Assembly (NCBI RefSeq): GCF_009711055.1
Contig: NZ_WMJY01000008.1
Location: forward strand, 1 to 64,000
Origin: Myroides pelagicus
Lineage (GTDB): Bacteria; Bacteroidota; Bacteroidia; Flavobacteriales; Flavobacteriaceae
DNA: 64,000 bases
Direction: 5' to 3'
Below, piece by piece: positions 1 through 64,000 of the stretch. Numbering within the stretch: the first letter of the stretch is position 1; each line of letters starts with the position of its first letter. The notes beneath the pieces are model-generated. The model saw only the letters and a program-made list of their open reading frames with translations. It ran no database searches and was not told the DNA's origin. The position numbers and the translations under genes were made by a program.

Positions 1-217
1 TTTTGACTCTCTGTCCATTTACTAGTATCTTTTGTTAGTAGATATCTACTTCTTATAAGTAGTTGCTTGGCTGTATCTCCATTATCAAACTCAAAAGGTA
101 TAAAGTGCTCACCTTGTTTTTTTGCTTCTAATATTTGAGTGTTTTCGACATCTAAAGCTTTCCATCGTTCTTGTACCTTAATGTCTTGTACAGCTTCATT
201 GACAAGCTTCTGTAAGG
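1..217 (-). pseudogene. ISL3/ISAon1-type transposase fragment
   Basis: The minus strand reads as an uninterrupted stretch that begins around QKLVNEAVQDI and continues through HFIPFEFDNGDTAKQLL and RYLLTKDTSKWTESQ to the window edge. This resembles the middle of ISL3/ISAon1-family transposases, where the RFHVQKL and NGDTRKQLLARSRYLL..KWTENQ blocks are characteristic. There is no start codon and no N-terminal part. At about 211-218 the frame runs into antisense azoreductase sequence, so the reading frame is broken at this end. The other end leaves the window. I read it as a relic of an insertion sequence that recombined into or next to the azoreductase gene. The family assignment rests on remembered motifs. 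Confidence 0.6.
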
Positions 218-566
218 TGTTCCAATGTACAATTGGTCTATTCCAAGTGGACTAAAAGCTTATATCGACCAAATTATGCGTATTAATGAAACTTGGAAAT
301 TTCGCTCAAGCATTCCTGACGGTGATTATGTAGGACTACTAAAAAACAAACAAGTATACATTTTATCTAGTAGAGGTGATACAGGATATGGTCAAGGAGA
401 AAAAAATCAACACATGAATTTTCAAACAAACTACCTCGAACTCATCTTTTCTATCTTAGGTGTAAAAAATATCAAAACTTTATCTTTAGACAATGAAGAA
501 TTTGGAGGAGATATCTTTCAAAAAGGACAAATGGAAATCTACCACGCAATAAAACAGCTAAAATAG
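216..566 (+). pseudogene. FMN-dependent NADH-azoreductase, 5'-truncated remnant
   Basis: About 115 residues match the C-terminal half of AzoR/NAD(P)H-quinone flavodoxin-fold reductases. The VPMYNWSIPSGLKAYIDQI block is the FMN-contacting PxYNFxIPSxLKAYID motif, and LSSRGDTGYG matches the second FMN loop. Family members are around 200 residues and start with an FMN-binding loop plus two helices that are missing here. A TAA stop lies in frame at 213-215, just before homology starts, next to the transposase remnant. The ATG at 225 is internal to the family fold and is probably not a real start. The intact enzyme would reduce azo dyes and quinones with NADH; this copy is probably inactive. Confidence 0.75.
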
Positions 567-571
567 ATGTA

Positions 572-620
572 TAATACCACAAAAGCGATTACAGTATCTG
601 TAATCGCTTTTGTGGTATTA
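572..620. terminator. Strong bidirectional intrinsic terminator
   Basis: A perfect 23-bp inverted repeat (572-594 and 598-620) encloses a 3-nt loop and is followed on the plus strand by a T-rich run. It lies between the convergent ends of the azoreductase remnant (+) and the helicase-like gene (-), so it can stop transcripts from both sides. Confidence 0.85.
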
Positions 621-643
621 TATCCTATTTTTTTTTATGGCTC

Positions 644-1282
644 TTACTCCTCTTCTTCTTCGTTATCGAACTCTAACCACTCCATATCCTCTGTCATTGT
701 CTTGTCGAAAAACATATCCATTTGCTCGACATAGTCTTTTCCAAAATACACGCGTTGTGTTTTTCCTATACTTTCAGATAATCGATATAGCTTAGGTTCT
801 AAGCGATTTCTCAATTGCACATCAACATCGTCAATAACATACATTTTCAATTGATTAACGTCAAACCCTGCACTACTAAACATCTCGTTTAAACGGTTGG
901 CCGTACCAATCAAAATATCGTTACCTAAAGACAATTGGTTTTTATCTTCATCCATATCTGTATGGTCATATGTACCATATACACGAATACCTAAATACTT
1001 CCCGTATAGATCAAATAATTCCAATAAACGTTCCACTTCCTGCTTATCTTTAACAACAATAAGCACCTTTGTTGCAATTTCTGTTTCAACAGGTACTTCA
1101 CAACGCTGTATTGCAGCCATTATCATCGCGGTCGTTTTTCCTTGTTCACTAGGTGCTAAAAGGACAAAGTCTTGACCACTTTTAATTCTTCCAAAAGTAG
1201 CTTTTTGCATTTCAGTTGGCATCTCCAACCCGTTGCGTAATAAGTTCTCTTGTAATGTACTATTAATCTTTTTTAACTTCAT
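644..1282 (-). CDS. Single-domain DEAD-box-helicase-like protein
   Basis: This 212-residue protein has the N-terminal RecA-like half of a DEAD-box RNA helicase. It shows a Q-motif-like PTEMQ (22-26), a Walker A variant APSEQGKT (43-50), a TANR at the motif Ib position (127-130) and a motif II reading DDVD (151-154) instead of DEAD. The SAT motif III and the whole second RecA domain are absent, and the tail is acidic (EEEEE). Without the second domain it should not unwind RNA as a normal helicase does; an ATP-dependent RNA-binding or adaptor role is possible. It sits 2 bp downstream of the NtrC-type regulator gene and is almost certainly co-transcribed with it. The ATG start is clear. Confidence 0.75.
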   Translation of the reverse strand: MKLKKINSTLQENLLRNGLEMPTEMQKATFGRIKSGQDFVLLAPSEQGKTTAMIMAAIQRCEVPVETEIATKVLIVVKDKQEVERLLELFDLYGKYLGIRVYGTYDHTDMDEDKNQLSLGNDILIGTANRLNEMFSSAGFDVNQLKMYVIDDVDVQLRNRLEPKLYRLSESIGKTQRVYFGKDYVEQMDMFFDKTMTEDMEWLEFDNEEEEE

Positions 1283-1284
1283 AA

Positions 1285-2457
1285 TTATTTATTCGCAAAT
1301 AACTCCACATCTTCTTTAGAGATTTCTTTACCTCCTAATATAATCAAACGTTCAACTACATTTCTAAGTTCACGGATATTACCTGTCCAATCGTATTCTT
1401 TTAATAATTGTATTGCCTCCTCTGTAAGCACTTTGGCGACTGTTCCTTGTTCATTAGCTATTTGCTTGACAAAATGAGTTAATAACAAAGGTATATCATC
1501 ACGACGATCATTTAGACAAGGTACTTCTATCAAAATTACCGCTAATCGGTGATATAAATCCTCTCTAAAACGCCCTTCTGCTATTTCTTTTTTTAAATCC
1601 TTATTCGTCGCTGCTAAAACACGAACATCTACTTTCACATCTTTTTCTGCTCCTACACGTGTAATCATATTTTCTTGTAGCGCACGGAGTACCTTTGCCT
1701 GAGCAGGCATACTCATATCACCTATCTCATCAAGGAAAATAGTTCCAGAATTAGCTAATTCAAATTTTCCTGGTCTATCCTTTACAGCAGAGGTAAAAGC
1801 TCCCTTTACGTGACCGAATAACTCACTTTCGATTAACTCAGAAGGTATCGCAGCACAGTTGACCTCTATAAATGGTTGAGCAGCACGTTTACTTTGCAAA
1901 TGTAGTTGATGAGCCACCAACTCTTTTCCTGTACCATTGGATCCCGTGATTAAGACTCTTGCTTCTGTTTGAGCTACTTTCTCTATCATTTCCTTAATAC
2001 GTACAATTGGTGTACTCTCTCCTATAATATCGTATTTCTTATTAACTTTTTTCTTTAATATTGTGTTTTCAACCACTAGTTTACTTGTGTCCAAACCATT
2101 GCGAACAGTAGTTAACAAACGATTTAAATCTGGCGGCTTAGAAATATAATCAAAAGCACCTAATCGCATAGTAGTAACTGCTGTTTCTAAATCACCGTGT
2201 CCTGAAATCATAACAAACACAGTCTCCGGCTTCAACTTTTTAGCTGCAACTAAGAGCTCTTCCCCGTCCATTTTAGGCATCTTGATATCACTAATTACAA
2301 GATCATAATCTTCCGCCTTAATTTTTTCTAACCCCTCTTCTCCATCTTCAGCTACATCAACTTGATAGCTGCTTGACTCCTCCTCTAAAATCTTTTTTAA
2401 TACTCTTCTAATTGAGCTTTCATCTTCCACAATTAGAATTTTCGAAACTTTTGTCAT
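1285..2457 (-). CDS. NtrC-type sigma-54 response regulator lacking a DNA-binding domain
   Basis: The 390-residue protein has a receiver domain (about 5-120, phospho-acceptor D57, K107) and an AAA+ sigma-54 activator domain with Walker A GSNGTGKE (172-179). Walker B lies in FLDEIGD (about 241-247), and the loop that contacts sigma-54 reads GAFTSA (219-224) instead of GAFTGA. The protein ends soon after the conserved WTGNIRELRNVVERL block, at FANK, without the Fis-type HTH. It could activate sigma-54 holoenzyme from solution or through a partner, or it may be a degenerate regulator. No histidine kinase gene is adjacent. The downstream helicase-like gene is in the same unit. Confidence 0.9.
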   Translation of the reverse strand: MTKVSKILIVEDESSIRRVLKKILEEESSSYQVDVAEDGEEGLEKIKAEDYDLVISDIKMPKMDGEELLVAAKKLKPETVFVMISGHGDLETAVTTMRLGAFDYISKPPDLNRLLTTVRNGLDTSKLVVENTILKKKVNKKYDIIGESTPIVRIKEMIEKVAQTEARVLITGSNGTGKELVAHQLHLQSKRAAQPFIEVNCAAIPSELIESELFGHVKGAFTSAVKDRPGKFELANSGTIFLDEIGDMSMPAQAKVLRALQENMITRVGAEKDVKVDVRVLAATNKDLKKEIAEGRFREDLYHRLAVILIEVPCLNDRRDDIPLLLTHFVKQIANEQGTVAKVLTEEAIQLLKEYDWTGNIRELRNVVERLIILGGKEISKEDVELFANK

Positions 2458-2479
2458 ACTACTATATTAGGAGTTTGTT

Positions 2480-3790
2480 TTAATACTTCAACCATTTGTA
2501 TAATTCCTTCCAAGAAGGGCGCTTACCATACATTAAAATACCAATTCGATATACTTTTGCAGCAAGCCATACTACTAGTATAAATGTAGCAAATAATATA
2601 ACAATAGACAATAAAACCTCCCATACTGGAACGCCAAATGGAATACGCATTAACATCACAATTGGCGAGGTGAATGGTACCATTGAAAATATTGTTGCTA
2701 TTGATCCATGCGGATCATTAATCACTGTAAAGAAACCGATATAAACACCTAACATTAATGGCAACATAATCGGAAATAAAAACTGTTGCGTATCAGTCTC
2801 ATTATCTACTGCAGCACCAATCGCTGCATACAAAGAACTATATAAAAAATACCCTCCTATAAAGAACACGATGAAATAAATAAACATTGACAACAATGGC
2901 AAACTCAATATCTCGTGAACATAGTTTTGGATATCTCCTAAAACTTCTGGTGAAATAGACCCTGCTGTATTTACTACCTCTACAGTTGTCATACCTGGCG
3001 TTCCATTTATACCTAATAAAAAGCTACTTCCCATCAAGAGAAAAGCTCCTACAACTCCCCAAATAATAAACTGTAATATACCAGCCATTGAGGTTCCTAT
3101 AATTTTCCCCATCATCAATTGAAAAGGCTTTACGGAAGAAATAATAATTTCAATAATACGATTAGTCTTCTCCTCAATCACTGAGCGCATTACCATATTT
3201 CCATAAATAATTATAAACATCATGATGAAATACCCAAAAGCTCCACCAATAATAATCTTTATTTCATTAAGCCCTCTTACTGTCTCTTCACCTGTTGCTT
3301 TAGTTAGTTTTAAGTTAACCTTTGCCTGGGCTTGATCTATCACTTGTGTATCAATCCCTTTATTCTGTAGATTTACATGTGTAATTTTATCAGCTACTAA
3401 TAACTCTACCTTACTAATAAAAGTAAGACTAGGGCTATCATTCGAGATATAATAGATATTCTTTTCATAGTCTGTTATTACCTCTTGCTTTGGAATATAA
3501 ATAAGACCTTCATATTTCTCTGCAGCGACGCTATCTTTTAATATTTCAACATCTATTGCTGATAGATCTTGATAAGTAAAAGCATCATTATTTTTGAATT
3601 GTTTAAAAAACAATCCACTTTCATCGTGTATAGCTATTTGTTTGTTTTCACCTTTCATTGAAGCTAAATAGGCTACAAAAACCATTAAAGCTACAAAAAA
3701 AAGTGGACTCAAAAATGTCATAACAATAAATGACTTATTTCGAACCTTAGCTATAAATTCTCTTTTTATTATTAAGGATAATATATTCAT
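2480..3790 (-). CDS. ABC-2 type transporter permease (NatB-like)
   Basis: This 436-residue integral membrane protein has one N-terminal TM segment (about 22-43), a large extracytoplasmic domain (about 45-175) and five or six TM segments in the C-terminal half. This is the layout of the ABC-2/NatB exporter family. The segment VIEEKTNRIIEIIISSVKP between the first C-terminal TM helices is the typical coupling region. The gene starts 1 bp after the stop of the ATPase gene, so the two form one exporter. Substrate is unknown; relatives export sodium, peptides or antibiotics. It ends 22 bp before the NtrC-type regulator, which may be read from the same transcript. Confidence 0.88.
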   Translation of the reverse strand: MNILSLIIKREFIAKVRNKSFIVMTFLSPLFFVALMVFVAYLASMKGENKQIAIHDESGLFFKQFKNNDAFTYQDLSAIDVEILKDSVAAEKYEGLIYIPKQEVITDYEKNIYYISNDSPSLTFISKVELLVADKITHVNLQNKGIDTQVIDQAQAKVNLKLTKATGEETVRGLNEIKIIIGGAFGYFIMMFIIIYGNMVMRSVIEEKTNRIIEIIISSVKPFQLMMGKIIGTSMAGILQFIIWGVVGAFLLMGSSFLLGINGTPGMTTVEVVNTAGSISPEVLGDIQNYVHEILSLPLLSMFIYFIVFFIGGYFLYSSLYAAIGAAVDNETDTQQFLFPIMLPLMLGVYIGFFTVINDPHGSIATIFSMVPFTSPIVMLMRIPFGVPVWEVLLSIVILFATFILVVWLAAKVYRIGILMYGKRPSWKELYKWLKY

Positions 3791-3791
3791 T

Positions 3792-4712
3792 TTATTTACT
3801 TACAGTTTGAATAAAGATATCATTTACAGTTGGCAGTTTCTCTACAAAATGAGTTACTTGTCCATTTTCAGTCAATACTTGCAACAATTCATTCGGCAAT
3901 CGGGTACCTAAATCTATCTCTAATTGAAGCTCATTATTTAAGGACTTAAACTCCGTTGTGGTCAATTTATAGTTTTCTGAAAGTTTAATCATTAATTGTT
4001 GAACGTTATCTGTTAGGATTCCTACTTGATACAAATGTGTTCTGAATTCCTTCTTAACATCAATTAACTTTCCTTCAATTAGTTTATTTGACTTATTAAT
4101 TAAAGCAATATGATCACACATTTCTTCAACACTTTCCATACGGTGGGTAGAAAAGATAATAGTGGTTCCTTTATTTTTTAACTCAATTATTTCATCTTTA
4201 ATAATATTGGCATTTACAGGATCAAAACCTGAAAAAGGCTCATCTAGTATCAAAAGTTTAGGTTCGTGAAGTACCGTTACAACAAATTGAATTTTTTGAG
4301 CCATTCCTTTAGAAAGCTCTTGTATCTTTTTATTCCACCACTCCTCAATCCCTAATTTTTCAAACCAATATTTTAATTGCTTTTTAGCATCTTGCTTTGA
4401 CATTCCTTTCAGTTGTGCCAAATACATAGCTTGCTCACCTACTTTCATCGTCTTATAAAGACCGCGCTCTTCAGGCATATAACCAATATCTTTTATATGA
4501 CTAGGGTTCAATAGCTGTCCATCTAATAAGATTTGACCACTATCAGGATATGTAATTTGATTGATGATTCGGATTAATGAAGTCTTTCCTGCACCATTAG
4601 GTCCTAACAATCCATAGATGGTTCCTTCTGGTACCGAAAGCGATACATGATTTAAAGCTACTTTATCAGAATATTTTTTTACAACATCATTTACTTCTAA
4701 TATCGTTTGCAT
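3792..4712 (-). CDS. ABC transporter ATP-binding protein (NatA-like, DUF4162 tail)
   Basis: The 306-residue ATPase has Walker A GPNGAGKT (37-44), signature LSKGMAQK (133-140), Walker B LLILDE (153-158) followed by the D-loop SGFDP, and a switch histidine in STHRME near 190. The C-terminal 80 residues match the DUF4162 extension common in exporter ATPases. It pairs with the permease gene immediately downstream. A terminator of the upstream dnaJ gene lies between dnaJ and this gene, so the pair probably has its own promoter in the roughly 80 bp of AT-rich DNA before the ATG. Confidence 0.92.
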   Translation of the reverse strand: MQTILEVNDVVKKYSDKVALNHVSLSVPEGTIYGLLGPNGAGKTSLIRIINQITYPDSGQILLDGQLLNPSHIKDIGYMPEERGLYKTMKVGEQAMYLAQLKGMSKQDAKKQLKYWFEKLGIEEWWNKKIQELSKGMAQKIQFVVTVLHEPKLLILDEPFSGFDPVNANIIKDEIIELKNKGTTIIFSTHRMESVEEMCDHIALINKSNKLIEGKLIDVKKEFRTHLYQVGILTDNVQQLMIKLSENYKLTTTEFKSLNNELQLEIDLGTRLPNELLQVLTENGQVTHFVEKLPTVNDIFIQTVSK

Positions 4713-4793
4713 AGGTAAGGTCTATTATTTTGTGTAAAAATACTTTTTTATTTCTAATATTTTAAAGCAGTCCTACATTTTCATATAGGCATA

Positions 4794-4828
4794 AAAAAAC
4801 CCAACCTTATTTATTCAATAAGGTTGGG
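4794..4828 (-). terminator. Intrinsic terminator of the grpE-dnaJ unit
   Basis: A 12-bp perfect inverted repeat (4800-4811 and 4817-4828) with a 5-nt loop is followed on the minus strand by seven T residues. It is about 70 bp downstream of the dnaJ stop. Confidence 0.85.
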
Positions 4829-4897
4829 AAAAATTGCTATGAAAAAGAAAATCCACTGTTTAATAAGTGTGCGTCAAAAGTATGACTAATTTTTTAA

Positions 4898-6031
4898 TTA
4901 CGAAAACATTTCCTTTACTTTTTCAAAAAAAGATTTGTCGTTTTTTGACGGCGTTGGTTTAAAGTTATCATCTTCCAACATGCTTTCGAAAAATTCCTTC
5001 TGTTCTTTTGACAATTTCTTTGGTGTCCAAACGTTTACGTGGATCAATAAATCCCCGTTACCATAACTATTGATTGACGGTAATCCTTTTCCTTTTAAAC
5101 GTAGAATTTTTCCAGACTGAATACCTTCTTCTAATTTAATACGGACACGTCCAGTTACTGCTTCTATTTCTTTCGAACCACCTAGAGCTGCCTCTGCAAA
5201 GCTTATATATAGATCATAATGCAGATTATCACCTTCTCGTTGTAGTGTTTCGTGCTCTAATTCTTCAATGACTACTAATAAATCTCCCGCAATACTATTT
5301 TTACCTGGTGCTTCATTTCCTTTACCTGCTACTTTTAACTGCATGCCATCTGCTACACCTGCTGGTATTTTAATAGATACAGTCTCTTCTTGCATGATTA
5401 ATCCATCTGCATCTGCTCCTGCTGGTTTGTGATCCATTATCTGACCACTTCCGTGACATGCATCACACGGTGCCGCTGTCTGCATACGTCCAAGCATTGT
5501 ATTCATTACCTTGACTACTTGCCCTGAACCATTACACGTTGTACAAGTTTTATACGTTACACCTGGTGCTTGTATTTTGCGCTTTACTTTTATCTTTTTC
5601 TCTACTCCGTTAGCGATATCTTCTAAAGTTAGTTTAACTTTAATACGAAGACTTGTTCCTTTAACTTTTCGCTGACCACCGCCAAAGCCGCCGCCGCCGA
5701 ATCCGCCAAAACCACCGCCGCCGCCGAATGCGCTTCCAAATATATCTCCAAATTGACTGAAGATGTCATCCATATTCATATGGCCACCACCACCGAATCC
5801 ACCAGCTCCATCAAATGCCGCATGCCCATACTGGTCATATCTTGCTTTTTTATCTGGATCACTCAATACTTCGTATGCTTCTGCCGCTTCTTTAAACTTC
5901 TCTTCAGCTACTTTATCATCTGGATTTTTATCAGGGTGAAATTCAATAGCCTTCTTGCGATATGCTTTTTTTATTGCATTGGCATCTGCATTTTTATCAA
6001 CTCCTAATATTTCGTAATAATCCTTTTTCAT
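4898..6031 (-). CDS. dnaJ: Chaperone DnaJ (Hsp40), reduced zinc-finger domain
   Basis: The 377-residue co-chaperone stimulates DnaK ATPase and delivers clients. The J domain (1-70) has HPD at 32-34. A Gly/Phe-rich linker (about 74-120) contains GGG and FGG runs, and the C-terminal substrate-binding domains follow. The zinc region has only two CxxCxGxG motifs, CTTCNGSG (163-170) and CDACHGSG (189-196), while classical DnaJ has four. Their spacing and sequence resemble the second and third motifs of E. coli DnaJ (zinc centre II), so centre I appears to be missing. The gene follows grpE after 38 bp and is terminated by the hairpin at 4794-4828. dnaK is not in the window. Confidence 0.96.
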
Positions 6032-6069
6032 TGTCTTGTTTATCTATTATTTATAGGTTTGATACTATA

Positions 6070-6609
6070 TTATTGTCCGATTACCACTTTTGGAAAACGA
6101 ATGATCTTATCACCTAGTTTATATCCTCTTTCTATTACATCTACCACTTTTCCTTTCATCTCATCGCCTGCTGGTATTTGTGTTACAGCCTCCGAAATAT
6201 CAGAATTAAAGTCATCTCCTGCTTTAATTTCTACTACCGTCAATCCTTTATTTGCCAAAGTGTCATTTAATTTTGTAGAAATCAACTTAACTCCAGTCAA
6301 ATGGTCACTGTCTCCTTGTTTCTCTAACTCAGTTAGAGCACGATCAAAATCATCAAGTACAGGCATCATTGCTACCATTACTTCCTCACTAGCTGTTTTA
6401 AACAATTCGATACGCTCCTTAGCTGTACGGCGCTTATAGTTTTCAAACTCAGCAAAAAGACGCAAAAATTTCTCTTTTTCTTCTGCTAATTGTATCGTTA
6501 ACTGCTCCTCTGCGCTAAGGGTTTCCTCTTGTGTTAGGTTCTCTGTTTGTTCTATATTTTCTTGAACGATGTCCTTCTCTGTATTTATATCTTTATTTTC
6601 AGTACTCAT
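6070..6609 (-). CDS. grpE: Nucleotide exchange factor GrpE
   Basis: The 179-residue protein shows an acidic N-terminal tail (1-35), a long helical coiled-coil (about 37-100, with the FENYKRRTAKERIE motif) and a C-terminal beta wing ending in GYKLGDKIIRFPKVVIGQ, close to the usual GrpE end. GrpE releases ADP from DnaK in the cytoplasm. It is the first gene of the grpE-dnaJ unit. The ATG follows about 175 bp of non-coding DNA, in which I could not identify a convincing promoter. Confidence 0.97.
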   Translation of the reverse strand: MSTENKDINTEKDIVQENIEQTENLTQEETLSAEEQLTIQLAEEKEKFLRLFAEFENYKRRTAKERIELFKTASEEVMVAMMPVLDDFDRALTELEKQGDSDHLTGVKLISTKLNDTLANKGLTVVEIKAGDDFNSDISEAVTQIPAGDEMKGKVVDVIERGYKLGDKIIRFPKVVIGQ

Positions 6610-6786
6610 ATCTTACTAAGTGTTATTGTTATACTTTGCTTTCTTTATAAGCAAATCCTTTGCCAACTATACATTACTGCCACAATGACACGATAATTAT
6701 CATCACTCTATCCCTTATCTTATGAGGTACGCTTTTACCACCAGTATTTATATAATCTAGTAATACAATATTTTAATAGACACCCT

Positions 6787-7695
6787 CTATTGACTATAGA
6801 TATCTTCCAAAGCATCAACTAAATTGCTATAAATAAATTGATACCCTTCTGATTCAACTTTATGCGAACTTACGCGCTGCCCTTCCAAGACGAGACAGGA
6901 TTTTTCTCCTAACCCTAGTCTAATCAACCAACCAGGTATCGTAGGTAAAAATATTGGTCTATGAAGTACTTGACCCAAAGTCATTGTAAACACGCGATTA
7001 CTTACCGCTTCTGGAGCAACAGCATTGTAAATCCCTTCTTTACGATTTATCATTAAATAATAAAACAATCCTACCAAATCATCTATATGAACCCATGAAT
7101 ATACCTGTTTTCCACTACCTAAGACGGAACCCATTCCCCAGCGTATTGGCATCGCCATCTTCGGAAGTGCTCCTTCTTGACTATCTAATACTAATCCAAT
7201 ACGCAATAGCGTCACTCCTATGCCCAATTCACTCAGTTGAGTATTTGCCTTCTCCCATTGCTGTACGACCTCTCCTAAGAAATTAGTAGCTAAGGTAAAT
7301 TGATCTTCAGATTGTACTTCATCCGTATTTGCATAAATACCAATTGCTGAAGAGCATATTACTTGACTGACATTATGTTTTATCCTTTTTAATGTATTGT
7401 ATAGCAGCTTCGAACTTTGTACACGGCTATCTATAATTGCTTGCTTTCCTAGCTTAGACCAACTTCCTGCAATATTTGCTCCAGCTAAATGAATAATTAT
7501 ATCTACTGCGTCAAAAGCGCTGACGTCAATTTCTCCCGTAGCTATATTCCAATAATAACCTCGAACATTATTTTTTTGCGTAGCTAACTTTCTTTTACTC
7601 GTCGATAAAAAGTGAATCGTATGCCCTTGCTTTAATAAATGACTAACTAATCTTTTTCCTATAAAACCTGTAGCACCTGTAACTAGAATTTTCAT
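6787..7695 (-). CDS. TIGR01777/YfcH-type NAD-dependent epimerase-like protein
   Basis: The 302-residue protein has a Rossmann GATGFIG motif (7-13), an ICSSAIGIYA segment in the active-site region, the RIGLVLD strand and a C-terminal DUF1731-like part. Together these match the TIGR01777 (YfcH/SULA-like) family of atypical short-chain dehydrogenases. Substrate is not known for the family. It is a monocistronic gene convergent to nothing close by. About 65-95 bp upstream of its start lies an imperfect hairpin (arms TTGAAG/CTTCAA around CAATAA/TTATTG, 7759-7789), which could affect expression. Confidence 0.9.
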   Translation of the reverse strand: MKILVTGATGFIGKRLVSHLLKQGHTIHFLSTSKRKLATQKNNVRGYYWNIATGEIDVSAFDAVDIIIHLAGANIAGSWSKLGKQAIIDSRVQSSKLLYNTLKRIKHNVSQVICSSAIGIYANTDEVQSEDQFTLATNFLGEVVQQWEKANTQLSELGIGVTLLRIGLVLDSQEGALPKMAMPIRWGMGSVLGSGKQVYSWVHIDDLVGLFYYLMINRKEGIYNAVAPEAVSNRVFTMTLGQVLHRPIFLPTIPGWLIRLGLGEKSCLVLEGQRVSSHKVESEGYQFIYSNLVDALEDIYSQ

Positions 7696-7889
7696 AAGCT
7701 ATGTGTTTATTCTTATCAAAAACACGAATGTAACGATATTAAATCATTTATATATACTTTGAAGTAACACAATAACATTATTGCTTCAACAAAGCTCTTA
7801 ATCCCTTATAAACAGTAACCTTAGCAATAAAAAAACACTTCTTTTTAATTACTTAAAAAGTTAAAATATAGTTAAATTAAACTACTGTG

Positions 7890-7928
7890 TTATACAAAGT
7901 ACTGTCTTTTAAACATATCTTTGTATAA
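7890..7928 (+). promoter_or_regulatory. Promoter -7 box with inverted-repeat operator upstream of padR
   Basis: TATCTTTG (7916-7923) matches the TAnnTTTG -7 consensus of Bacteroidota and lies 36 bp before the PadR start. A perfect 10-bp inverted repeat, TTATACAAAG (7890-7899) and CTTTGTATAA (7919-7928), spans the -33 region and overlaps the -7 box. This is the placement expected for autorepression by PadR. No clear TTG -33 element is present. Confidence 0.5.
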
Positions 7929-7958
7929 GAAAATTAAGAGAACCAAAAAACAATATAT

Positions 7959-8300
7959 ATGAATATTGAGAACACCAAAGCCCAAATGCGTAAGGGTATT
8001 TTAGAGTTCTGCATTCTATCCATACTAAAAGAAAAAGATTGCTATACTTCTGAAATACTAGACGAATTGAAACAAGTAAAACTTGTCGTAGTTGAAGGTA
8101 CTGTTTATCCCCTATTGACAAGGTTAAAGAACGACGATTTTCTTGGATATCGTTGGGAAGAATCCACCTCAGGTCCACCAAGAAAGTATTACTGCTTGAC
8201 TGAAAAAGGAGATCTGTTTTTACAAGAATTAGCCAAAACGTGGGACGAACTATCAAAAGCCGTTAATCAAATAACTATTAAAACGACAAACGATGAATAA
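7959..8300 (+). CDS. PadR family transcriptional regulator
   Basis: This 113-residue winged-helix protein has the PadR features: N-terminal RKGILEFCILSIL, ILDELKQ, VVEGTVYPLLTRLKNDDFL and the wing SGPPRKYYCLTEKGDLF. PadR proteins repress genes until an effector or a membrane stress signal relieves them. Its last codons overlap the start of the PspC-domain gene by 8 bp, so the two are translationally coupled, a common PadR-PspC pairing in Bacteroidota. An inverted repeat over its promoter suggests self-regulation. Confidence 0.95.
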   Translation: MNIENTKAQMRKGILEFCILSILKEKDCYTSEILDELKQVKLVVVEGTVYPLLTRLKNDDFLGYRWEESTSGPPRKYYCLTEKGDLFLQELAKTWDELSKAVNQITIKTTNDE

Positions 8301-9795
8301 GACTTTAACTATAAATATTGCAGGATTAGTATTTCACATTGATGAAAATGCTTACTACAAACTCGACAATTACCTAAAAGCGATCAGACGCTCTTTTACA
8401 CAAGAGGAACAAGACGAAATCATACACGATATCGAAATTCGAATCGCTGAATTATTTACAGAGCGAATTACAGATACCAACCAAGTAATTACAGTAAATG
8501 ATGTTGATGCTATCATTAATATTATGGGAAAACCTGAAGATTACACTTTAGGAGATGATGAAACCACACAAGAGACACAATTCGTCTATTCTGGATCTAA
8601 AAAATTATATAGAGATAGTAAAAATGGAATATTAGGAGGGGTATTATCTGGACTATCTCATTATTTAAAAATCGATGTGTTGTGGTTACGTATCCTTTTC
8701 TTAATCTTAGTATTGTTCTATGGAACAGGAGTATTGTTATATTTCATCTTCTGGATTGTAGTCCCAAAGGCAAAAACTACGTCACAAATACTAGAAATGG
8801 AACGAGAACCTATTAATATCTCCACTATTGAAAAAAAAGTAAAAGACAACATTGATTATGTGACTAACAAAATTAATGATGTGGATTATAACAAAATTAA
8901 ACAAACCACTGAAAAAGCAGGACAAAAAAGTGCTAAGTGGTTAAAGAATTTGATTGGTATTTTCCTAATTGCTATTAGTAGTTTAGCGTTATTGGGTATC
9001 ATCATAGGAGGTATCGCTACCTATGTAAACAAAGATATAATCATCACAGAAGGGATAAACAACCATATCCCTTTCTTTGTAACATCTCCTTTTACATATA
9101 CCTTGAGTACAACCCTAGCTTTCTTTATTGCAGCTATTCCTTTCATTGGATTGATACTTATCGGACTTAGACTGATCTATACGAACATTCGATATGTCTT
9201 TGCTACCATAGTAGGACTATTTATTGTATGGCTGGTTCTAATTGGCGCATTCGCAGTTCCATTTTTAAACATGAAAAACTACGACTTTAACCAATTCAAC
9301 TCTGTTCAAATGGATTCAAAGGAAATTATCCAAAAAATCAATATTGACTTTCCTGAAACAGAAGTATTACACATTGCTTACGTAACTCCTGCTTTTTTTG
9401 AAACTGATTCAGAAGACTTTACGAATTACTTATCGACAAAACTAGCAAGTGATTTACCTGTTGATTATGAAATCCTTCCTACTTACCAAAACAATACGTA
9501 TGTAAAGATAAATGGTGATTTCTCTAAGACTATTACAACAAAAAACAAGCAAATGGCATTAACGGTTGATATCGAAAGTATCAAAACACGCAAAGTAAAA
9601 GACACACTTGTTGTTTCGGATACCTATTTAGACGCTAAAGACTTGGAATTCAAAATTTACATACCTGTAGGTAAAAACATATACATCGATGCGAAAACAA
9701 AAGAAAACTTAGATGATGATGACTTTGCACATATAAAAGAAAACCACACATACAAAATGAGTGAGGACAGAGTCTTAAGCTGTACAGATTGTTAG
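8293..9795 (+). CDS. PspC domain membrane protein
   Basis: The 500-residue protein has an N-terminal helical cytoplasmic domain (about 1-95) and a PspC domain (about 103-162: KNGILGGVLSGLSHYL, then a TM helix ending in WIVVPKA). Three further TM segments lie at about 215-240, 265-290 and 298-325. A C-terminal extracytoplasmic region follows, probably a beta-rich 'toast-rack'-like domain. PspC domains are linked to envelope stress responses. It overlaps the upstream padR gene by 8 bp and ends 41 bp before an intrinsic terminator. The exact signal is not known. Confidence 0.88.
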   Translation: MNKTLTINIAGLVFHIDENAYYKLDNYLKAIRRSFTQEEQDEIIHDIEIRIAELFTERITDTNQVITVNDVDAIINIMGKPEDYTLGDDETTQETQFVYSGSKKLYRDSKNGILGGVLSGLSHYLKIDVLWLRILFLILVLFYGTGVLLYFIFWIVVPKAKTTSQILEMEREPINISTIEKKVKDNIDYVTNKINDVDYNKIKQTTEKAGQKSAKWLKNLIGIFLIAISSLALLGIIIGGIATYVNKDIIITEGINNHIPFFVTSPFTYTLSTTLAFFIAAIPFIGLILIGLRLIYTNIRYVFATIVGLFIVWLVLIGAFAVPFLNMKNYDFNQFNSVQMDSKEIIQKINIDFPETEVLHIAYVTPAFFETDSEDFTNYLSTKLASDLPVDYEILPTYQNNTYVKINGDFSKTITTKNKQMALTVDIESIKTRKVKDTLVVSDTYLDAKDLEFKIYIPVGKNIYIDAKTKENLDDDDFAHIKENHTYKMSEDRVLSCTDC

Positions 9796-9835
9796 ACTTG
9801 TCATCGAACAATTACTATTACTTATTCAAAAATCT

Positions 9836-9869
9836 AAAAACGAGTAACCTTAAAAGGTTACTCGTTTTT
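9836..9869 (+). terminator. Intrinsic terminator after the padR-pspC operon
   Basis: A 16-bp inverted repeat (9836-9851 and 9854-9869) with a 2-nt centre ends in a T run. It lies 41 bp after the PspC stop. Confidence 0.85.
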
Positions 9870-9904
9870 ACTTTGTTAGCGAACACCTATTCACTTTATC
9901 TAAC

Positions 9905-9933
9905 AAAAAAGTGTCGTAGATAAACTACAACAC
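9905..9933 (-). terminator. Intrinsic terminator of the lipocalin-OmpA unit
   Basis: A 9-bp stem (9911-9919 and 9925-9933, one mismatch) is followed on the minus strand by six T residues. It lies about 33 bp after the stop of the OmpA-like gene. Confidence 0.7.
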
Positions 9934-9965
9934 TCCTTTATATATCATGTAAAAGCAGAATCTAA

Positions 9966-10667
9966 TTAATAGCTTCCTGCTTCGTTTTGTGCATCTTGAA
10001 TCATTTTCTCATTCGCTCGAATACCAAATTCAACACGTCTATTTTGTGCTCTACCTGAATCTGTATCGTTTGAAGCAATTGGATCAGCAATTCCCAATCC
10101 ATCTGTTTTGATACGAGAATGTGCTACCCCATTCTGTACTAAATATTGTTTTACAGAGGCAGCTCTTCTTTTTGATAGAGCAAGATTATACTCCTCTCTA
10201 CCTGTATTATCAGTATAACCGTAAATATCAATATAAGTATCTGGTTCTTCTTTAAAGACAATTATCAACTTGTCAAGGTTAGCTTTTGCTTTATCAGTAA
10301 GTGTTGCTTGATTAAGGGCAAAGTTTACAGAGTTTTCTCCTAAGACTAATTTAATTCCCTCACCTACACGCTCTACTTGAGCTCCTGGTACAGTTTGCTC
10401 AATTTTGCGTGCTTGTTTATCCATTTTATTTCCAATGGTACCACCGGCAGCACCACCGATTACTCCTCCTAGTACAGCTCCTAGTGCTCCATTACCTCCT
10501 TTACCTATATTATTACCCAATATACCGCCAATAATAGCACCACTCGTAGCACCTATTGCCGCACCACGCTGGGTATTATTCGAATTCTTTACAGCAGTAC
10601 AGCTCGTAAAACTAATTGATGTAGCTAGTAGCGTACCCGCTAATGCATAAGTTGCTATTTTTTTCAT
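9966..10667 (-). CDS. OmpA family lipoprotein with glycine-zipper domain
   Basis: The likely product is 233 residues starting at MKKIATYALAG; a TTG three codons upstream is a poorer start. A lipoprotein signal ends in the lipobox SFTSC. A glycine-zipper segment follows (about 33-85, rich in GAxxG and GG steps, as in YMGG-like proteins). The C-terminal OmpA-like peptidoglycan-binding domain (about 105-215) has YGYTDNTG, NLALSKRRAASV and the NRRVEF end. It should anchor the outer membrane to peptidoglycan. It follows the lipocalin-like lipoprotein gene after about 11 bp and is in the same operon. Confidence 0.93.
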   Translation of the reverse strand: MKKIATYALAGTLLATSISFTSCTAVKNSNNTQRGAAIGATSGAIIGGILGNNIGKGGNGALGAVLGGVIGGAAGGTIGNKMDKQARKIEQTVPGAQVERVGEGIKLVLGENSVNFALNQATLTDKAKANLDKLIIVFKEEPDTYIDIYGYTDNTGREEYNLALSKRRAASVKQYLVQNGVAHSRIKTDGLGIADPIASNDTDSGRAQNRRVEFGIRANEKMIQDAQNEAGSY

Positions 10668-10678
10668 ACCTAACAATT

Positions 10679-11137
10679 TTAATTTTTCACGAATTTATAT
10701 GTTACATCATAAGCCTGACCTCCTGCATAAAATTTATCTACTAATTCAAATGAAGTCGCGGTCTGATTTTTCACATGCATCGAATATCCTGTAGTAATGT
10801 GTTTAGCTTTTACACCTTCATCGATAAATTTAAACTCAAACTGACCTGCTGGAGAAATAGTCCACTTGAAATCACTTTCAAATGCTGGACAGTTACCTGC
10901 TTTTGTCAAAGCTAAATGACCTGTATTATTATTTGATACAAAGTTCCACTGGCTACCTACAAAACAGTCTGCATCTGCGATATTAAAAGAATTAACCTTT
11001 ACGAGGTCCCCTCCTAATCTGTTTACCTTCACTAAAGTCCAGTTTCCTTTTAGTCCTACTTGTGACTTTGTATCCATTGTGGGCTTACACGAAGCAACAA
11101 ACAAAGCTATTGCTCCTAAATAAAGTACTTTTTTCAT
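10679..11137 (-). CDS. Lipocalin-like lipoprotein
   Basis: The 152-residue protein has a lipoprotein signal with lipobox FVASC (13-17). A small beta-rich domain starts with LKGNWTLVKV (a lipocalin-like GxW motif) and ends with DVTYKFVKN. It has two Cys residues in the mature part (DADCFVGSQW and GNCPAF) that could form a disulfide. Flavobacterial genomes often place such a lipocalin-like gene just before an OmpA-family lipoprotein, as seen here. The ligand is unknown. Localisation is probably outer membrane, periplasmic face. Confidence 0.85.
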   Translation of the reverse strand: MKKVLYLGAIALFVASCKPTMDTKSQVGLKGNWTLVKVNRLGGDLVKVNSFNIADADCFVGSQWNFVSNNNTGHLALTKAGNCPAFESDFKWTISPAGQFEFKFIDEGVKAKHITTGYSMHVKNQTATSFELVDKFYAGGQAYDVTYKFVKN

Positions 11138-11167
11138 ATCCTTTTATTATTTTCAAATTTTTCATTA

Positions 11168-11175
11168 CAAATTTA
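11168..11175 (-). promoter_or_regulatory. Candidate -7 box for the lipocalin-OmpA operon
   Basis: On the minus strand TAAATTTG matches TAnnTTTG and lies about 30 bp before the lipocalin start codon. I see no good -33 TTG at the expected distance, so support is partial. Confidence 0.35.
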
Positions 11176-11212
11176 CAAAGAATCAATATACCTCAGACAC
11201 TAATCTGCCAAA

Positions 11213-11242
11213 TTGACACTTTTTTTTCATTTGGTATCTTTT
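11213..11242 (+). promoter_or_regulatory. Candidate promoter of htpG
   Basis: TTG (11213-11215) and a -7-like TATCTTTT (11235-11242) are separated by 19 bp, which fits the Bacteroidota sigma-ABfr-type promoter except for the final base. The htpG start codon is about 57 bp downstream. Confidence 0.45.
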
Positions 11243-11299
11243 TTGTTTTTTAGCCATTACAAAATACGAAGATTATATAACAACATTAAATATAATATT

Positions 11300-13159
11300 A
11301 TGACATCTGGAAAAATTAACGTTACAGTGGAAAACATATTCCCACTAATCAAAAAGTTCTTGTACAGTGATCACGAAATCTTTTTAAGAGAGTTAATTTC
11401 AAATGCAACTGACGCAACACTAAAATTAAAACACCTAACAACTATAGGAGAGACTGACGTAGAATATGGCAATCCTATCATTGAGGTAAAAATAGATAAA
11501 GAAAACAAAAAACTGCACATCATCGACCAAGGTCTAGGAATGACTAAGGAAGAAGTAGAAAAGTATATCAACCAAGTAGCTTTCTCTGGAGCGGAAGAAT
11601 TCTTAGAAAAATACAAAGACTCAGCAAAAGACTCAGGAATTATTGGACATTTCGGGTTAGGATTCTACTCTGCCTTTATGGTTGCTGATAAAGTAGAAAT
11701 CTTCACTAAATCATACAAAGGCGAAGCTGCTGCGCACTGGACTTGTGACGGTAGCCCTGAGTATACCTTAGAGGCATGTGATAAAGCAGACAGAGGAACA
11801 GAAATCGTATTACATATCGCAGAAGATTCTTTAGAATTTTTAGAAGAATCAAAAATTCGTGAATTACTTGTAAAATACAACAAGTTCATGCCTGTAGCTA
11901 TCAAATTTGGTACACACGAAGAAGGTGAAGGTGACGATAAAGTAGAAGTTGATACTATCATTAACAACCCTACTCCAGCATGGACAAAACAACCTTCTGA
12001 GCTTTCAGACGAAGATTACAAAAACTTTTATAGAGAGTTGTATCCAACACAGTTTGAGGAACCTCTATTCCACATTCACTTAAATGTTGATTATCCTTTT
12101 AACCTTACGGGTATTTTATACTTCCCTAAGTTAAGTGCTGATTTATCGATGCAGAAGGACAAAATCCAATTGTACCAAAACCAAGTTTTCGTTACTGATA
12201 ATGTAGAAGGTATCGTTCCTGACTTCCTTACGATGTTAAAAGGGGTGATTGATTCTCCAGACATCCCATTAAACGTTTCGCGTTCTTACCTACAAGCAGA
12301 TGGTAATGTGAAAAAGATCTCTAACTATATCACACGTAAAGTTGCTGATAAGTTGAAATCTTTATTTAATGAAAACAGAGAAGACTTTGAAAGCAAATGG
12401 AATGATATCAAAGTTGTATTGGAATACGGTATGCTTTCAGAAGAAAAATTCTACGAAAAAGCAACCTCTTTTGCTCTTTATCCTACGGTAGATGGCAAAT
12501 ACTATACCTTAGAAGAGTTGAAAGAAGCTACAAAAGATGTACAAACTGACAAAGATGGTAATCTTGTCATCTTATATGCCTCAAACAAAGATGCTCAACA
12601 CAGTTATATTACGGCTGCTCAAAATAAAGGATACCAAGTTGTACTACTTGACTCTCCTATCGTATCTCACTTAATTCAAAAACTAGAAAGTGAAAACGAA
12701 AAAATGACGTTCACACGTGTTGATGCTGATCACATCAATAACTTGATCAAGAAAGAAGAGGACACGATCTCTAGACTTTCTGAAGATGAACAAAAATCAC
12801 TTCAGGAGATCGTAGAGAATTTAGTTCCTAAAGACAAATACACCGTAAAATTAGAAGCTATGGACAGCGCTGATGAGCCATTCATTCTGACGCAACCTGA
12901 GTTTATGCGTCGTATGAAAGAGATGAGCCAATCATCAGGTGGCGGAGGTATGTTTGGTATGGGGAACCTACCAGAGATGTATAACCTTACAATTAATACA
13001 AACTCTGATTTGGCTAGTAACATCATCAACAACAAAGATGAAGCTACAAGATCAGAAAGCATTAAACAAGCAATGGATTTAGCCAAACTTTCACAAGGTT
13101 TATTAAAAGGAGAAGAACTTACTGCTTTTGTGAAAAGAAATTTCAACAACTTGAAATAG
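11300..13159 (+). CDS. htpG: Molecular chaperone HtpG (Hsp90)
   Basis: Starting at MTSGKINVTVENIFPL the product is 619 residues, the normal length for bacterial Hsp90; an upstream in-frame extension to 11213 lacks homology. The GHKL ATPase domain is clear: ELISNATDA (helix with the Mg-coordinating Asn), DQGLGMTKEE and GHFGLGFYSAFMVA (ATP lid). The middle domain contains DIPLNVSRSYLQ with the catalytic Arg. The C-terminal dimerisation domain contains a short Gly/Met-rich insert (SSGGGGMFGMGN). It acts in cytoplasmic protein folding under stress. The gene is monocistronic, with its own terminator. Confidence 0.97.
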   Translation: MTSGKINVTVENIFPLIKKFLYSDHEIFLRELISNATDATLKLKHLTTIGETDVEYGNPIIEVKIDKENKKLHIIDQGLGMTKEEVEKYINQVAFSGAEEFLEKYKDSAKDSGIIGHFGLGFYSAFMVADKVEIFTKSYKGEAAAHWTCDGSPEYTLEACDKADRGTEIVLHIAEDSLEFLEESKIRELLVKYNKFMPVAIKFGTHEEGEGDDKVEVDTIINNPTPAWTKQPSELSDEDYKNFYRELYPTQFEEPLFHIHLNVDYPFNLTGILYFPKLSADLSMQKDKIQLYQNQVFVTDNVEGIVPDFLTMLKGVIDSPDIPLNVSRSYLQADGNVKKISNYITRKVADKLKSLFNENREDFESKWNDIKVVLEYGMLSEEKFYEKATSFALYPTVDGKYYTLEELKEATKDVQTDKDGNLVILYASNKDAQHSYITAAQNKGYQVVLLDSPIVSHLIQKLESENEKMTFTRVDADHINNLIKKEEDTISRLSEDEQKSLQEIVENLVPKDKYTVKLEAMDSADEPFILTQPEFMRRMKEMSQSSGGGGMFGMGNLPEMYNLTINTNSDLASNIINNKDEATRSESIKQAMDLAKLSQGLLKGEELTAFVKRNFNNLK

Positions 13160-13185
13160 TTAATACCCTTTATATTTTGATTTTT

Positions 13186-13217
13186 AAAAAGCTGAGTGAT
13201 TACACTCAGCTTTTTTT
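13186..13217 (+). terminator. Intrinsic terminator of htpG
   Basis: An inverted repeat with core GCTGAGTG/CACTCAGC (13191-13198 and 13203-13210) and flanking A/T extension is followed by seven T residues. Confidence 0.85.
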
Positions 13218-13756
13218 GTATTAATGACTCCTATTTATAGCTGTCTTTATTTTATATACAATACTTTCTCTTCTAAACGCTTATCGCTTTGAAACAAAAA
13301 GATTAGCTACTTCTGGCTGATAATCCCTTCCTTACAATTTTGTAATGTCTCTTTTTCTAAGTAATACACTTACTTTCTTTACTGCATATCTTTTCCATTT
13401 CCTTTAAAAACTTAACCATTAGTGATTTTCACTAAAAAAAAATATACTTAACCCACCCTAAACTAAGTGAAACAAACATATTTCTACCCTATCCTTGCTG
13501 ATTAGTGCAGAATACCTGAGGTATACTGCCCAAAAACATAGTTCTCGGCAACAAAACTGCACGCATACCTCAAGCATACTGCACGCATCATTGCACATAT
13601 CAAAAAATAAGATAGTCAACTCAAGGAACAAACTAAACGCTCAAAGCTAAGTAAATATCAATCAAAGTATTCAAAATACACACCTACAATTCGCGAACTT
13701 TTCATTATATTCAACCCTTATTACGTCTATTTAGTAACAGAATAAAAATATAACAA
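13218..13756. other. Gene-free AT-rich interval between htpG and the EamA transporter
   Basis: I see no credible gene here; the longest start-to-stop stretches are around 20 codons. The interval contains a dispersed repeat (copy A, listed separately at 13504-13594) and a long A-rich tract near 13432-13445. No tRNA cloverleaf was recognised. Confidence 0.6.
13504..13594. repeat. Dispersed intergenic repeat, copy A
   Basis: About 90 bp rich in GTATACTGC-like words. It aligns along its length with 63798-63877: shared blocks in order are GTGCAG, CTG, GTATACT, GCCCA, GGCAA-AAAAC, CCTCAAGC, TACTGC and TGCA. By eye the identity is about 70%, with one gap of about 7 bp. It contains the near-palindrome ATACCTGAGGTAT. 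It is non-coding in all frames as far as I can see. It could be a REP-like element or a decayed mobile or RNA element. Confidence 0.55.
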
Positions 13757-13815
13757 TACCTAGGCACCAGGTAGACATTTGTCCTATAGGACAGATAAAA
13801 ATATACCTACCTTTG
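13757..13815 (+). promoter_or_regulatory. Promoter with palindromic operator candidates before the EamA transporter
   Basis: TACCTTTG (13808-13815) fits the TAnnTTTG -7 box, 20 bp before the start codon. Upstream are a perfect 14-bp palindrome, TGTCCTATAGGACA (13780-13793), and an imperfect 17-bp palindrome (13757-13773, TACCTaGG/CCaGGTA). The short GACA/TGTC pair at 13774-13783 overlaps them. Such stacked dyads near a core promoter suggest binding by a dimeric regulator; which one is unknown. Confidence 0.45.
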
Positions 13816-13834
13816 CCTTGCAAATTTGAAAGAG

Positions 13835-14812
13835 ATGAAAGAACAAAATAATGTGGTCAAAGGAGTTTTCCTTGTTGCTTTAGGTGCATCAAGCTTTGGT
13901 ATGCTAGCGTCATTTGTAAAACTAGCATATAAAAGTGGATATACAACTGCGGAGGTAACTTACTCTCAAGTTATACTGGGACTACTATGCGTATCGTTAA
14001 TTCACTTTTTTCGCAAGAAAAAATCAGACGAAGCAAAAGCAACGGGTAAAGATATCCGCAACCTGATTTTGGCAGGTACATCTATGGGATTTACATCTGT
14101 ACTTTACTACATGGCTGTGAGTTATATTGACGCCTCTATTGCCGTGGTATTGTTGATGCAATCGGTATGGATTGGTGTAGTACTAGACAGTATTGCGACC
14201 AAAACATTTCCTAATACAACCAAGCTAGTCGCTATTTCCTTAATTCTCTTTGGAACCCTTTTAGCAACAAATGTTTTAGCCAACGAGATCAACCTTGATA
14301 TAAGAGGTGTAATCTTTGGTTTCTTAGCATCATGTTCATTTGCTACTACGATGTTTGCTTCCGGAAGAATTGCAAACCATTTAACAGCTACTAAACGTAG
14401 TATGTCTATGCTAATCGGAGCTACTATCATTGTTAGTATTTTTGTTTTTATCACACAAATAGGCCCTAACAACTCAGAAACTATGATGAACTTATATCAA
14501 CAATTCTCTGATAACACAAGTGGTATCCGTGATTTTGACTTTAGTATTTTCTATGGCTGGGGATTAGTATTAGCCTTATTTGGAACAGTACTCCCTCCTA
14601 TGTTTCTAAATATGGGATTTCCATTGACAGGTGTAGGGTTAGGAAGTATTATTTCATCCTTAGAATTACCCGCTTCAGTTACGGTAGCATTCCTTGTACT
14701 AGGCGAAGATGTTATCCTAATTCAATGGGTAGGTATTCTACTCATTTTATCCGCTATTGTTCTTATGAATAGTAGTTTGTTGTTCAAGAAAAAAGAACTA
14801 GAACTAGAGTAA
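13835..14812 (+). CDS. EamA/DMT family transporter
   Basis: From the ATG at 13835 the product is 325 residues with ten predicted TM helices in two EamA-like repeats (about 7-140 and 150-310). The second repeat has the conserved GVGLGSIISSLELPASVTVAFLVLGE segment. DMT-superfamily carriers move metabolites or drugs across the inner membrane; the substrate cannot be deduced. A TTG three codons upstream would be a weaker start. Candidate operators lie directly upstream, so expression is probably controlled by a ligand-responsive regulator encoded elsewhere. Confidence 0.9.
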   Translation: MKEQNNVVKGVFLVALGASSFGMLASFVKLAYKSGYTTAEVTYSQVILGLLCVSLIHFFRKKKSDEAKATGKDIRNLILAGTSMGFTSVLYYMAVSYIDASIAVVLLMQSVWIGVVLDSIATKTFPNTTKLVAISLILFGTLLATNVLANEINLDIRGVIFGFLASCSFATTMFASGRIANHLTATKRSMSMLIGATIIVSIFVFITQIGPNNSETMMNLYQQFSDNTSGIRDFDFSIFYGWGLVLALFGTVLPPMFLNMGFPLTGVGLGSIISSLELPASVTVAFLVLGEDVILIQWVGILLILSAIVLMNSSLLFKKKELELE

Positions 14813-14891
14813 TACACTGCTGAACTAGGTGTATTCGTTTGACTAGTATTTTATATCAATATTACAATTACTTAACTTACTTATTACTAAG

Positions 14892-14923
14892 AGCCTTCAC
14901 TAACCGTGAAGGCTTTTTTTTTC
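14892..14923 (+). terminator. Intrinsic terminator after the EamA transporter
   Basis: A 9-bp perfect stem (14892-14900 and 14906-14914) with a 5-nt loop is followed by a run of nine T residues. Confidence 0.85.
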
Positions 14924-15100
14924 AACTAAAACGACAATTAAGTCAAAAAGAAAACTCGTCGAACAATCAAGTAATCCACTTCATAAAAACGCATTGTAAG
15001 CACCTCACTTATAATATCACAAATTCTTGTGAACATTTTATAATTTTTAAGATTGTTTACTACTTTTACTTTCTTATATAAAGAAAAAAAACACGATCAA

Positions 15101-17764
15101 ATGATTAAAAGATTATTACCTGCAGTTGTCTTATCTTCTCTGGCTGCACAAGCCCAAGTTGCCAAAGACACAATCTTTACTACTAGGTATAATACGCCTG
15201 TAGAGAAAAGTTTAGCCCTAAACTATACTCCGTATAATGCTGAAAAAAAAACTATTCAACCCCTTAATACTTATACGCTTGAAAACGACCAACTAATCAT
15301 AAAAGGACAAGGTATAGTCAGTAATTCTAAAACAATTTCTTATAATGGGAAGGTTAGTTATTTCACTCCTGACGGAAAAGAGCAAATGAGCTATATGTAC
15401 AACGAAGAAGGAGAACCTACAAATGCTGTATCACACAATATATTTACAGGTGAAACTTACCAAGCCTCATTTAGAGAAAACTCTTCTGGTTCACTAGAAA
15501 ACGGTAAAGTAATCCAATATGTCAATGGCGTGTACTATTTAGGTGAAGCAGAACAAGGAATTTTCAAACAATTTGAATACATCAATCCCGCATCCCCTAA
15601 AGAGAAGATTAATTTCACTTTTGATGAAGAAGGAAGAGTAACTAGCTCACAAACCTTTGATGCCAATGGTAATGAGATAGAAAAAATGAACTATCAAGAT
15701 GGATCTCCTTATACTGGAACAATGTCTTATCTTGCGGAACAAGATTATGTATTTGCACAAACAGTAACCTATGAAGCGGGAGAATTAATTGCTCAAAAAC
15801 ACTATTACAGCAATGGTCAGCTAAAAAGTGAAATGAAGGTGGAAGGGACTACTAAAACAGAAACTTACTATAACAAAAACGGTGAAGTTTTGGGAACTTA
15901 TACAGCAGATATGACCAATGGATATGAAGAAAATTATGATGGGCAAGTTATTTACTTCTACGATAATAGTACTCGTGATATCATTTCCCAGATTTATGAG
16001 TACAACAAAGGAACTATAGTAAAGTTTACCAACTTCTATACGACAACGGATAAAAATACCATTCAAAGTATCATAACTTATGACGCAGAAACATCTAACC
16101 CTAGTCATACAGTCTATTATGATAAAGATGGCAAAGAACTAGGGAACCTTACTTATGATGGGTATTCTCCACAAGATGGTACATCCTATGAAGAAAATGA
16201 AATAGTTACTTACAAAAATGGAGTTATTATTTCTAAAAAAGTGTACTATCCAAATACAAAACAATTAATTGAAGAGCAAAAAGACAACCTGAGCATCTAT
16301 TATGCAAAAGATGGAAAAGAGCTTGGACGACTTACTTATAAAGCTGATGAATATTATGGTAGTAGTATACCATACAATGGAACTTCATACCTTCATTATG
16401 GTGGAATATTTAGCTCAGTAATCAAATATGAAAAAGGACTAACGACTTACGTAGCAGAATATGAAACGAGTCAAGGAACTCCTCCTTTTCAACTCGTACA
16501 AGAAACTTTTTACAGCAATAATACTGAGACAAAAAAAGTAAGTTATTTCACCAATGGTAAAGTAAAAGAAGTTCAATTACTTGAACAGGATTATTACAAC
16601 ACTACCCCGTCAAAGTCAACGTACTACGACCTTAAAGGAAAAGAAATTGGTACGTATGATTATAACACAAATACAGGAGTTAAATATGAGTATTACTCTG
16701 ACAAGCAAATCAAGAGTATTGAAAAATTTAATGCTGGTGTAGCAACGTATGCAAAAGTGTATATTCCTGTAGAAGCAATAGCTTATTTGTCTTCTGAAGA
16801 TGGGCAAGAAATAAAATACTTCTTGGCATATGAAATTGACTTTAATAAAGAAGGAATATTCTATGATGCACAAGGAAATATTGTCACTAAAACTACGTAT
16901 AAAGATGGAGCTCCATATAATGGAAAGACGCACATCTTAGATGAGTACACACTAACGGTCACACCTTATGTAAACGGAAAAAAAGAAGGAAAAGAAACTT
17001 TATCTTACACCTATGACGGATCTAACAGTCCGTATGCTATAAACCATTATGAAGCAGGTGAGTTAGTGCGCGAAGAGACCTATGAGTATGACCAATTAAC
17101 TAGTATTACTGATTACAAAGACGGATTAAAAAATGGTCTTTCACAGACTTATAATTCGGAAGGGAACTTACTATCAAGTATGGAGTACAAAGCAGGAGAA
17201 CCATATAATGGTGTCTTAACCACAGATTATTGGCAATATACCTCAGAAGAGACCTATGAAAGTGGAAAGAAAACAAAAACTATTTATCGCACGGCTGATG
17301 AGGATAAAAAAATATTAGCTGAAGAGTACTTTACTAATCCAAACACTTCTGAAAGAAAAATATACGATGTTTCAGGTAAGCTAATGCTACATTACCGTAT
17401 AACAAATGGAATGCTTAATGGAACTTATTTAAACTATGAAGATGGTAAATTAATACACCAAGCAACAATAAAAGATGGGATTCTTGAAAGCGGTCAAGTA
17501 GCTTTGAGAGCATTGGATTATGTATATGACTACTATAGTGATACAGAAGAAATCAATGAATACACTGTGTTAGATTATAAAAAGAATAAACTAAAACTAA
17601 GTATTTACAAAGCTGAAAATGATGAACTTCTTTATAATATGGACGCAAAAATAAATAAAGCTAATCAAGCTTTAGACCCTATCTTATCTAAGAAAATCGT
17701 ACCGACAAAACTATTTCCACATAGTCAATTCAACACAGATGTTGAGGAAAGTTACGAAGGTTAA
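15101..17764 (+). CDS. Large secreted MORN_2/YwqK-like repeat protein
   Basis: Starting at MIKRLLPAVVLSSLAAQAQ the product is 887 residues with a signal peptide. The rest is built of tyrosine-rich beta-repeats of the MORN_2 (YwqK) type. A recurring module of about 75-90 residues opens with a YYxxxGKELGxxTY-like line, seen as NKNGEVLGTY, DKDGKELGNL, AKDGKELGRL and DLKGKEIGTY. Each is followed by Y-N-G and YYxNxQL lines. The last about 90 residues are not repeat-like and are shared with the next gene. Function is unknown; it is probably periplasmic or surface exposed. Databases sometimes label this repeat as an 'antitoxin', but no toxin gene is near. A terminator follows. Confidence 0.8.
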   Translation: MIKRLLPAVVLSSLAAQAQVAKDTIFTTRYNTPVEKSLALNYTPYNAEKKTIQPLNTYTLENDQLIIKGQGIVSNSKTISYNGKVSYFTPDGKEQMSYMYNEEGEPTNAVSHNIFTGETYQASFRENSSGSLENGKVIQYVNGVYYLGEAEQGIFKQFEYINPASPKEKINFTFDEEGRVTSSQTFDANGNEIEKMNYQDGSPYTGTMSYLAEQDYVFAQTVTYEAGELIAQKHYYSNGQLKSEMKVEGTTKTETYYNKNGEVLGTYTADMTNGYEENYDGQVIYFYDNSTRDIISQIYEYNKGTIVKFTNFYTTTDKNTIQSIITYDAETSNPSHTVYYDKDGKELGNLTYDGYSPQDGTSYEENEIVTYKNGVIISKKVYYPNTKQLIEEQKDNLSIYYAKDGKELGRLTYKADEYYGSSIPYNGTSYLHYGGIFSSVIKYEKGLTTYVAEYETSQGTPPFQLVQETFYSNNTETKKVSYFTNGKVKEVQLLEQDYYNTTPSKSTYYDLKGKEIGTYDYNTNTGVKYEYYSDKQIKSIEKFNAGVATYAKVYIPVEAIAYLSSEDGQEIKYFLAYEIDFNKEGIFYDAQGNIVTKTTYKDGAPYNGKTHILDEYTLTVTPYVNGKKEGKETLSYTYDGSNSPYAINHYEAGELVREETYEYDQLTSITDYKDGLKNGLSQTYNSEGNLLSSMEYKAGEPYNGVLTTDYWQYTSEETYESGKKTKTIYRTADEDKKILAEEYFTNPNTSERKIYDVSGKLMLHYRITNGMLNGTYLNYEDGKLIHQATIKDGILESGQVALRALDYVYDYYSDTEEINEYTVLDYKKNKLKLSIYKAENDELLYNMDAKINKANQALDPILSKKIVPTKLFPHSQFNTDVEESYEG

Positions 17765-17788
17765 CTCTTTCAAATGATATAACACTAG

Positions 17789-17826
17789 AGCGTCACGAAG
17801 GTTTATACTAAGTGACGCTTTTTTTA
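17789..17826 (+). terminator. Intrinsic terminator between the two MORN_2-like genes
   Basis: AGCGTCAC (17789-17796) and GTGACGCT (17812-17819) form a stem with a 15-nt loop, followed by seven T residues. The two paralogues are therefore probably separate transcripts. Confidence 0.75.
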
Positions 17827-17892
17827 GTTATAGAACTATACACATTGAATAATTATTACTTTTACAAACCTACATTGTAAAATTGCTATTAT

Positions 17893-18594
17893 ATGTTTAA
17901 GAAATCAACTATACTATTTATCTTATTAACTACAGGGGTAAGTGCACAAGAAATTACACAAACCTCAACGCTAAAAAGCCAAGTAAACATAGCCTTCAAA
18001 GACAATACACCTTATCAAGGAGTATTGCAAACAATGCAAGGATCGTATAAAGTAAAAACCAACTATGATGAAAATGGTTATAAACTTGATGTACATTACT
18101 ACACAGAAGAAAGTAATCAACTAGTAGCCTCTATCATGTACTTGATCAATAATTATGTTTCTAAAAAAATATATTATTCAGATATCACCCCTTATGCTTC
18201 TTACAAGGTAAAAGATGGTGTATTAGAAGATCAGTATACCCTGTACGAAAACGAAGAAGTTAAGTATGAAGCTACTTTTGATAAAGGAGTGCTAATAGAA
18301 GGTACTGTTGCCTTGAAAGATATTGGTATACTACCGAACTATATTGGACAGCGCAATAATCGTGAGACTTATACGGTGCTTAGTTTAGATAAAAAAACTT
18401 TAAAAATTGTGATTAAGGACAGTCAGACCGATGAAATCGTCTATCAAGAAAAAACAAAGATCAAAAAAAACAAAGAGTTTATCAATGCAATCAATACCAA
18501 GTTAATTACTCCAAGCAACTTATACCCTGATCACCCTATTAATCATTGGGACAACAGACAAGATGAAAAACCTTTATTAAAAAGCGACTTATAA
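17893..18594 (+). CDS. Short secreted paralogue of the upstream MORN_2-like protein
   Basis: The 233-residue protein starts MFKKSTILFILLTTGVSAQ, a signal peptide. Its whole length resembles the C-terminal part of the preceding 887-residue protein: TPYQGVL versus EPYNGVL, then GVLIEGTVALKD versus GILESGQVALRA. The two also share TYTVLSLDKKTLK versus EYTVLDYKKNKLK, and the end NLYPDHPIN versus KLFPHSQFN. It looks like a duplication of the last repeats and the conserved tail domain. Function is unknown. It has its own terminator 17 bp after the stop. Confidence 0.78.
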   Translation: MFKKSTILFILLTTGVSAQEITQTSTLKSQVNIAFKDNTPYQGVLQTMQGSYKVKTNYDENGYKLDVHYYTEESNQLVASIMYLINNYVSKKIYYSDITPYASYKVKDGVLEDQYTLYENEEVKYEATFDKGVLIEGTVALKDIGILPNYIGQRNNRETYTVLSLDKKTLKIVIKDSQTDEIVYQEKTKIKKNKEFINAINTKLITPSNLYPDHPINHWDNRQDEKPLLKSDL

Positions 18595-18610
18595 AATAAC
18601 TACTGCGCAA

Positions 18611-18649
18611 AAAAGAGACTCCTTGATTTTCAAAGAGTCTCTTTTTTTT
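18611..18649 (+). terminator. Intrinsic terminator after the short MORN_2-like paralogue
   Basis: An 11-bp perfect stem (18611-18621 and 18635-18645) continues into a T run. Confidence 0.85.
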
Positions 18650-18752
18650 CATTGAAACAAAAACACTAGAATATATTATCAAACAACATATAAATAATAT
18701 TAAACTATTAATTAATTTTATTTATATTTATCTGAATAAAACAAAAAAATAA

Positions 18753-19037
18753 ATGACCTTTAAATCTAAACTCCCTATAAACTGCCCGAGTTGTGAAAGT
18801 GAGCTCAAAGTCACTCAACTATCATGTGAGCACTGCCAGACTACGGTCAATGGTCTATTCACTCTTCCATTACTATTGCGATTAAGCAAAGAGGAACAAG
18901 AGTTCATTCTAGCCTTCTTTTTAAGTAGTGGTAGCCTAAAACAGATGGCACTTCAAATGAATATTAGCTATCCTACTGTACGAAACAAACTAGACGATAT
19001 AATAGCTCATATCCAACAGCTACAAAAGACGGAATAA
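18753..19037 (+). CDS. DUF2089 family zinc-ribbon/HTH regulator
   Basis: The 94-residue protein has a zinc ribbon (C11xxC14, C25xxC28). The segment LPLLLRLSKEEQEFILAFFLSSGSLKQMALQ and a following helix-turn-helix (NISYPTVRNKLDDII) complete it. This is the DUF2089 pattern. It is probably a small DNA-binding regulator of the operon it heads: four membrane or secreted-protein genes follow on the same strand with gaps of 22, 16, 1 and 7 bp. Confidence 0.85.
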   Translation: MTFKSKLPINCPSCESELKVTQLSCEHCQTTVNGLFTLPLLLRLSKEEQEFILAFFLSSGSLKQMALQMNISYPTVRNKLDDIIAHIQQLQKTE

Positions 19038-19059
19038 CGAACTATATACCAACCAACTT

Positions 19060-19650
19060 ATGACACTAAAAAATTATGTAATCAAACCGTTTGAGAATGT
19101 TCAGGAAAAGACTTTATTACTCATTGGTCTTTCTGCTGGAGTAGTCAATTGTTATTTGAGCACACTGACCTATTCTAGATCAATAGCTATATTGAAACAG
19201 GCCACTATCAATAAAAACCCAAGCCTACTACAGACACTTGGCGATTATGTCATTACATCATTAATTATGGCAATTGCCCTGTTTCTACTTGGCAGAGTAA
19301 TTAATAAGCGAACAAGGTTTATCGATATTATAAATACCGTTTTGATTGCACGTATCGGTTTAGACATTAGTGTGGTATTCGATATAAATGGATATATGAG
19401 CAGTATAGTCAATCAACTACTGAAAAATCCACAGAACCCAGAATTACTCCTACAAAGCGACCCTTGGGCAATGATCTATCTCATCATCGTTTCACTGGTC
19501 AGTATACTGATGCTTGTTTTATTTGGATACTATATCTATCAAGGGTTTAAAACGGCTACACACTTAAAAAAGACCTCAATGATTATTGTCTTTGTCATCA
19601 CTATTCTTGCTGTCGATACATTGACTAGATACATCACTCGACTATATTAA
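19060..19650 (+). CDS. Multi-pass membrane protein, Yip1-like
   Basis: The 196-residue protein has about five hydrophobic segments (roughly 20-38, 65-82, 95-112, 133-160 and 172-192). It begins with a short cytoplasmic MTLKNYVIKPFENVQEK segment, as in bacterial YIP1-family proteins, which flavobacterial genomes often place after DUF2089 genes. No catalytic motif is visible. Second gene of the DUF2089-to-SdpI operon. A role in membrane organisation or in sensing is a guess. Confidence 0.6.
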   Translation: MTLKNYVIKPFENVQEKTLLLIGLSAGVVNCYLSTLTYSRSIAILKQATINKNPSLLQTLGDYVITSLIMAIALFLLGRVINKRTRFIDIINTVLIARIGLDISVVFDINGYMSSIVNQLLKNPQNPELLLQSDPWAMIYLIIVSLVSILMLVLFGYYIYQGFKTATHLKKTSMIIVFVITILAVDTLTRYITRLY

Positions 19651-19666
19651 CCAAACCGTTTACATA

Positions 19667-20578
19667 ATGAAAAAACTACTACTAACTTTCGCATTTATAT
19701 TAACTGTTGCTTATAGTTTTGCACAAGTTCCAATCCAAATAGACAGTGAGATAGACGGAGACTTATACCTTGCTAATAAAGACAGTAAGCAATTAGCTAT
19801 CATCATTGCAGGCTCTGGGCCTACAGATAAAAACGGCAATAGCGCAGCTGGAGTAAAAGCCAACTCTTATAAATACTTAGCCGAAGGACTACATGCTAAT
19901 GGAATAAATACATTTACTTACAACAAAAGAATGTTTGCTCAGATGAAAAAGCAAACGTTGAAAGAATCAGACATGACTTTCGAAGACAACGTAAAGGATT
20001 TAAACTTAGTGATTGATTATTTCAAAAAAGAGTACCCAAACATTATACTCATTGGACATAGTGAAGGAGCATTAGTTGCTACTCTGGCTAGCCAAAACAA
20101 TAAAGCTGTAAGTAAACTTATTTCTCTACAAGGACCAGGAGAATCCATAGACAAAACATTGTACAAACAATTAACAACTCAGGCTCCTTTCTTTGCGAAA
20201 GCTGTAGAAGATATTCATAATAAGCTAAAAAATGGAGAACAAGTAACTGATGTTCCTCCTATGTTAATGAACCTGTATAGACCTTCTGTTCAACCTTACC
20301 TAATTTCGTGGATGAAGTATAATCCAACAATCGAAATACAAAAGGTAAAACAACCAATCTTAATTCTTCAAGGTGATAAAGACTTGCAAGTAAAAACAGA
20401 TCAAGGTAATTACTTAAAACAAGCTATGCCTACTGCAACTCTGATCACCCTAAAAGGTATGAATCATGTACTAAAAACTGTAGTAAAAGATGAAGATAAC
20501 TTAGCTTTATACAACAAACCTGATATACCTCTACATGATGAGTTAGTACCAAGTATTGTTAACTTTATAAATAAATAA
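19667..20578 (+). CDS. Secreted alpha/beta hydrolase
   Basis: The 303-residue protein has a signal peptide (MKKLLLTFAFILTVAYSFAQ). It carries an oxyanion-hole-like IIIAGSGPTDKNGNS region (46-59), the nucleophile elbow GHSEG (130-134, S132), a probable acid in GDKDLQ (236-241) and a catalytic His in GMNHVLK (H267). This layout matches the serine-aminopeptidase/dienelactone-hydrolase-like group often annotated as secreted esterases or peptidases. Substrate is unknown. It is the third gene of the operon, sandwiched between membrane proteins, so it may act on an envelope component or a membrane-active peptide. Confidence 0.88.
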   Translation: MKKLLLTFAFILTVAYSFAQVPIQIDSEIDGDLYLANKDSKQLAIIIAGSGPTDKNGNSAAGVKANSYKYLAEGLHANGINTFTYNKRMFAQMKKQTLKESDMTFEDNVKDLNLVIDYFKKEYPNIILIGHSEGALVATLASQNNKAVSKLISLQGPGESIDKTLYKQLTTQAPFFAKAVEDIHNKLKNGEQVTDVPPMLMNLYRPSVQPYLISWMKYNPTIEIQKVKQPILILQGDKDLQVKTDQGNYLKQAMPTATLITLKGMNHVLKTVVKDEDNLALYNKPDIPLHDELVPSIVNFINK

Positions 20579-20579
20579 G

Positions 20580-20972
20580 ATGGAACCATTTATTGTAATA
20601 GGTTTACTATACGTAGGAATAAGCTATTTTCTTACACCAGATAATGCTGATGGTCTATTAGCTGGATATAACACGATGTCTGACGAGCGTAAAAAACTAT
20701 ATGATATTGCTTCTATGGTTAAGGCGTTAAACTTGACTATGCGCTACACTGGGATATTTATAGGTGTTTTTGGTACTCTAACTATAATATTGGAGTGGTT
20801 TATAGTTGCACAGTCTATTTTATTAATTGGAGCCATTGTACCGCTAATGAGTGCTAATGTTTACACACGACTAAAATACTCTAAAGACCCAATGCGCTGG
20901 TATGATTGGATACTTCCCTTAGCTATAAGTATAGGCAGTATTGTTTTGACTTATTTGACCATTACCAACTAA
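20580..20972 (+). CDS. DUF3784 family membrane protein
   Basis: The 130-residue protein has four TM helices and the family's N-terminal cytosolic loop with AGYNTMSDERKKLYD (about 29-43). In this family that motif lies between the first and second helices. It starts 1 bp after the hydrolase stop, so translation is likely coupled. Members are commonly found beside SdpI-like genes, as here. Function is unknown. Confidence 0.8.
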   Translation: MEPFIVIGLLYVGISYFLTPDNADGLLAGYNTMSDERKKLYDIASMVKALNLTMRYTGIFIGVFGTLTIILEWFIVAQSILLIGAIVPLMSANVYTRLKYSKDPMRWYDWILPLAISIGSIVLTYLTITN

Positions 20973-20979
20973 CAACACT

Positions 20980-21306
20980 ATGATAGCAACACATTACATA
21001 CTCTTTCCCATTTTATTTATTGTACTAGGATTAATAGCACCTCATCTCAAAACAATCAATGGGATCATAGGATATAGAACTTATCGAGCGATGAAGAATC
21101 AGCCCAATTGGGACTATGCGCAAAAGTATAGTGGCAAATGTTTTATCTATATGGGAATAGTCATACTTCCTTTTATATTGATAGACTATCTTGACTTGAT
21201 AAATTCTAAACTACTAAGTAGCATATTCTTTGTTACCATAACTCTAGCAATCGCTTTTATTATTTATAAAACTGAACAAGGACTAAAAAGACTCGAACAG
21301 AAGTAA
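20980..21306 (+). CDS. SdpI-family membrane protein
   Basis: The 108-residue protein has three TM helices and the SdpI/YhfL motif NGIIGYRTYRAMKNQPNWDYAQKYSGK between helices 1 and 2. In Bacillus subtilis SdpI gives immunity to the SdpC killing peptide and relays its presence to a repressor. Whether this homologue has an immunity role is not shown. It is the last gene of the five-gene operon and ends just before an imperfect terminator hairpin. Confidence 0.85.
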   Translation: MIATHYILFPILFIVLGLIAPHLKTINGIIGYRTYRAMKNQPNWDYAQKYSGKCFIYMGIVILPFILIDYLDLINSKLLSSIFFVTITLAIAFIIYKTEQGLKRLEQK

Positions 21307-21344
21307 CAAAAGCCTCCAATTATGGCAATTAAAGACTTTTGTTT
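21305..21344. terminator. Imperfect hairpin between convergent operons
   Basis: AACAAAAG (21305-21312) pairs with CTTTTGTT (21336-21343), with a partly paired interior around AATT/AATT. It lies between the SdpI and cytochrome peroxidase stops and could end transcripts from both sides, but the stem is interrupted. Confidence 0.45.
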
Positions 21345-21370
21345 ACCTATAATATTATCTTGTTGATTAA

Positions 21371-22504
21371 CTATTCTCTAGGAAAGTCAGGTCTATCCAT
21401 TTTAAATCGACTACCTGATAACGCCTCTAAGAAAGAGACAATTGCTTTGACCTCATCTCTTGTCAACTTTAAAGGTTTCATTAAAGAATCTGTTACGGGA
21501 TATAAAGGATCTTGTAGTTTCTGCTCTTGCGTTGGATCAATCATATGCATACCACTATTGTACAAATTGACAATGCCTTGTAAATCGTCAAATAATCCAT
21601 TGTGCATCCACGGTCTTGTGTTATTCAAGTCTCTCAGTGATGGGGTCTTAAATTTGCCTACATCATCAGGATTATTAGTTACTTTATAACGACCTAAATC
21701 CTCGTAAAATCGCTTGTAATACGTCAAACCGATATTGTGAAAAGAGTCATCTGTCAAATCCTTTCCGAAATGACAATTCATACATCTACCTTTTGTTCGA
21801 AACAAGTGCATACCATAAATCTCTTGATCAGTTAAATAGTTGTATTTTCCATCTATAAAGTGATCTACACGACTAGGCTGACTCTTAATCGTTCGTTGAA
21901 AAGCAGCAATAGCACGAATAATCTTTTCATTGGTGATCTCAGGACTACCATAGGCCGACTCAAACAAAGGTAAATACCCTTTCACTTGACTTAAACGTTC
22001 TGGCAATTCTGCAATATTCATAGCCATCTCATTATGTGCAGTCAATGGACCAACTGCTTGCTCTTCAATACTATTTGCACGACCGTCCCAAAAGAATACT
22101 TTTCGATCAGCAATATTGTATAAACTTGGCGTATTACGTCTTCCTTCCAGATGGTCATGTCCCAAAGCTACTTGTCGGCGGTCTGTCCACCCCATCTCAG
22201 GATCATGACAAGAACTACATGAAATTTGCTGAGATTTCGACAATTTAGGATCAAAGAACAACATCTTCCCTAAGATAACCTCTGGCTTATCTTGTGTCGT
22301 AAAATAAGCTGTATCTCTTTTAATGCTAGTCATTTCTTCCCAAGCTACGCCTTGATCAATCGTTGGCTTTGGCCACTGGCTAATAGGCTTCTTATACCCG
22401 TCTATTATCTGTTCATACGCTGGATCTGTAGTCCATGCTTGGTCAAAACTATACAAACACACTATCATCACACCAACCATTAGGCTGGTAAAACTTCTTT
22501 TCAT
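21371..22504 (-). CDS. Diheme cytochrome c peroxidase (MauG/CcpA family)
   Basis: The 377-residue exported protein starts with a signal segment (1-22) and has two haem-binding motifs, CSSCH (96-100) and CMNCH (241-245). It also has the conserved PSLYN and FWDGRA segments of bacterial diheme peroxidases, and a TPSLRDLNNTRPWMHNG block near the second haem's distal ligand. It would reduce peroxide with electrons from the periplasmic c-type pool, or oxidise a protein or metal partner as MauG relatives do. Its position at the end of a TonB receptor locus points to a role in processing or protecting the imported substrate. Confidence 0.92.
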   Translation of the reverse strand: MKRSFTSLMVGVMIVCLYSFDQAWTTDPAYEQIIDGYKKPISQWPKPTIDQGVAWEEMTSIKRDTAYFTTQDKPEVILGKMLFFDPKLSKSQQISCSSCHDPEMGWTDRRQVALGHDHLEGRRNTPSLYNIADRKVFFWDGRANSIEEQAVGPLTAHNEMAMNIAELPERLSQVKGYLPLFESAYGSPEITNEKIIRAIAAFQRTIKSQPSRVDHFIDGKYNYLTDQEIYGMHLFRTKGRCMNCHFGKDLTDDSFHNIGLTYYKRFYEDLGRYKVTNNPDDVGKFKTPSLRDLNNTRPWMHNGLFDDLQGIVNLYNSGMHMIDPTQEQKLQDPLYPVTDSLMKPLKLTRDEVKAIVSFLEALSGSRFKMDRPDFPRE

Positions 22505-22523
22505 GTCGCTATTATCCTCTATA

Positions 22524-24038
22524 TTAAAACGTTATTCCTAATCTAACTCCCATGTATTGATTTACAGGAAATTCACTGTACTTTTCTTGTTGATACTCCA
22601 CTAGCGTATATAAACCTAATTTACTAGCCAATTGATGATCATATCGAACAGAAAGATTGCTACTTATACAATTACTACTTTTGAGTAGGTAATCGCTTTC
22701 TAACCACTGACCTATCGATGGTTTCATCAAATCTGTATTTAACTGATTGTTCGCTTGGATAATTGCTCTGTGTTGAACAGAAGTAGAAAGTGTCAATACA
22801 CTTTTACTAGACAGCATACGTCTATACTCTCCCATACCTCCTATAACCCCATAGGTAAATGACTGATTTCTATCCAATAACAACATGCTCTCTTGTTCTT
22901 TCTGATAAATATAAAAAGGCTTAAAAGAAACAAAATCACGTTGACCTTCCCATTGATACATCACGCTAAATTCACTATAATCAATTGATTTTTTATAGGC
23001 TTTTCGTTCCATTAACTTATCTAAGTTAGTATCTATATTCGTATATAATATATCTGTTCCCTCTCTTTTGAAAAAAGAAAACACCACATGTGCCAACAAG
23101 CGATGTCTCCCAATAGTAAACCCTTTGAAAGCATCTATACTCCACTGTTTGTTCTCTAATCTATTTATATCATACTGAGAACTGACTTGCTTGTCTAATT
23201 TTCCATGAGTAAAATAGCCCACTAAACCAAAGTCAATATCCTCATGAGAAACGATACTAACTCCTGTATGTATCCCATTATAATTATAATGAGCATCTTG
23301 TGTCTTATTACTAAAATAAAAACTATACTCTCCTAACCCCGTCATTTGATAAAGACTTGCACGCCCCGTTTGATTAAAAAACTTCACGTCAGTAGACTGT
23401 TTATAGGAAGTTAACTCGGCAAAAGTTCCTATCTCAATATCTTTGTACAAGTTATAGGCGATACCTGCTTTTAACTTCAAGTCAGATGTGGTCGCCTTTG
23501 GCCGTGGATCTCTATCTCTATGAGCCATCTGAGCTTTATAACTCATTTCTGCACCAAAGCGCCAATTACTTACCTGTTTAGCTACTCCTCCCATAAAAGC
23601 ATAGGATTCATATTTATTCGTTCCTTTTGTAGAATCTGCTAATACATAAGGTCCGATATAATCCAAGTCTAATGATGAATTCCATTGAACTCCTTTATGT
23701 TGCTTATCTTGATAAACAACCTCACCCCACAATACACTGTTATTTTTTAATCGTTTAAACGAACTTCCTTTCACCTGAATGCCTTTGCTTTGATTACCCT
23801 CTTGCAATAAATAGGTTTTCTTTTTGTGTTGACCATATCCAGCATCAAAATCAGAAAAAGAATATATACTATAACCCGACATAAATGCCGGGTTACTAAA
23901 CAAAACTTCTTTCTCTTGTCTTACTGGATCATACTGTTGGTTTAATCTCTGAAAATAACCCCTATCTTTTTGAGCATACCCAACAATGCTAATCAACCAC
24001 AAGCATATAAACAAAATACTATTTTGAAACCTCATCAA
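22524..24038 (-). CDS. Probable outer-membrane protein, DUF6850-like
   Basis: The 504-residue protein has a signal peptide (ending near GYAQKD). Its many alternating amphipathic strands, rich in aromatic girdle residues, end in NQYMGVRLGITF, a terminal aromatic residue typical of outer-membrane beta-barrels. The family label DUF6850 is my recollection of genes found between DUF4876 lipoproteins and cytochrome peroxidases in Bacteroidota. No catalytic motif is visible. It lies 7 bp after the DUF4876 gene and 19 bp before the peroxidase. Confidence 0.65.
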   Translation of the reverse strand: MMRFQNSILFICLWLISIVGYAQKDRGYFQRLNQQYDPVRQEKEVLFSNPAFMSGYSIYSFSDFDAGYGQHKKKTYLLQEGNQSKGIQVKGSSFKRLKNNSVLWGEVVYQDKQHKGVQWNSSLDLDYIGPYVLADSTKGTNKYESYAFMGGVAKQVSNWRFGAEMSYKAQMAHRDRDPRPKATTSDLKLKAGIAYNLYKDIEIGTFAELTSYKQSTDVKFFNQTGRASLYQMTGLGEYSFYFSNKTQDAHYNYNGIHTGVSIVSHEDIDFGLVGYFTHGKLDKQVSSQYDINRLENKQWSIDAFKGFTIGRHRLLAHVVFSFFKREGTDILYTNIDTNLDKLMERKAYKKSIDYSEFSVMYQWEGQRDFVSFKPFYIYQKEQESMLLLDRNQSFTYGVIGGMGEYRRMLSSKSVLTLSTSVQHRAIIQANNQLNTDLMKPSIGQWLESDYLLKSSNCISSNLSVRYDHQLASKLGLYTLVEYQQEKYSEFPVNQYMGVRLGITF

Positions 24039-24045
24039 TATAATA

Positions 24046-25296
24046 TTAATGTACTATTCCGTTTTTAAGACTTGCCTCTGTTCCCCACTGAATAAAGTCC
24101 TCTGTTGAATTATTCGTGTCTTTATACAATGGTTTTCCATTTTCCATTACCCCTAATTGCTTACGGCGAATAGATTTACCAAATCTTGCAGGATCTCCAT
24201 CCTCAGTACCGACACCAGTATAACCACTATCCACTGAAGTTCCTATAGGGTTGTGTTCCCAAGCAGCTTGAACTGAACTATTCACTCCGTCTAATATCCA
24301 TTGATTAGGTACTTTATAATGTGTGCGATCAACCACTCTTCCATTAGCTGCAAATTCAAAAGAATAATCATACTTATAATCCTTCAACCAAGACTCAACT
24401 GTCACACCTTCAGGAAAACGAGCAATAGCATAACTTTCAAATCCTCTATTGTGTAAAAAGAACATATTAAAATTCATCTCTGAATAAATAACAAGTGCAT
24501 TAGGCACTCCAGGACTATCTACCTGTCCCAACCTAGGATTATCCATATTTGGATACTCATAATCCGATCCAGATAAATCAAACGCAGTAGAAACCTGTGC
24601 ACTATGATCTAATCCCATATCTGCCACTACTATAAAATCCCCAGGTTCAACTTCTTTACCAATTTCATGAGGAATATACAATACACCTCCAACAGGCATA
24701 GCCTCTTCTCGAATCTCTGGTGTATAATTATTTTGTTTGATTGCTGAATTAAATGCTGAACGAAGAATTAACAAACCTCCTGTTGATAAAGTCTTATCTG
24801 TATTATTGGTGATTTTAAAATATTTACCAGAGTTATACCCTTTTCCTTCCTTAGATACAACCCCTGTAAAAAATACCTCTTCGATAATAAAGTCATTTGC
24901 AAATGCTTTTGCAATTAGGCTTAATGTTAATTTGTCTTCTGCATTAATTAACTTCACCTCGCTATTAGATGCAATTCCAACTTTATCTCCACTTTCTAAT
25001 ATTGCAATACCATCTATCGTTACGCGATAAGATCCCTTTGCAGCAACAATAGCCTTTGTAGAGTCTTCGCTTAAGTCCGCTAATATTTCTTTACCTGTAT
25101 TTAATTCAACTAGAACAACTGTAAGTTTTTCAAAACTTTTAAAACCCGTAATCTTATTTGTATTAAACTCTAATCGCAAATTACTTACTTGAGATTGTTG
25201 ATCATTTTCAATTGCAGTATCATCACTACTACATGATATTGTGGTCATTGTCAGACTCATTACGGCCACTATTATGGCTAATACTCTTTTTTTCAT
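24046..25296 (-). CDS. DUF4876 family surface lipoprotein
   Basis: The 416-residue protein has a lipoprotein signal with lipobox TTISCSSDD (about 18-26; SSDD is a likely surface-export signal of the Bacteroidota type, which is acidic after the Cys). An Ig-like N-terminal region (about 38-130) precedes a lamin-tail-like or DUF4876 domain. It lies 4 bp downstream of the TonB-dependent receptor gene, as expected for a receptor-associated surface lipoprotein. Substrate is unknown. Confidence 0.75.
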   Translation of the reverse strand: MKKRVLAIIVAVMSLTMTTISCSSDDTAIENDQQSQVSNLRLEFNTNKITGFKSFEKLTVVLVELNTGKEILADLSEDSTKAIVAAKGSYRVTIDGIAILESGDKVGIASNSEVKLINAEDKLTLSLIAKAFANDFIIEEVFFTGVVSKEGKGYNSGKYFKITNNTDKTLSTGGLLILRSAFNSAIKQNNYTPEIREEAMPVGGVLYIPHEIGKEVEPGDFIVVADMGLDHSAQVSTAFDLSGSDYEYPNMDNPRLGQVDSPGVPNALVIYSEMNFNMFFLHNRGFESYAIARFPEGVTVESWLKDYKYDYSFEFAANGRVVDRTHYKVPNQWILDGVNSSVQAAWEHNPIGTSVDSGYTGVGTEDGDPARFGKSIRRKQLGVMENGKPLYKDTNNSTEDFIQWGTEASLKNGIVH

Positions 25297-25300
25297 ACTA

Positions 25301-28051
25301 TTAAAAATTATAAGTTAATTCCATTCCGAAATACGGATTAGTAGAACTTGGTCTTTCTACTTTTTTATTGTTAAAATAATAGGGCTGATAATAGTCAAAC
25401 AACTTGTTGACAAATAAAGAAACCCCCAAACTCTTAAATATCTTTTTGGTTACCTTTAGATTAACCTGAACATCAAAAGGTAATCGCTCTTCCATATTAT
25501 CAGTGACAGATACAGGTCGTATTAACCACTGTTTGTAGGTATCAGTACGATCCATATCCGTATAATCATGGATCACTCCATCTAAACCAAAATAAGCTAT
25601 AGGAGCATCGTGCTTGAATGCTCTATACTCGCGTAAAAACCATGTTCCCTGTACCGAAGCCGAGATATTCATATCAATACTAGACAAATACGTATCCACT
25701 ACAAGATTATAATTCATTCCAGACTTTTCGAACCCTGTATCATTGTTATAAATTCCAATATACTCATATCCTTTACCAGCAAGAGAAACATTAGGCTTTT
25801 CTTGTATAGGTTGACTATTTTTATAGGTTGTCCTAAACCACGCTCCCATAAAAGTAAATCTGGTTTGCAATGCTTTAATACGGGGAGAGTAATAACCAAA
25901 CTCTATTCCTCGCTTATAAGTTTCACTACCGTTGTTTTGTTGACTTCTACTCATCAGTACTGCCTTATCTTCATATGGCAGCTCAGCTAACACAGGAGGA
26001 GCTGTCATATTTGCTATATCTAATCCTGAAGTATCATACAGCTTATAAACATAGGAGTTATAATTACTTACTGATCGAAAACCAGAAGGCATCTGTTCAT
26101 CAAAATAGGTCACAAACAGGCTATGCCCTTTATACCCTAGATCTAAACGAATTTCTTTCTTCACGTTCTTAGCTGCCAAAAGTTTCTTATTGGTAATATC
26201 TACGACATACGTCATATAGTTAACTCGTCTAACATCTGGATTGATATGTCCAAAATTGAGCTGAGTAAAATCTAAATACTGTAAATTAGGGTAAAGCATT
26301 CCTAAAGTTGGTTGCTTGTACAGCTCTCCATAACCTAAGGTCACCCCACTTATCAGTTCTCCATTTCCAATAATTACTTTAGGAAAATTCCACTGTAGAT
26401 TAACTCGAGGTTCAGCATATATCTTATTGGCAATGCTATATTCTTGAGAAACATCCAACATCTTCGATAAACGCATACCTGCATATAAGGATAGTTTATG
26501 CTTTTGTATAGCATATTCCATGCGATCACCAAGGAATAATGCTAATGTCTGATGTGCTGGAATATCATTAAATGATCTAGGCCGAGTAGTCATATTATCC
26601 GATGGTGGTTGAGCTACATCATATATTTGTCCTTTCCCATTATTCTTAGAATAGCGGTAATCTACACCAAACTCAATATTGTGCTTAATACTTGCCGTAG
26701 TAAAATCTCCCTCGCCTTTTAATTGAGCTTGAATATCCAGTGGACGTCCTTCTGTACGAAAATTAGACACAAAGGTAGTCTTTGGGTAATAGCCGTCATT
26801 AACACCTGTTTCTGTAGCTACAGAAATTGAAGTAGGCCCACTAAACTGTACGAGTTTACGCTGTTTTAAGTTCTCTACTGCTTGTCTAATATTCGTTTGT
26901 AAACTAAGTTTATCAATAAACGAATTTCCAAAGAAACGCTGCTCTAATTTATTGGTAAGGTAAAAGACATGTTTTTGATTTTTGTATCTATCAATTTTTT
27001 CATACCCTACATCTGGATCTACTACATTCTTATCAATACTAGCTTTATAATCTAAATTCGTTTGCCAACTCAAATCGCTTAAGCCGACGGAATAGATTTT
27101 TTTCGAACGAATAGAAACTCCATAACGATTATATAATTGAGTTATATCACGAGGATCACTTTTCGCATTTAAATAGTCCACATTCACATTAATATCCCAA
27201 GTTGCTGAAACTGCAAAACCTCTACTTAAATAAAACAGCTTACTAAAGCCATCTGTCTTGAGACGTGCTTCAAGCGATTTAAATCCTGATTTACGAGTAA
27301 TCTTCACAAGTCCAGAAGTCAAGTCTCCATAAGCTGCAGATGGTATTCCTCTAACAATCTCAACACTTTCAATATCGTTAGTTGCTATAGTACGCATATC
27401 CACCCCAATATTAGTCGTATTATGCGTCGGTCCATTTCTATCCACCGACACTTGAAAATCGGCATTTGTATTCAATATAGCTCCATCAATCATAAACTGT
27501 GTCCCTAATGAACCAGTATTATATTGCCCTCCACCTTTTCCAAACTCGCGAATAAGCACTCTGTTCGTAGACGTTAAATTCGGTTCCGATGCTTTACCTC
27601 CTGGAAGTAACTCCATTAAATCAGAAAAACTAGAAGGTTGAAGATGAGCCATTGCTTTTCTATTGATAATAGAACTACTGCTCAATCCTTTGCCTTCTTT
27701 AGCAGTTACCACAATATCTTGCAATGCTGTAGTTACCGGAATAAGCTCTAGTTTATAGATTGCTTTATTGTTAACTGTAAATTGCTTTTGCTCAACTCCA
27801 TACCCCAAATGACTGGTGATTACCGTGAAAATATTCTCTACTTTCCCAAACTTAGCACTCCCTTTATTGTCCGTCAAATCTGTGTATGTGTATTCTCCTG
27901 AAATAACTTGTACATATACATCGCTAATAGGCTTACCTAAGGGATCAATAATCAAAAGTGTATTTTTCTTATTCTGTGCCTTTACACTTATCACACTAAA
28001 CAAAAGAATAAAAAAAGTTAGTAAAGATAGTTTCGATATCGTGTTAAACAT
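25301..28051 (-). CDS. TonB-dependent outer-membrane receptor
   Basis: With the ATG at 28051 the product is 916 residues, starting MFNTISKLSLL; a TTG six codons upstream is possible but weaker. It has a signal peptide (cut near VKAQ), a carboxypeptidase-regulatory-like domain (about 30-110) and a plug domain. The plug holds GSLGTQFMIDGAILNTNAD and IESVEIVRGIPSAAYGDLTSGLVKI. The beta-barrel ends in GMELTYNF with a terminal Phe. It takes up a ligand with TonB energy. The receptor lacks a SusD partner; instead DUF4876, DUF6850 and a diheme peroxidase follow. A dyad upstream suggests metal regulation. Confidence 0.93.
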   Translation of the reverse strand: MFNTISKLSLLTFFILLFSVISVKAQNKKNTLLIIDPLGKPISDVYVQVISGEYTYTDLTDNKGSAKFGKVENIFTVITSHLGYGVEQKQFTVNNKAIYKLELIPVTTALQDIVVTAKEGKGLSSSSIINRKAMAHLQPSSFSDLMELLPGGKASEPNLTSTNRVLIREFGKGGGQYNTGSLGTQFMIDGAILNTNADFQVSVDRNGPTHNTTNIGVDMRTIATNDIESVEIVRGIPSAAYGDLTSGLVKITRKSGFKSLEARLKTDGFSKLFYLSRGFAVSATWDINVNVDYLNAKSDPRDITQLYNRYGVSIRSKKIYSVGLSDLSWQTNLDYKASIDKNVVDPDVGYEKIDRYKNQKHVFYLTNKLEQRFFGNSFIDKLSLQTNIRQAVENLKQRKLVQFSGPTSISVATETGVNDGYYPKTTFVSNFRTEGRPLDIQAQLKGEGDFTTASIKHNIEFGVDYRYSKNNGKGQIYDVAQPPSDNMTTRPRSFNDIPAHQTLALFLGDRMEYAIQKHKLSLYAGMRLSKMLDVSQEYSIANKIYAEPRVNLQWNFPKVIIGNGELISGVTLGYGELYKQPTLGMLYPNLQYLDFTQLNFGHINPDVRRVNYMTYVVDITNKKLLAAKNVKKEIRLDLGYKGHSLFVTYFDEQMPSGFRSVSNYNSYVYKLYDTSGLDIANMTAPPVLAELPYEDKAVLMSRSQQNNGSETYKRGIEFGYYSPRIKALQTRFTFMGAWFRTTYKNSQPIQEKPNVSLAGKGYEYIGIYNNDTGFEKSGMNYNLVVDTYLSSIDMNISASVQGTWFLREYRAFKHDAPIAYFGLDGVIHDYTDMDRTDTYKQWLIRPVSVTDNMEERLPFDVQVNLKVTKKIFKSLGVSLFVNKLFDYYQPYYFNNKKVERPSSTNPYFGMELTYNF

Positions 28052-28073
28052 GATGCCATTTTTTTTCAAAGTG

Positions 28074-28106
28074 CAAATGTATACAATATTATTTTATTTA
28101 GACTAA
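28074..28106 (-). promoter_or_regulatory. Candidate promoter and operator of the TonB receptor locus
   Basis: On the minus strand TACATTTG (28074-28081) fits the TAnnTTTG -7 box, about 23 bp before the ATG. A perfect dyad, TTAG-A-CTAA (28098-28106), lies where the -33 element would be, the position of a repressor site. The dyad looks like sites used by Fur- or DtxR/MntR-type metal regulators, but this is inference from its shape only. Confidence 0.4.
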
Positions 28107-28307
28107 TTTTACACAATACGCAATACATACTGTAGTACACTCCATAAATCAATTCACAAGCAAGTTTATTAAAAAATATAATATAGATTAAGTTTAAATA
28201 AACTAACAGATGATATCACAAGCTTTCTTATAAAATTTGTATAAAAAGAAAAAAATAACTTTTTAACCATTAAACTAAAAACTTTCTATTTTTAATTATA
28301 TTTGAAT

Positions 28308-28844
28308 ATGAAAACATACATAACACTTCTTAGAGGAATTAATGTCAGTGGTAAAAACATCATAAAAATAGAAGCGTTAAAATCGTTGTGTACTACTCTA
28401 GGGCTACAGAATATAAAGACCTATATACAAAGTGGTAATATTGTATATCAAACTACGACACAAGATCCTCATGCCTTGTCTCTAAAAATACACCAAACAA
28501 TACGAGATAACTTTGGGCTAAACATCTCAATACTAACCATGTCAAGCGAACAATTCGAGGACATCGTCAACCAAAACCCCTATAATACGACAGATGAACT
28601 GTCAAAACTATATATCTCTTTCATTAATAGTCCACCTCAACTAAATCACTTAGATTCTCTTAATGAAAAGAAAGCCGACACAGAGCTTATTCACATTACA
28701 ACCTCTGCCGTATACCTAGTCGCAGCGATTGGTTATGGAAAAACAAAAATCACTAATACGCTTATAGAAAACAAACTAAAAGTAACTGCTACCACACGTA
28801 ACTACAAAACTTGTTTAAAACTAATTGAGTTAAGTAAAACCTAA
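28308..28844 (+). CDS. DUF1697 family protein
   Basis: From the ATG at 28308 the product is 178 residues. The family block YITLLRGINVSGKNIIKIEAL (residues 3-23) and the following YIQSGNIVY strand are diagnostic of DUF1697. So are YGKTKITNTLIENKL and TTRNYKTCLKLIEL near the end. Function is unknown; it is cytoplasmic. A TATATTTG box at 28297-28304 lies only 3 bp before the ATG. If it is the real -7 element the mRNA would have almost no leader. Confidence 0.9.
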   Translation: MKTYITLLRGINVSGKNIIKIEALKSLCTTLGLQNIKTYIQSGNIVYQTTTQDPHALSLKIHQTIRDNFGLNISILTMSSEQFEDIVNQNPYNTTDELSKLYISFINSPPQLNHLDSLNEKKADTELIHITTSAVYLVAAIGYGKTKITNTLIENKLKVTATTRNYKTCLKLIELSKT

Positions 28845-28917
28845 ACATAGCTGTCTAACGAACAATTATGTCTGTCCTTGTCTAAGCCAATAATACCACA
28901 TAAGTTTGTCAAAAAAG

Positions 28918-29376
28918 ATGAAACTAAAAGATAACATTACTGCTTTTCATCACTATGCTATCAAAGCACAAGCATATAGTGAAACTATCCTCTTCTATGA
29001 GCAATTAGGTTTTGTACAAGTACATACATGGTCATTACCAGACTTTAATTTAAAACAAGCTACTATGTTGTTTCAACCCAAGTTAAATATGTACTTAGAA
29101 GTATTTGATAAAGATGCTGATATTCCTACACAAGGACGTAAAAGAACAAGTAATGACGAGTATATCGAAAATGCCTTACTTCACATCTGTTTTACGGTAA
29201 AAGATGCAGCACTGGCTAGAACAGAAGCTCTAAAGATAGGTGCAAGAGATTTAAGTCATGGCACTTTTGACATCACACTATCAGACAATAATAAAGACGT
29301 AGCTGTAACTAATAGCCTTGTCTATAGCCCTAATGGAGAAGTAATCGAATTCTTAGAAGAAGTCTGCTTTCTATAA
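28918..29376 (+). CDS. VOC (glyoxalase/bleomycin-resistance fold) protein
   Basis: The ATG at 28918 gives 152 residues. The vicinal-oxygen-chelate fold is recognised from FHHYAIKAQAYSETILFYEQLGFVQVHTWSLP at the start. The second half has ALLHICFTVKDAALARTEAL and the ending SPNGEVIEFLEEV, which carries a metal-ligand Glu. His12/13, His in ALLHICF and the final Glu could bind a divalent metal. Substrate is unknown. Its stop codon overlaps that of the convergent HxlR gene by 6 bp. A TTG four codons upstream is the alternative start. Confidence 0.85.
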   Translation: MKLKDNITAFHHYAIKAQAYSETILFYEQLGFVQVHTWSLPDFNLKQATMLFQPKLNMYLEVFDKDADIPTQGRKRTSNDEYIENALLHICFTVKDAALARTEALKIGARDLSHGTFDITLSDNNKDVAVTNSLVYSPNGEVIEFLEEVCFL

Positions 29377-29697
29377 ATCACCTAATGACTGAAAAGATTT
29401 TATTATCGTAATAAAGTCTTTTCCCTTTGATGTTAACCAATAAACGGAAGCTGTTTTATCCTTCTCTTTTCTAATCAAATTGTCTTTTTGCAATTCGCTT
29501 AACTGCTTAGTAAGAATGCGCTCTGACAGATTAGGCAGTACTTCGATAAACTCATGATAACGCAATTCTCTCTCAATCAAGGCAAACAGTATAGACATCT
29601 TCCATCGGCCACTTATTTGCATTAAGACGCGATGAGCTGCACAATACTCTTTTAGCGTATTCTCGTTACTAAAGTTAGTAGAAGTCTCCTTTCTCAT
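29371..29697 (-). CDS. HxlR family transcriptional regulator
   Basis: The 108-residue winged-helix protein has ISGRWKMSILFALIERELRYHEFIEVLPNLSERILTKQLSELQKDNLI, the HxlR/MarR-like core. A single Cys near residue 19 (EYCAAHRVL) is the position at which YodB/HypR-like members sense quinones or oxidants. It is 11 bp downstream of the radical SAM gene and overlaps the convergent VOC gene tail to tail, so it could regulate one or both. Confidence 0.9.
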   Translation of the reverse strand: MRKETSTNFSNENTLKEYCAAHRVLMQISGRWKMSILFALIERELRYHEFIEVLPNLSERILTKQLSELQKDNLIRKEKDKTASVYWLTSKGKDFITIIKSFQSLGDL

Positions 29698-29708
29698 AAT
29701 AGATCAAC

Positions 29709-31907
29709 TTATAAGACTAATAATGCCATTTCTTTTAATGCCAATGCAGGTTTAGAATACCAGAAAGGCTCGAAGTCTTCGTTGGTAAATTCCTCAAAAC
29801 TTTTCTTCATCTCTTGATAAGTCATTGTTTGTGACGCTTTCTCTTTTAATGTTTCAACGAAGTGTACAAACCAATCTCCCACTACTCTATCCACATCTAC
29901 AGCAATAGTTTCTTTCTTGGTATAAAACACCAACTGAGCCATCTCAAACACTCTGTTCTTTTTCTTCTTTTCGAAGTATTCGATATAAGGGAAGGTTCCC
30001 AACCATACAACCTTTTGATTAGGCTTACACACTGTCAAAGGTTCGTTGTTTAAACAGCTAAATATATAATCTGACGCTATACTCGTACGGGGTACTTTAA
30101 AATCAAACCATTCGTTCAACGGCCAGTCAAAGCACATACCATGCATATAGTTAAACAGTGATTTTTTCAATCCAAAGGAAAACTTGTCGTGTATCGCACC
30201 ATTCATCTCTACGTGAGGCACATCGTTATTTGCAAATGTTCCCATCTCAGCATTTATTCGTTCTACTTTATACTCTTCAGGATTAATCCCTACAGGTGAA
30301 TGAGCTGTCATCGCGAACTGATGCCAGAAACCCGACTGCATAACCCCAGCCTCAAAAAGCTGACGTACCATCTCTAAACTGTCTATTGTTTCTTGTGCTG
30401 TTTGTGTTGGGAAGCCATACATCAAGTAAGCATGTACTAAAATACCGGCCTCTGTAAAGTTTCTATTCACACGAGCCACTTGCTCTACTGTTACCCCTTT
30501 GTCAATTAGTTTAAGTAAACGATCTGACGCCACTTCTAGTCCTCCTGATACAGCTATACATCCAGATGCTTTTAGTAGTAAACACAAATCTTTAGTAAAA
30601 CTCTTCTCAAAGCGAATATTCGTCCACCACGATACTGTTAGTTTACGTCTGATAATCTCTAAGGCTAATTCTCGCATTAATGCTGGTGGTGCAGCCTCAT
30701 CTACAAAGTGAAACCCTGTCTCTCCTGTCTGTTCTATTAGCGTTTGCATACGATCGACAATCTGCTTAGCCGCTATTGGTTCATACACTTTGATATAATC
30801 TAAACTAATATCACAGAACGTACACTTACCCCAATAGCATCCATGAGCCATGGTCAGTTTATTCCATCGGCCATCACTCCACATACGATGCATTGGATTC
30901 ACTACTTCTATCACGGAGATATATTCTGTTAGTAGTAGATCAGAGTAATCGGGTGTACCAACTTCAGCCTGTTTATAGTCACGCTTTAGAGGATTATTAA
31001 CATAGACTACCTCTCCCTCTTTAACAATCAGTGTACGTTTTAATTCCTCTTGTGTAATCTTACCTTCTACATATAGAATCAAGTTTTCCAGTGGAGCTTC
31101 CCCATCATCTAAGGTAATGAAGTCAAAGAATTCAAATACTCGTACATCTTTTAACGAACGTAACTCTGTATTTGGGAATCCTCCACCCATCGTTATCTTG
31201 ATATGAGGATACTCACTTTTGATGTACTGAGCACATCTAAAGCTACTATATAGATTACCTGGAAAAGGTACTGAAAAACCAATAATCTTAGGATTAGTCT
31301 TATCTATTAGCTGTTGAAGTAACGCTATCGTAATCTCATCGATATAGGTCAATGGCTGTTGAAGTACCTCATACATCTCATCGAATGTATGTGCCGAACG
31401 TCCTAAACGCTCTGCGTATCTACTAAACCCAAAGTTAGTATCTACCGTCTCTACGATCAAGTCTGACAAATCTTCTAAGTACAAGGTAGATAGATGTTTT
31501 GCCTTATCCTGAATACCCATTGTCCCGAATGCCCACTCTAACTCTTCTAATTGCTCAAAGCGAGATGCTCTTGGCAAATAATCTTCTTGTACAATAGCAT
31601 GTGCTAACGTAGGATTCTTTCCTTGCAAGAAAGCGATTACTGCATCTATCGTAGCGATATAGTCTTCTTCTAAAGCTAAGATACGGTGAACATTAGGAGA
31701 TACCTCTTCTATGTGTTCATGCACATAGTCAAACAAATCTACTAACCCTTGTTTACTAAACAATTGTAATATAACCTCTATCCCTAAGTCCGCCTGATAA
31801 CTATCTATATTTAGAGTATTCAAGAACCCTTTAATATATGCCGTAGCCGGATAAGGTGTGTTTAACTGTGTAAACGGTGGAGTTATAAATGCTATTGTTG
31901 TATTCAC
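29709..31907 (-). CDS. B12-binding-type radical SAM protein
   Basis: The 732-residue protein has an N-terminal region (1-190), a B12-binding-like Rossmann segment (about 195-285: KIIGFSVPFPGN, ITMGGGFPNTELR, FDFITLDDGE) and a radical SAM domain. The cluster motif is C357-x4-C362-x2-C365 (HGCYWGKCTFCD), with four residues between the first two Cys where CxxxCxxC has three. GGLEVASDRLLKLIDKG (SAM-binding region) and YLMYGFPTQT follow. The reaction is unknown; relatives perform methylations and ring rearrangements. The cobalamin adenosyltransferase gene elsewhere in the window agrees with B12 use. Confidence 0.85.
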   Translation of the reverse strand: MNTTIAFITPPFTQLNTPYPATAYIKGFLNTLNIDSYQADLGIEVILQLFSKQGLVDLFDYVHEHIEEVSPNVHRILALEEDYIATIDAVIAFLQGKNPTLAHAIVQEDYLPRASRFEQLEELEWAFGTMGIQDKAKHLSTLYLEDLSDLIVETVDTNFGFSRYAERLGRSAHTFDEMYEVLQQPLTYIDEITIALLQQLIDKTNPKIIGFSVPFPGNLYSSFRCAQYIKSEYPHIKITMGGGFPNTELRSLKDVRVFEFFDFITLDDGEAPLENLILYVEGKITQEELKRTLIVKEGEVVYVNNPLKRDYKQAEVGTPDYSDLLLTEYISVIEVVNPMHRMWSDGRWNKLTMAHGCYWGKCTFCDISLDYIKVYEPIAAKQIVDRMQTLIEQTGETGFHFVDEAAPPALMRELALEIIRRKLTVSWWTNIRFEKSFTKDLCLLLKASGCIAVSGGLEVASDRLLKLIDKGVTVEQVARVNRNFTEAGILVHAYLMYGFPTQTAQETIDSLEMVRQLFEAGVMQSGFWHQFAMTAHSPVGINPEEYKVERINAEMGTFANNDVPHVEMNGAIHDKFSFGLKKSLFNYMHGMCFDWPLNEWFDFKVPRTSIASDYIFSCLNNEPLTVCKPNQKVVWLGTFPYIEYFEKKKKNRVFEMAQLVFYTKKETIAVDVDRVVGDWFVHFVETLKEKASQTMTYQEMKKSFEEFTNEDFEPFWYSKPALALKEMALLVL

Positions 31908-32122
31908 TGTATCTAATTTTGGAGTGCAAAGATACTACTATTCAATGGAGTAAAAAACTGTATCTGTTATACAAGCAACACTATTTAATTGCAAATTAAC
32001 ACTCAAAAAATCAGCACATTAATAATAAAAGTAATTTTACTATTCAGTTATTCTACTTATAAATAAAATCACACGATAATTTATTTCTATAACTACTATC
32101 TCTATCACATCTATCATATTCC

Positions 32123-32130
32123 TATCTTTG
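32123..32130 (+). promoter_or_regulatory. Candidate -7 box of the araC-type gene
   Basis: TATCTTTG matches TAnnTTTG and lies 17 bp before the start codon. No TTG is seen at the -33 position. Confidence 0.4.
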
Positions 32131-32147
32131 TACAAAATATTAGAGAT

Positions 32148-33038
32148 ATGGAGAACAACAGCATTCCCATTTACAACATTTGTAACTTACTCGACAATAA
32201 CAACATATCACAAGATTGTGTTGTATATCGATTAGAAGAGTATATTTCTAATAGACCTACCATGGTGTCTTCTCCGCATAGACATGCCTTCTACCAAATA
32301 TTATTTGTATCAAAAGGAAAAGGAATTCACTCTATTGACTTTGAGAAATTCTCTATCGAAGAGAAATGCCTATTCTACCTAAATCCATCACAAGTGCACA
32401 AATGGGAATTCGAACCAGGTACTGAAGGTTTCTTGATAAACTTTAATGACAATTTCTTACGCACCTTTTTAGTAAACCCAAATTACCTAAGTGAGTTTAC
32501 TTTTTTCGGAGGCAATGCACACTATTCCAAGTTCTCTTGTGAGAAGTGCTATGAAACTTTACAAAGTAAATTTGAAAAGATATACTACGCTTACTTAGAG
32601 AACCAGCCTTTACAAAAGGATTATATGAAAGTACTCATGCTTGAGTTGTTTCTAGAAACACAATTATTTCTGGTCAAAAAAGTCTTTGATCACGAAGAGC
32701 ACAACGAAACAAATGGAGCACATGCGATAGTTAAAAATTTAGAAAAACTAATAGAAACTCACTTCATAGAAAAACGACTACCTAGTGAGTATGCAGAATT
32801 ACTATATATAACACCAAATCACCTCAACTCACAGTGTAAAAAAGTACTAGGTATAACAGTTGGAGAAGTGATACGCAATCGCGTTATTTTAGAATGTAAA
32901 CGCTTATTAGTTAATGCTGATTTATCTATTACAGAAATTTCGTATGCCTTGGACTTTAAAAATAATGCCTATTTCTCTAGGTTCTTCAAAAAATACACTG
33001 GATTGTCCCCTGAAGAATTCCGCAGAAAGAGTAAATAA
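32148..33038 (+). CDS. AraC family transcriptional regulator
   Basis: The 296-residue protein has an N-terminal cupin-like sensing domain (about 20-170, with the PHRHAFYQILFVSKGKG strand) and a C-terminal double helix-turn-helix (about 190-296). The second HTH contains SITEISYALDFKNNAYFSRFFKKYTGLSPEEFRRK, the AraC signature. It lies 124 bp upstream of the cytochrome operon on the same strand. That gap holds two identical direct repeats with 21-bp spacing, so it is the obvious activator of that operon. The effector is unknown. Confidence 0.93.
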   Translation: MENNSIPIYNICNLLDNNNISQDCVVYRLEEYISNRPTMVSSPHRHAFYQILFVSKGKGIHSIDFEKFSIEEKCLFYLNPSQVHKWEFEPGTEGFLINFNDNFLRTFLVNPNYLSEFTFFGGNAHYSKFSCEKCYETLQSKFEKIYYAYLENQPLQKDYMKVLMLELFLETQLFLVKKVFDHEEHNETNGAHAIVKNLEKLIETHFIEKRLPSEYAELLYITPNHLNSQCKKVLGITVGEVIRNRVILECKRLLVNADLSITEISYALDFKNNAYFSRFFKKYTGLSPEEFRRKSK

Positions 33039-33085
33039 TTGATTCTTTATATCAAAATCCCTATTTACAAACTACGTGGAATTGA

Positions 33086-33145
33086 TTAGTGTAAATATCA
33101 CCACGTTTAGTGTAATACTTTTCAGTAGCTAGCATTCTAACTTTG
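33086..33145 (+). promoter_or_regulatory. AraC-type direct-repeat operator and promoter of the cytochrome operon
   Basis: Two identical TTAGTGTAA repeats lie at 33086-33094 and 33107-33115, exactly 21 bp apart start to start, i.e. two helical turns on the same face. TAACTTTG (33138-33145) matches the -7 box and is 17 bp before the start codon. The second repeat ends 22 bp before it, so it overlaps the poor -33 region (no TTG). This is the arrangement expected for class II activation by an AraC protein. Confidence 0.6.
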
Positions 33146-33162
33146 CTGAAAAATAACACAAT

Positions 33163-34614
33163 ATGGATTTTCCTTTATTTCATTTAGACTGGTTGAACGA
33201 CCGTTTTCTTATCGCAATGATAGCGATTATACACGTTTTCATCAATCATGGTCTTGCAGTTGGTTTTATCCCATACATTACATTACTAGAGCAAAAAGGA
33301 GTAATGAGAGGTGGCCCTGACCAGGTCACTGACTTAGCTTGGGACAAAATGGTACAACGCATGATGATGGTTGGGTTCGTTATCACAACCACAATGGGGG
33401 CAATGACAGGAGTAGGAATATGGTTTTCTGCAGCATTAATTAGCCCAAACTCAATTGGTAGTTTAATCCGCGTATTTTACTGGGGATGGTTTACAGAATG
33501 GATTGTCTTCGTTTTAGAAGTAATCTTTATTATGATCTACTTCCTTACATGGAAAAACTCTAACAAATCACTACGTGCCAAACAACGTCATATCCGATTT
33601 GGATGGTTCTTATCAGCCTTCTCATGGCTAACGATGGCTATTATCGTAGCGATCCTTGGTTTTATGATGGATCCAGGAAACTGGATAGAAGAACACTCAT
33701 TTATTAATGGATTAACAAACCCTATATATCTACCTCAACTACTATTTAGAACGCCAACGGCTATGGTTATAGGAGGTGCATTCGGATTCTTGTTAATCAT
33801 GTTATTCACAAAAAAAGAGAGTCCTATTCGTCCAACTGCCATGAAAACAACAGCGATATGGACACTGTTGTGGTTACCTATGTCAATATTAGCAGCGATA
33901 CACTACTACAATGTGATACCGGAAGCCATGACAGCAAATATGAGTACTGCTGTAGGTACTATGGAATTTGAACTTTACTACGATATACTTAAGTATATCA
34001 TTTTAGTAGCGACAAGCTCGTTAGCTCTTCTAGCAATATGGGTGTTGTGGAAGCCTAAAAAGGTCAATCTAATTATGGTCATTATTCCATTTGTACTTTC
34101 TCTTGGATTCTTAGGTATATTTGAACGTGTACGTGAATTCATTCGAAAACCTTATGTCATTGGAGACTATATGTATTCTAACCTTATTCGCGAAGAAGAT
34201 TACCCTTTATTACAGCGCGACGGTATACTGAAACACGCAACCTATACTCGTATCACAGAAATCACAGACGAAAATAAACTTGAAGCAGGTAGAGATGTAT
34301 TTATGATCGCTTGTTCGAGATGTCATACTTCTCAAGGAATAAACTCCATAATCTACGTATTTGAAAAAATGTACGGCATTGGAAAACCGTTAGACATCAA
34401 CGGAATGAAAGCCTATATACCAAATATGCACAATGGTAGACCATATATGCCTCCATACCCAGGTAATGAAGAAGAGTTAGATGCACTAGCTCATTATATC
34501 TACTACTTACAACAGAGTGGTACCGCATTAGAAGGATCACAAAGTGCTGGATCACAATTAAATCCAACACACTCTGTTGAACATTTTATCGAACAAAAAT
34601 CTAAACAACAATAA
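33163..34614 (+). CDS. Polytopic membrane cytochrome, bd-subunit-I-like, with C-terminal haem c domain
   Basis: The 483-residue protein has about eight TM helices followed by a cytochrome c domain with CSRCH (384-388). Several blocks parallel cytochrome bd subunit I (CydA). The first helix carries His (H24, H29). A helix contains E112 and E119 (TEWIVFVLEVIFIMIYFLTW, compare CydA E99/E107). There is an ILGFMMDPGNW block like ANGWMQNPVG, an NPIYLPQLLF helix, and an FIRKPY motif like GRQPW. At the position of CydA H186 there is Arg (R196). I infer a bd-superfamily oxygen or nitric-oxide reductase-like subunit fed by c-type cytochromes. It overlaps nothing; the next gene starts 2 bp later. Confidence 0.65.
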   Translation: MDFPLFHLDWLNDRFLIAMIAIIHVFINHGLAVGFIPYITLLEQKGVMRGGPDQVTDLAWDKMVQRMMMVGFVITTTMGAMTGVGIWFSAALISPNSIGSLIRVFYWGWFTEWIVFVLEVIFIMIYFLTWKNSNKSLRAKQRHIRFGWFLSAFSWLTMAIIVAILGFMMDPGNWIEEHSFINGLTNPIYLPQLLFRTPTAMVIGGAFGFLLIMLFTKKESPIRPTAMKTTAIWTLLWLPMSILAAIHYYNVIPEAMTANMSTAVGTMEFELYYDILKYIILVATSSLALLAIWVLWKPKKVNLIMVIIPFVLSLGFLGIFERVREFIRKPYVIGDYMYSNLIREEDYPLLQRDGILKHATYTRITEITDENKLEAGRDVFMIACSRCHTSQGINSIIYVFEKMYGIGKPLDINGMKAYIPNMHNGRPYMPPYPGNEEELDALAHYIYYLQQSGTALEGSQSAGSQLNPTHSVEHFIEQKSKQQ

Positions 34615-34616
34615 TT

Positions 34617-35951
34617 ATGAACAATACTCCATTACCTAAAGATATACCATTAGACTTACCTCTTCCGGAATGGCTATTGGTCTTGCTATTAGTCGTTTCA
34701 TTTTTAGCACACATCGTCTTTGTCAACCTGATGGTAGGCGGATCAATTGCAACGCTGTGGGCAGAAATAAAAGGACTTAAAAACAAAGAATACGATGTCT
34801 TAGCACAAGAAATAGCAGCTACCATCACAGTCAATAAATCACTTGCTGTGGTACTTGGTGTTGCTCCTCTACTAAGTATCAATGCCCTATATACTGTTTA
34901 TTTCTATACGGCGAATTCGCTAACAGGAATTATGTGGATATTGATTATCCCTTTAGTGGCTATTGTTTTCCTATTAACTTATTTGCATAAGTACACATGG
35001 GAAGCCATGGCAAACATGAAGCTTTTACACATATCTATTAATGTGTTAGCTGTCTTGATGTTCTTATTTATCCCATTAATATTCTTAGTGAATATCAACT
35101 TAATGTTGTTCCCTGAAAAATGGATGAGTGTTCGTGGTTTTCTATCAGCACTTGCTTTGCCAAACGTATTCCCTAGGTATTTCCATTTTATTTGTGCTTC
35201 ACTAGCCCTCACAGGTTTATTTATCACATGGTATATGGGACGTAAAAATTACCCTTTCGAAGAATATTTTAAAGTGTTTACAAGAGCAAAAGTAAAGCGT
35301 ATTGGATATCAATTAGCCCTTGGTGCTTCTATTGCTCAATTCTTATTTGGACCAATAGTTATGGCTACTTTACCAGCCAAAGGATTTAGCTGGACGATGA
35401 TGGGAATCATCCTTACAGGAGTAGCTGTAGCTATTTATGCTGTCTATTATATGATTCAAACCTTAAGAGGAACAGACGAACAGCTGGACCGATACTTCAA
35501 GCGCATCGTTATAGCCATGAGTATCGTAGTCGTATTCATGGGAAGTGGTCGTCATGTATATAGAGCTAATGCAATCAACCCTCACCGCGAATTAATGGCT
35601 CAAAAAACAGCAGCCTTCGAACAAGCTTCAAAAGAAGCTAGAGAACAACTCAACAACAAACAGCAACAAGAAGAACTAGCATTAGCCGAAGCATCAGCTG
35701 TAGGAGATAATACTGCTAAGGGAAAAGCTGTTTTTAATAGCTATTGTGCGGCTTGTCACAAAGAGAAGACACCTCTAGTAGGTCCTCCTGTAACAGAAAT
35801 GAAAGAAATCTATACAGGAAATAAAGCTGATCTAATCAAATGGATTAAAAAGCCTGGCAAAAAACGACCTGATGCACCACAAATGCCTCCATTCCCTCAA
35901 ATTAATGATGCGGATATGGAAGACTTGACTCAGTATATTTTAAACATTTAA
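34617..35951 (+). CDS. Second polytopic membrane cytochrome with C-terminal haem c domain
   Basis: The 444-residue protein has about eight TM helices, a Gln/Glu-rich linker (about 328-362) and a c-type domain with CAACH (377-381) and a possible Met axial ligand in QMPPFPQ. H32 lies in the first helix. H190 in PRYFHFICASLALTGLF aligns with the CydA H186 helix, and GSGRHVYRANAINPHRE resembles the GRQPW region. It thus looks like a second CydA-like subunit, complementary to the upstream protein that lacks the equivalent His. It starts 2 bp after the upstream stop; the two should form one complex. Confidence 0.65.
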   Translation: MNNTPLPKDIPLDLPLPEWLLVLLLVVSFLAHIVFVNLMVGGSIATLWAEIKGLKNKEYDVLAQEIAATITVNKSLAVVLGVAPLLSINALYTVYFYTANSLTGIMWILIIPLVAIVFLLTYLHKYTWEAMANMKLLHISINVLAVLMFLFIPLIFLVNINLMLFPEKWMSVRGFLSALALPNVFPRYFHFICASLALTGLFITWYMGRKNYPFEEYFKVFTRAKVKRIGYQLALGASIAQFLFGPIVMATLPAKGFSWTMMGIILTGVAVAIYAVYYMIQTLRGTDEQLDRYFKRIVIAMSIVVVFMGSGRHVYRANAINPHRELMAQKTAAFEQASKEAREQLNNKQQQEELALAEASAVGDNTAKGKAVFNSYCAACHKEKTPLVGPPVTEMKEIYTGNKADLIKWIKKPGKKRPDAPQMPPFPQINDADMEDLTQYILNI

Positions 35952-35964
35952 AAAAAACACATGT

Positions 35965-36132
35965 ATGATTACAACCTTATATGTAATAGTAATATTAGCT
36001 ATCTTAATAATCTGTGGTATCACAGCTTCTAAAGTAGTTCAAATCTATTTGTATTCCACCAAAAACAAAGAATTGTGGAAGAAAGAAATCAAGGAAGAAA
36101 AAGATTATGAGTTCATCAAAGGACTATACTAA
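35965..36132 (+). CDS. 55-residue single-pass membrane microprotein
   Basis: Starting at the ATG at 35965, 13 bp after the second cytochrome gene, a 55-codon frame encodes a hydrophobic N-terminal helix (LYVIVILAILIICGITA, about 4-20). A basic and acidic cytoplasmic tail ends KDYEFIKGLY. Its place and size recall the small CydX/CydY subunits that stabilise bd oxidases, but the sequence itself does not identify it. No other gene follows for about 790 bp. It is too short to be certain, yet the in-operon spacing and typical TM-plus-charged-tail composition support a real gene. Confidence 0.6.
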   Translation: MITTLYVIVILAILIICGITASKVVQIYLYSTKNKELWKKEIKEEKDYEFIKGLY

Positions 36133-36492
36133 ATAGCAAACACTACAATTTCATTCATAACAAACACTACATCCTCTATCCCTTATTATTAAGTAATCAC
36201 GCTTAGTTACACAATACTTTTTGCAACTATAACCCGTTTTTCAAAAACAACAATAGTCCTAAATCTAAGTGTATGAGCATTACTTTTTAATGAGGGATAG
36301 CTTTTTGTCTATACCTATATATTTCTAAAAATTGAACAGCTAATATATTAGCGTCCGATTTTTATTTCAATTCACATAGTAGTTTCAACCATATTTATCA
36401 AATAATAAAAAAACTTTCATATCTTCACATCGTACTCTATTCAATTAATTCGGTCTTTTTTAAATATTTTAATTGATTAATTTATCGAAGAA
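36133..36492. other. Gene-free interval after the cytochrome operon
   Basis: About 360 bp of AT-rich DNA with no coding signal that I can support. It precedes a strong hairpin at 36493-36539 and may be a long 3' untranslated region or hold a small RNA; no promoter-like box was convincing. Confidence 0.5.
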
Positions 36493-36539
36493 AAAAAAGG
36501 TAATTAGCAGAAGAATAACTTCGGCTAATTACCTTTTTT
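36493..36539 (+). terminator. Strong intrinsic terminator hairpin without an adjacent gene
   Basis: A 16-bp perfect inverted repeat (36493-36508 and 36524-36539) encloses an inner GAAG/CTTC stem with a 5-nt loop, and ends in a T run. The nearest upstream plus-strand stop is 360 bp away. The A-rich left side makes it bidirectional in form. Confidence 0.7.
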
Positions 36540-36924
36540 ATTTCTACTTATTTTTTTCCCAATGGTCGGGACATGATCATATCTAAATCATTTCAACGAT
36601 CAAAAAACTACTAATTTCACATTCTCCCAAGGTCTAACAAAAACATCACACCTCACTTCCTCCACTACCGCACCTCAGACTTATATTCTTTTCCACACCT
36701 AAAAAAGTATTTTTTAAAGAGATTTTTTTGCCCCATTTTCGTTGTAGAATAAGCTTTATATTTAAAAATAGGACATTTAATGGTAAAAAATTGCTTTTAC
36801 CTATTGCTTTAACAACTATTTCAGTAAAGATTATTACATTTAATCCTAGGACAATAATCTTTAAACAACGTTAAACCTGAATTTAAAAAGCGATTATTAT
36901 TTAAATTAGCAAAAAACAAACACT
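36540..36924. other. Gene-free interval upstream of bshC
   Basis: About 385 bp with no supported gene. It contains the palindromic core ATGATCAT near 36573-36580 and long AT-rich stretches; the bshC promoter must lie near its end but I cannot identify clear boxes. Confidence 0.5.
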
Positions 36925-38520
36925 ATGCCTACAGATAAAATTACGTTTCAAAACGCGGGCTATTTTTCAAAACTAATGGTCGATTACCTCAATCAAGAGG
37001 ATAATCTAAAACACTTATATAACCACTTTCCAACGCTACAGAACTTTAAACAACAGATAGACGAAAAACGTGTGAACTATCCTACAGCAAATAGGGCTGT
37101 ACTCTCTCAAGCGTTGTTAAGCCAATATAAAAATACAAAAGTATCTGACAATACTATAGAAAACATACACGCATTAACACAAGAAAACACCTATACGGTT
37201 ACTACAGGACATCAATTAAATTTATTTACGGGTCCACTATATTTTTTATACAAGATAATTTCTGTTATCAAATTAGCGAAAGAGTTAAAAACTAAATACC
37301 CAACTGATCACTTTGTACCCGTATACTGGATGGCTACAGAAGATCACGATTTCGAAGAGATTAATCACTTCGTATTTGAAGAAAAAGTAATTTGCTGGAA
37401 CAAAGAAAGTAAAGGACCTGTAGGAAGACTCAGTACAAAAGGGTTAGATAAAGTATTTGAAGTATTCCAATCACATATAGGCGTTGGAATTAATGCGACA
37501 TATATCAAAGAATTATTCGAAAATGCCTATCTAAAACACGACACCCTAACAGCGGCTACGCGCTACTTAGCCAATGAATTATTTGCTGCCTATGGATTAG
37601 TAATCATAGATGGCGATGATGCTGCGCTAAAAAAACTATTTACGCCACATATCAAAGAAGAGTTGCTTCAACAAAGTGCCATCAAAGAAGTAGAAAAAAG
37701 TTATGCTACACTAGCTGACTACTTCATACAGGTAAACCCTCGTGAGATTAACTTGTTTTACATACAAGACAATCTTCGAGAGCGCATTATTTTTGAAGAT
37801 GAGGTTTATAAAATAAACAACACAACGATCACATTCTCTAAAGAAGCCCTACTAGAAGAGCTTGAACATCACCCAGAGCGATTTAGTCCGAATGTAATCC
37901 TTAGACCTCTATACCAAGAGGTCATCTTACCAAACTTGTGTTATACTGGTGGTGGTGGAGAGTTAGCCTATTGGTTGGAATTAAAAAGTGTATTTGACTT
38001 ACATAAAGTAACATTTCCAATGCTTTTATTGAGAAATTCAGTCTTATTAGCTACTTCCAAACAAGTAGAAAAAATGGATAAATTAGGTTTGTCATGGAAA
38101 GATATATTTCAAAAACAAGAACAGTTAATCAATGCTAAGACAGAAGAGTATTCGACGATACAATTTGACTTTGACCAACAACGTCAATTCTTAGAAGAAC
38201 AATTCGAATCACTAGAAAAGATTGCTCTACAAACAGACCAATCATTTGTAGGAGCGGTTAATGCACAAAAAACTAAACAACTAAAAGGGTTAGACAATCT
38301 AGAAAAACGACTGCGCAAAGCAGAAAAACGAAAATACGCTGATCAGTTAAATCGAGTTGTTTTACTGCAGAATGAATTGTTTCCCAATCAAAGTTTGCAA
38401 GAAAGACGAGAAAACTTTTCAGCTTTCTATAAAGCCTTTGGAAACCAACTAATCAATCGTCTATTTGAGCAATTAACCCCCCTTGACCAAAACTTTGACA
38501 CTATAACATTAGAAGGTTAA
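36925..38520 (+). CDS. bshC: Bacillithiol biosynthesis cysteine-adding enzyme BshC
   Basis: The 531-residue cytoplasmic enzyme adds cysteine to glucosaminyl-malate, the last step of bacillithiol synthesis. Family blocks are TVTTGHQLNLFTGPLYFLYKIISVIKLA, FVPVYWMATEDHDFEEINH (the GHQ and EDHD motifs of BshC) and LRPLYQEVILPNLCYTGGGGELAYWLEL. A C-terminal coiled-coil with QKTKQLKGLDNLEKRLRKAEKRK follows. Length and motif order fit the family. It precedes parA by about 140 bp with no visible terminator between. Presence of bacillithiol fits Flavobacteriia. Confidence 0.95.
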   Translation: MPTDKITFQNAGYFSKLMVDYLNQEDNLKHLYNHFPTLQNFKQQIDEKRVNYPTANRAVLSQALLSQYKNTKVSDNTIENIHALTQENTYTVTTGHQLNLFTGPLYFLYKIISVIKLAKELKTKYPTDHFVPVYWMATEDHDFEEINHFVFEEKVICWNKESKGPVGRLSTKGLDKVFEVFQSHIGVGINATYIKELFENAYLKHDTLTAATRYLANELFAAYGLVIIDGDDAALKKLFTPHIKEELLQQSAIKEVEKSYATLADYFIQVNPREINLFYIQDNLRERIIFEDEVYKINNTTITFSKEALLEELEHHPERFSPNVILRPLYQEVILPNLCYTGGGGELAYWLELKSVFDLHKVTFPMLLLRNSVLLATSKQVEKMDKLGLSWKDIFQKQEQLINAKTEEYSTIQFDFDQQRQFLEEQFESLEKIALQTDQSFVGAVNAQKTKQLKGLDNLEKRLRKAEKRKYADQLNRVVLLQNELFPNQSLQERRENFSAFYKAFGNQLINRLFEQLTPLDQNFDTITLEG

Positions 38521-38658
38521 AAACCTACAAATCAACTATATTACCGCTTAAACAATTAATCTATATACAATAAAAAGGTTCATAAACTGTTAATAAATAA
38601 GATTTTAAAAACTAATAAATAATCGTATTTTTACGACTTAATTAATTTCATTAACAGA

Positions 38659-39423
38659 ATGGGAAAAATCATTGCTGTCGCAAATCAAAAGGGAGGAGTA
38701 GGAAAAACAACTACTTCAGTTAACTTAGCAGCTTCATTAGGAGCACTGGAGAAAAAAGTACTTTTAATAGATGCTGACCCACAAGCGAATGCTACATCTG
38801 GTCTAGGAGTAGATGTAGATGCAGTAGAGATCGGAACGTATGAAATTTTAGAGCATAGCTGCTCCCCTGCCGATGCAATTGTCGATTGTACAGCTCCAAA
38901 TGTGTACTTAATTCCTGCACATATTGACTTAGTTGCAATTGAAATCGAGCTAGTTGACAAGAAGAACCGAGAGTACATGCTAAAAGAAGCATTAAAATCA
39001 ATCAAAAACAACTATGATTACATCATTATTGATTGTGCTCCATCATTAGGGTTGCTAACATTAAATGCACTGACAGCGGCTGATTCAGTAATTATACCTA
39101 TTCAATGTGAATACTTTGCCTTAGAAGGGCTAGGGAAACTATTAAATACAATAAAAAGTGTACAGAAAATACACAACCCAGCATTAGATATTGAAGGATT
39201 ATTGCTGACAATGTATGATTCTCGTTTAAGACTATCTAATCAAGTCGTAGAAGAAGTACAAAAACACTTCAATGACATGGTATTTGAAACTATCATACAA
39301 CGAAATGTAAAATTAAGTGAAGCGCCTAGTTTTGGAGAAAGCATCATAAACTATGATGCAACAAGTAAAGGAGCGACAAACTATATTAATTTAGCAGAAG
39401 AAATTATACTTAAAAACAAATAA
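38659..39423 (+). CDS. parA: Chromosome-partitioning ATPase ParA/Soj
   Basis: The 254-residue ATPase has the deviant Walker A NQKGGVGKTT (9-18), LLIDADPQANAT (switch region) and DYIIIDCAPSLGLL (Walker B). These are all canonical for Soj-type ParA. With ParB it segregates the chromosome and controls DnaA. It is the first gene of the parA-parB-DUF5683-dapB-lepB-WbqC block; parB starts 28 bp later. Confidence 0.96.
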   Translation: MGKIIAVANQKGGVGKTTTSVNLAASLGALEKKVLLIDADPQANATSGLGVDVDAVEIGTYEILEHSCSPADAIVDCTAPNVYLIPAHIDLVAIEIELVDKKNREYMLKEALKSIKNNYDYIIIDCAPSLGLLTLNALTAADSVIIPIQCEYFALEGLGKLLNTIKSVQKIHNPALDIEGLLLTMYDSRLRLSNQVVEEVQKHFNDMVFETIIQRNVKLSEAPSFGESIINYDATSKGATNYINLAEEIILKNK

Positions 39424-39451
39424 GTTAAGTATAGAGAATTTAGAAACTATT

Positions 39452-40357
39452 ATGGCAAAGGCATTAAAAAAACAAGCTTTAGGAAGAGGTCTTTCAGCTC
39501 TACTGAAAGATCCAGATAATGATATTAAATCTATTGAAGATAATAACGCAGATAAAGTTGTTGGGAACATTATCGAATTAGATATAGATTCCATCGAAAT
39601 TAATCCTTTTCAACCCCGTACTAATTTCAACGAAGAATCGCTAAACGAGCTTGCTACTAGTATTCGTGAATTGGGTGTAATCCAACCGATTACTGTACGT
39701 AAGATTGACTTTAATAAATTTCAATTAATCTCGGGAGAGCGAAGATTGCGAGCATCTAAACTTGTTGGTTTAGATACAGTTCCTGCTTTCATTCGCATTG
39801 CTAATGACAATGAGTCTTTAACAATGGCATTGGTAGAAAATATCCAACGTCATGACTTAGATCCAATTGAAATAGCCCTGTCATATCAACGCCTTATGGA
39901 TGAGATTGACTTAACACAAGAACAAGTAAGTGATCGCGTAGGTAAAAAGCGCTCTACGATAGCCAACTATATTCGATTGTTACGCTTAGACCCAATTATC
40001 CAAACTGGTATCCGAGACGGTTTCATATCCATGGGACACGGTCGTGCTATCATCAATGTAGAAGACTTAGATATTCAAACTGAAATCTATCACAAGATTA
40101 TACTAGAAAGTCTATCTGTACGCGAAACAGAAGCCTTAGTAAAGCAATATCAAGAAGACTTAAAAACTTCTAAAATTCCGGAGTTACCTAAAAAAGCTAA
40201 AACCTTTGAAGTACCTGCTACTTATACCAAATCATTTGGAGAGTTTTTTGGTGCTAAAGTAGATATTAAAGTGTCTGCTAATGGAAAAGGGAAAATTTCA
40301 ATTCCTTTCCACTCTGAAGAAGATTTAAATCGCCTAATCAAACTTTTAGACAACTAG
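39452..40357 (+). CDS. parB: Chromosome-partitioning protein ParB/Spo0J
   Basis: The 301-residue protein has an N-terminal ALGRGLSALL motif (about 8-18; ParA-stimulating segment). The ParB/CTPase domain holds INPFQPRTNF, ISGERRLRASKL and VENIQRHDLDPIEIA. An HTH follows (LTQEQVSDRVGKKRSTIANYIRLLRL), and a C-terminal dimerisation domain completes it. It binds parS sites near the origin and loads as a clamp. I did not see a parS-like 16-bp palindrome in the window. Its stop overlaps the GTG start of the next gene. Confidence 0.96.
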   Translation: MAKALKKQALGRGLSALLKDPDNDIKSIEDNNADKVVGNIIELDIDSIEINPFQPRTNFNEESLNELATSIRELGVIQPITVRKIDFNKFQLISGERRLRASKLVGLDTVPAFIRIANDNESLTMALVENIQRHDLDPIEIALSYQRLMDEIDLTQEQVSDRVGKKRSTIANYIRLLRLDPIIQTGIRDGFISMGHGRAIINVEDLDIQTEIYHKIILESLSVRETEALVKQYQEDLKTSKIPELPKKAKTFEVPATYTKSFGEFFGAKVDIKVSANGKGKISIPFHSEEDLNRLIKLLDN

Positions 40358-40944
40358 TGAGAACCAAAATATTATTTTTCATATTCCTTTTCTCATGCAT
40401 TGGGCCTTATGCTAATGCACAAAAAAAAGAAAAAGAAAGCAAAACAACATTTGATACCGAAGCCGATTACAAGCCATTAGACCCTCTTGCACCTGCAAGA
40501 TCGGCATTCTTTACATCTGTTGTTCCTGGACTTGGTCAAATATACAATAAGAGCTATTGGAAAGTACCTCTAGTATATGCTGGTATAGGTATTCCAGCCT
40601 ATTTTTGGGCTGATAATCAAAGACAATACACAAGATATCGAGACGAGTATAAAAGACGTTTACAGGGAGTCCATGACAAAGACCATCCAACATTTGGAGG
40701 GTTAGACAATGCCCGTTTATTAGAAGCACAAAAATTTTATAGACGAAACCGAGATCTATCTGTTGTTATTACAGTTGGTTTTTATATATTGAGTATCGTT
40801 GATGCAAACGTCGATGCACATCTAACCCAATTCAATGTCAATGAAAACCTAAGTATTCGACCTGCCTTTGAATTCAACAACCAATACTTAACACAAAATC
40901 AATTGCAACTGCAGTACGCAGTGAACATACAATATAAATTCTAA
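40357..40944 (+). CDS. DUF5683 domain protein
   Basis: The start is GTG at 40357, sharing one base with the parB TAG, so translation is coupled to parB. The 195-residue product has a signal sequence (ending near ANAQ). The block DPLAPARSAFFTSVVPGLGQIYNKSYWKVPLVYAGIGIPAYF, with a hydrophobic helix, is the DUF5683 hallmark. A second membrane helix lies near 140-158. It sits between parB and dapB in flavobacteria generally. Function is unknown; it is probably an envelope protein. Confidence 0.9.
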   Translation: MRTKILFFIFLFSCIGPYANAQKKEKESKTTFDTEADYKPLDPLAPARSAFFTSVVPGLGQIYNKSYWKVPLVYAGIGIPAYFWADNQRQYTRYRDEYKRRLQGVHDKDHPTFGGLDNARLLEAQKFYRRNRDLSVVITVGFYILSIVDANVDAHLTQFNVNENLSIRPAFEFNNQYLTQNQLQLQYAVNIQYKF

Positions 40945-40964
40945 TCAATCACAATACTATAAGA

Positions 40965-41672
40965 ATGAAAATAGCGTTATTAGGATATGGAAAAATGGGG
41001 AAGATAATTGAGCGTATCGCCTTAGAACGCGGACACGAAATCGTGTTGCGTAAAACAAGCGAATCATCATTTAATGGAATAGAAAAAGCTGATGTCGCTA
41101 TTGACTTTAGTGTTCCTTCATCCGCAGTTGAAAATATAAAAGCTGCATTAGATGCTCAAGTACCCGTGATCAGTGGTACTACTGGTTGGTTAGAACACTA
41201 TGATGAAATCACATCCTACTGCAACGAGCAAGAAGGTGCATTTCTATATGGATCAAACTTCAGTCTAGGAGTAAATATTTTTTTTAAACTAAACGAGTAC
41301 CTAGCTAAAATGATGAATCAATTAGAACAGTACAACGTTTCGATGGAAGAGATACATCATACACAAAAATTAGATGCTCCTAGTGGTACAGCAATCTCTC
41401 TAGCTGAAGGAATAATAGCGAATTCTAACTACACAAATTGGACACTAGAACAAGCTAATACACAAGAGATCCACATTGATGCAAAACGCATTGATAGCGT
41501 TCCAGGAACCCATAGTGTATTCTACGACTCAGCTATTGACCAAATCGAGATAAAACACACTGCACACTCACGCGAAGGTTTTGCTTTGGGAGCTGTGGTA
41601 GCAAGTGAGTGGATTAAAGACAAAAAAGGTATATTCACTATGCAAGATGTTTTAAATCTAAACAATAAATAA
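40965..41672 (+). CDS. dapB: 4-hydroxy-tetrahydrodipicolinate reductase
   Basis: The 235-residue enzyme of lysine and meso-diaminopimelate synthesis has the NAD(P)-binding GYGKMGKIIE (7-16), SGTTGW and the signature EEIHHTQKLDAPSGTA (catalytic His and Lys). The C-terminal HTAHSREGFALGAVVASEW strand-helix follows. It is shorter than E. coli DapB (about 273) but typical for Bacteroidota. DAP is also a peptidoglycan building block. Lies between DUF5683 and lepB genes. Confidence 0.96.
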   Translation: MKIALLGYGKMGKIIERIALERGHEIVLRKTSESSFNGIEKADVAIDFSVPSSAVENIKAALDAQVPVISGTTGWLEHYDEITSYCNEQEGAFLYGSNFSLGVNIFFKLNEYLAKMMNQLEQYNVSMEEIHHTQKLDAPSGTAISLAEGIIANSNYTNWTLEQANTQEIHIDAKRIDSVPGTHSVFYDSAIDQIEIKHTAHSREGFALGAVVASEWIKDKKGIFTMQDVLNLNNK

Positions 41673-41695
41673 CCTTACAGACAAAAAAATAAACT

Positions 41696-43264
41696 ATGAC
41701 AATGTTACAATGGTTTTTATTCTTTCTATTGATACAAGTAATTCACTTTGCTGGTACATGGAAACTATATACTAAAGCAGGATACAAAGCTTGGCAAGCA
41801 CTTATACCAGTCTATAATGCTATCATCTTAATGCGTATAATAAACCGACCTACCTGGTGGGTGATTTTATTATTTATACCTATCGTCAATCTAATTATGT
41901 TTCCTGTAATATGGGTAGAAACGATTCGAAGTTTTGGCAAAAACTCAACTTTAGACACCGTATTAGTTGTTCTTACTCTAGGTTTTTACACCTACTATAT
42001 CAACTATGCGACATCAGTGACCTATATCGAAAATAGAAGTACTAAACCTGCTTCTGAAGCAGGAGAGACAATGAGTTCTATCCTATTTGCAGTAGTCGTA
42101 GCTACAATTATACACACCTATGCAATACAGCCTTATACTATTCCTTCATCTTCATTAGAGAAGACACTATTAGTAGGAGACTTTTTATTCGTGAGTAAAT
42201 TTCACTATGGAGCGCGTACACCATTGACAACAGTAGCTATGCCAATGGCACACGATACAATCCCTTTCACAAAACAAAAGTCATATCTAAAAAAGCCACA
42301 CCTTCCTTACTTTAGATTACCAGGTTTTCAGAAAGTACAACATAACGATATTGTTGTTTTTAACTGGCCAATAGATACTGTTTATACATTTAGAGACCCA
42401 TTAAGAAGACCCGCTGTTGATAAGCCAATTGACAAAAGGACGAATTATGTAAAAAGAGCTGTTGGATTACCAGGTGAGAATCTATCCATTAAAAATGGTT
42501 ATGTATTTATCAATGATAAACAACTAGTACTAAACGACCGTGCTAAATTACAATTTGCTTATGTCGTTAAAACAGATGGTAAACCTTTTGATATCATGTC
42601 AGTAATTAAAAAATTTGATATCACAGAAACACCTTATTATCCAAGCAATGCTACACAATCAATCATTGTATTCCCGGCATTAACTAACGAAGCTGTTGAT
42701 TACATAAAAACATTCAGTGCAGTACAGTCTATCGATCGTATTCCGGACACACCGATGCCAGGTTTTATATTTCCACACAACAAAAAAGACTGGACAACAA
42801 ATAACTTAGGTCCTATACATATCCCAGCGAAAGGAGAGACAGTAAGACTAACTGCTGAGAATTTACCGATGTATAAACGCATTATAGATACATACGAAAA
42901 CAATACATTGGCGTATGCTGATGGATCATTTATCATTAATGGGGTTCGTACTAATGATTATACCTTTAAGCAGGACTACTATTACATGATGGGAGACAAC
43001 AGAGATAACTCTGAAGATAGTAGATTTTGGGGATTTGTACCAGAGGATCACATTGTAGGTAAGCCGGTATTTATCTGGATGAGTTTAGATCAAAACACAC
43101 CGTGGTCAAAATTCTTAGATAAAGTCAGATGGGATAGACTATTTACTACAGTCAATGGTAATGGTGCCAAAACATCATACTTTCCATACTTCATTGTAGT
43201 TTTAATTGGATACTTTGGCTATACTACATATAGAAACAGAAAAAAGAAAAAAAATAATAATTAA
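41696..43264 (+). CDS. lepB: Signal peptidase I, long Bacteroidota form
   Basis: The 522-residue protease cleaves signal peptides at the outer face of the inner membrane. Catalytic Ser is S153 in IPSSSLEKTL (PSxSM-like motif), and the general base Lys is K253 in NYVKRAVGLPGE. The GDNRDNSEDSRFWGFVPEDHIVGK box is near 440-460. The N-terminal 120 residues form three TM helices with a DUF5684-like segment (YKAWQALIPVYNAIIL). A long insert lies between the Ser and Lys boxes and the GDNRDNS box, and a C-terminal TM helix lies near 495-512. The double-sided extension explains its length against the usual 250-330 residues. Confidence 0.95.
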   Translation: MTMLQWFLFFLLIQVIHFAGTWKLYTKAGYKAWQALIPVYNAIILMRIINRPTWWVILLFIPIVNLIMFPVIWVETIRSFGKNSTLDTVLVVLTLGFYTYYINYATSVTYIENRSTKPASEAGETMSSILFAVVVATIIHTYAIQPYTIPSSSLEKTLLVGDFLFVSKFHYGARTPLTTVAMPMAHDTIPFTKQKSYLKKPHLPYFRLPGFQKVQHNDIVVFNWPIDTVYTFRDPLRRPAVDKPIDKRTNYVKRAVGLPGENLSIKNGYVFINDKQLVLNDRAKLQFAYVVKTDGKPFDIMSVIKKFDITETPYYPSNATQSIIVFPALTNEAVDYIKTFSAVQSIDRIPDTPMPGFIFPHNKKDWTTNNLGPIHIPAKGETVRLTAENLPMYKRIIDTYENNTLAYADGSFIINGVRTNDYTFKQDYYYMMGDNRDNSEDSRFWGFVPEDHIVGKPVFIWMSLDQNTPWSKFLDKVRWDRLFTTVNGNGAKTSYFPYFIVVLIGYFGYTTYRNRKKKKNNN

Positions 43265-43272
43265 ATAAACAA

Positions 43273-43899
43273 ATGAATACGATCGTTATTCACCCAACAT
43301 ATTTTCCTTCAATAAGTCACTACGTAGCAATGCTACAAAGCGAATCAATACTTCTTGAAGTTGAAGATAACTTTCAAAAACAAACCAACCGAAATAGAAT
43401 GTACATTTACAGTGCGAATGGTATCCAAATGCTAAACATACCGATCAAACATAGTAAATCAATTCACCAGAAGTTTAGAGATGTTGAAATAGAAGATGCT
43501 TTTGGTTGGCAAAAACAACATTTTAAGAGCTTAGAAGCTGCTTATCGTACATCGCCATACTTCGAATACTTTGAGGACGATATACGCCCTATATTTGAAA
43601 ATAAACAGAAATATATGATGGATCTTAATTTGCAGATTCATGAGGTTATTACTGAATGTTTAGGTATAACCTTACCATATGAAAAAACATTAGAATATCA
43701 CAAAACCTATGATAATGACAATATTCTAGATTTTAGAAATCTTGTTAATGGTAAAAAAGACGAAAATCAGTTTACATCGTATACACAAGTTTTCGAAGAA
43801 AAGGAAGGGTATCTAAACAACTTAAGTATTCTAGATTTACTATTCAATGAAGGAAGACATGCCATAGACTATCTTAAGCAACAAAAACTAGTCTACTAA
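43273..43899 (+). CDS. WbqC family protein
   Basis: The 208-residue protein has the WbqC-like N-terminus IHPTYFPSISHYVAMLQSESI and RNRMYIYSANGIQMLNIPIKH. These are followed by the AYRTSPYFEYFEDDI block typical of the family. WbqC proteins occur in polysaccharide and glycosylation loci; the precise role is not known, and the fixed position after lepB is conserved in flavobacteria. The gene ends at a good terminator. Confidence 0.9.
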   Translation: MNTIVIHPTYFPSISHYVAMLQSESILLEVEDNFQKQTNRNRMYIYSANGIQMLNIPIKHSKSIHQKFRDVEIEDAFGWQKQHFKSLEAAYRTSPYFEYFEDDIRPIFENKQKYMMDLNLQIHEVITECLGITLPYEKTLEYHKTYDNDNILDFRNLVNGKKDENQFTSYTQVFEEKEGYLNNLSILDLLFNEGRHAIDYLKQQKLVY

Positions 43900-43908
43900 T
43901 AATAAAAT

Positions 43909-43937
43909 AAAAGAGGTAAGCAATGCTTACCTCTTTT
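43909..43937 (+). terminator. Intrinsic terminator of the parA-WbqC block
   Basis: A perfect 13-bp inverted repeat (43909-43921 and 43925-43937) with a 3-nt loop lies 10 bp after the WbqC stop and ends in T residues. Confidence 0.85.
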
Positions 43938-44296
43938 GCGTCAAAGTGTTTCTACATATTAAAAAATACGTAAATCTTTCCCATAATAACAGATCGTTAT
44001 CCTACCAAATTAACATATCTGCCTTTATACTTTAGACAAAAAAAATTACAAAAGTCACATTAGTACACGACAAATCAGTCTATCAAATCACTTTCAATAC
44101 TATTGCAATTAATTATTATTACCACACCCAACCTATAAATAAGTAGACTAAAATTACAGAGTGCATACCTAGATTACTATTGACGAAAAGTGATCTAAGA
44201 AAGGGTAGCAAAAAAACACAACCATACATACAAAAAGAAACCAATGATGTAGTGGAAAAAAGCTTTACAATCGTAATTCAGGTCAATTGATTTACT
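43938..44296. other. Gene-free interval with a decayed repeat relic
   Basis: No gene supported. At about 43980-44007 the sequence CCATAATAAC-AGATCGTTAT-CCTACC resembles the first 30 bp of the downstream 221-bp repeat (CCATAAAAAAAG..AGATCGTTATGACCTAC). It may be an old extra copy; the rest is AT-rich and unrecognised. Confidence 0.35.
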
Positions 44297-44300
44297 CCAT

Positions 44301-44394
44301 AAAAAAAGTAGATCGTTATGACCTACTTTTTTTAATTCTTCTTTTCATAGCTTTTACTAGATGTATCACAATCCACTTAATCCTCATCTAGTAT
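44301..44394 (-). ncRNA. Predicted small RNA, repeat unit 1
   Basis: On the minus strand TTG (44428-44426) and TAAGTTTTG (44408-44400) with a 17-bp gap form a promoter-like pair. The transcript would start at the TACTAGATG...CATCTAGTA stem-loop and end at the GTAG-stem terminator with a T run at 44307-44301. This is a structural prediction only. Confidence 0.35.
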
Positions 44395-44520
44395 ACGAAC
44401 AAAACTTATCAAACCTTTTTCATAGCAATATGTTTTTTTGCTTGTTCTACTATTAAGACAACCAATAGTGTATTTGGTCACTTCTTTTTTGCAAAAACAT
44501 TCGTAACGACATATATCCAT

Positions 44521-44614
44521 AAAAAAAGCAGATCGTTATGACCTACTTTTTTTAATTCTTCTTTTCATAGCTTTTACTAGATGTATCACAATCCACTTAA
44601 TCCTCATCTAGTAT
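44521..44614 (-). ncRNA. Predicted small RNA, repeat unit 2
   Basis: Same layout as unit 1: TTG at 44648-44646, TAAGTTTTG at 44628-44620, 9-bp stem-loop at 44575-44613, terminator at 44521-44553. One C-A mismatch lies in the terminator stem relative to units 1 and 5. Confidence 0.35.
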
Positions 44615-44741
44615 TCGAACAAAACTTATCAAACCTTTTTCATAGCAATATGTTTTCTTTGCTTGTTCTACTATTAAGACAACCAATAGTGCATTTGGTC
44701 ACTTCTTTTTTGCAAAAACATTCGTAACGTCATACATCCAT

Positions 44742-44835
44742 AAAAAAAGCAGATCGTTATGACCTACTTTTTTTAATTCTTCTTTTCATAGCTTTTACTA
44801 GATGTATCACAATCCACTTAATCCTCATCTAGTAT
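44742..44835 (-). ncRNA. Predicted small RNA, repeat unit 3
   Basis: Same layout shifted by 221 bp; the sequence of promoter-like boxes, stem-loop and terminator is identical to unit 2. Confidence 0.35.
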
Positions 44836-44962
44836 TCGAACAAAACTTATCAAACCTTTTTCATAGCAATATGTTTTCTTTGCTTGTTCTACTATTAAGA
44901 CAACCAATAGTGCATTTGGTCACTTCTTTTTTGCAAAAACATTCGTAACGTCATATATCCAT

Positions 44963-45056
44963 AAAAAAAGCAGATCGTTATGACCTACTTTTTTTAATTC
45001 TTCTTTTCATAGCTTTTACTAGATGTATCACAATCCACTTAATCCTCATCTAGTAT
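44963..45056 (-). ncRNA. Predicted small RNA, repeat unit 4
   Basis: Same layout shifted by a further 221 bp and identical in the boxes and structures to units 2 and 3. Its neighbour unit 5 keeps the terminator stem but has lost the TTG and the TAAGTTTTG box. Confidence 0.35.
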
Positions 45057-45373
45057 TCGAACAAAACTTATCAAACCTTTTTCATAGCAATATGTTTTCT
45101 TTGCTTGTTCTACTATTAAGACAACCAATAGTGCATTTGGTCACTTCTTTTTTGCAAAAACATTCGTAACGTCATATATCCATAAAAAAAGTAGATCGTT
45201 ATGACCTACTTTTTTTAATCTTCTTTTCATAGCTATTACTAGATATCAGACATTCTATCTGGTAGTAGAACTAACGTATCAAACCTTTTTCATAGCACTG
45301 TTTTCTCATAGTTCTAAGGTTTAGACTACTATTCTGTAAAAAGTCACTAAAAAAAGCTAAAAAAGAGAAAATA

Positions 45374-46078
45374 TCAACAATTCGGTTCGGAACGAACGAA
45401 TAAATTTAGTGTATCTGGTGATAGAAAAGGAATATCTAACCCTAACCCTCTAACAATAAATAGCATACCGAAAATAACGATAATGATTGGATAATACTTC
45501 AGAATTGCCCCCCTAACTTTCATAGAAAATAGATCACGCACATAAATCATCAAACTCATCAAAGGAATAGTACCTACACCAAACAGAACCATATAGAGCA
45601 TTCCATACAGAATACTTTGAGTAGATAATGCGCCAAACAAGGCGACATAGACCATTCCACAAGGCAAAAAGCCATTAAAAAATCCGATTGTATAAAGAGA
45701 GGATGTGGTCTGTTTCTTAAACTGCCTACCTAATGCTTGCTGAATTTTAGATACTAGTTTATAAAAAGGCATCAAAAAATTAAGTTTACCAAGCTTACTC
45801 TGGGGTACCAAAACAAATAAGATCATTAGAATACCGACTATAATCGAAACTTGCTGTTGCAAACCAGCTAAAAACAACCCTTTTCCAAAAATACCAAACA
45901 CAAGCCCTAAAATAGAATATGCAGATATACGACCTAAATGATAGGTCATAATCTGCATAACTTTTTTAGCTTGATTATCACGAGAGACTGGTAGCATTAT
46001 AGCAATTGGTCCACACATTCCAATACAGTGTAAACTACTTACTAAACCAAAAACAAGTCCTGTTAAAATCACAAGCAA
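45374..46078 (-). CDS. DsbD_2/TauE-SafE-like membrane protein of the cbb3 cluster
   Basis: The 234-residue protein has six TM helices with the two Cys motifs of the UreH-like/DsbD_2 family, HCIGMCGP (17-24) and a LPCGMVY block in the second half. The paired motifs repeat the SSLHCIGMCGP and NGFLPCGMVY pattern seen in copper- or thiol-transfer proteins beside ccoGHIS genes. It probably serves copper supply or redox chemistry during oxidase assembly. It is last in the minus-strand cco gene series, 14 bp after ccoH, and ends right beside the repeat array, whose unit 5 hairpin could terminate it. Confidence 0.8.
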   Translation of the reverse strand: MLVILTGLVFGLVSSLHCIGMCGPIAIMLPVSRDNQAKKVMQIMTYHLGRISAYSILGLVFGIFGKGLFLAGLQQQVSIIVGILMILFVLVPQSKLGKLNFLMPFYKLVSKIQQALGRQFKKQTTSSLYTIGFFNGFLPCGMVYVALFGALSTQSILYGMLYMVLFGVGTIPLMSLMIYVRDLFSMKVRGAILKYYPIIIVIFGMLFIVRGLGLDIPFLSPDTLNLFVRSEPNC

Positions 46079-46092
46079 TACCTTTTATATGA

Positions 46093-46563
46093 TTATTTAA
46101 CTGTCTTTTCTGTCAAATTAAGGCTGTATAAGTTTCTATAAGCTACGTTATTATAACTCCACTCAACAGAAATATCCCAGCGACCGCCTGAACCCAGCTT
46201 TGTGTTAGGTATGAGCAAATTGGAAGAAGACAATGATATTGGAATGTCAAAGTCTAATGTCTGGTCAGACGGTCTGTATAGGGATACTTTACCTTTTATT
46301 TTTGAGTAATCAAATTCTTTAGGAAACACAATACTAACTTCGCTATTGTCATTAATAGTAACCTTAATTGGCGTTTTAAGCTTATTAGCATGTAGCTCAC
46401 GCTCTGCTCTACCATCAACCTCAATTTCCTGTTGATAGTAATTCTGAGTAACCAATTGATTATCGTACTTTTTATCTAACTGTACTCTTACAACATATTG
46501 TAAAATAAACACCATAAAAAGTCCCATAGCAATAACGATTCCTGTTCCAAAATTGAATTTCAT
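46093..46563 (-). CDS. ccoH: CcoH/FixH, cbb3 oxidase assembly protein
   Basis: The 156-residue protein has one N-terminal TM helix (about 7-25, FNFGTGIVIAMGLFMVFILQYV). The FixH periplasmic domain has YDNQLVTQNYYQQEIEVDGRAER, the FixH family hallmark (YExGLxxxxxY). It is needed for cbb3 stability in other bacteria. It lies 19 bp after ccoG. Confidence 0.9.
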   Translation of the reverse strand: MKFNFGTGIVIAMGLFMVFILQYVVRVQLDKKYDNQLVTQNYYQQEIEVDGRAERELHANKLKTPIKVTINDNSEVSIVFPKEFDYSKIKGKVSLYRPSDQTLDFDIPISLSSSNLLIPNTKLGSGGRWDISVEWSYNNVAYRNLYSLNLTEKTVK

Positions 46564-46582
46564 ACCTATATATTTTATTTCA

Positions 46583-48004
46583 TTAATCCATAATTCTAGG
46601 GCCTAAGAAGTTGGTAGAAGTCGTCTGTATCAACTTGTCCCCATCGTAAACCTGAATTTTAATTTTTGTACGATGACTTTCCAGGATATGATCAGGGATC
46701 TTAATAAATAAACTACCTTCTGCAAAGCCTTCTTTTTTAACTTCTATAGAAGTTTTACCAACTAAATCAACTGTACCCTCAGCCGGTTCAACAACCTTAA
46801 AGTTAACATCTTCAAAGTCCTTCATTGTTTTATTAACCACTTTATATGTATAAAGATTAGTTATAACATGTTCTTTGTGTTGGTAAGTCTGACCAGCCAC
46901 ACGCAAGATAGTAGCTTCTATATCCGTACGCAAGAACAATAACCCTACCAAGACAGTAACTAAAACCATTAATACAGCCGTATAACCTTTTTGTCTAGCC
47001 GTAAACTTAGTTTTAATACCTTCAGAAATTTCGCTCTCAGATGCATATCTAATCAGTCCTGTCGGTAAGCCAACTGATTCCATCATGTGATCACACTCAT
47101 CGATGCATGCTGTACAGTTTACACATTCCAATTGAGTACCATTACGAATATCAATACCAGTAGGACAAACGTTTACACATTGTTTACAATCAATACAATC
47201 ACCAAAACCCTCTGAAGTTCTATCAATTCCTTTTTTAAACTTAGCACGTCCATTTTCTCCTTCACCTCTAACATAGTCATAAGCAACAATAATTGACTTA
47301 TTGTCTAATAACACACCTTGTAAACGACCGTAAGGACATGCAATAACACATACTTGCTCACGGAACCAAGTAAAAATAAAATAAAATGCCCCTGTAAAAA
47401 TAAGTAATCCTATAAACTTACCTAAATGTAAAGCTGGTCCATCTTTCATCATTTGGATAACCACATCGCTACCAATAATATAAGAAAGGAAAATATTAGC
47501 AATTAAAAAAGAAATAATAAAGAAAATAAACCATTTCAGAAGTCTCTTTCTAATCTTCTCGCCATTCCAGGCTTGCTTACGAAGTCTAGCTTGCGCACCT
47601 CTGTCACCGTCAATCCAGTATTCAATACGTCTAAAAACCATCTCCATAAAGATCGTTTGTGGACATATCCAACCACAGAATATACGACCGAATGATACTG
47701 TAAACAAAGTAACGAAAACAACACCTATCACTAAAGAAATAACCACTAAATAAAAATCTTGTGGCCAAAAAGGAAATCCGAAAATATTGAATTTACGGTC
47801 TATTACATTAAAAAGTAAAAACTGATTACCGTTAATTTTTATAAAAGGTGCCGCAAATAAGAAAGCGATCAATAAATAACTAACGATTTTTCTTTTGTCA
47901 TAAAATGGTCCAGAAGGCTTTTTAGGAAATATCCAAGCTCTCTTTCCATCTTTATCGATTGTTCCAATGGAGTCACGGAAACTTTCGTCTTTAATTGTAG
48001 CCAT
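46583..48004 (-). CDS. ccoG: CcoG/RdxA, cytochrome c oxidase accessory protein
   Basis: The 473-residue protein has five TM helices and a polyferredoxin region with CIDCKQCVNVCP (near 265-276) and CVNCTACIDECD (near 287-298). A [4Fe-4S]-type HFCGWICPQT-like GRIFCGWICPQT segment lies near 107-118, and a periplasmic Ig-like C-terminal FixG domain follows. It reduces copper(II) for CcoN insertion in characterised systems. It is transcribed apart from ccoP because a strong terminator-like hairpin lies in the 170-bp gap. Confidence 0.95.
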   Translation of the reverse strand: MATIKDESFRDSIGTIDKDGKRAWIFPKKPSGPFYDKRKIVSYLLIAFLFAAPFIKINGNQFLLFNVIDRKFNIFGFPFWPQDFYLVVISLVIGVVFVTLFTVSFGRIFCGWICPQTIFMEMVFRRIEYWIDGDRGAQARLRKQAWNGEKIRKRLLKWFIFFIISFLIANIFLSYIIGSDVVIQMMKDGPALHLGKFIGLLIFTGAFYFIFTWFREQVCVIACPYGRLQGVLLDNKSIIVAYDYVRGEGENGRAKFKKGIDRTSEGFGDCIDCKQCVNVCPTGIDIRNGTQLECVNCTACIDECDHMMESVGLPTGLIRYASESEISEGIKTKFTARQKGYTAVLMVLVTVLVGLLFLRTDIEATILRVAGQTYQHKEHVITNLYTYKVVNKTMKDFEDVNFKVVEPAEGTVDLVGKTSIEVKKEGFAEGSLFIKIPDHILESHRTKIKIQVYDGDKLIQTTSTNFLGPRIMD

Positions 48005-48020
48005 AATGTGTAGTGTTTTT

Positions 48021-48060
48021 AAAAAAGGCAGAGCAAATGAGTAACATTTACTCTGCCTTT
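48021..48060 (-). terminator. Terminator between ccoP and ccoG
   Basis: AAAGGCAGAG (48024-48033) and CTCTGCCTTT (48051-48060) with an inner AAATG/CATTT pair form a stem, followed on the minus strand by T residues (48023-48021 and beyond). It lies about 115 bp downstream of the ccoP stop. Confidence 0.75.
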
Positions 48061-48175
48061 ATGTTTTTTTATTTATGTTCACCGTTTTTTTTAAAAGCGG
48101 CAAAAATGTATTCTAGTTCATTACGCTTAATCTAATAAATTTGTTGTCGCTACTCTATTAGAAACGTAACAATCC

Positions 48176-49165
48176 TTATATAGCTGATTCTTCAGTAGAG
48201 GCTACTTCTCCTGCTGGAGCTACTTGTTCTGCTGGAGCAGATTCCTCTGCTGGAGCTGCATCAGCTGCTCCTTCTTCTAAATTAGCTTTTGACCAAATAA
48301 TATCTCCTTCTGGAGCTTTTGCATCAGCTGGGTTTGTACCATTAAGTGAAATTACATAAGATGCAATTTTCTCAATTTCAGAAGGCTTAAAGTTATTTTT
48401 CCATGGAACCATTCCTTTTCCTGGTCTACCACCCTCAGAAATAGTATGGAAAATATTTTTAATACCTCCACCTAAGATCCAATGATCATCAGTTAGGTTC
48501 GGTCCAATAGATCCACCACCATCAATTTTGTGACAAGCCATACAGTTAGAATCAAATAACTTCTTACCTACCGCTAAATCAGCTGGATCTGTTAAATATT
48601 TAGCATCGTCCGCTGTCAACATATCAGGAGCATTCTTTTTATACTCTTCAATTTGCAGCTGAGCTTCCGCTACTGATTTCTCATATTCTACAACTTGATT
48701 ATCACCATCGAAAACGTGGAATCTCAATAGGTATATTACAGAGAAAATAATAGTTACGTAGAATAAACCTACCCACCATGGTGGTAACTCATTATTTAAC
48801 TCTTTAATTCCATCGTAATCATGATCCATCATTACGTCAGCCTCCTCTTGGATTGTTTTAGTTTTAGTTAATTTACTCATTAACTTTTTAACCCAAGGTT
48901 GTTGAGAGAAAGGAAGACTAGTCTCTGCTTCCTTAGCTGCTCTCTCTTCAGGAGTCATTAATCTATCTAAAATTTTATTTGTAGCAGAAGCTACAATCTC
49001 AACTGCAATCAAGGCGAATAAGAATAAACCTAACAGGATCAACACTACAGGATGCTCCATAAAAGCAGGTTTCTCACCATCTCCACCTACTAACCACTCT
49101 ACTGCAAAGAAAAACAAGGCAAATAAAAGCGGTACTCGTACATATACTGGAAAAAACTTTTTCAT
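48176..49165 (-). CDS. ccoP: Cytochrome cbb3 oxidase subunit CcoP, monohaem
   Basis: The 329-residue protein has two N-terminal TM segments (about 10-27 and 38-58), a third (about 130-148), and a single cytochrome c domain with CMACH (208-212). A possible Met ligand lies in GKGMVPW. Proteobacterial CcoP has two haem c groups; only one is visible here. The C-terminal 40 residues are Ala/Pro/Glu-rich (ADAAPAEESAPAEQ...). It overlaps the stop of ccoQ by 4 bp. It receives electrons from the c-type pool at the periplasmic face. Confidence 0.93.
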   Translation of the reverse strand: MKKFFPVYVRVPLLFALFFFAVEWLVGGDGEKPAFMEHPVVLILLGLFLFALIAVEIVASATNKILDRLMTPEERAAKEAETSLPFSQQPWVKKLMSKLTKTKTIQEEADVMMDHDYDGIKELNNELPPWWVGLFYVTIIFSVIYLLRFHVFDGDNQVVEYEKSVAEAQLQIEEYKKNAPDMLTADDAKYLTDPADLAVGKKLFDSNCMACHKIDGGGSIGPNLTDDHWILGGGIKNIFHTISEGGRPGKGMVPWKNNFKPSEIEKIASYVISLNGTNPADAKAPEGDIIWSKANLEEGAADAAPAEESAPAEQVAPAGEVASTEESAI

Positions 49166-49368
49166 AATTTTTCTGAATTAGGATCAACATTGTGCTCTTC
49201 ATCATCCATGAACGGCATATTGCTCAATTCTTGAATGGTTTCCTTTTTGTAGGTTATAACCCATACAAAAAGTCCAACAAAGAAGGTAAAGAAGATAATC
49301 AAGGAAATAATTGGAAATACTTCAATCCCTCCTATTGTTTCCATATTATGTTTAATGAACTTTAGCAT
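49162..49368 (-). CDS. ccoQ: Small cbb3 oxidase subunit CcoQ
   Basis: A 68-residue single-pass protein with a TM helix (about 18-40, FPIISLIIFFTFFVGLFVWVI). A cytoplasmic charged tail starts TYKKETIQEL. Size, the ITYKKE tail junction and position between the NO subunit and ccoP fit CcoQ. It starts 21 bp after the ccoNO stop and overlaps ccoP by 4 bp. Confidence 0.85.
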   Translation of the reverse strand: MLKFIKHNMETIGGIEVFPIISLIIFFTFFVGLFVWVITYKKETIQELSNMPFMDDEEHNVDPNSEKL

Positions 49369-49389
49369 ATTGATTCATTTAATTTATTA

Positions 49390-51573
49390 TTATTCTTCTA
49401 CTCTTTGTTTTATGTCAGTTCCTAGTCTTTGTAAGTACGCGATTAATGCAATGATCTCACGATCTTTCATTGGCACGAATTCTTCTCCTTTCGCTTTAGC
49501 GCGTTCTTCACTTTGCGTATAAGATTTAACATAATCAGGATCGTTCTCTAAGTTCAGAGCGATTAACTCTGCTTGATCAGCAATACTTTCATTAGCATTT
49601 GCAATATCCTCGTCTGTATAAGGAACACCTAATGTTCTCATTACACTCATTTTTTTCTCAACTTCAGAATAGTCTGCTGCTTTATTAGCAAATAACCATT
49701 TATATCCTGGCATGATTGAGTTAGGAGAAGTAGATTGAGGGTCATACATATGGTTGTAATGCCAGTTATCAGAATATTTACCTCCAACTCTCATTAAGTC
49801 TGGACCTGTTCTCTTAGATCCCCATAAGAATGGGTGGTCATATACATACTCTCCAGATTTAGAATACTCGCCATAACGCTCAACTTCTGAACGGAAAGGA
49901 CGAATCATTTGAGAGTGACATCCCACACAACCTTCTCTAATATATAAGTCACGACCTTCTAACTCTAGTGGTGTATAAGGTTTAACACTAGTAATCGTTG
50001 GTATATTTGATTTTACAAATATGGTAGGAATAATCTGAACCATACCTCCGATTAGGATAGCTACTGTAGTTAAGATAGTAAACTGTATAGGTCTTCTTTC
50101 CAACCATACGTGCCATCCTTCACCTCTAAGTCTACCAGCAGAAATTCTTTGTAATGCTGGAGCTTCAGCTAATTCATCCTCTACTTTTTGACCAGCAGAA
50201 ACTGTTCTAGCAATATTATAGATTAATACGAATACCCCAATTAAGTATAATGAACCTCCAATTGCACGCATAATGTACATTGGCATAATAGCAGTAACAG
50301 TTTCTAAGAAGTTACCATACATTAATGTTCCATCAGGGTTAAACTCTTTCCACATTAAGTGTTGAGAGAAACCTGCAACATATAAAGGAATTGTATATAA
50401 AATAATACCTAAAGTACCAATCCAGAAGTGGAAGTTTGCTAATGCTCTAGAGTATAGTTCTGTTTTTACCATACGAGGTATTAACCAATAAACCATACCG
50501 AAAGTCATAAATCCATTCCAAGCTAATGCACCAACGTGTACGTGAGCTACGATCCAGTCAGTAAAGTGAGCAATCGCATTTACGTTTTTAAGTGATAACA
50601 TTGGCCCTTCAAATGTAGCCATACCATAACCTGTAATACCTACTACAAAGAATTTAAGCACTGGATCAACTCTTACTTTATCCCAAACACCACGAAGTGT
50701 AAGTAAACCATTGATCATACCTCCCCAAGATGGAGCAATCAACATAACAGAGAATACTACTCCTAAGTTTTGAGCCCATTCTGGTAAAGCTGAATACAAT
50801 AAGTGGTGAGGTCCTGCCCAGATGTATAAGAAAATTAAAGACCAGAAGTGAATAATAGATAATCTATATGAATAAACTGGTCTATTCGCTGCTTTTGGTA
50901 AATAATAGTACATCAACCCTAGGAAAGGTGTTGTTAAGAAGAATGCTACCGCATTGTGTCCATACCACCACTGCACTAATGCATCTTGTACACCTGCATA
51001 TACAGAGTAAGATTTAAGCGCATTAACAGGTAACTCTAAAGAGTTGAAAATGTGTAGTACTGCTACAGTAACGAATGTCGCTAAATAGAACCAAATAGCT
51101 ACGTAGATATGACGCTCTCTTCTTTTGATAATCGTCATAATCATGTTTACACCGAAAGTCACCCAAATCAACGCAATAGCGATATCAATAGGCCACTCTA
51201 ACTCAGCGTACTCTTTTGATGTTGTATACCCTAATGGTAGAGTAATAACAGCACCAATTAAAATTAATTGCCATCCGTAAAAGTGAAGATTACTTAAAAA
51301 ATCACTGTACATTCTGGCTTTACATAATCTCTGTAAAGAATAATAGATTCCCCCAAAAATAGCGTTACCAACAAAAGCAAAAATTACTGCATTGGTGTGT
51401 AATGGTCTTAATCTCCCGAAACTTAACCACGATATTCCGTCAGTTAAGTTAGGAAATATAAACATTACCGCTAGTAGTAAACCTACAAGCATACCTACTG
51501 CACCAAAAAAGATCGATGCGTAAAGGAACTTCTTTACAATTTTGTTGTCATAGTAAAATTGTTGCACTTCCAT
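49390..51573 (-). CDS. ccoNO: Fused cytochrome cbb3 oxidase subunits CcoN and CcoO
   Basis: This 727-residue protein joins CcoN (1-about 480) and CcoO (about 490-727). The CcoN part has about twelve TM helices with haem and CuB ligands H59 (RPLHTN), H206 (GHNAV), H256/H257 (GPHHLLY) and H344/H346 (AHVHVGAL). The linker TM lies near 497-515. The CcoO part has CVGCH (549-553), SQMIRPFRSE and IMPGYKWL (distal Met). The fusion is the usual state in Bacteroidota. The high-affinity oxidase reduces O2 at microaerobic pressure. Confidence 0.97.
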   Translation of the reverse strand: MEVQQFYYDNKIVKKFLYASIFFGAVGMLVGLLLAVMFIFPNLTDGISWLSFGRLRPLHTNAVIFAFVGNAIFGGIYYSLQRLCKARMYSDFLSNLHFYGWQLILIGAVITLPLGYTTSKEYAELEWPIDIAIALIWVTFGVNMIMTIIKRRERHIYVAIWFYLATFVTVAVLHIFNSLELPVNALKSYSVYAGVQDALVQWWYGHNAVAFFLTTPFLGLMYYYLPKAANRPVYSYRLSIIHFWSLIFLYIWAGPHHLLYSALPEWAQNLGVVFSVMLIAPSWGGMINGLLTLRGVWDKVRVDPVLKFFVVGITGYGMATFEGPMLSLKNVNAIAHFTDWIVAHVHVGALAWNGFMTFGMVYWLIPRMVKTELYSRALANFHFWIGTLGIILYTIPLYVAGFSQHLMWKEFNPDGTLMYGNFLETVTAIMPMYIMRAIGGSLYLIGVFVLIYNIARTVSAGQKVEDELAEAPALQRISAGRLRGEGWHVWLERRPIQFTILTTVAILIGGMVQIIPTIFVKSNIPTITSVKPYTPLELEGRDLYIREGCVGCHSQMIRPFRSEVERYGEYSKSGEYVYDHPFLWGSKRTGPDLMRVGGKYSDNWHYNHMYDPQSTSPNSIMPGYKWLFANKAADYSEVEKKMSVMRTLGVPYTDEDIANANESIADQAELIALNLENDPDYVKSYTQSEERAKAKGEEFVPMKDREIIALIAYLQRLGTDIKQRVEE

Positions 51574-51579
51574 AGTTGT

Positions 51580-51801
51580 TTATATTTGATTTTCTCTTTG
51601 ATTTTCGTTTACTAAATGATTGGTCTTATTTTTAGATGATGATTTTTTAACATCGCTTTTAATCTCATCATCAAATAGCATTCTGACCGAAGGAGTATAG
51701 GCATCGTCAAACTGTCCACTCTTTACTGACTTGATAAACAAGTAAAGAAATATACCAGCGACAACTACACTAATACTAATTAAGAAATATATAACACTCA
51801 T
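51580..51801 (-). CDS. ccoS: CcoS, cbb3 oxidase maturation protein
   Basis: A 73-residue protein with an N-terminal TM helix (MSVIYFLISISVVVAGIFLYLFI) and the CcoS motif SGQFDDAYTPSVRMLFDD (about 30-47). It is needed for haem b and copper incorporation into CcoN in other bacteria. It ends 6 bp before ccoNO. Confidence 0.9.
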   Translation of the reverse strand: MSVIYFLISISVVVAGIFLYLFIKSVKSGQFDDAYTPSVRMLFDDEIKSDVKKSSSKNKTNHLVNENQRENQI

Positions 51802-51881
51802 ACCTAAAAACTATACGTCAAAATTAACATTAACAAAATTGGTAAAATATGATAATCGTCAGTTTATCGATTTTAAATAAA

Positions 51882-54266
51882 TTACTTCAATATTCGCTTC
51901 GCAAAATAATTAGTCAAGATCGTTACAAAACTTATAATTGAAATTGTACTGACAGGCATAATTATCGCAGCAACTAATGGTGACATTTTATTTAACAAAC
52001 AAACGCTGATACCAATAACATTATACGTTAACGCTAAGATATAACTTAATTTGATTATTTTAACAGATTTTTTCGAATAATCCATAAACTTTTCTAAATA
52101 TGCGAACTTACGAGCGTCCAAGATCGCATCACTTGCTGGAGTAAACACATTGACGTTTTCTGATATCGAAACCCCAACATTACTCTGGGCTAACGCTCCT
52201 GCATCATTCAACCCATCTCCGACCATCATGACATTTGCACCTGTTTCTTGTAATTCTTTAACATATTCCAGCTTCTGCTCTGGCTTTTGATTAAATACTA
52301 ATGCAGTAGAAGGTGGTAATAACGCCTTTAAAGCTTCAAGCTCTCCATCGTTGTCACCTGATAAAATAGCAAATTTATAGTGTTTCTTATCTAATTGTTC
52401 AAATAACTCTTTTACTCCTAAACGATAGTGATTAGCAAATACAAACTTACCTTTATATTCCCCATCAATCTTTATATGAACAGCTGTTTCATTAATGATT
52501 TTATCATGAGGGATTCCCACCAACTCTTGAGACCCTATAAAATAACTACGATTATTCATCGTTCCAACTAACCCTTGTCCTGGAATCTCTTCAAACGTAT
52601 TAGGTTTTGCTACAATTCTAGCTTGTAAAAAACCATATAATTTTCTACTCAATGGATGGTTAGACCCTCTAATAATATTTCGGATATCACTTTGCTCTTC
52701 GCTAGTCAGTTCTTCCCCTTCATACTGAATAATAGATTTAGCGTTAGTAGTAATAGTTCCTGTTTTATCAAATACTATTGTATCAACCTTTGCCATCTGC
52801 TCTACTACAGTTACATTTTTTAGGTAAAAGCTACTCCTACCTAATATGCGTATAGCATTTCCTAGTGTAAATGGAGCTGTCAATGCTAAGGCACAAGGAC
52901 AAGCGACTATCAAGATAGCTGTAAATACATTAAAAGCAGCATTAATACTAACAAATGACCAGCCAATAAACCCTAAAATAGAAATGGTTAGCAATACTGG
53001 AGTAAAGAAATGACTAATAGTATCCGTAATCGTCTTATACTTCATGTCCACTCTCTTCTGAAAGACATCATTACTCCACAATTGAGTTAAATAACTTTGC
53101 GAAACAGAATTTATCACTTCTACTTCTATAATATCTCCTACTTGCTTTCCACCAGCAAACAATTTGTCTCCTGATTTCTTTTCTACTGGAACTGCCTCTC
53201 CTGTCACGAAACTATAATCTATAAATGTTGATTCTGATATTAAAATAGAATCTACTGGCAATAGCTCTTGATTTCTAATAAGTAAACGATCTCCTTTGAC
53301 TACGTCATAAATTTGAATTGGTTCTTCTTTATTTCCTTCAACAAGCTTAGTAATCGCTATTGGGAAATACGATTTGTAATCACGCTCGAAGGATAAGAAA
53401 TTATAGGTTCTCTGTTGAAACAACTTTCCTAATAACATAAAGAAAACCAACATGGTCATACTATCAAAAAAACCTGGACCTAAATCAAAAATAATATCGA
53501 CAGCACTGCGGATAAACATTACGATTATCCCTAATGCCATAGGGATATCAATTGTATAGTTCTTTGAACGAATACCTTTCCATGCGGCAATATAATAAGG
53601 CGAAGCTGAATAGAAAAACACAGGAAGAGATATGATTAGAATAAGCCATCTGAAGAAATCCTTATATTGACGCATCCATATATCATCAATATTAAAGTAT
53701 TCTGGAAATGAGAGCATCATGACATTACCAAAAGCAAAAAAGGCTATCCCTATCTTATAGATTAGACTACGATCGACTTGCTGTGGCTTATCGTCGTAAT
53801 TCTTCAAACTAATATATGGTTCGTACCCTATTTTATTCAATAGGAGTACAATTTCCTTTAGTGAAGTCTTCTCTTTATTAAATGTAATTGTAGCTTTCTT
53901 TTCAGGGAAATTTACTAATACTCGATACACCCCTTGGTTTAGCCTATTCAAATTTTCTAGTATCCATATACAAGAACTACAATGAATATGGGGTATATAC
54001 AATGATACAATCGAAGTAGGTCCTTCGTCAAATTCCAATAACTTATTTATAATCTCAGACTTATCCAAGAAATCATACTTACCATTTGCTTCTTCTGGAG
54101 TAGCACCTGGGGCTTGTTGCATATCATAATAACAGCTTAAGTCATTTTCACTAAAAATCTCATAAACTGTCTTACATCCATTACAACAAAACTCTTTCTC
54201 ATCAAAGACTATCCGATTAAAAGTAGTTATCTCATTACCACAATGATAACATCCTTTTTTTTCCAT
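51882..54266 (-). CDS. ccoI: CcoI/FixI copper-exporting P-type ATPase
   Basis: The 794-residue P1B-type ATPase begins with a Cys-rich zinc-ribbon-like segment (CYHCGNE and FCCNGC). An HMA-like domain holds HCSSCIW (about 96-102), eight TM helices follow with the metal-translocating CPCALALTAPF motif, and the DKTGTIT phosphorylation site is near 498. GDGLNDAGALAQSN completes the catalytic core. It pumps copper for the CuB site of CcoN. It is the first gene of the minus-strand cbb3 cluster and stands back to back with the Crp/Fnr regulator gene (116-bp gap). Confidence 0.95.
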   Translation of the reverse strand: MEKKGCYHCGNEITTFNRIVFDEKEFCCNGCKTVYEIFSENDLSCYYDMQQAPGATPEEANGKYDFLDKSEIINKLLEFDEGPTSIVSLYIPHIHCSSCIWILENLNRLNQGVYRVLVNFPEKKATITFNKEKTSLKEIVLLLNKIGYEPYISLKNYDDKPQQVDRSLIYKIGIAFFAFGNVMMLSFPEYFNIDDIWMRQYKDFFRWLILIISLPVFFYSASPYYIAAWKGIRSKNYTIDIPMALGIIVMFIRSAVDIIFDLGPGFFDSMTMLVFFMLLGKLFQQRTYNFLSFERDYKSYFPIAITKLVEGNKEEPIQIYDVVKGDRLLIRNQELLPVDSILISESTFIDYSFVTGEAVPVEKKSGDKLFAGGKQVGDIIEVEVINSVSQSYLTQLWSNDVFQKRVDMKYKTITDTISHFFTPVLLTISILGFIGWSFVSINAAFNVFTAILIVACPCALALTAPFTLGNAIRILGRSSFYLKNVTVVEQMAKVDTIVFDKTGTITTNAKSIIQYEGEELTSEEQSDIRNIIRGSNHPLSRKLYGFLQARIVAKPNTFEEIPGQGLVGTMNNRSYFIGSQELVGIPHDKIINETAVHIKIDGEYKGKFVFANHYRLGVKELFEQLDKKHYKFAILSGDNDGELEALKALLPPSTALVFNQKPEQKLEYVKELQETGANVMMVGDGLNDAGALAQSNVGVSISENVNVFTPASDAILDARKFAYLEKFMDYSKKSVKIIKLSYILALTYNVIGISVCLLNKMSPLVAAIIMPVSTISIISFVTILTNYFAKRILK

Positions 54267-54319
54267 AATATTCGCTCATTTTACCTTATACAAATTTCAA
54301 AGTTTATATTAGCAGAATA

Positions 54320-54352
54320 TATGACATTTATCATAAAAAATAACTATCTTTG
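54320..54352 (+). promoter_or_regulatory. Promoter and palindromic site of the Crp/Fnr gene
   Basis: TATCTTTG (54345-54352) matches the -7 box. The dyad TATGA-N6-TCATA (54320-54335) overlaps the -33 region and is centred about 17 bp before the -7 box. Its size and symmetry resemble Crp/Fnr-type sites (TTGA-N6-TCAA). Self-repression or control by another Crp/Fnr protein is likely, and it could also influence the divergent ccoI promoter. Confidence 0.45.
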
Positions 54353-54382
54353 TTTAATCTTTTAACAGATATAAAATATTTT

Positions 54383-55066
54383 ATGGGTAGATGTGAGCAA
54401 TGTATTATTAGAGAATTTAGTTCTTTAAAAGCTTTAACTCGAGAAGAACTAGAAACAATCTCAGAAACGAAAAACCATTTCATCGTTAGAAAAGGAGAGG
54501 TTCTATTTTTTGAAGGAGACAACCTCAACGGAGTATTTTGTGTGAAATCTGGTTTTTGTAAACTGACAAAACTAAACTCTAACGGTAAGGATACCATTAT
54601 CAAGCTTGCTAAAGGTGGTGAACTTTTAGGACAAAGATCTATTATCAATGAGGAAACCTCAAACCTTACAGCGACTGCGTTAGAAGATATGCAAGTGTGT
54701 TTTATTCCCAAAAAAGAAATGTTAGACTATTTTGCTGATAACAACAAATTCTCTTTGTTAGTTACCAGAGATATTTGCAATCATTTAAAAGATGCTGATA
54801 AAGGTCTTGCTGATCATACACACAAAACTGTTCGTGAAAGACTTGCCATTATTCTATTAAAACTAGAAGACCTAGGTGGTGTTAATCCTGAGACTAAAGC
54901 CCTTAATATCCAGTTATCAAGAGAAGACTTAGCTAATATGGTTGGAACAGCAACAGAGAGTTGTATTCGCCTATTATCTGATATGAAGAAAGAAGGACTT
55001 ATTCAACTATCTGGTAAGAAAATCATTTTAGTTAATAAATCTGAGCTTAAAAACTTAGCACAATAG
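54383..55066 (+). CDS. Crp/Fnr family transcriptional regulator
   Basis: The start MGRCEQC at 54383 gives 227 residues; an upstream in-frame extension to 54350 is less likely. It has a cyclic-nucleotide-type beta roll (about 28-125) and a C-terminal winged helix with EDLANMVGTATESCIRLLSDMKKEGLI. Cys residues C4 and C7 (RCEQC) plus two more in GVFCVKSGFCKL could hold a redox-active iron-sulfur cluster as in Fnr, though E. coli Fnr spaces them differently. Divergent placement from ccoI suggests it regulates the cbb3 cluster in response to oxygen. Confidence 0.9.
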   Translation: MGRCEQCIIREFSSLKALTREELETISETKNHFIVRKGEVLFFEGDNLNGVFCVKSGFCKLTKLNSNGKDTIIKLAKGGELLGQRSIINEETSNLTATALEDMQVCFIPKKEMLDYFADNNKFSLLVTRDICNHLKDADKGLADHTHKTVRERLAIILLKLEDLGGVNPETKALNIQLSREDLANMVGTATESCIRLLSDMKKEGLIQLSGKKIILVNKSELKNLAQ

Positions 55067-55154
55067 TCTTATTCATTTTGTATTTATAAGCTATATATTA
55101 TGATATTAATATAAATAAGCCTTACTTTAGCATTCTTAATTTGTATATTTTATC

Positions 55155-56186
55155 ATGATTAGTGAAAGTAATTTAAATGCCTTAAAGTCAATATTATCAA
55201 ATAACAATAACTTTGTCATCATCCCTCATCGCAATCCCGATGGTGATGCTATTGGATCTACTCTTGGTCTATACCATGTATTGACTAAGCTAGATAAAAC
55301 AGTTACTGTTATTAGTCCAAATGACTTACCTCACTTTTTACACTGGATGCCTTGCAGCAAATCGATTGTTAACTTCGAACAACAACGCAATAAAGCTACT
55401 CAACTTATCGAGCAAGCAGACTATGTTTTTACCTTAGACTTTAATGTATTGCTTAGAACTGGTGATGAAATGGAGAAATTTCTACTATCACTAAATAAGC
55501 CCTATATAATGATTGACCATCATCAGATGCCTGATGATTATGCAGAAGTCATGTTCTCATGTCCTGAGTATGGCTCAACCTGCGAGTTACTCTATACTAT
55601 TTTAGATAAGATTGGACTAGATCAATACATCGATCAAGATGCAGCTACTTGCATATATACTGGTATTGTTACTGATTCAGGATCGTTCCGTTTTCCGAAA
55701 ACAACATCAGCTACACATACAACAATTGCTAAACTAATCGACAAGGGAATTGAGAATCCTAAAATTCACAATAGTCTATTCGACAACAATAGTTACAACA
55801 AGCTTCAATTAATGGGGAAAGCTTTACAAAACCTAGCTATCCTACCTAAACTTAATACATCTTTTAGCTTCTTAAGTGAAAAAGACCTAAAAGAATTTCA
55901 CCATGAAAAAGGTGATACTGAAGGATTAGTCAATTATGGACTTAGTATCAAAGGGGTAGATTTAACTGCTTTCTTTATTGAGCAAAAAGAAGAAAAGATT
56001 ATAAAGATATCTTTCCGTTCTCATAATAATTTTAATGTAAATAGATTTGCTAGAGCTTACTTTAATGGAGGCGGACATATCAATGCTGCTGGAGGGAAAT
56101 CAGATAAATCACTCCAAGAAACTATTGCTTATTTCAAAACAATTATAGCTGAGCATAAAGACGAATTTTATGATGAACTATCTTAA
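55155..56186 (+). CDS. DHH phosphoesterase (NrnA-like)
   Basis: The 343-residue cytoplasmic enzyme has the DHH domain motifs HRNPDGDAIGS (about 24-34) and FTLDFN. DHHQMP supplies the metal-binding DHH triad, and TDSGSFRFP a further metal ligand. The C-terminal DHHA1 domain has GGGHINAAGGK (about 301-311). This is the NrnA pattern, degrading oligoribonucleotides and 3'-phosphoadenosine 5'-phosphate. Its 3' end overlaps the start of the gldI gene by 17 bp. Confidence 0.92.
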   Translation: MISESNLNALKSILSNNNNFVIIPHRNPDGDAIGSTLGLYHVLTKLDKTVTVISPNDLPHFLHWMPCSKSIVNFEQQRNKATQLIEQADYVFTLDFNVLLRTGDEMEKFLLSLNKPYIMIDHHQMPDDYAEVMFSCPEYGSTCELLYTILDKIGLDQYIDQDAATCIYTGIVTDSGSFRFPKTTSATHTTIAKLIDKGIENPKIHNSLFDNNSYNKLQLMGKALQNLAILPKLNTSFSFLSEKDLKEFHHEKGDTEGLVNYGLSIKGVDLTAFFIEQKEEKIIKISFRSHNNFNVNRFARAYFNGGGHINAAGGKSDKSLQETIAYFKTIIAEHKDEFYDELS

Positions 56187-56736
56187 GTTTTATTGTGGGA
56201 TTATACTTTTAATTTCAATAGCTGGTTGCGGACAAAAAGAAGAAGCCAGAAGACCTATTTCTGAAAAAAGAAATAGTGTATTAGTGAATTCAGTTGAGCG
56301 CAACCAAACTCAATTAGAGAACGAAGAATCTCTGTTAAGTGAATACATGAAAAAGAATGACCAACAATCATTCTTAAACTCTCAAAATGGTTTTTGGTAT
56401 TCTTATAGCAAACGATTAGTCAAAGATTCTATTTCACCTAAAACTAATGACCAGGTGACCTTCACCTATGAAGTAAGTAACCTAAAGGACTCCCTAATTT
56501 ACAGTAAGTCTGACATTGGTCTGTTAACTTATATAATAGAAAAAGAGGAGTTGCTACCGGTTCTAAGACAAAGTCTTAAACTCATGAAGCAACACGAAGT
56601 CATAAAGGTCTTAACACCTTCCTCCCTAGCCTATAGTTATATGGGAGACAAAAATAAAATACATAAAAATCAACCACTTATATTTACAATTGAACTAATA
56701 AAAATTGAAAAACAAAAATATGAAACGTATGAATAG
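56170..56736 (+). CDS. gldI: Gliding-motility lipoprotein GldI (FKBP-type)
   Basis: The 188-residue protein has a lipoprotein signal with lipobox SIAGC (16-20). It carries the GldI block FWYSYSKRLVKD, EKEELLPVLRQSLKLMKQHEVI and the AYSYMGDKNKIHKNQPLIFTIEL ending, an FKBP-like PPIase fold. In Flavobacterium johnsoniae GldI is needed for gliding, and hence type 9 secretion-related surface assembly. Two ATG codons (56170, 56173) are possible starts. It overlaps nrnA upstream and the next PPIase gene downstream by 17 bp. Confidence 0.88.
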   Translation: MMNYLKFYCGIILLISIAGCGQKEEARRPISEKRNSVLVNSVERNQTQLENEESLLSEYMKKNDQQSFLNSQNGFWYSYSKRLVKDSISPKTNDQVTFTYEVSNLKDSLIYSKSDIGLLTYIIEKEELLPVLRQSLKLMKQHEVIKVLTPSSLAYSYMGDKNKIHKNQPLIFTIELIKIEKQKYETYE

Positions 56737-57799
56737 TCTTATTTTAAGTCTTGTAGCAGTATTTGCTTCGTGCACTTCTCATAAAAGTGACCTTCCTGAT
56801 GGTCTATATGCAGATATTACAACAAACAAAGGGCATATTGTCATTGAATTGGAATACGAGAAAGCTCCTGTTACCGTAGCAAACTTTGTAAGTTTAGCAG
56901 AAGGAACTAATCCATTAGTTGATAAGAAATTCAAAGGAAAACCATTTTATGACGGACTTACTTTCCATCGTGTTGTTCAGGACTTCGTTATCCAAGGAGG
57001 GGATCCTGATGGTAATGGAGCGGGAGGACCAGGATACGTATTTAAAGACGAATTTGACCCTACATTAAGCCACGATAAACCAGGAACATTATCAATGGCT
57101 AATAGTGGACCTTTTACCAATGGTAGTCAGTTTTTCATTACTCATAAAGAAACTCCTTTCCTAGACAACAAACACAGTGTATTTGGTTATACTGTAAAAG
57201 GAATGGATGTGGTTAATAACATTAAACAGAATGATAAAATTGAGTCAATCAAAATAATTCGAATTGGAAGACCCGCTAAGAAATTCAATGCTGAAAAAGT
57301 ATTTAAAGAATATTCCGAAAATGAAGCTAAGGCAAAAAAAGACAAAGAATCAAAACTAGCTAAAATCAAAAAAGAGTATGCTGACAAGTTTGCCTCATTA
57401 AAAGAAAAAGCAATCAAAACAGATTCAGGTTTACAATACGTAATCACCGACTCTAAAGAAGGAGCTAAAAAACCGAACATCGGTAACGAGATTAAAATCA
57501 ACTACGCAGGTTTCTTTGAAAACGGTATATTATTTGACACTAGCGTTGAAGACTTAGCTAAAGCATTCAATAGTCATGATGCACAAAGAGCTGCTTACAA
57601 CCAATATATTCCTATTCCTTTTAAATATGGAGCCAAAACAGGACTTATACCTGGCTTTATCGAAGGAATTGAACAAATGAAAATTGGTGATAAAGCTGTT
57701 ATTTTTATCCCTTCACACTTAGCTTATGGCGAAAGAGGAGCTGGAGGAGTTATTCCTCCAAATACTGATTTAGTATTCGAATTAGAACTAGTAGAATAA
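56720..57799 (+). CDS. Dual-domain peptidyl-prolyl isomerase (cyclophilin plus FKBP), lipoprotein
   Basis: From the ATG at 56720 the product is 359 residues with a lipoprotein signal (FASCTSH). A cyclophilin domain (about 25-180) has GLTFHRVVQDFVIQGGDPDGNGAGGPGY and NGSQFFIT. A Lys/Glu-rich helical linker (about 190-235) is followed by an FKBP domain (about 240-359, ending IPPNTDLVFELELVE). It folds exported proteins in the periplasm. Overlap with gldI by 17 bp shows one operon with nrnA. A strong bidirectional terminator follows. Confidence 0.93.
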   Translation: MKRMNSLILSLVAVFASCTSHKSDLPDGLYADITTNKGHIVIELEYEKAPVTVANFVSLAEGTNPLVDKKFKGKPFYDGLTFHRVVQDFVIQGGDPDGNGAGGPGYVFKDEFDPTLSHDKPGTLSMANSGPFTNGSQFFITHKETPFLDNKHSVFGYTVKGMDVVNNIKQNDKIESIKIIRIGRPAKKFNAEKVFKEYSENEAKAKKDKESKLAKIKKEYADKFASLKEKAIKTDSGLQYVITDSKEGAKKPNIGNEIKINYAGFFENGILFDTSVEDLAKAFNSHDAQRAAYNQYIPIPFKYGAKTGLIPGFIEGIEQMKIGDKAVIFIPSHLAYGERGAGGVIPPNTDLVFELELVE

Positions 57800-57808
57800 A
57801 TAAGTAAA

Positions 57809-57847
57809 TAAAAACGGGCACATTATAATTTAATGTGCCCGTTTTTA
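57809..57847. terminator. Bidirectional intrinsic terminator between PPIase and dedA genes
   Basis: A 17-bp perfect inverted repeat (57809-57825 and 57831-57847) with a 5-nt loop carries an A run and a T run. It lies between convergent stops. Confidence 0.85.
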
Positions 57848-57863
57848 TTGATATAATCAACGT

Positions 57864-58502
57864 TTACTTCTTCGTTAACTTCACCTTCAAAAATTCATAT
57901 ACGATTGGTAGTACTGACACCACAATGATGAGTAATACAATCTTCGAAAAATGCTCTTGTACAAAAGGAATATTACCTAAAAAGTACCCTGCTAATGTCA
58001 AACTTAATACCCATATCAACGCTCCTACTACATTATATGTCATAAATACAGCATACCTCATACTCCCTACACCAGCAACAAACGGCGCTAATGTACGAAC
58101 AATAGGAATAAAACGCGCTATAACTATCGTACGCTCTCCATACTTTTCATAAAAAGCATGTGTCTTGTCAATATGTTCTGGTTTTACTAACTGTTTTCCA
58201 AATAAACGAACATCTGTCAATCGCATTCCTACTCTCTTACCTATATAATAATTCAAGGAATCCCCACCTATCGCAGCCACTAAGAGAATTACAATAGCTA
58301 AGACTATACTCAACTCATCTGACTGAGCAATTAGCATTCCTGTAGCAAATAAAAGTGAATCTCCAGGTAAAAAGGGCATGACCACTAACCCTGTCTCCAC
58401 AAAAATAATTAGAAATAAAATAACGTAAATCCACGTTCCATATTGCTCTATAAACAAATGTAAGTACTTGTCTATATGCAAGAGATAATCTAAAAGTTCC
58501 AT
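57864..58502 (-). CDS. DedA family membrane protein
   Basis: The 212-residue protein has five or six TM helices. The DedA/SNARE-associated motifs are FVETGLVVMPFLPGDSLLFATG and YEKYGERTIVIARFIPIVRTLAPFVAGVG. Bacterial DedA proteins are lipid scramblases or transporters needed for envelope homeostasis and antibiotic tolerance. The conserved acidic E and D (FVETG, PGDS) and the arginines of ARFIPIVR are present. Monocistronic; its tail meets the bidirectional terminator. Confidence 0.92.
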   Translation of the reverse strand: MELLDYLLHIDKYLHLFIEQYGTWIYVILFLIIFVETGLVVMPFLPGDSLLFATGMLIAQSDELSIVLAIVILLVAAIGGDSLNYYIGKRVGMRLTDVRLFGKQLVKPEHIDKTHAFYEKYGERTIVIARFIPIVRTLAPFVAGVGSMRYAVFMTYNVVGALIWVLSLTLAGYFLGNIPFVQEHFSKIVLLIIVVSVLPIVYEFLKVKLTKK

Positions 58503-58666
58503 AAAAATTCTATAGTATATTTTTCATTGCTCCCAAAGATAACTATCCAAAAATAGTCTAAAATGTTTTTTACAAAATAATAACAGAAAAATAAAAGCTT
58601 TTAAAAACTAGAGGCATTCTATTTATCTAAAGTCAAAAAAGCAATTGATATTACTTGTTAAACACA

Positions 58667-58699
58667 CAAAAAAAGAGGGATAGAACAACCTATCCCTCT
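58667..58699 (-). terminator. Intrinsic terminator of secA
   Basis: AGAGGGATA (58674-58682) and TATCCCTCT (58691-58699) form a 9-bp stem with an 8-nt loop, followed on the minus strand by seven T residues. It lies 36 bp beyond the secA stop. Confidence 0.8.
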
Positions 58700-58734
58700 C
58701 TTCAGTATTATAGAAATACAATTAAAATTCTAAA

Positions 58735-61700
58735 TTACGCTTCGATTGACTCATTTGATTGAGGTACTTCCTGAACTGGTAGATCTGCTCTAGTCAAGAA
58801 AGTAGTTACTTCTGAATCTACCTCAGCAATTGTTTTCTTAAACAATTCGATCGCTTCGAACTTATAGATTAACAATGGGTCTTTTTGCTCATGTACAGCT
58901 AACTGTACTGACTGTTTTAACTCATCCATTTTTCTCAAGTGCTTTTTCCAAGCTTCATCTAAGATTGTCAACGTAATGTTTTTCTCAAAATCATCAATTA
59001 AAGAAGCCCCTTCACTTTGATATGCCTTCTCTAAATTAGTAACAATATTGATTGTTTTGATTCCATCTGTAAACGGAACTACAATACGCTCAAAGTTACC
59101 TCCATTGTTTTCATAAACGTTTTTAATCACTTTAAACGCCTCGGCAGCACTACGTGCACACTTGTCTTTATATGCATCAAATACGATATCGTATTGTTTG
59201 TTTGCTAAAGTTACAAAGTCTTGTTTATTAAAGTCTTCTTCTGATACAATTGTATTTATTCCAAAGTTTCGAATAACATCAAACTCAAAGTTTTTATAGT
59301 CATTCGCCATTTTGTTTGATTCTACAATACGCTCACATAAATCATACATCATATTAGCGATATCTACTTTCAGACGATCCCCAAACAATGCGTGTTTTCT
59401 TCTCTTATAGATCACTTCACGTTGTACGTTCATCACGTCATCATACTCTAATAGACGCTTACGAATACCGAAGTTATTCTCTTCTACTTTTTTCTGAGCA
59501 CGTTCGATTGACTTAGTCATCATTGAGTGTTGGATTACTTCTCCATCTTCTAATCCCATTCTATCCATAATCTTAGCTACACGCTCTGATCCAAACAAAC
59601 GCATCAAGTTATCTTCTAATGACACATAGAACTGTGAACTTCCTGGATCTCCTTGACGTCCTGCACGACCTCTTAACTGACGGTCAACACGTCTAGAATC
59701 ATGACGCTCTGTACCTATAATAGCGAGTCCTCCTCTATCTTTTACCTCTTGAGAGAGCTTAATATCCGTACCACGTCCTGCCATATTTGTTGCAATTGTT
59801 ACAACTCCTGGCTTACCTGCCTCTTCTACGATCTGAGCCTCTTGTTTGTGTTGTTTAGCATTCAACACATTGTGTTTAATACCTCGCATTTTTAATGATC
59901 TACTCAACAATTCAGAGATCTCAACTGAAGTAGTACCAATCAATACTGGACGTCCTTCATTAGATAATGCTACTACATCTTCAATTACCGCTTTAAATTT
60001 CTCACGAACCGAACGATAAATCTTATCTTCTTTATCATTACGCGCAATACCTCTATTCGTCGGAATTTCTACTACGTCTAGTTTGTAAATTTCTAAGAAC
60101 TCACCTGCTTCCGTAATTGCTGTACCTGTCATACCTGACAATTTATTGTACATACGGAAATAGTTTTGTAATGTAATTGTAGCAAAAGTCTGAGTAGCAG
60201 CTTCAATCTTCACATTCTCTTTTGCTTCAATTGCTTGGTGCAGACCATCAGAGTAACGACGCCCATCCATAATACGCCCCGTTTGCTCATCTACAATCAT
60301 AATCTTGTTATCCATCACTACATACTCCGTATCCTTTTCAAACAAAGTATAAGCTTTTAATAACTGAGTCAACGTATGAATACGCTCCGACTTAACGCCA
60401 AAGTCTTGGAACAATCTTTCTTTTGCTTCAGCTTCATCATCTTTAGATAACTTCTGTGCCTCAATTTTGGCAATCTCCGTTCCAATATCTGGAAGTACGA
60501 AGAAAGTCTCATCTCCTCCTTGTGACAGATATTTTACACCATGATCTGTTAACTGAACAGAGTTATTTTTTTCTTCAATAACGAAATAAAGAGCCTCATC
60601 TACAACGTGCATCTCTCTATTGTTATCTTGCATATAATGATTCTCTGTTTTTTGAAGAATTTGTTTTACTCCTTCTTCACTTAAAAACTTAATCAATGCT
60701 TTATTTCGAGGTAAACTACGGTAAGATCTCAACAATAAGAAACCTCCATCTTTTATATTTCCTTCGCGTATTAACTTACGTGCTTCAGCCAAATAGTTAT
60801 TCGCTAATTTACGTTGCATCTCTACTAAGCTAGCTACAGCTGGCTTAAGCTCGTTAAACTCATGTCTATCCCCATCAGGTACAGGTCCAGAAATAATTAA
60901 TGGCGTACGTGCATCATCAACTAATACAGAATCCACCTCATCGACAATGGCAAAGTTGTGTTCTCTTTGTACCAATTCTTCTGGCGTATGAGCCATATTA
61001 TCTCTTAGGTAATCAAACCCGAACTCATTATTCGTTCCATAAGTAATATCCGCTGCATATGCAGCTCTTCTTCCTGGTGAATTTGGTTGATGATTATCAA
61101 TACAGTCAACGGTCATTCCGTGGAACTCAAACAAAGGTGCTTTCCATTGACTATCCCTTTTGGCTAAGTAGTCATTCACTGTTACTAAGTGAACTCCTTT
61201 TCCTGTTAATGCATTTAAGTATAATGGAGAAGTTGCTACTAACGTTTTACCTTCCCCTGTTTGCATCTCTGCAATTTTCCCTTGGTGCAATACGATACCT
61301 CCAATTAACTGTACATCGTAGTGAATCATATCCCAAGTTACTTCTTTTCCAGCAGCAGTCCATGTATTCGCCCAATATGCTTTATCTCCTTCAATAGTTA
61401 CATATGGTTTTATTTCTGCGAACTCCCTATCTTTATCTGTAGCCGTAACTTCCACTACAGGATTCTCCTTAAATCGACGAGCAGTCTCTTTTACCACAGC
61501 AAATGCTTCTGGCAAAATATCCATCAATACTTTCTCTGTATTGTTATAAGCCTCTTTTTCTAAAGAATCAATATTAGCATAGATAGACTCTCTAGCATCA
61601 ATATCTTGTGTCGTTTCAATTTCCTCACGATACGAAGCTATTTTAGCATCTTGATCTGCACGTGATTGTTGAATAATATCTTTAAAGTAAATAGTTTTTG

Positions 61701-61839
61701 CTCTAAGCTCATCATTAGATAAACTCGCTAAACTCCCGTCATAGGTTTTTATTTTTTCTATTATCGGTTTAATGCCTTTGATATCTCGCTCTGATTTATC
61801 TCCAACAAAAACCTTTAATATTGTATTTATAAGACTCAT
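58735..61839 (-). CDS. secA: Protein translocase ATPase SecA
   Basis: The 1034-residue motor has the preprotein and ATPase motifs [12 protein letters not shown] (Walker A), [23 protein letters not shown] (DEVD) and [10 protein letters not shown]. It also has the [29 protein letters not shown] block (motif VI). The length against E. coli's 901 reflects a Bacteroidota insert in the N-terminal part (about 320-450). The C-terminus stops at NESIEA without the zinc-binding CxCx8C(H/C) tail, and without an obvious linker. It drives Sec export at the inner membrane. Start [11 protein letters not shown] is clear. Confidence 0.97.
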   Translation of the reverse strand: [1034 protein letters not shown]

Positions 61840-61885
61840 AAGTTATATAGTTAATATTAAAACTTTTTCTATTTTTCGGTTTAAA

Positions 61886-61916
61886 CAAAAAAAAAGCCTT
61901 GATTGAGGCTTTTTTC
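61886..61916 (-). terminator. Intrinsic terminator of the DUF2795 gene
   Basis: AAAAGCCT (near 61892-61899) and AGGCTTTT (near 61906-61913) form a stem with a 6-nt loop, followed by A/T runs. It lies just beyond the DUF2795 stop, about 45 bp upstream of secA. Confidence 0.65.
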
Positions 61917-61934
61917 ATTTTTTATTATCTCGTC

Positions 61935-62156
61935 CTAGTACTCATCCTCGTTCCAAAGATAATCTTCGTCAGTCGGATAATCCGGCCATATTTCTTCCAT
62001 CGATTCGTAAATCTCTCCTTCGTCTTCGATGGATTGTAGATTCTCAACTACCTCTAGAGGAGCACCTGTTCTAATTGCATAGTCAATAAGCTCATCCTTT
62101 GTTGCTGGCCAAGGCGCATCACTTAAATAAGATGCTAATTCTAATGTCCAATACAT
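61935..62156 (-). CDS. DUF2795 family protein
   Basis: The 73-residue acidic protein matches the short DUF2795 fold: WTLELASYLSDAPWPATKDELIDYAIRTGAPLEVVENLQSI. It ends in a DED/YLWNEDEY tail. Function is unknown. It lies 137 bp from the cobalamin adenosyltransferase gene with no clear promoter seen, and upstream of secA on the same strand, separated by a terminator. Confidence 0.88.
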   Translation of the reverse strand: MYWTLELASYLSDAPWPATKDELIDYAIRTGAPLEVVENLQSIEDEGEIYESMEEIWPDYPTDEDYLWNEDEY

Positions 62157-62292
62157 CTCTAATCCTTTTTTTTAATTTTAATGCAAAAATAATTTTTATT
62201 ATGAAATTAACAAGCGTTTTTTATATATTTCACTCACTAATAAGAACGTAGTTGCTTTACTAAGCAATTCTAGGATATTTTAAAAACTGCTT

Positions 62293-62865
62293 TTACTGTT
62301 TTTTAGGGATCCATTTTACTTCTTCCGCTTGTAAATCAAAAGTCAACTTTCGTGCCAACACAAACAGATAGTCAGAAAGTCTGTTTAAATACCTCAATAC
62401 AGACTCTTCTACGACCTCTACCTCATTTAATTGTACAGAAATACGTTCTGCTCTACGACAAACACATCTCGCTATATGACAATATGACACTGTAGTATGT
62501 CCACCTGGAAGTACAAAATGTGTCATTGGTGGCAAAGACTCCTCCATACGGTCAATCTCATGCTCTAATAACGCAATATCCTCCTCACTAATCTTTGGTA
62601 TATTCAAGCGTTCTTTACCGTTTTTTAAAATTGCTTTCTCTGGATCTGTTGCTAAGATAGCACCAACCGTAAACAACCTGTCCTGTATTTCTATTAAAAC
62701 ATTTTTATATAACGGATTTATCTCTTGATCACGTATAAGTCCAATATAAGAATTCAATTCATCGACGGTTCCATAACTCTCAATACGAATATGATTCTTC
62801 GGGACACGCGTTCCGCCAAATAGTGCTGTCGTTCCTCTATCCCCTGTTTTCGTATAAACTTTCAT
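62293..62865 (-). CDS. PduO-type cob(I)alamin adenosyltransferase
   Basis: The 190-residue enzyme transfers the adenosyl group of ATP to cob(I)alamin. Signature features are YTKTGDRGTTALFGGTRVPKNHIR (3-26; ATP-binding loop), ELNSYIGLIRD (40-50) and the FVLPGGHTTVSYCHIARCVCRRAER helix with the conserved Arg residues (about 120-145). It matches the MMAB/PduO family length. It makes adenosylcobalamin for B12 enzymes; a B12-type radical SAM gene lies elsewhere in the window. Confidence 0.94.
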   Translation of the reverse strand: MKVYTKTGDRGTTALFGGTRVPKNHIRIESYGTVDELNSYIGLIRDQEINPLYKNVLIEIQDRLFTVGAILATDPEKAILKNGKERLNIPKISEEDIALLEHEIDRMEESLPPMTHFVLPGGHTTVSYCHIARCVCRRAERISVQLNEVEVVEESVLRYLNRLSDYLFVLARKLTFDLQAEEVKWIPKKQ

Positions 62866-62894
62866 TTTTTTTATAATATGTAGTTAACTCGTTT

Positions 62895-63584
62895 TTATTT
62901 TATTCGTTGATCGCTCTCTATTACCCCATCGCGCAATCGAATGATGCGATGAGCATGCTCCGCAATATCTTCCTCATGGGTAACCAAAATTACAGTATTT
63001 CCATTAGCATGAATATCATCAAACAAATTCATGATCTCAATAGAAGTCTTTGTGTCTAAGTTTCCCGTAGGTTCATCAGCTAAGATAATTGCGGGTTTAT
63101 TTACTAGTGCTCTAGCTACCGCTACACGCTGTCTCTGCCCACCAGACAACTGATTGGGATGATGATCCATTCGGTCAGCTAAACCTACTTGTCCCAATAC
63201 CTCCTCCGCTCTTTGTACGCGTTCAATTTTTGAATTTCCAGCATAAACCATCGGTAAAGCTACATTTTCTAAGGCCGAAGTACGAGGAAGTAAATTAAAC
63301 GTTTGAAAAACAAAGCCAATATCCTTATTTCTAATTTCAGCTAGCTGATCATCATTAAGCACACTAACGTCTTTTCCGTTAAGTACATACACCCCTGATG
63401 TAGGCGTATCCAAACACCCTAAAATATTCATAAGTGTAGACTTTCCGGATCCAGAAGGCCCCATCAAAGCAACGTAATCACCCTTCTTAATCTGGAGGTT
63501 TACGCCTTTCAATACTTTTACAGTCTCCGTTCCTAACTTAAAATCTCGCTTAATATCGCGTATATCGATTATATTGTTTTCCAT
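62895..63584 (-). CDS. ABC transporter ATP-binding protein (LolD/MacB-like)
   Basis: The 229-residue ATPase has Walker A GPSGSGKS (about 42-49), signature [15 protein letters not shown] (about 143-157) and Walker [11 protein letters not shown] (about 166-175). The H-loop [19 protein letters not shown] closes it. The sequence is of the LolD/MacB/FtsE-like class that pairs with FtsX-fold permeases for lipoprotein release or export. The permease gene is not seen in the window: the 29 bp before it on the downstream side and the 416 bp upstream hold none. Confidence 0.92.
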
Positions 63585-63797
63585 ACCTAAGTCTTATACC
63601 TGGGATACCTCCATTGCAAAGCTTAAAAATAAGAAACCTTCTGTATAGTATCAATAGTTTTTTTAAGAAATGTGATTATATACAAAACTTTGTCTTAAAA
63701 AAGAAGTACACCTATCATCTTCTAACTTTTAGTCTTGATCCATTATGTTATGCTATGTCATGAAAAGACAACATATGTTGCCAAGCTTGCACTATAA
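63585..63797. other. Gene-free region upstream of the LolD-like ATPase gene
   Basis: No gene supported in this part or to the window end. It includes the perfect 12-bp palindrome CAACATATGTTG (63769-63780) and, just right of it, a 15-bp dyad TGCACT-ATA-AGTGCA (63788-63802). Confidence 0.5.
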
Positions 63798-63877
63798 GTG
63801 CAGTAATTCTGCAGTATACTAGCCCAGAAGCACATCCTTGGCAAGAAAACCTCAAGCTTACTGCTCGTATTCTGCAA
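63798..63877. repeat. Dispersed intergenic repeat, copy B
   Basis: About 80 bp sharing the ordered blocks GTGCAG, CTG, GTATACT, GCCCA, GGCAA-AAAAC, CCTCAAGC, TACTGC and TGCA with copy A at 13504-13594, with one gap. The part from 63798 on is the best match. Confidence 0.55.
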
Positions 63878-64000
63878 GAAAGTGTGGAAAAAAGATATCT
63901 ACAAACAAATAAACCATCTTAAGTCACCCTATTGGTAATGACAGAACAGAGTAAACTAATTTGAAAACAACGAAAAAATCATCACCTAATCTAAAAAAAC

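Follow-up and report, generated by a model that had tools for sequence, protein, structure and literature searches.

At the end of the cbb3 operon of Myroides pelagicus, five units are arranged in tandem, each of which we regard with moderate confidence as a separate small-RNA gene. The genes would constitute a new family of the order box, stem P1, motif and terminator, which was amplified here and whose products may act in trans and in a dose-dependent manner. Comparison of sequences indicates that the family is present in Myroides-type genomes, with five copies here versus one or two in relatives; the copy number of the array is that of one draft assembly (3.34 Mb in 103 contigs).

The array and its neighbourhood

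The array lies on the minus strand of the window (the 64,000-nt stretch of DNA that was analysed), in the intergenic region 3' of the FixG/CcoG, FixH and DsbD_2-domain genes of the operon (Table 1). Tandem Repeats Finder yielded a repeat at 44296-45244 with a period of 221, 4.3 copies and 98% matches. The first-pass annotation of this DNA had described a tandem repeat of four near-identical units, and such units are present: units 1-4 (44296-45178) measure 220-221 bp each and, with unit 4 (44958-45178) as the reference, the identity is 100% over 221 bp for unit 3, 100% over 219 bp for unit 2 and 98% for unit 1. The count of four was too low, however. A fifth, diverged unit at 45179-45347 (82% identity to unit 4 over the matched part, positions 79-221) carries the box, P1, both GCTATGAAAA copies and the terminator, and a sixth GTGAC..TTGTCTAAA site marks a probable decayed sixth unit at 43909-44058, which is without the GCTAT motif. 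The identity of units 2, 3 and 4 over 219-221 bp supports the recent amplification or gene conversion that had been proposed. With at least two near-identical units in tandem, each having a conserved box upstream and a terminator of its own, the array resembles tandem/sibling multicopy sRNAs as far as sequence goes. In a genome of the same genus (G020) this pair of genes flanks two units, and a third site there is comparable to the decayed sixth unit. Elsewhere in the window, 18-bp tandem repeats occur at 48201-48269, at the 3' end of a ccoP-like gene.

Table 1. Features of the array and its flanking genes (positions in the window).
Feature	Position	Strand	Basis or remark
Last gene of cbb3 operon (DsbD_2 domain)	45374..46060	-	conserved upstream neighbour of array
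Unit 5 box GTGAC-N16-GTCT	45320..45347	-	ECF-like promoter inferred
Unit 5 predicted RNA, ~135 nt, P1 GAACUA/UAGUUC	45183..45317	-	start inferred
Unit 4 box GTGAC-N17-GTCT	45116..45144	-	pattern match
Unit 4 predicted RNA, ~151 nt	44962..45112	-	start inferred
Unit 4 P1 5' arm GAACAA	45105..45110	-	centroid fold only
Unit 4 motif 1 GCUAUGAAAA, inside P1	45079..45088	-	motif search
Unit 4 P1 3' arm UUGUUC	45059..45064	-	centroid fold only
Unit 4 hairpin 2 (9-bp arms of first-pass annotation), lineage-specific	45017..45055	-	comparison and fold
Unit 4 motif 2 GCUAUGAAAA	45004..45013	-	motif search
Unit 4 terminator hairpin	44962..44996	-	fold
Unit 3 box	44895..44923	-	pattern match
Unit 3 predicted RNA, letters same as unit 4	44741..44891	-	start inferred
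Unit 2 box	44674..44702	-	pattern match
Unit 2 predicted RNA	44520..44670	-	start inferred
Unit 1 box	44453..44481	-	pattern match
Unit 1 predicted RNA	44300..44449	-	start inferred
Decayed sixth unit (probable), box	44031..44058	-	RNA would end at terminator 43909-43937
WbqC-family gene	43273..43899	+	convergent neighbour of array

Upstream box and RNA structure

Comparison resolves a unit into the box, a covarying stem (P1) with GCUAUGAAAA inside it, in most cases another copy of the motif that contains GCUAU, and the terminator. The box, GTGAC-N16/17-GTCT, precedes 18 of 18 compared units; because this box also helped to locate the units, a fairer figure is that of 10 out of 11 Myroides-titled records, obtained with synteny as the anchor. 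The exact pattern GTGACN{13,16}TTGTCTNAA has six matches in this genome, five in the intergenic region of the array and one at an unlinked second RNA gene (C38:14644), versus none for the reversed control. It is matched in 82 of 299 genus genomes, but the reversed control matches in many too, so that in other genomes the pattern alone proves nothing; for this reason we anchored the survey on the last gene of the operon. With up to two mismatches the genome has 8 matches versus 11 for the reversed control, and single relaxed matches therefore mean little. Matches of GTGAC..TTGTCT at six loci (L077, L081, L084, L086, L087 and L093) appeared by eye to lie inside conserved coding sequence and were left out, as were other scattered matches across the genus genomes.

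Since the box is shared by the array, the second RNA and AraC-type genes, we read it as a promoter class. Its spacing and GTC element, which we take to be of the ECF-sigma type, suggest an ECF-type promoter; a -35/-10 pair of this kind, as seen in all 18 compared units, is what would be expected of an ECF-sigma-dependent sRNA. The genome has 11 Pfam matches to sigma genes, and the sigma ORF was caught in ten of them (not L196), one of which looks like the primary sigma factor. A search upstream of these ten ORFs tied no ECF gene to the box, the two box-like matches being weak and unconvincing (L192 at -176; L197 at -79).

The first-pass annotation had envisaged a 94-nt RNA, transcribed from a TTG-N17-TAAGTTTTG promoter, which is sigma-A-like in form, and had suggested a role in microaerobic control from the proximity of the Fnr-like regulator. 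Such boxes are present in units 1-4, units 2 and 3 having the same letters there as unit 4. In the form TTG-N15..20-TAnn(n)TTTG, however, the promoter was found in 2 of the 18 compared units (units 1 and 4 of the array) and is missing from the other 16, GTGAC..GTCT being conserved instead. The proposed promoter also lies partly over motif 1 and over P1 at its 3' arm. The 94 nt would be the 3' part of a longer RNA, with a predicted length here of ~135-151 nt, the 5' P1 domain having been left out. The Fnr-like regulator was correctly noted (a Crp/Fnr-type gene at 54350-55066 with cNMP_binding and HTH_Crp_2 domains), but no Fnr-like site (TTGAY-N4-RTCAA, up to one mismatch) was found between 43156 and 47179, and the unlinked second RNA has the same box. 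A microaerobic role thus found no support beyond synteny, and we judge this model as a whole to be very improbable; because the place of the units beside the cbb3 operon is kept in Myroides, some link to the operon may nevertheless exist. The small-RNA reading survives, since another conserved box replaces the failed promoter and the units share no conserved ORF. Over window positions 1-64000, the Fnr-like pattern had 27 matches at up to one mismatch versus 14.7 expected (0 of 100 shuffles had as many).

P1 begins 6-8 nt after GTCT in the 18 compared RNAs, and transcription would start just before it. In an arm-swap test, in which the 5' arm was taken from the fixed segment nt 8-18 and own_u0, unit 2 of the array (same as unit 4) and the second-locus RNAs were set aside, native arms paired with a mean of -9.9 kcal/mol versus -6.0 kcal/mol for swapped ones; 0 of 20000 permutations were as good, both for 18 RNAs and for 12 representatives. 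In alignment A2 (11 RNAs), 81.8% of cells pair versus 73.9% in shuffles, and the covariation score is 0.245 versus 0.120 (0 of 500 shuffles as high in either case), figures that are optimistic given the relatedness of the RNAs. In four of the ten pairs both partners had changed, a count that is not significant by itself (50 of 500 shuffles), and sliding the partner by +3 as a control still gave a covariation score of 0.207. P1 is weak in units 1-4, with whose arm 13 of 17 foreign segments pair better; in unit 4 it is seen in the centroid but is absent from the minimum-energy fold, which contains it in unit 5, in a further relative (G018) and in M. odoratus.

The 9-bp stem-loop and the terminator described by the first-pass annotation both fold in units 1-4 (z -4.3 to -5.3; 0 of 200 shuffles as stable). 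The 9-bp hairpin, however, does not occur in the M. odoratus group or in unit A of M. albus and, on this comparison, is a local, lineage-specific elaboration. The GCUAUGAAAA motif is nearly invariant while the surrounding stems change; it occurs twice per RNA and ten times in the array, the M. indicus unit having motif 1 only. In that unit (L116:4706-4829) an extra hairpin is inserted between the 5' arm of P1 and motif 1.

If motif 1 were the start codon of a small peptide, the units would be short coding genes. Seven of the 25 genomic GCTATGAAAA sites that were read do fall at gene starts, and a boxed gene of another genome (G146) begins TTGCTATGAAAAA. Frames opened at motif 1, however, span 4 to >40 codons and end in unrelated ways, and an ATG is missing both from motif 2 in the M. 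odoratus group and from part of the second RNA. With frames that vary and an ATG that some members have lost, a coding function is not what keeps the motif constant. The stretch ...AIEK..KK.. shared by four M. odoratus-group members is explicable by common motif 2 letters, and a peptide gene is hardly credible.

Distribution of the family and other boxed sites

With the last gene of the operon as anchor, the best 80 of 365 loci were each read up to 1,100 nt downstream. At this gene, M. albus is the closest named relative among these 80 (86%). Box and GCTATGAAA were found together in 10 of the 80 loci, all among the 11 Myroides-titled records; they were not found downstream of the gene in M. 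guanonis (L123), nor downstream of the operon in the other 69 loci, Flavobacterium psychrophilum (L184) included, four of which have a box-like match without the motif.

In six loci that were read (L109, L116, L119, L120, L121 and L122) the box starts 15-19 nt past the last stop of the operon, and a terminator hairpin closes each unit. The units might accordingly be seen as a 3'-terminal structure of the cbb3 operon, combining terminator and mRNA stabiliser, duplicated by slippage and without action in trans. We consider this quite improbable: a conserved 5' box and P1 are unnecessary for termination, and both the G018 RNA and the yicC-linked second RNA sit at other loci.

A covariance model built from 11 RNAs to describe box, P1 and motifs had matches at E <= 0.01 in 14 genomes out of 398 of the genus and, at the level of the order, this genome alone among 246; both searches used stricter filters, with which weak matches are lost. 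The matches number five here, two in G020 and one in each of the other 12 genomes, and take in RNAs outside the training set. In G194 the match is the second locus, the cbb3-linked unit scoring E 0.031. The G018 RNA (L270), likewise outside the training set and at another locus, has a 13-bp P1, CAGAAUAGCUUAA/UUAAGCUAUUCUG, around UUGCUAUGAAAAGAG, followed by a terminator; this P1 is unrelated in sequence to those of the model RNAs and yet encloses the same motif, which supports the proposed unit architecture. Outside the Myroides set, a box in G285 (L100:3694-3870) is followed by a brief segment closed by a terminator, which scores weakly (E 0.047) and is perhaps another boxed sRNA.

Rfam 15 gave 0 matches in the 64-kb window at the gathering cut-off, and the best matches at a permissive threshold were far below the cut-off, none of them credible; the lone gathering-level match among the compared loci is a tRNA in L079. 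A phage collection yielded one 30-bp match and a plasmid collection none.

The second RNA gene (L102:5645-6246) has the same box together with ATTGCTAT, which by eye sits in an apparent hairpin. Counterparts are present in eight other genomes (L073, L075, L082, L085, L088, L090, L252 and L253), the box reading TGTGTCT in L252 and L253, and long stretches are conserved only within subgroups. The downstream gene, seen in eight of nine loci, is yicC-like. A box also precedes AraC-type genes, a pair of them in G020 and in G242 and one seen in G320 (Pfam was run on G020 only). In three relatives (L074:3676, L078:3270 and L265:1501) the conserved box has a TPR-protein gene on one side and AraC-type regulator genes on the other. 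A box-like GTGAC..GTCC in G146 (L262:1500-1590, minus strand) precedes the gene whose start, like the RNA motif, reads TTGCTATGAAAAA; this gene looks aquaporin-like.

Mode of action and relation to known systems

In the small-RNA reading that we favour, the box would act as an ECF-type sigma promoter and the RNA would act in trans, its exposed GCUAUGAAAA motifs serving as the contact site for target mRNAs. On induction the array would raise the dose of the RNA, and the second RNA gene, which shares box and motif with the array, would respond to this signal as well. We infer that the amplification here probably serves dosage. More tentatively, and with considerable doubt, one may envisage a Myroides-lineage ECF-type regulon with mainly noncoding outputs: two unlinked RNA genes sharing the box and the GCUAUGAAAA hairpin motif, plus AraC-type regulator genes, with one RNA gene, located where the cbb3 operon ends, serving as a dose knob through a copy number that varies among species (1, 2 or 5).

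Taken as a target signature, the sequence complementary to the loop motif has 37 genomic sites versus 15 for the reversed control. Ten of the 37 lie in the array, and reading 25 of the 27 others at locus level revealed no conserved target. The one site at most 60 nt upstream of a start (-18, before a symporter-like gene in L223) is not kept in 11 other loci that were read, and the gene was rejected as a target. This outcome would also suit a protein decoy, in which the repeated GCUAUGAAAA titrates an RNA-binding protein and does not pair with mRNAs, much as CsrB titrates CsrA through a repeated motif. The near-invariance of the motif amid changing stems and its ten copies in the array are in keeping with a decoy, which we nevertheless think unlikely: there is no candidate protein, RRM_1 not having been found in this genome (a Bacteroides ihuae control was positive), and the M. 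indicus unit has motif 1 only.

The regulatory RNAs of Flavobacteriia have been little studied. With a structure supported by covariation, an upstream box that can be recognised and copy numbers that differ naturally between species, this family could reveal which sigma factor is responsible for a class of Myroides noncoding RNAs and show whether the copy number of tandem sRNAs tunes a response. The first-pass annotation had regarded the array as undescribed in this group; in agreement, the open-licence literature searched on small RNAs of Myroides and Flavobacteriaceae held no description of such an array or of this RNA. The RNA family thus appears to be new, tandem sibling sRNAs as a kind being already known from NsiR1, LhrC, CcsR and NmsR.

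LhrC copies of Listeria monocytogenes are partly in tandem and under envelope-stress two-component control. As described in PMC6794450, the five LhrC1-5 sRNAs (111-114 nt) resemble the array in copy number, in a redundant short contact motif and in additive action, but belong to another phylum and direct their UCCC motifs at Shine-Dalgarno sequences, a feature missing from Flavobacteriia. NsiR1 of Nostoc sp. PCC 7120, likened here by description and not by sequence, comprises tandem sRNA copies with individual promoters bearing a special motif, the central copies identical and the peripheral ones diverged as in our array; this cyanobacterial RNA differs in its length of ~60 nt, its 12 copies, its DIF1 motif and its antisense position to the hetF 5'UTR at one end (PMC9045159). 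NmsR is another tandem sibling case (PMC5362039). CcsR1-4 of Rhodobacter sphaeroides are likewise four homologous sRNAs under stress sigma factors, but are processed from one precursor with ccaF1 (PMC8307010), whereas each unit here has its own box and terminator. Among flavobacterial sRNAs, Rfp11 and Rfp18 of F. psychrophilum were compared by description only; an ECF-type motif with a CGT box, SM6, precedes Rfp11 among others (PMC9723704), while the box and motif of the array are absent from the syntenic place in that species. Within Bacteroidota, FopS of Bacteroides thetaiotaomicron is also a multicopy sRNA family, with 14 dispersed members that have a single-stranded 5' seed followed by a terminator, have sigma-A-type promoters and are bound by RbpB (PMC11697453); the units described here differ in having the 5' stem P1 in place of the single-stranded seed, another box and a genome without RRM_1.
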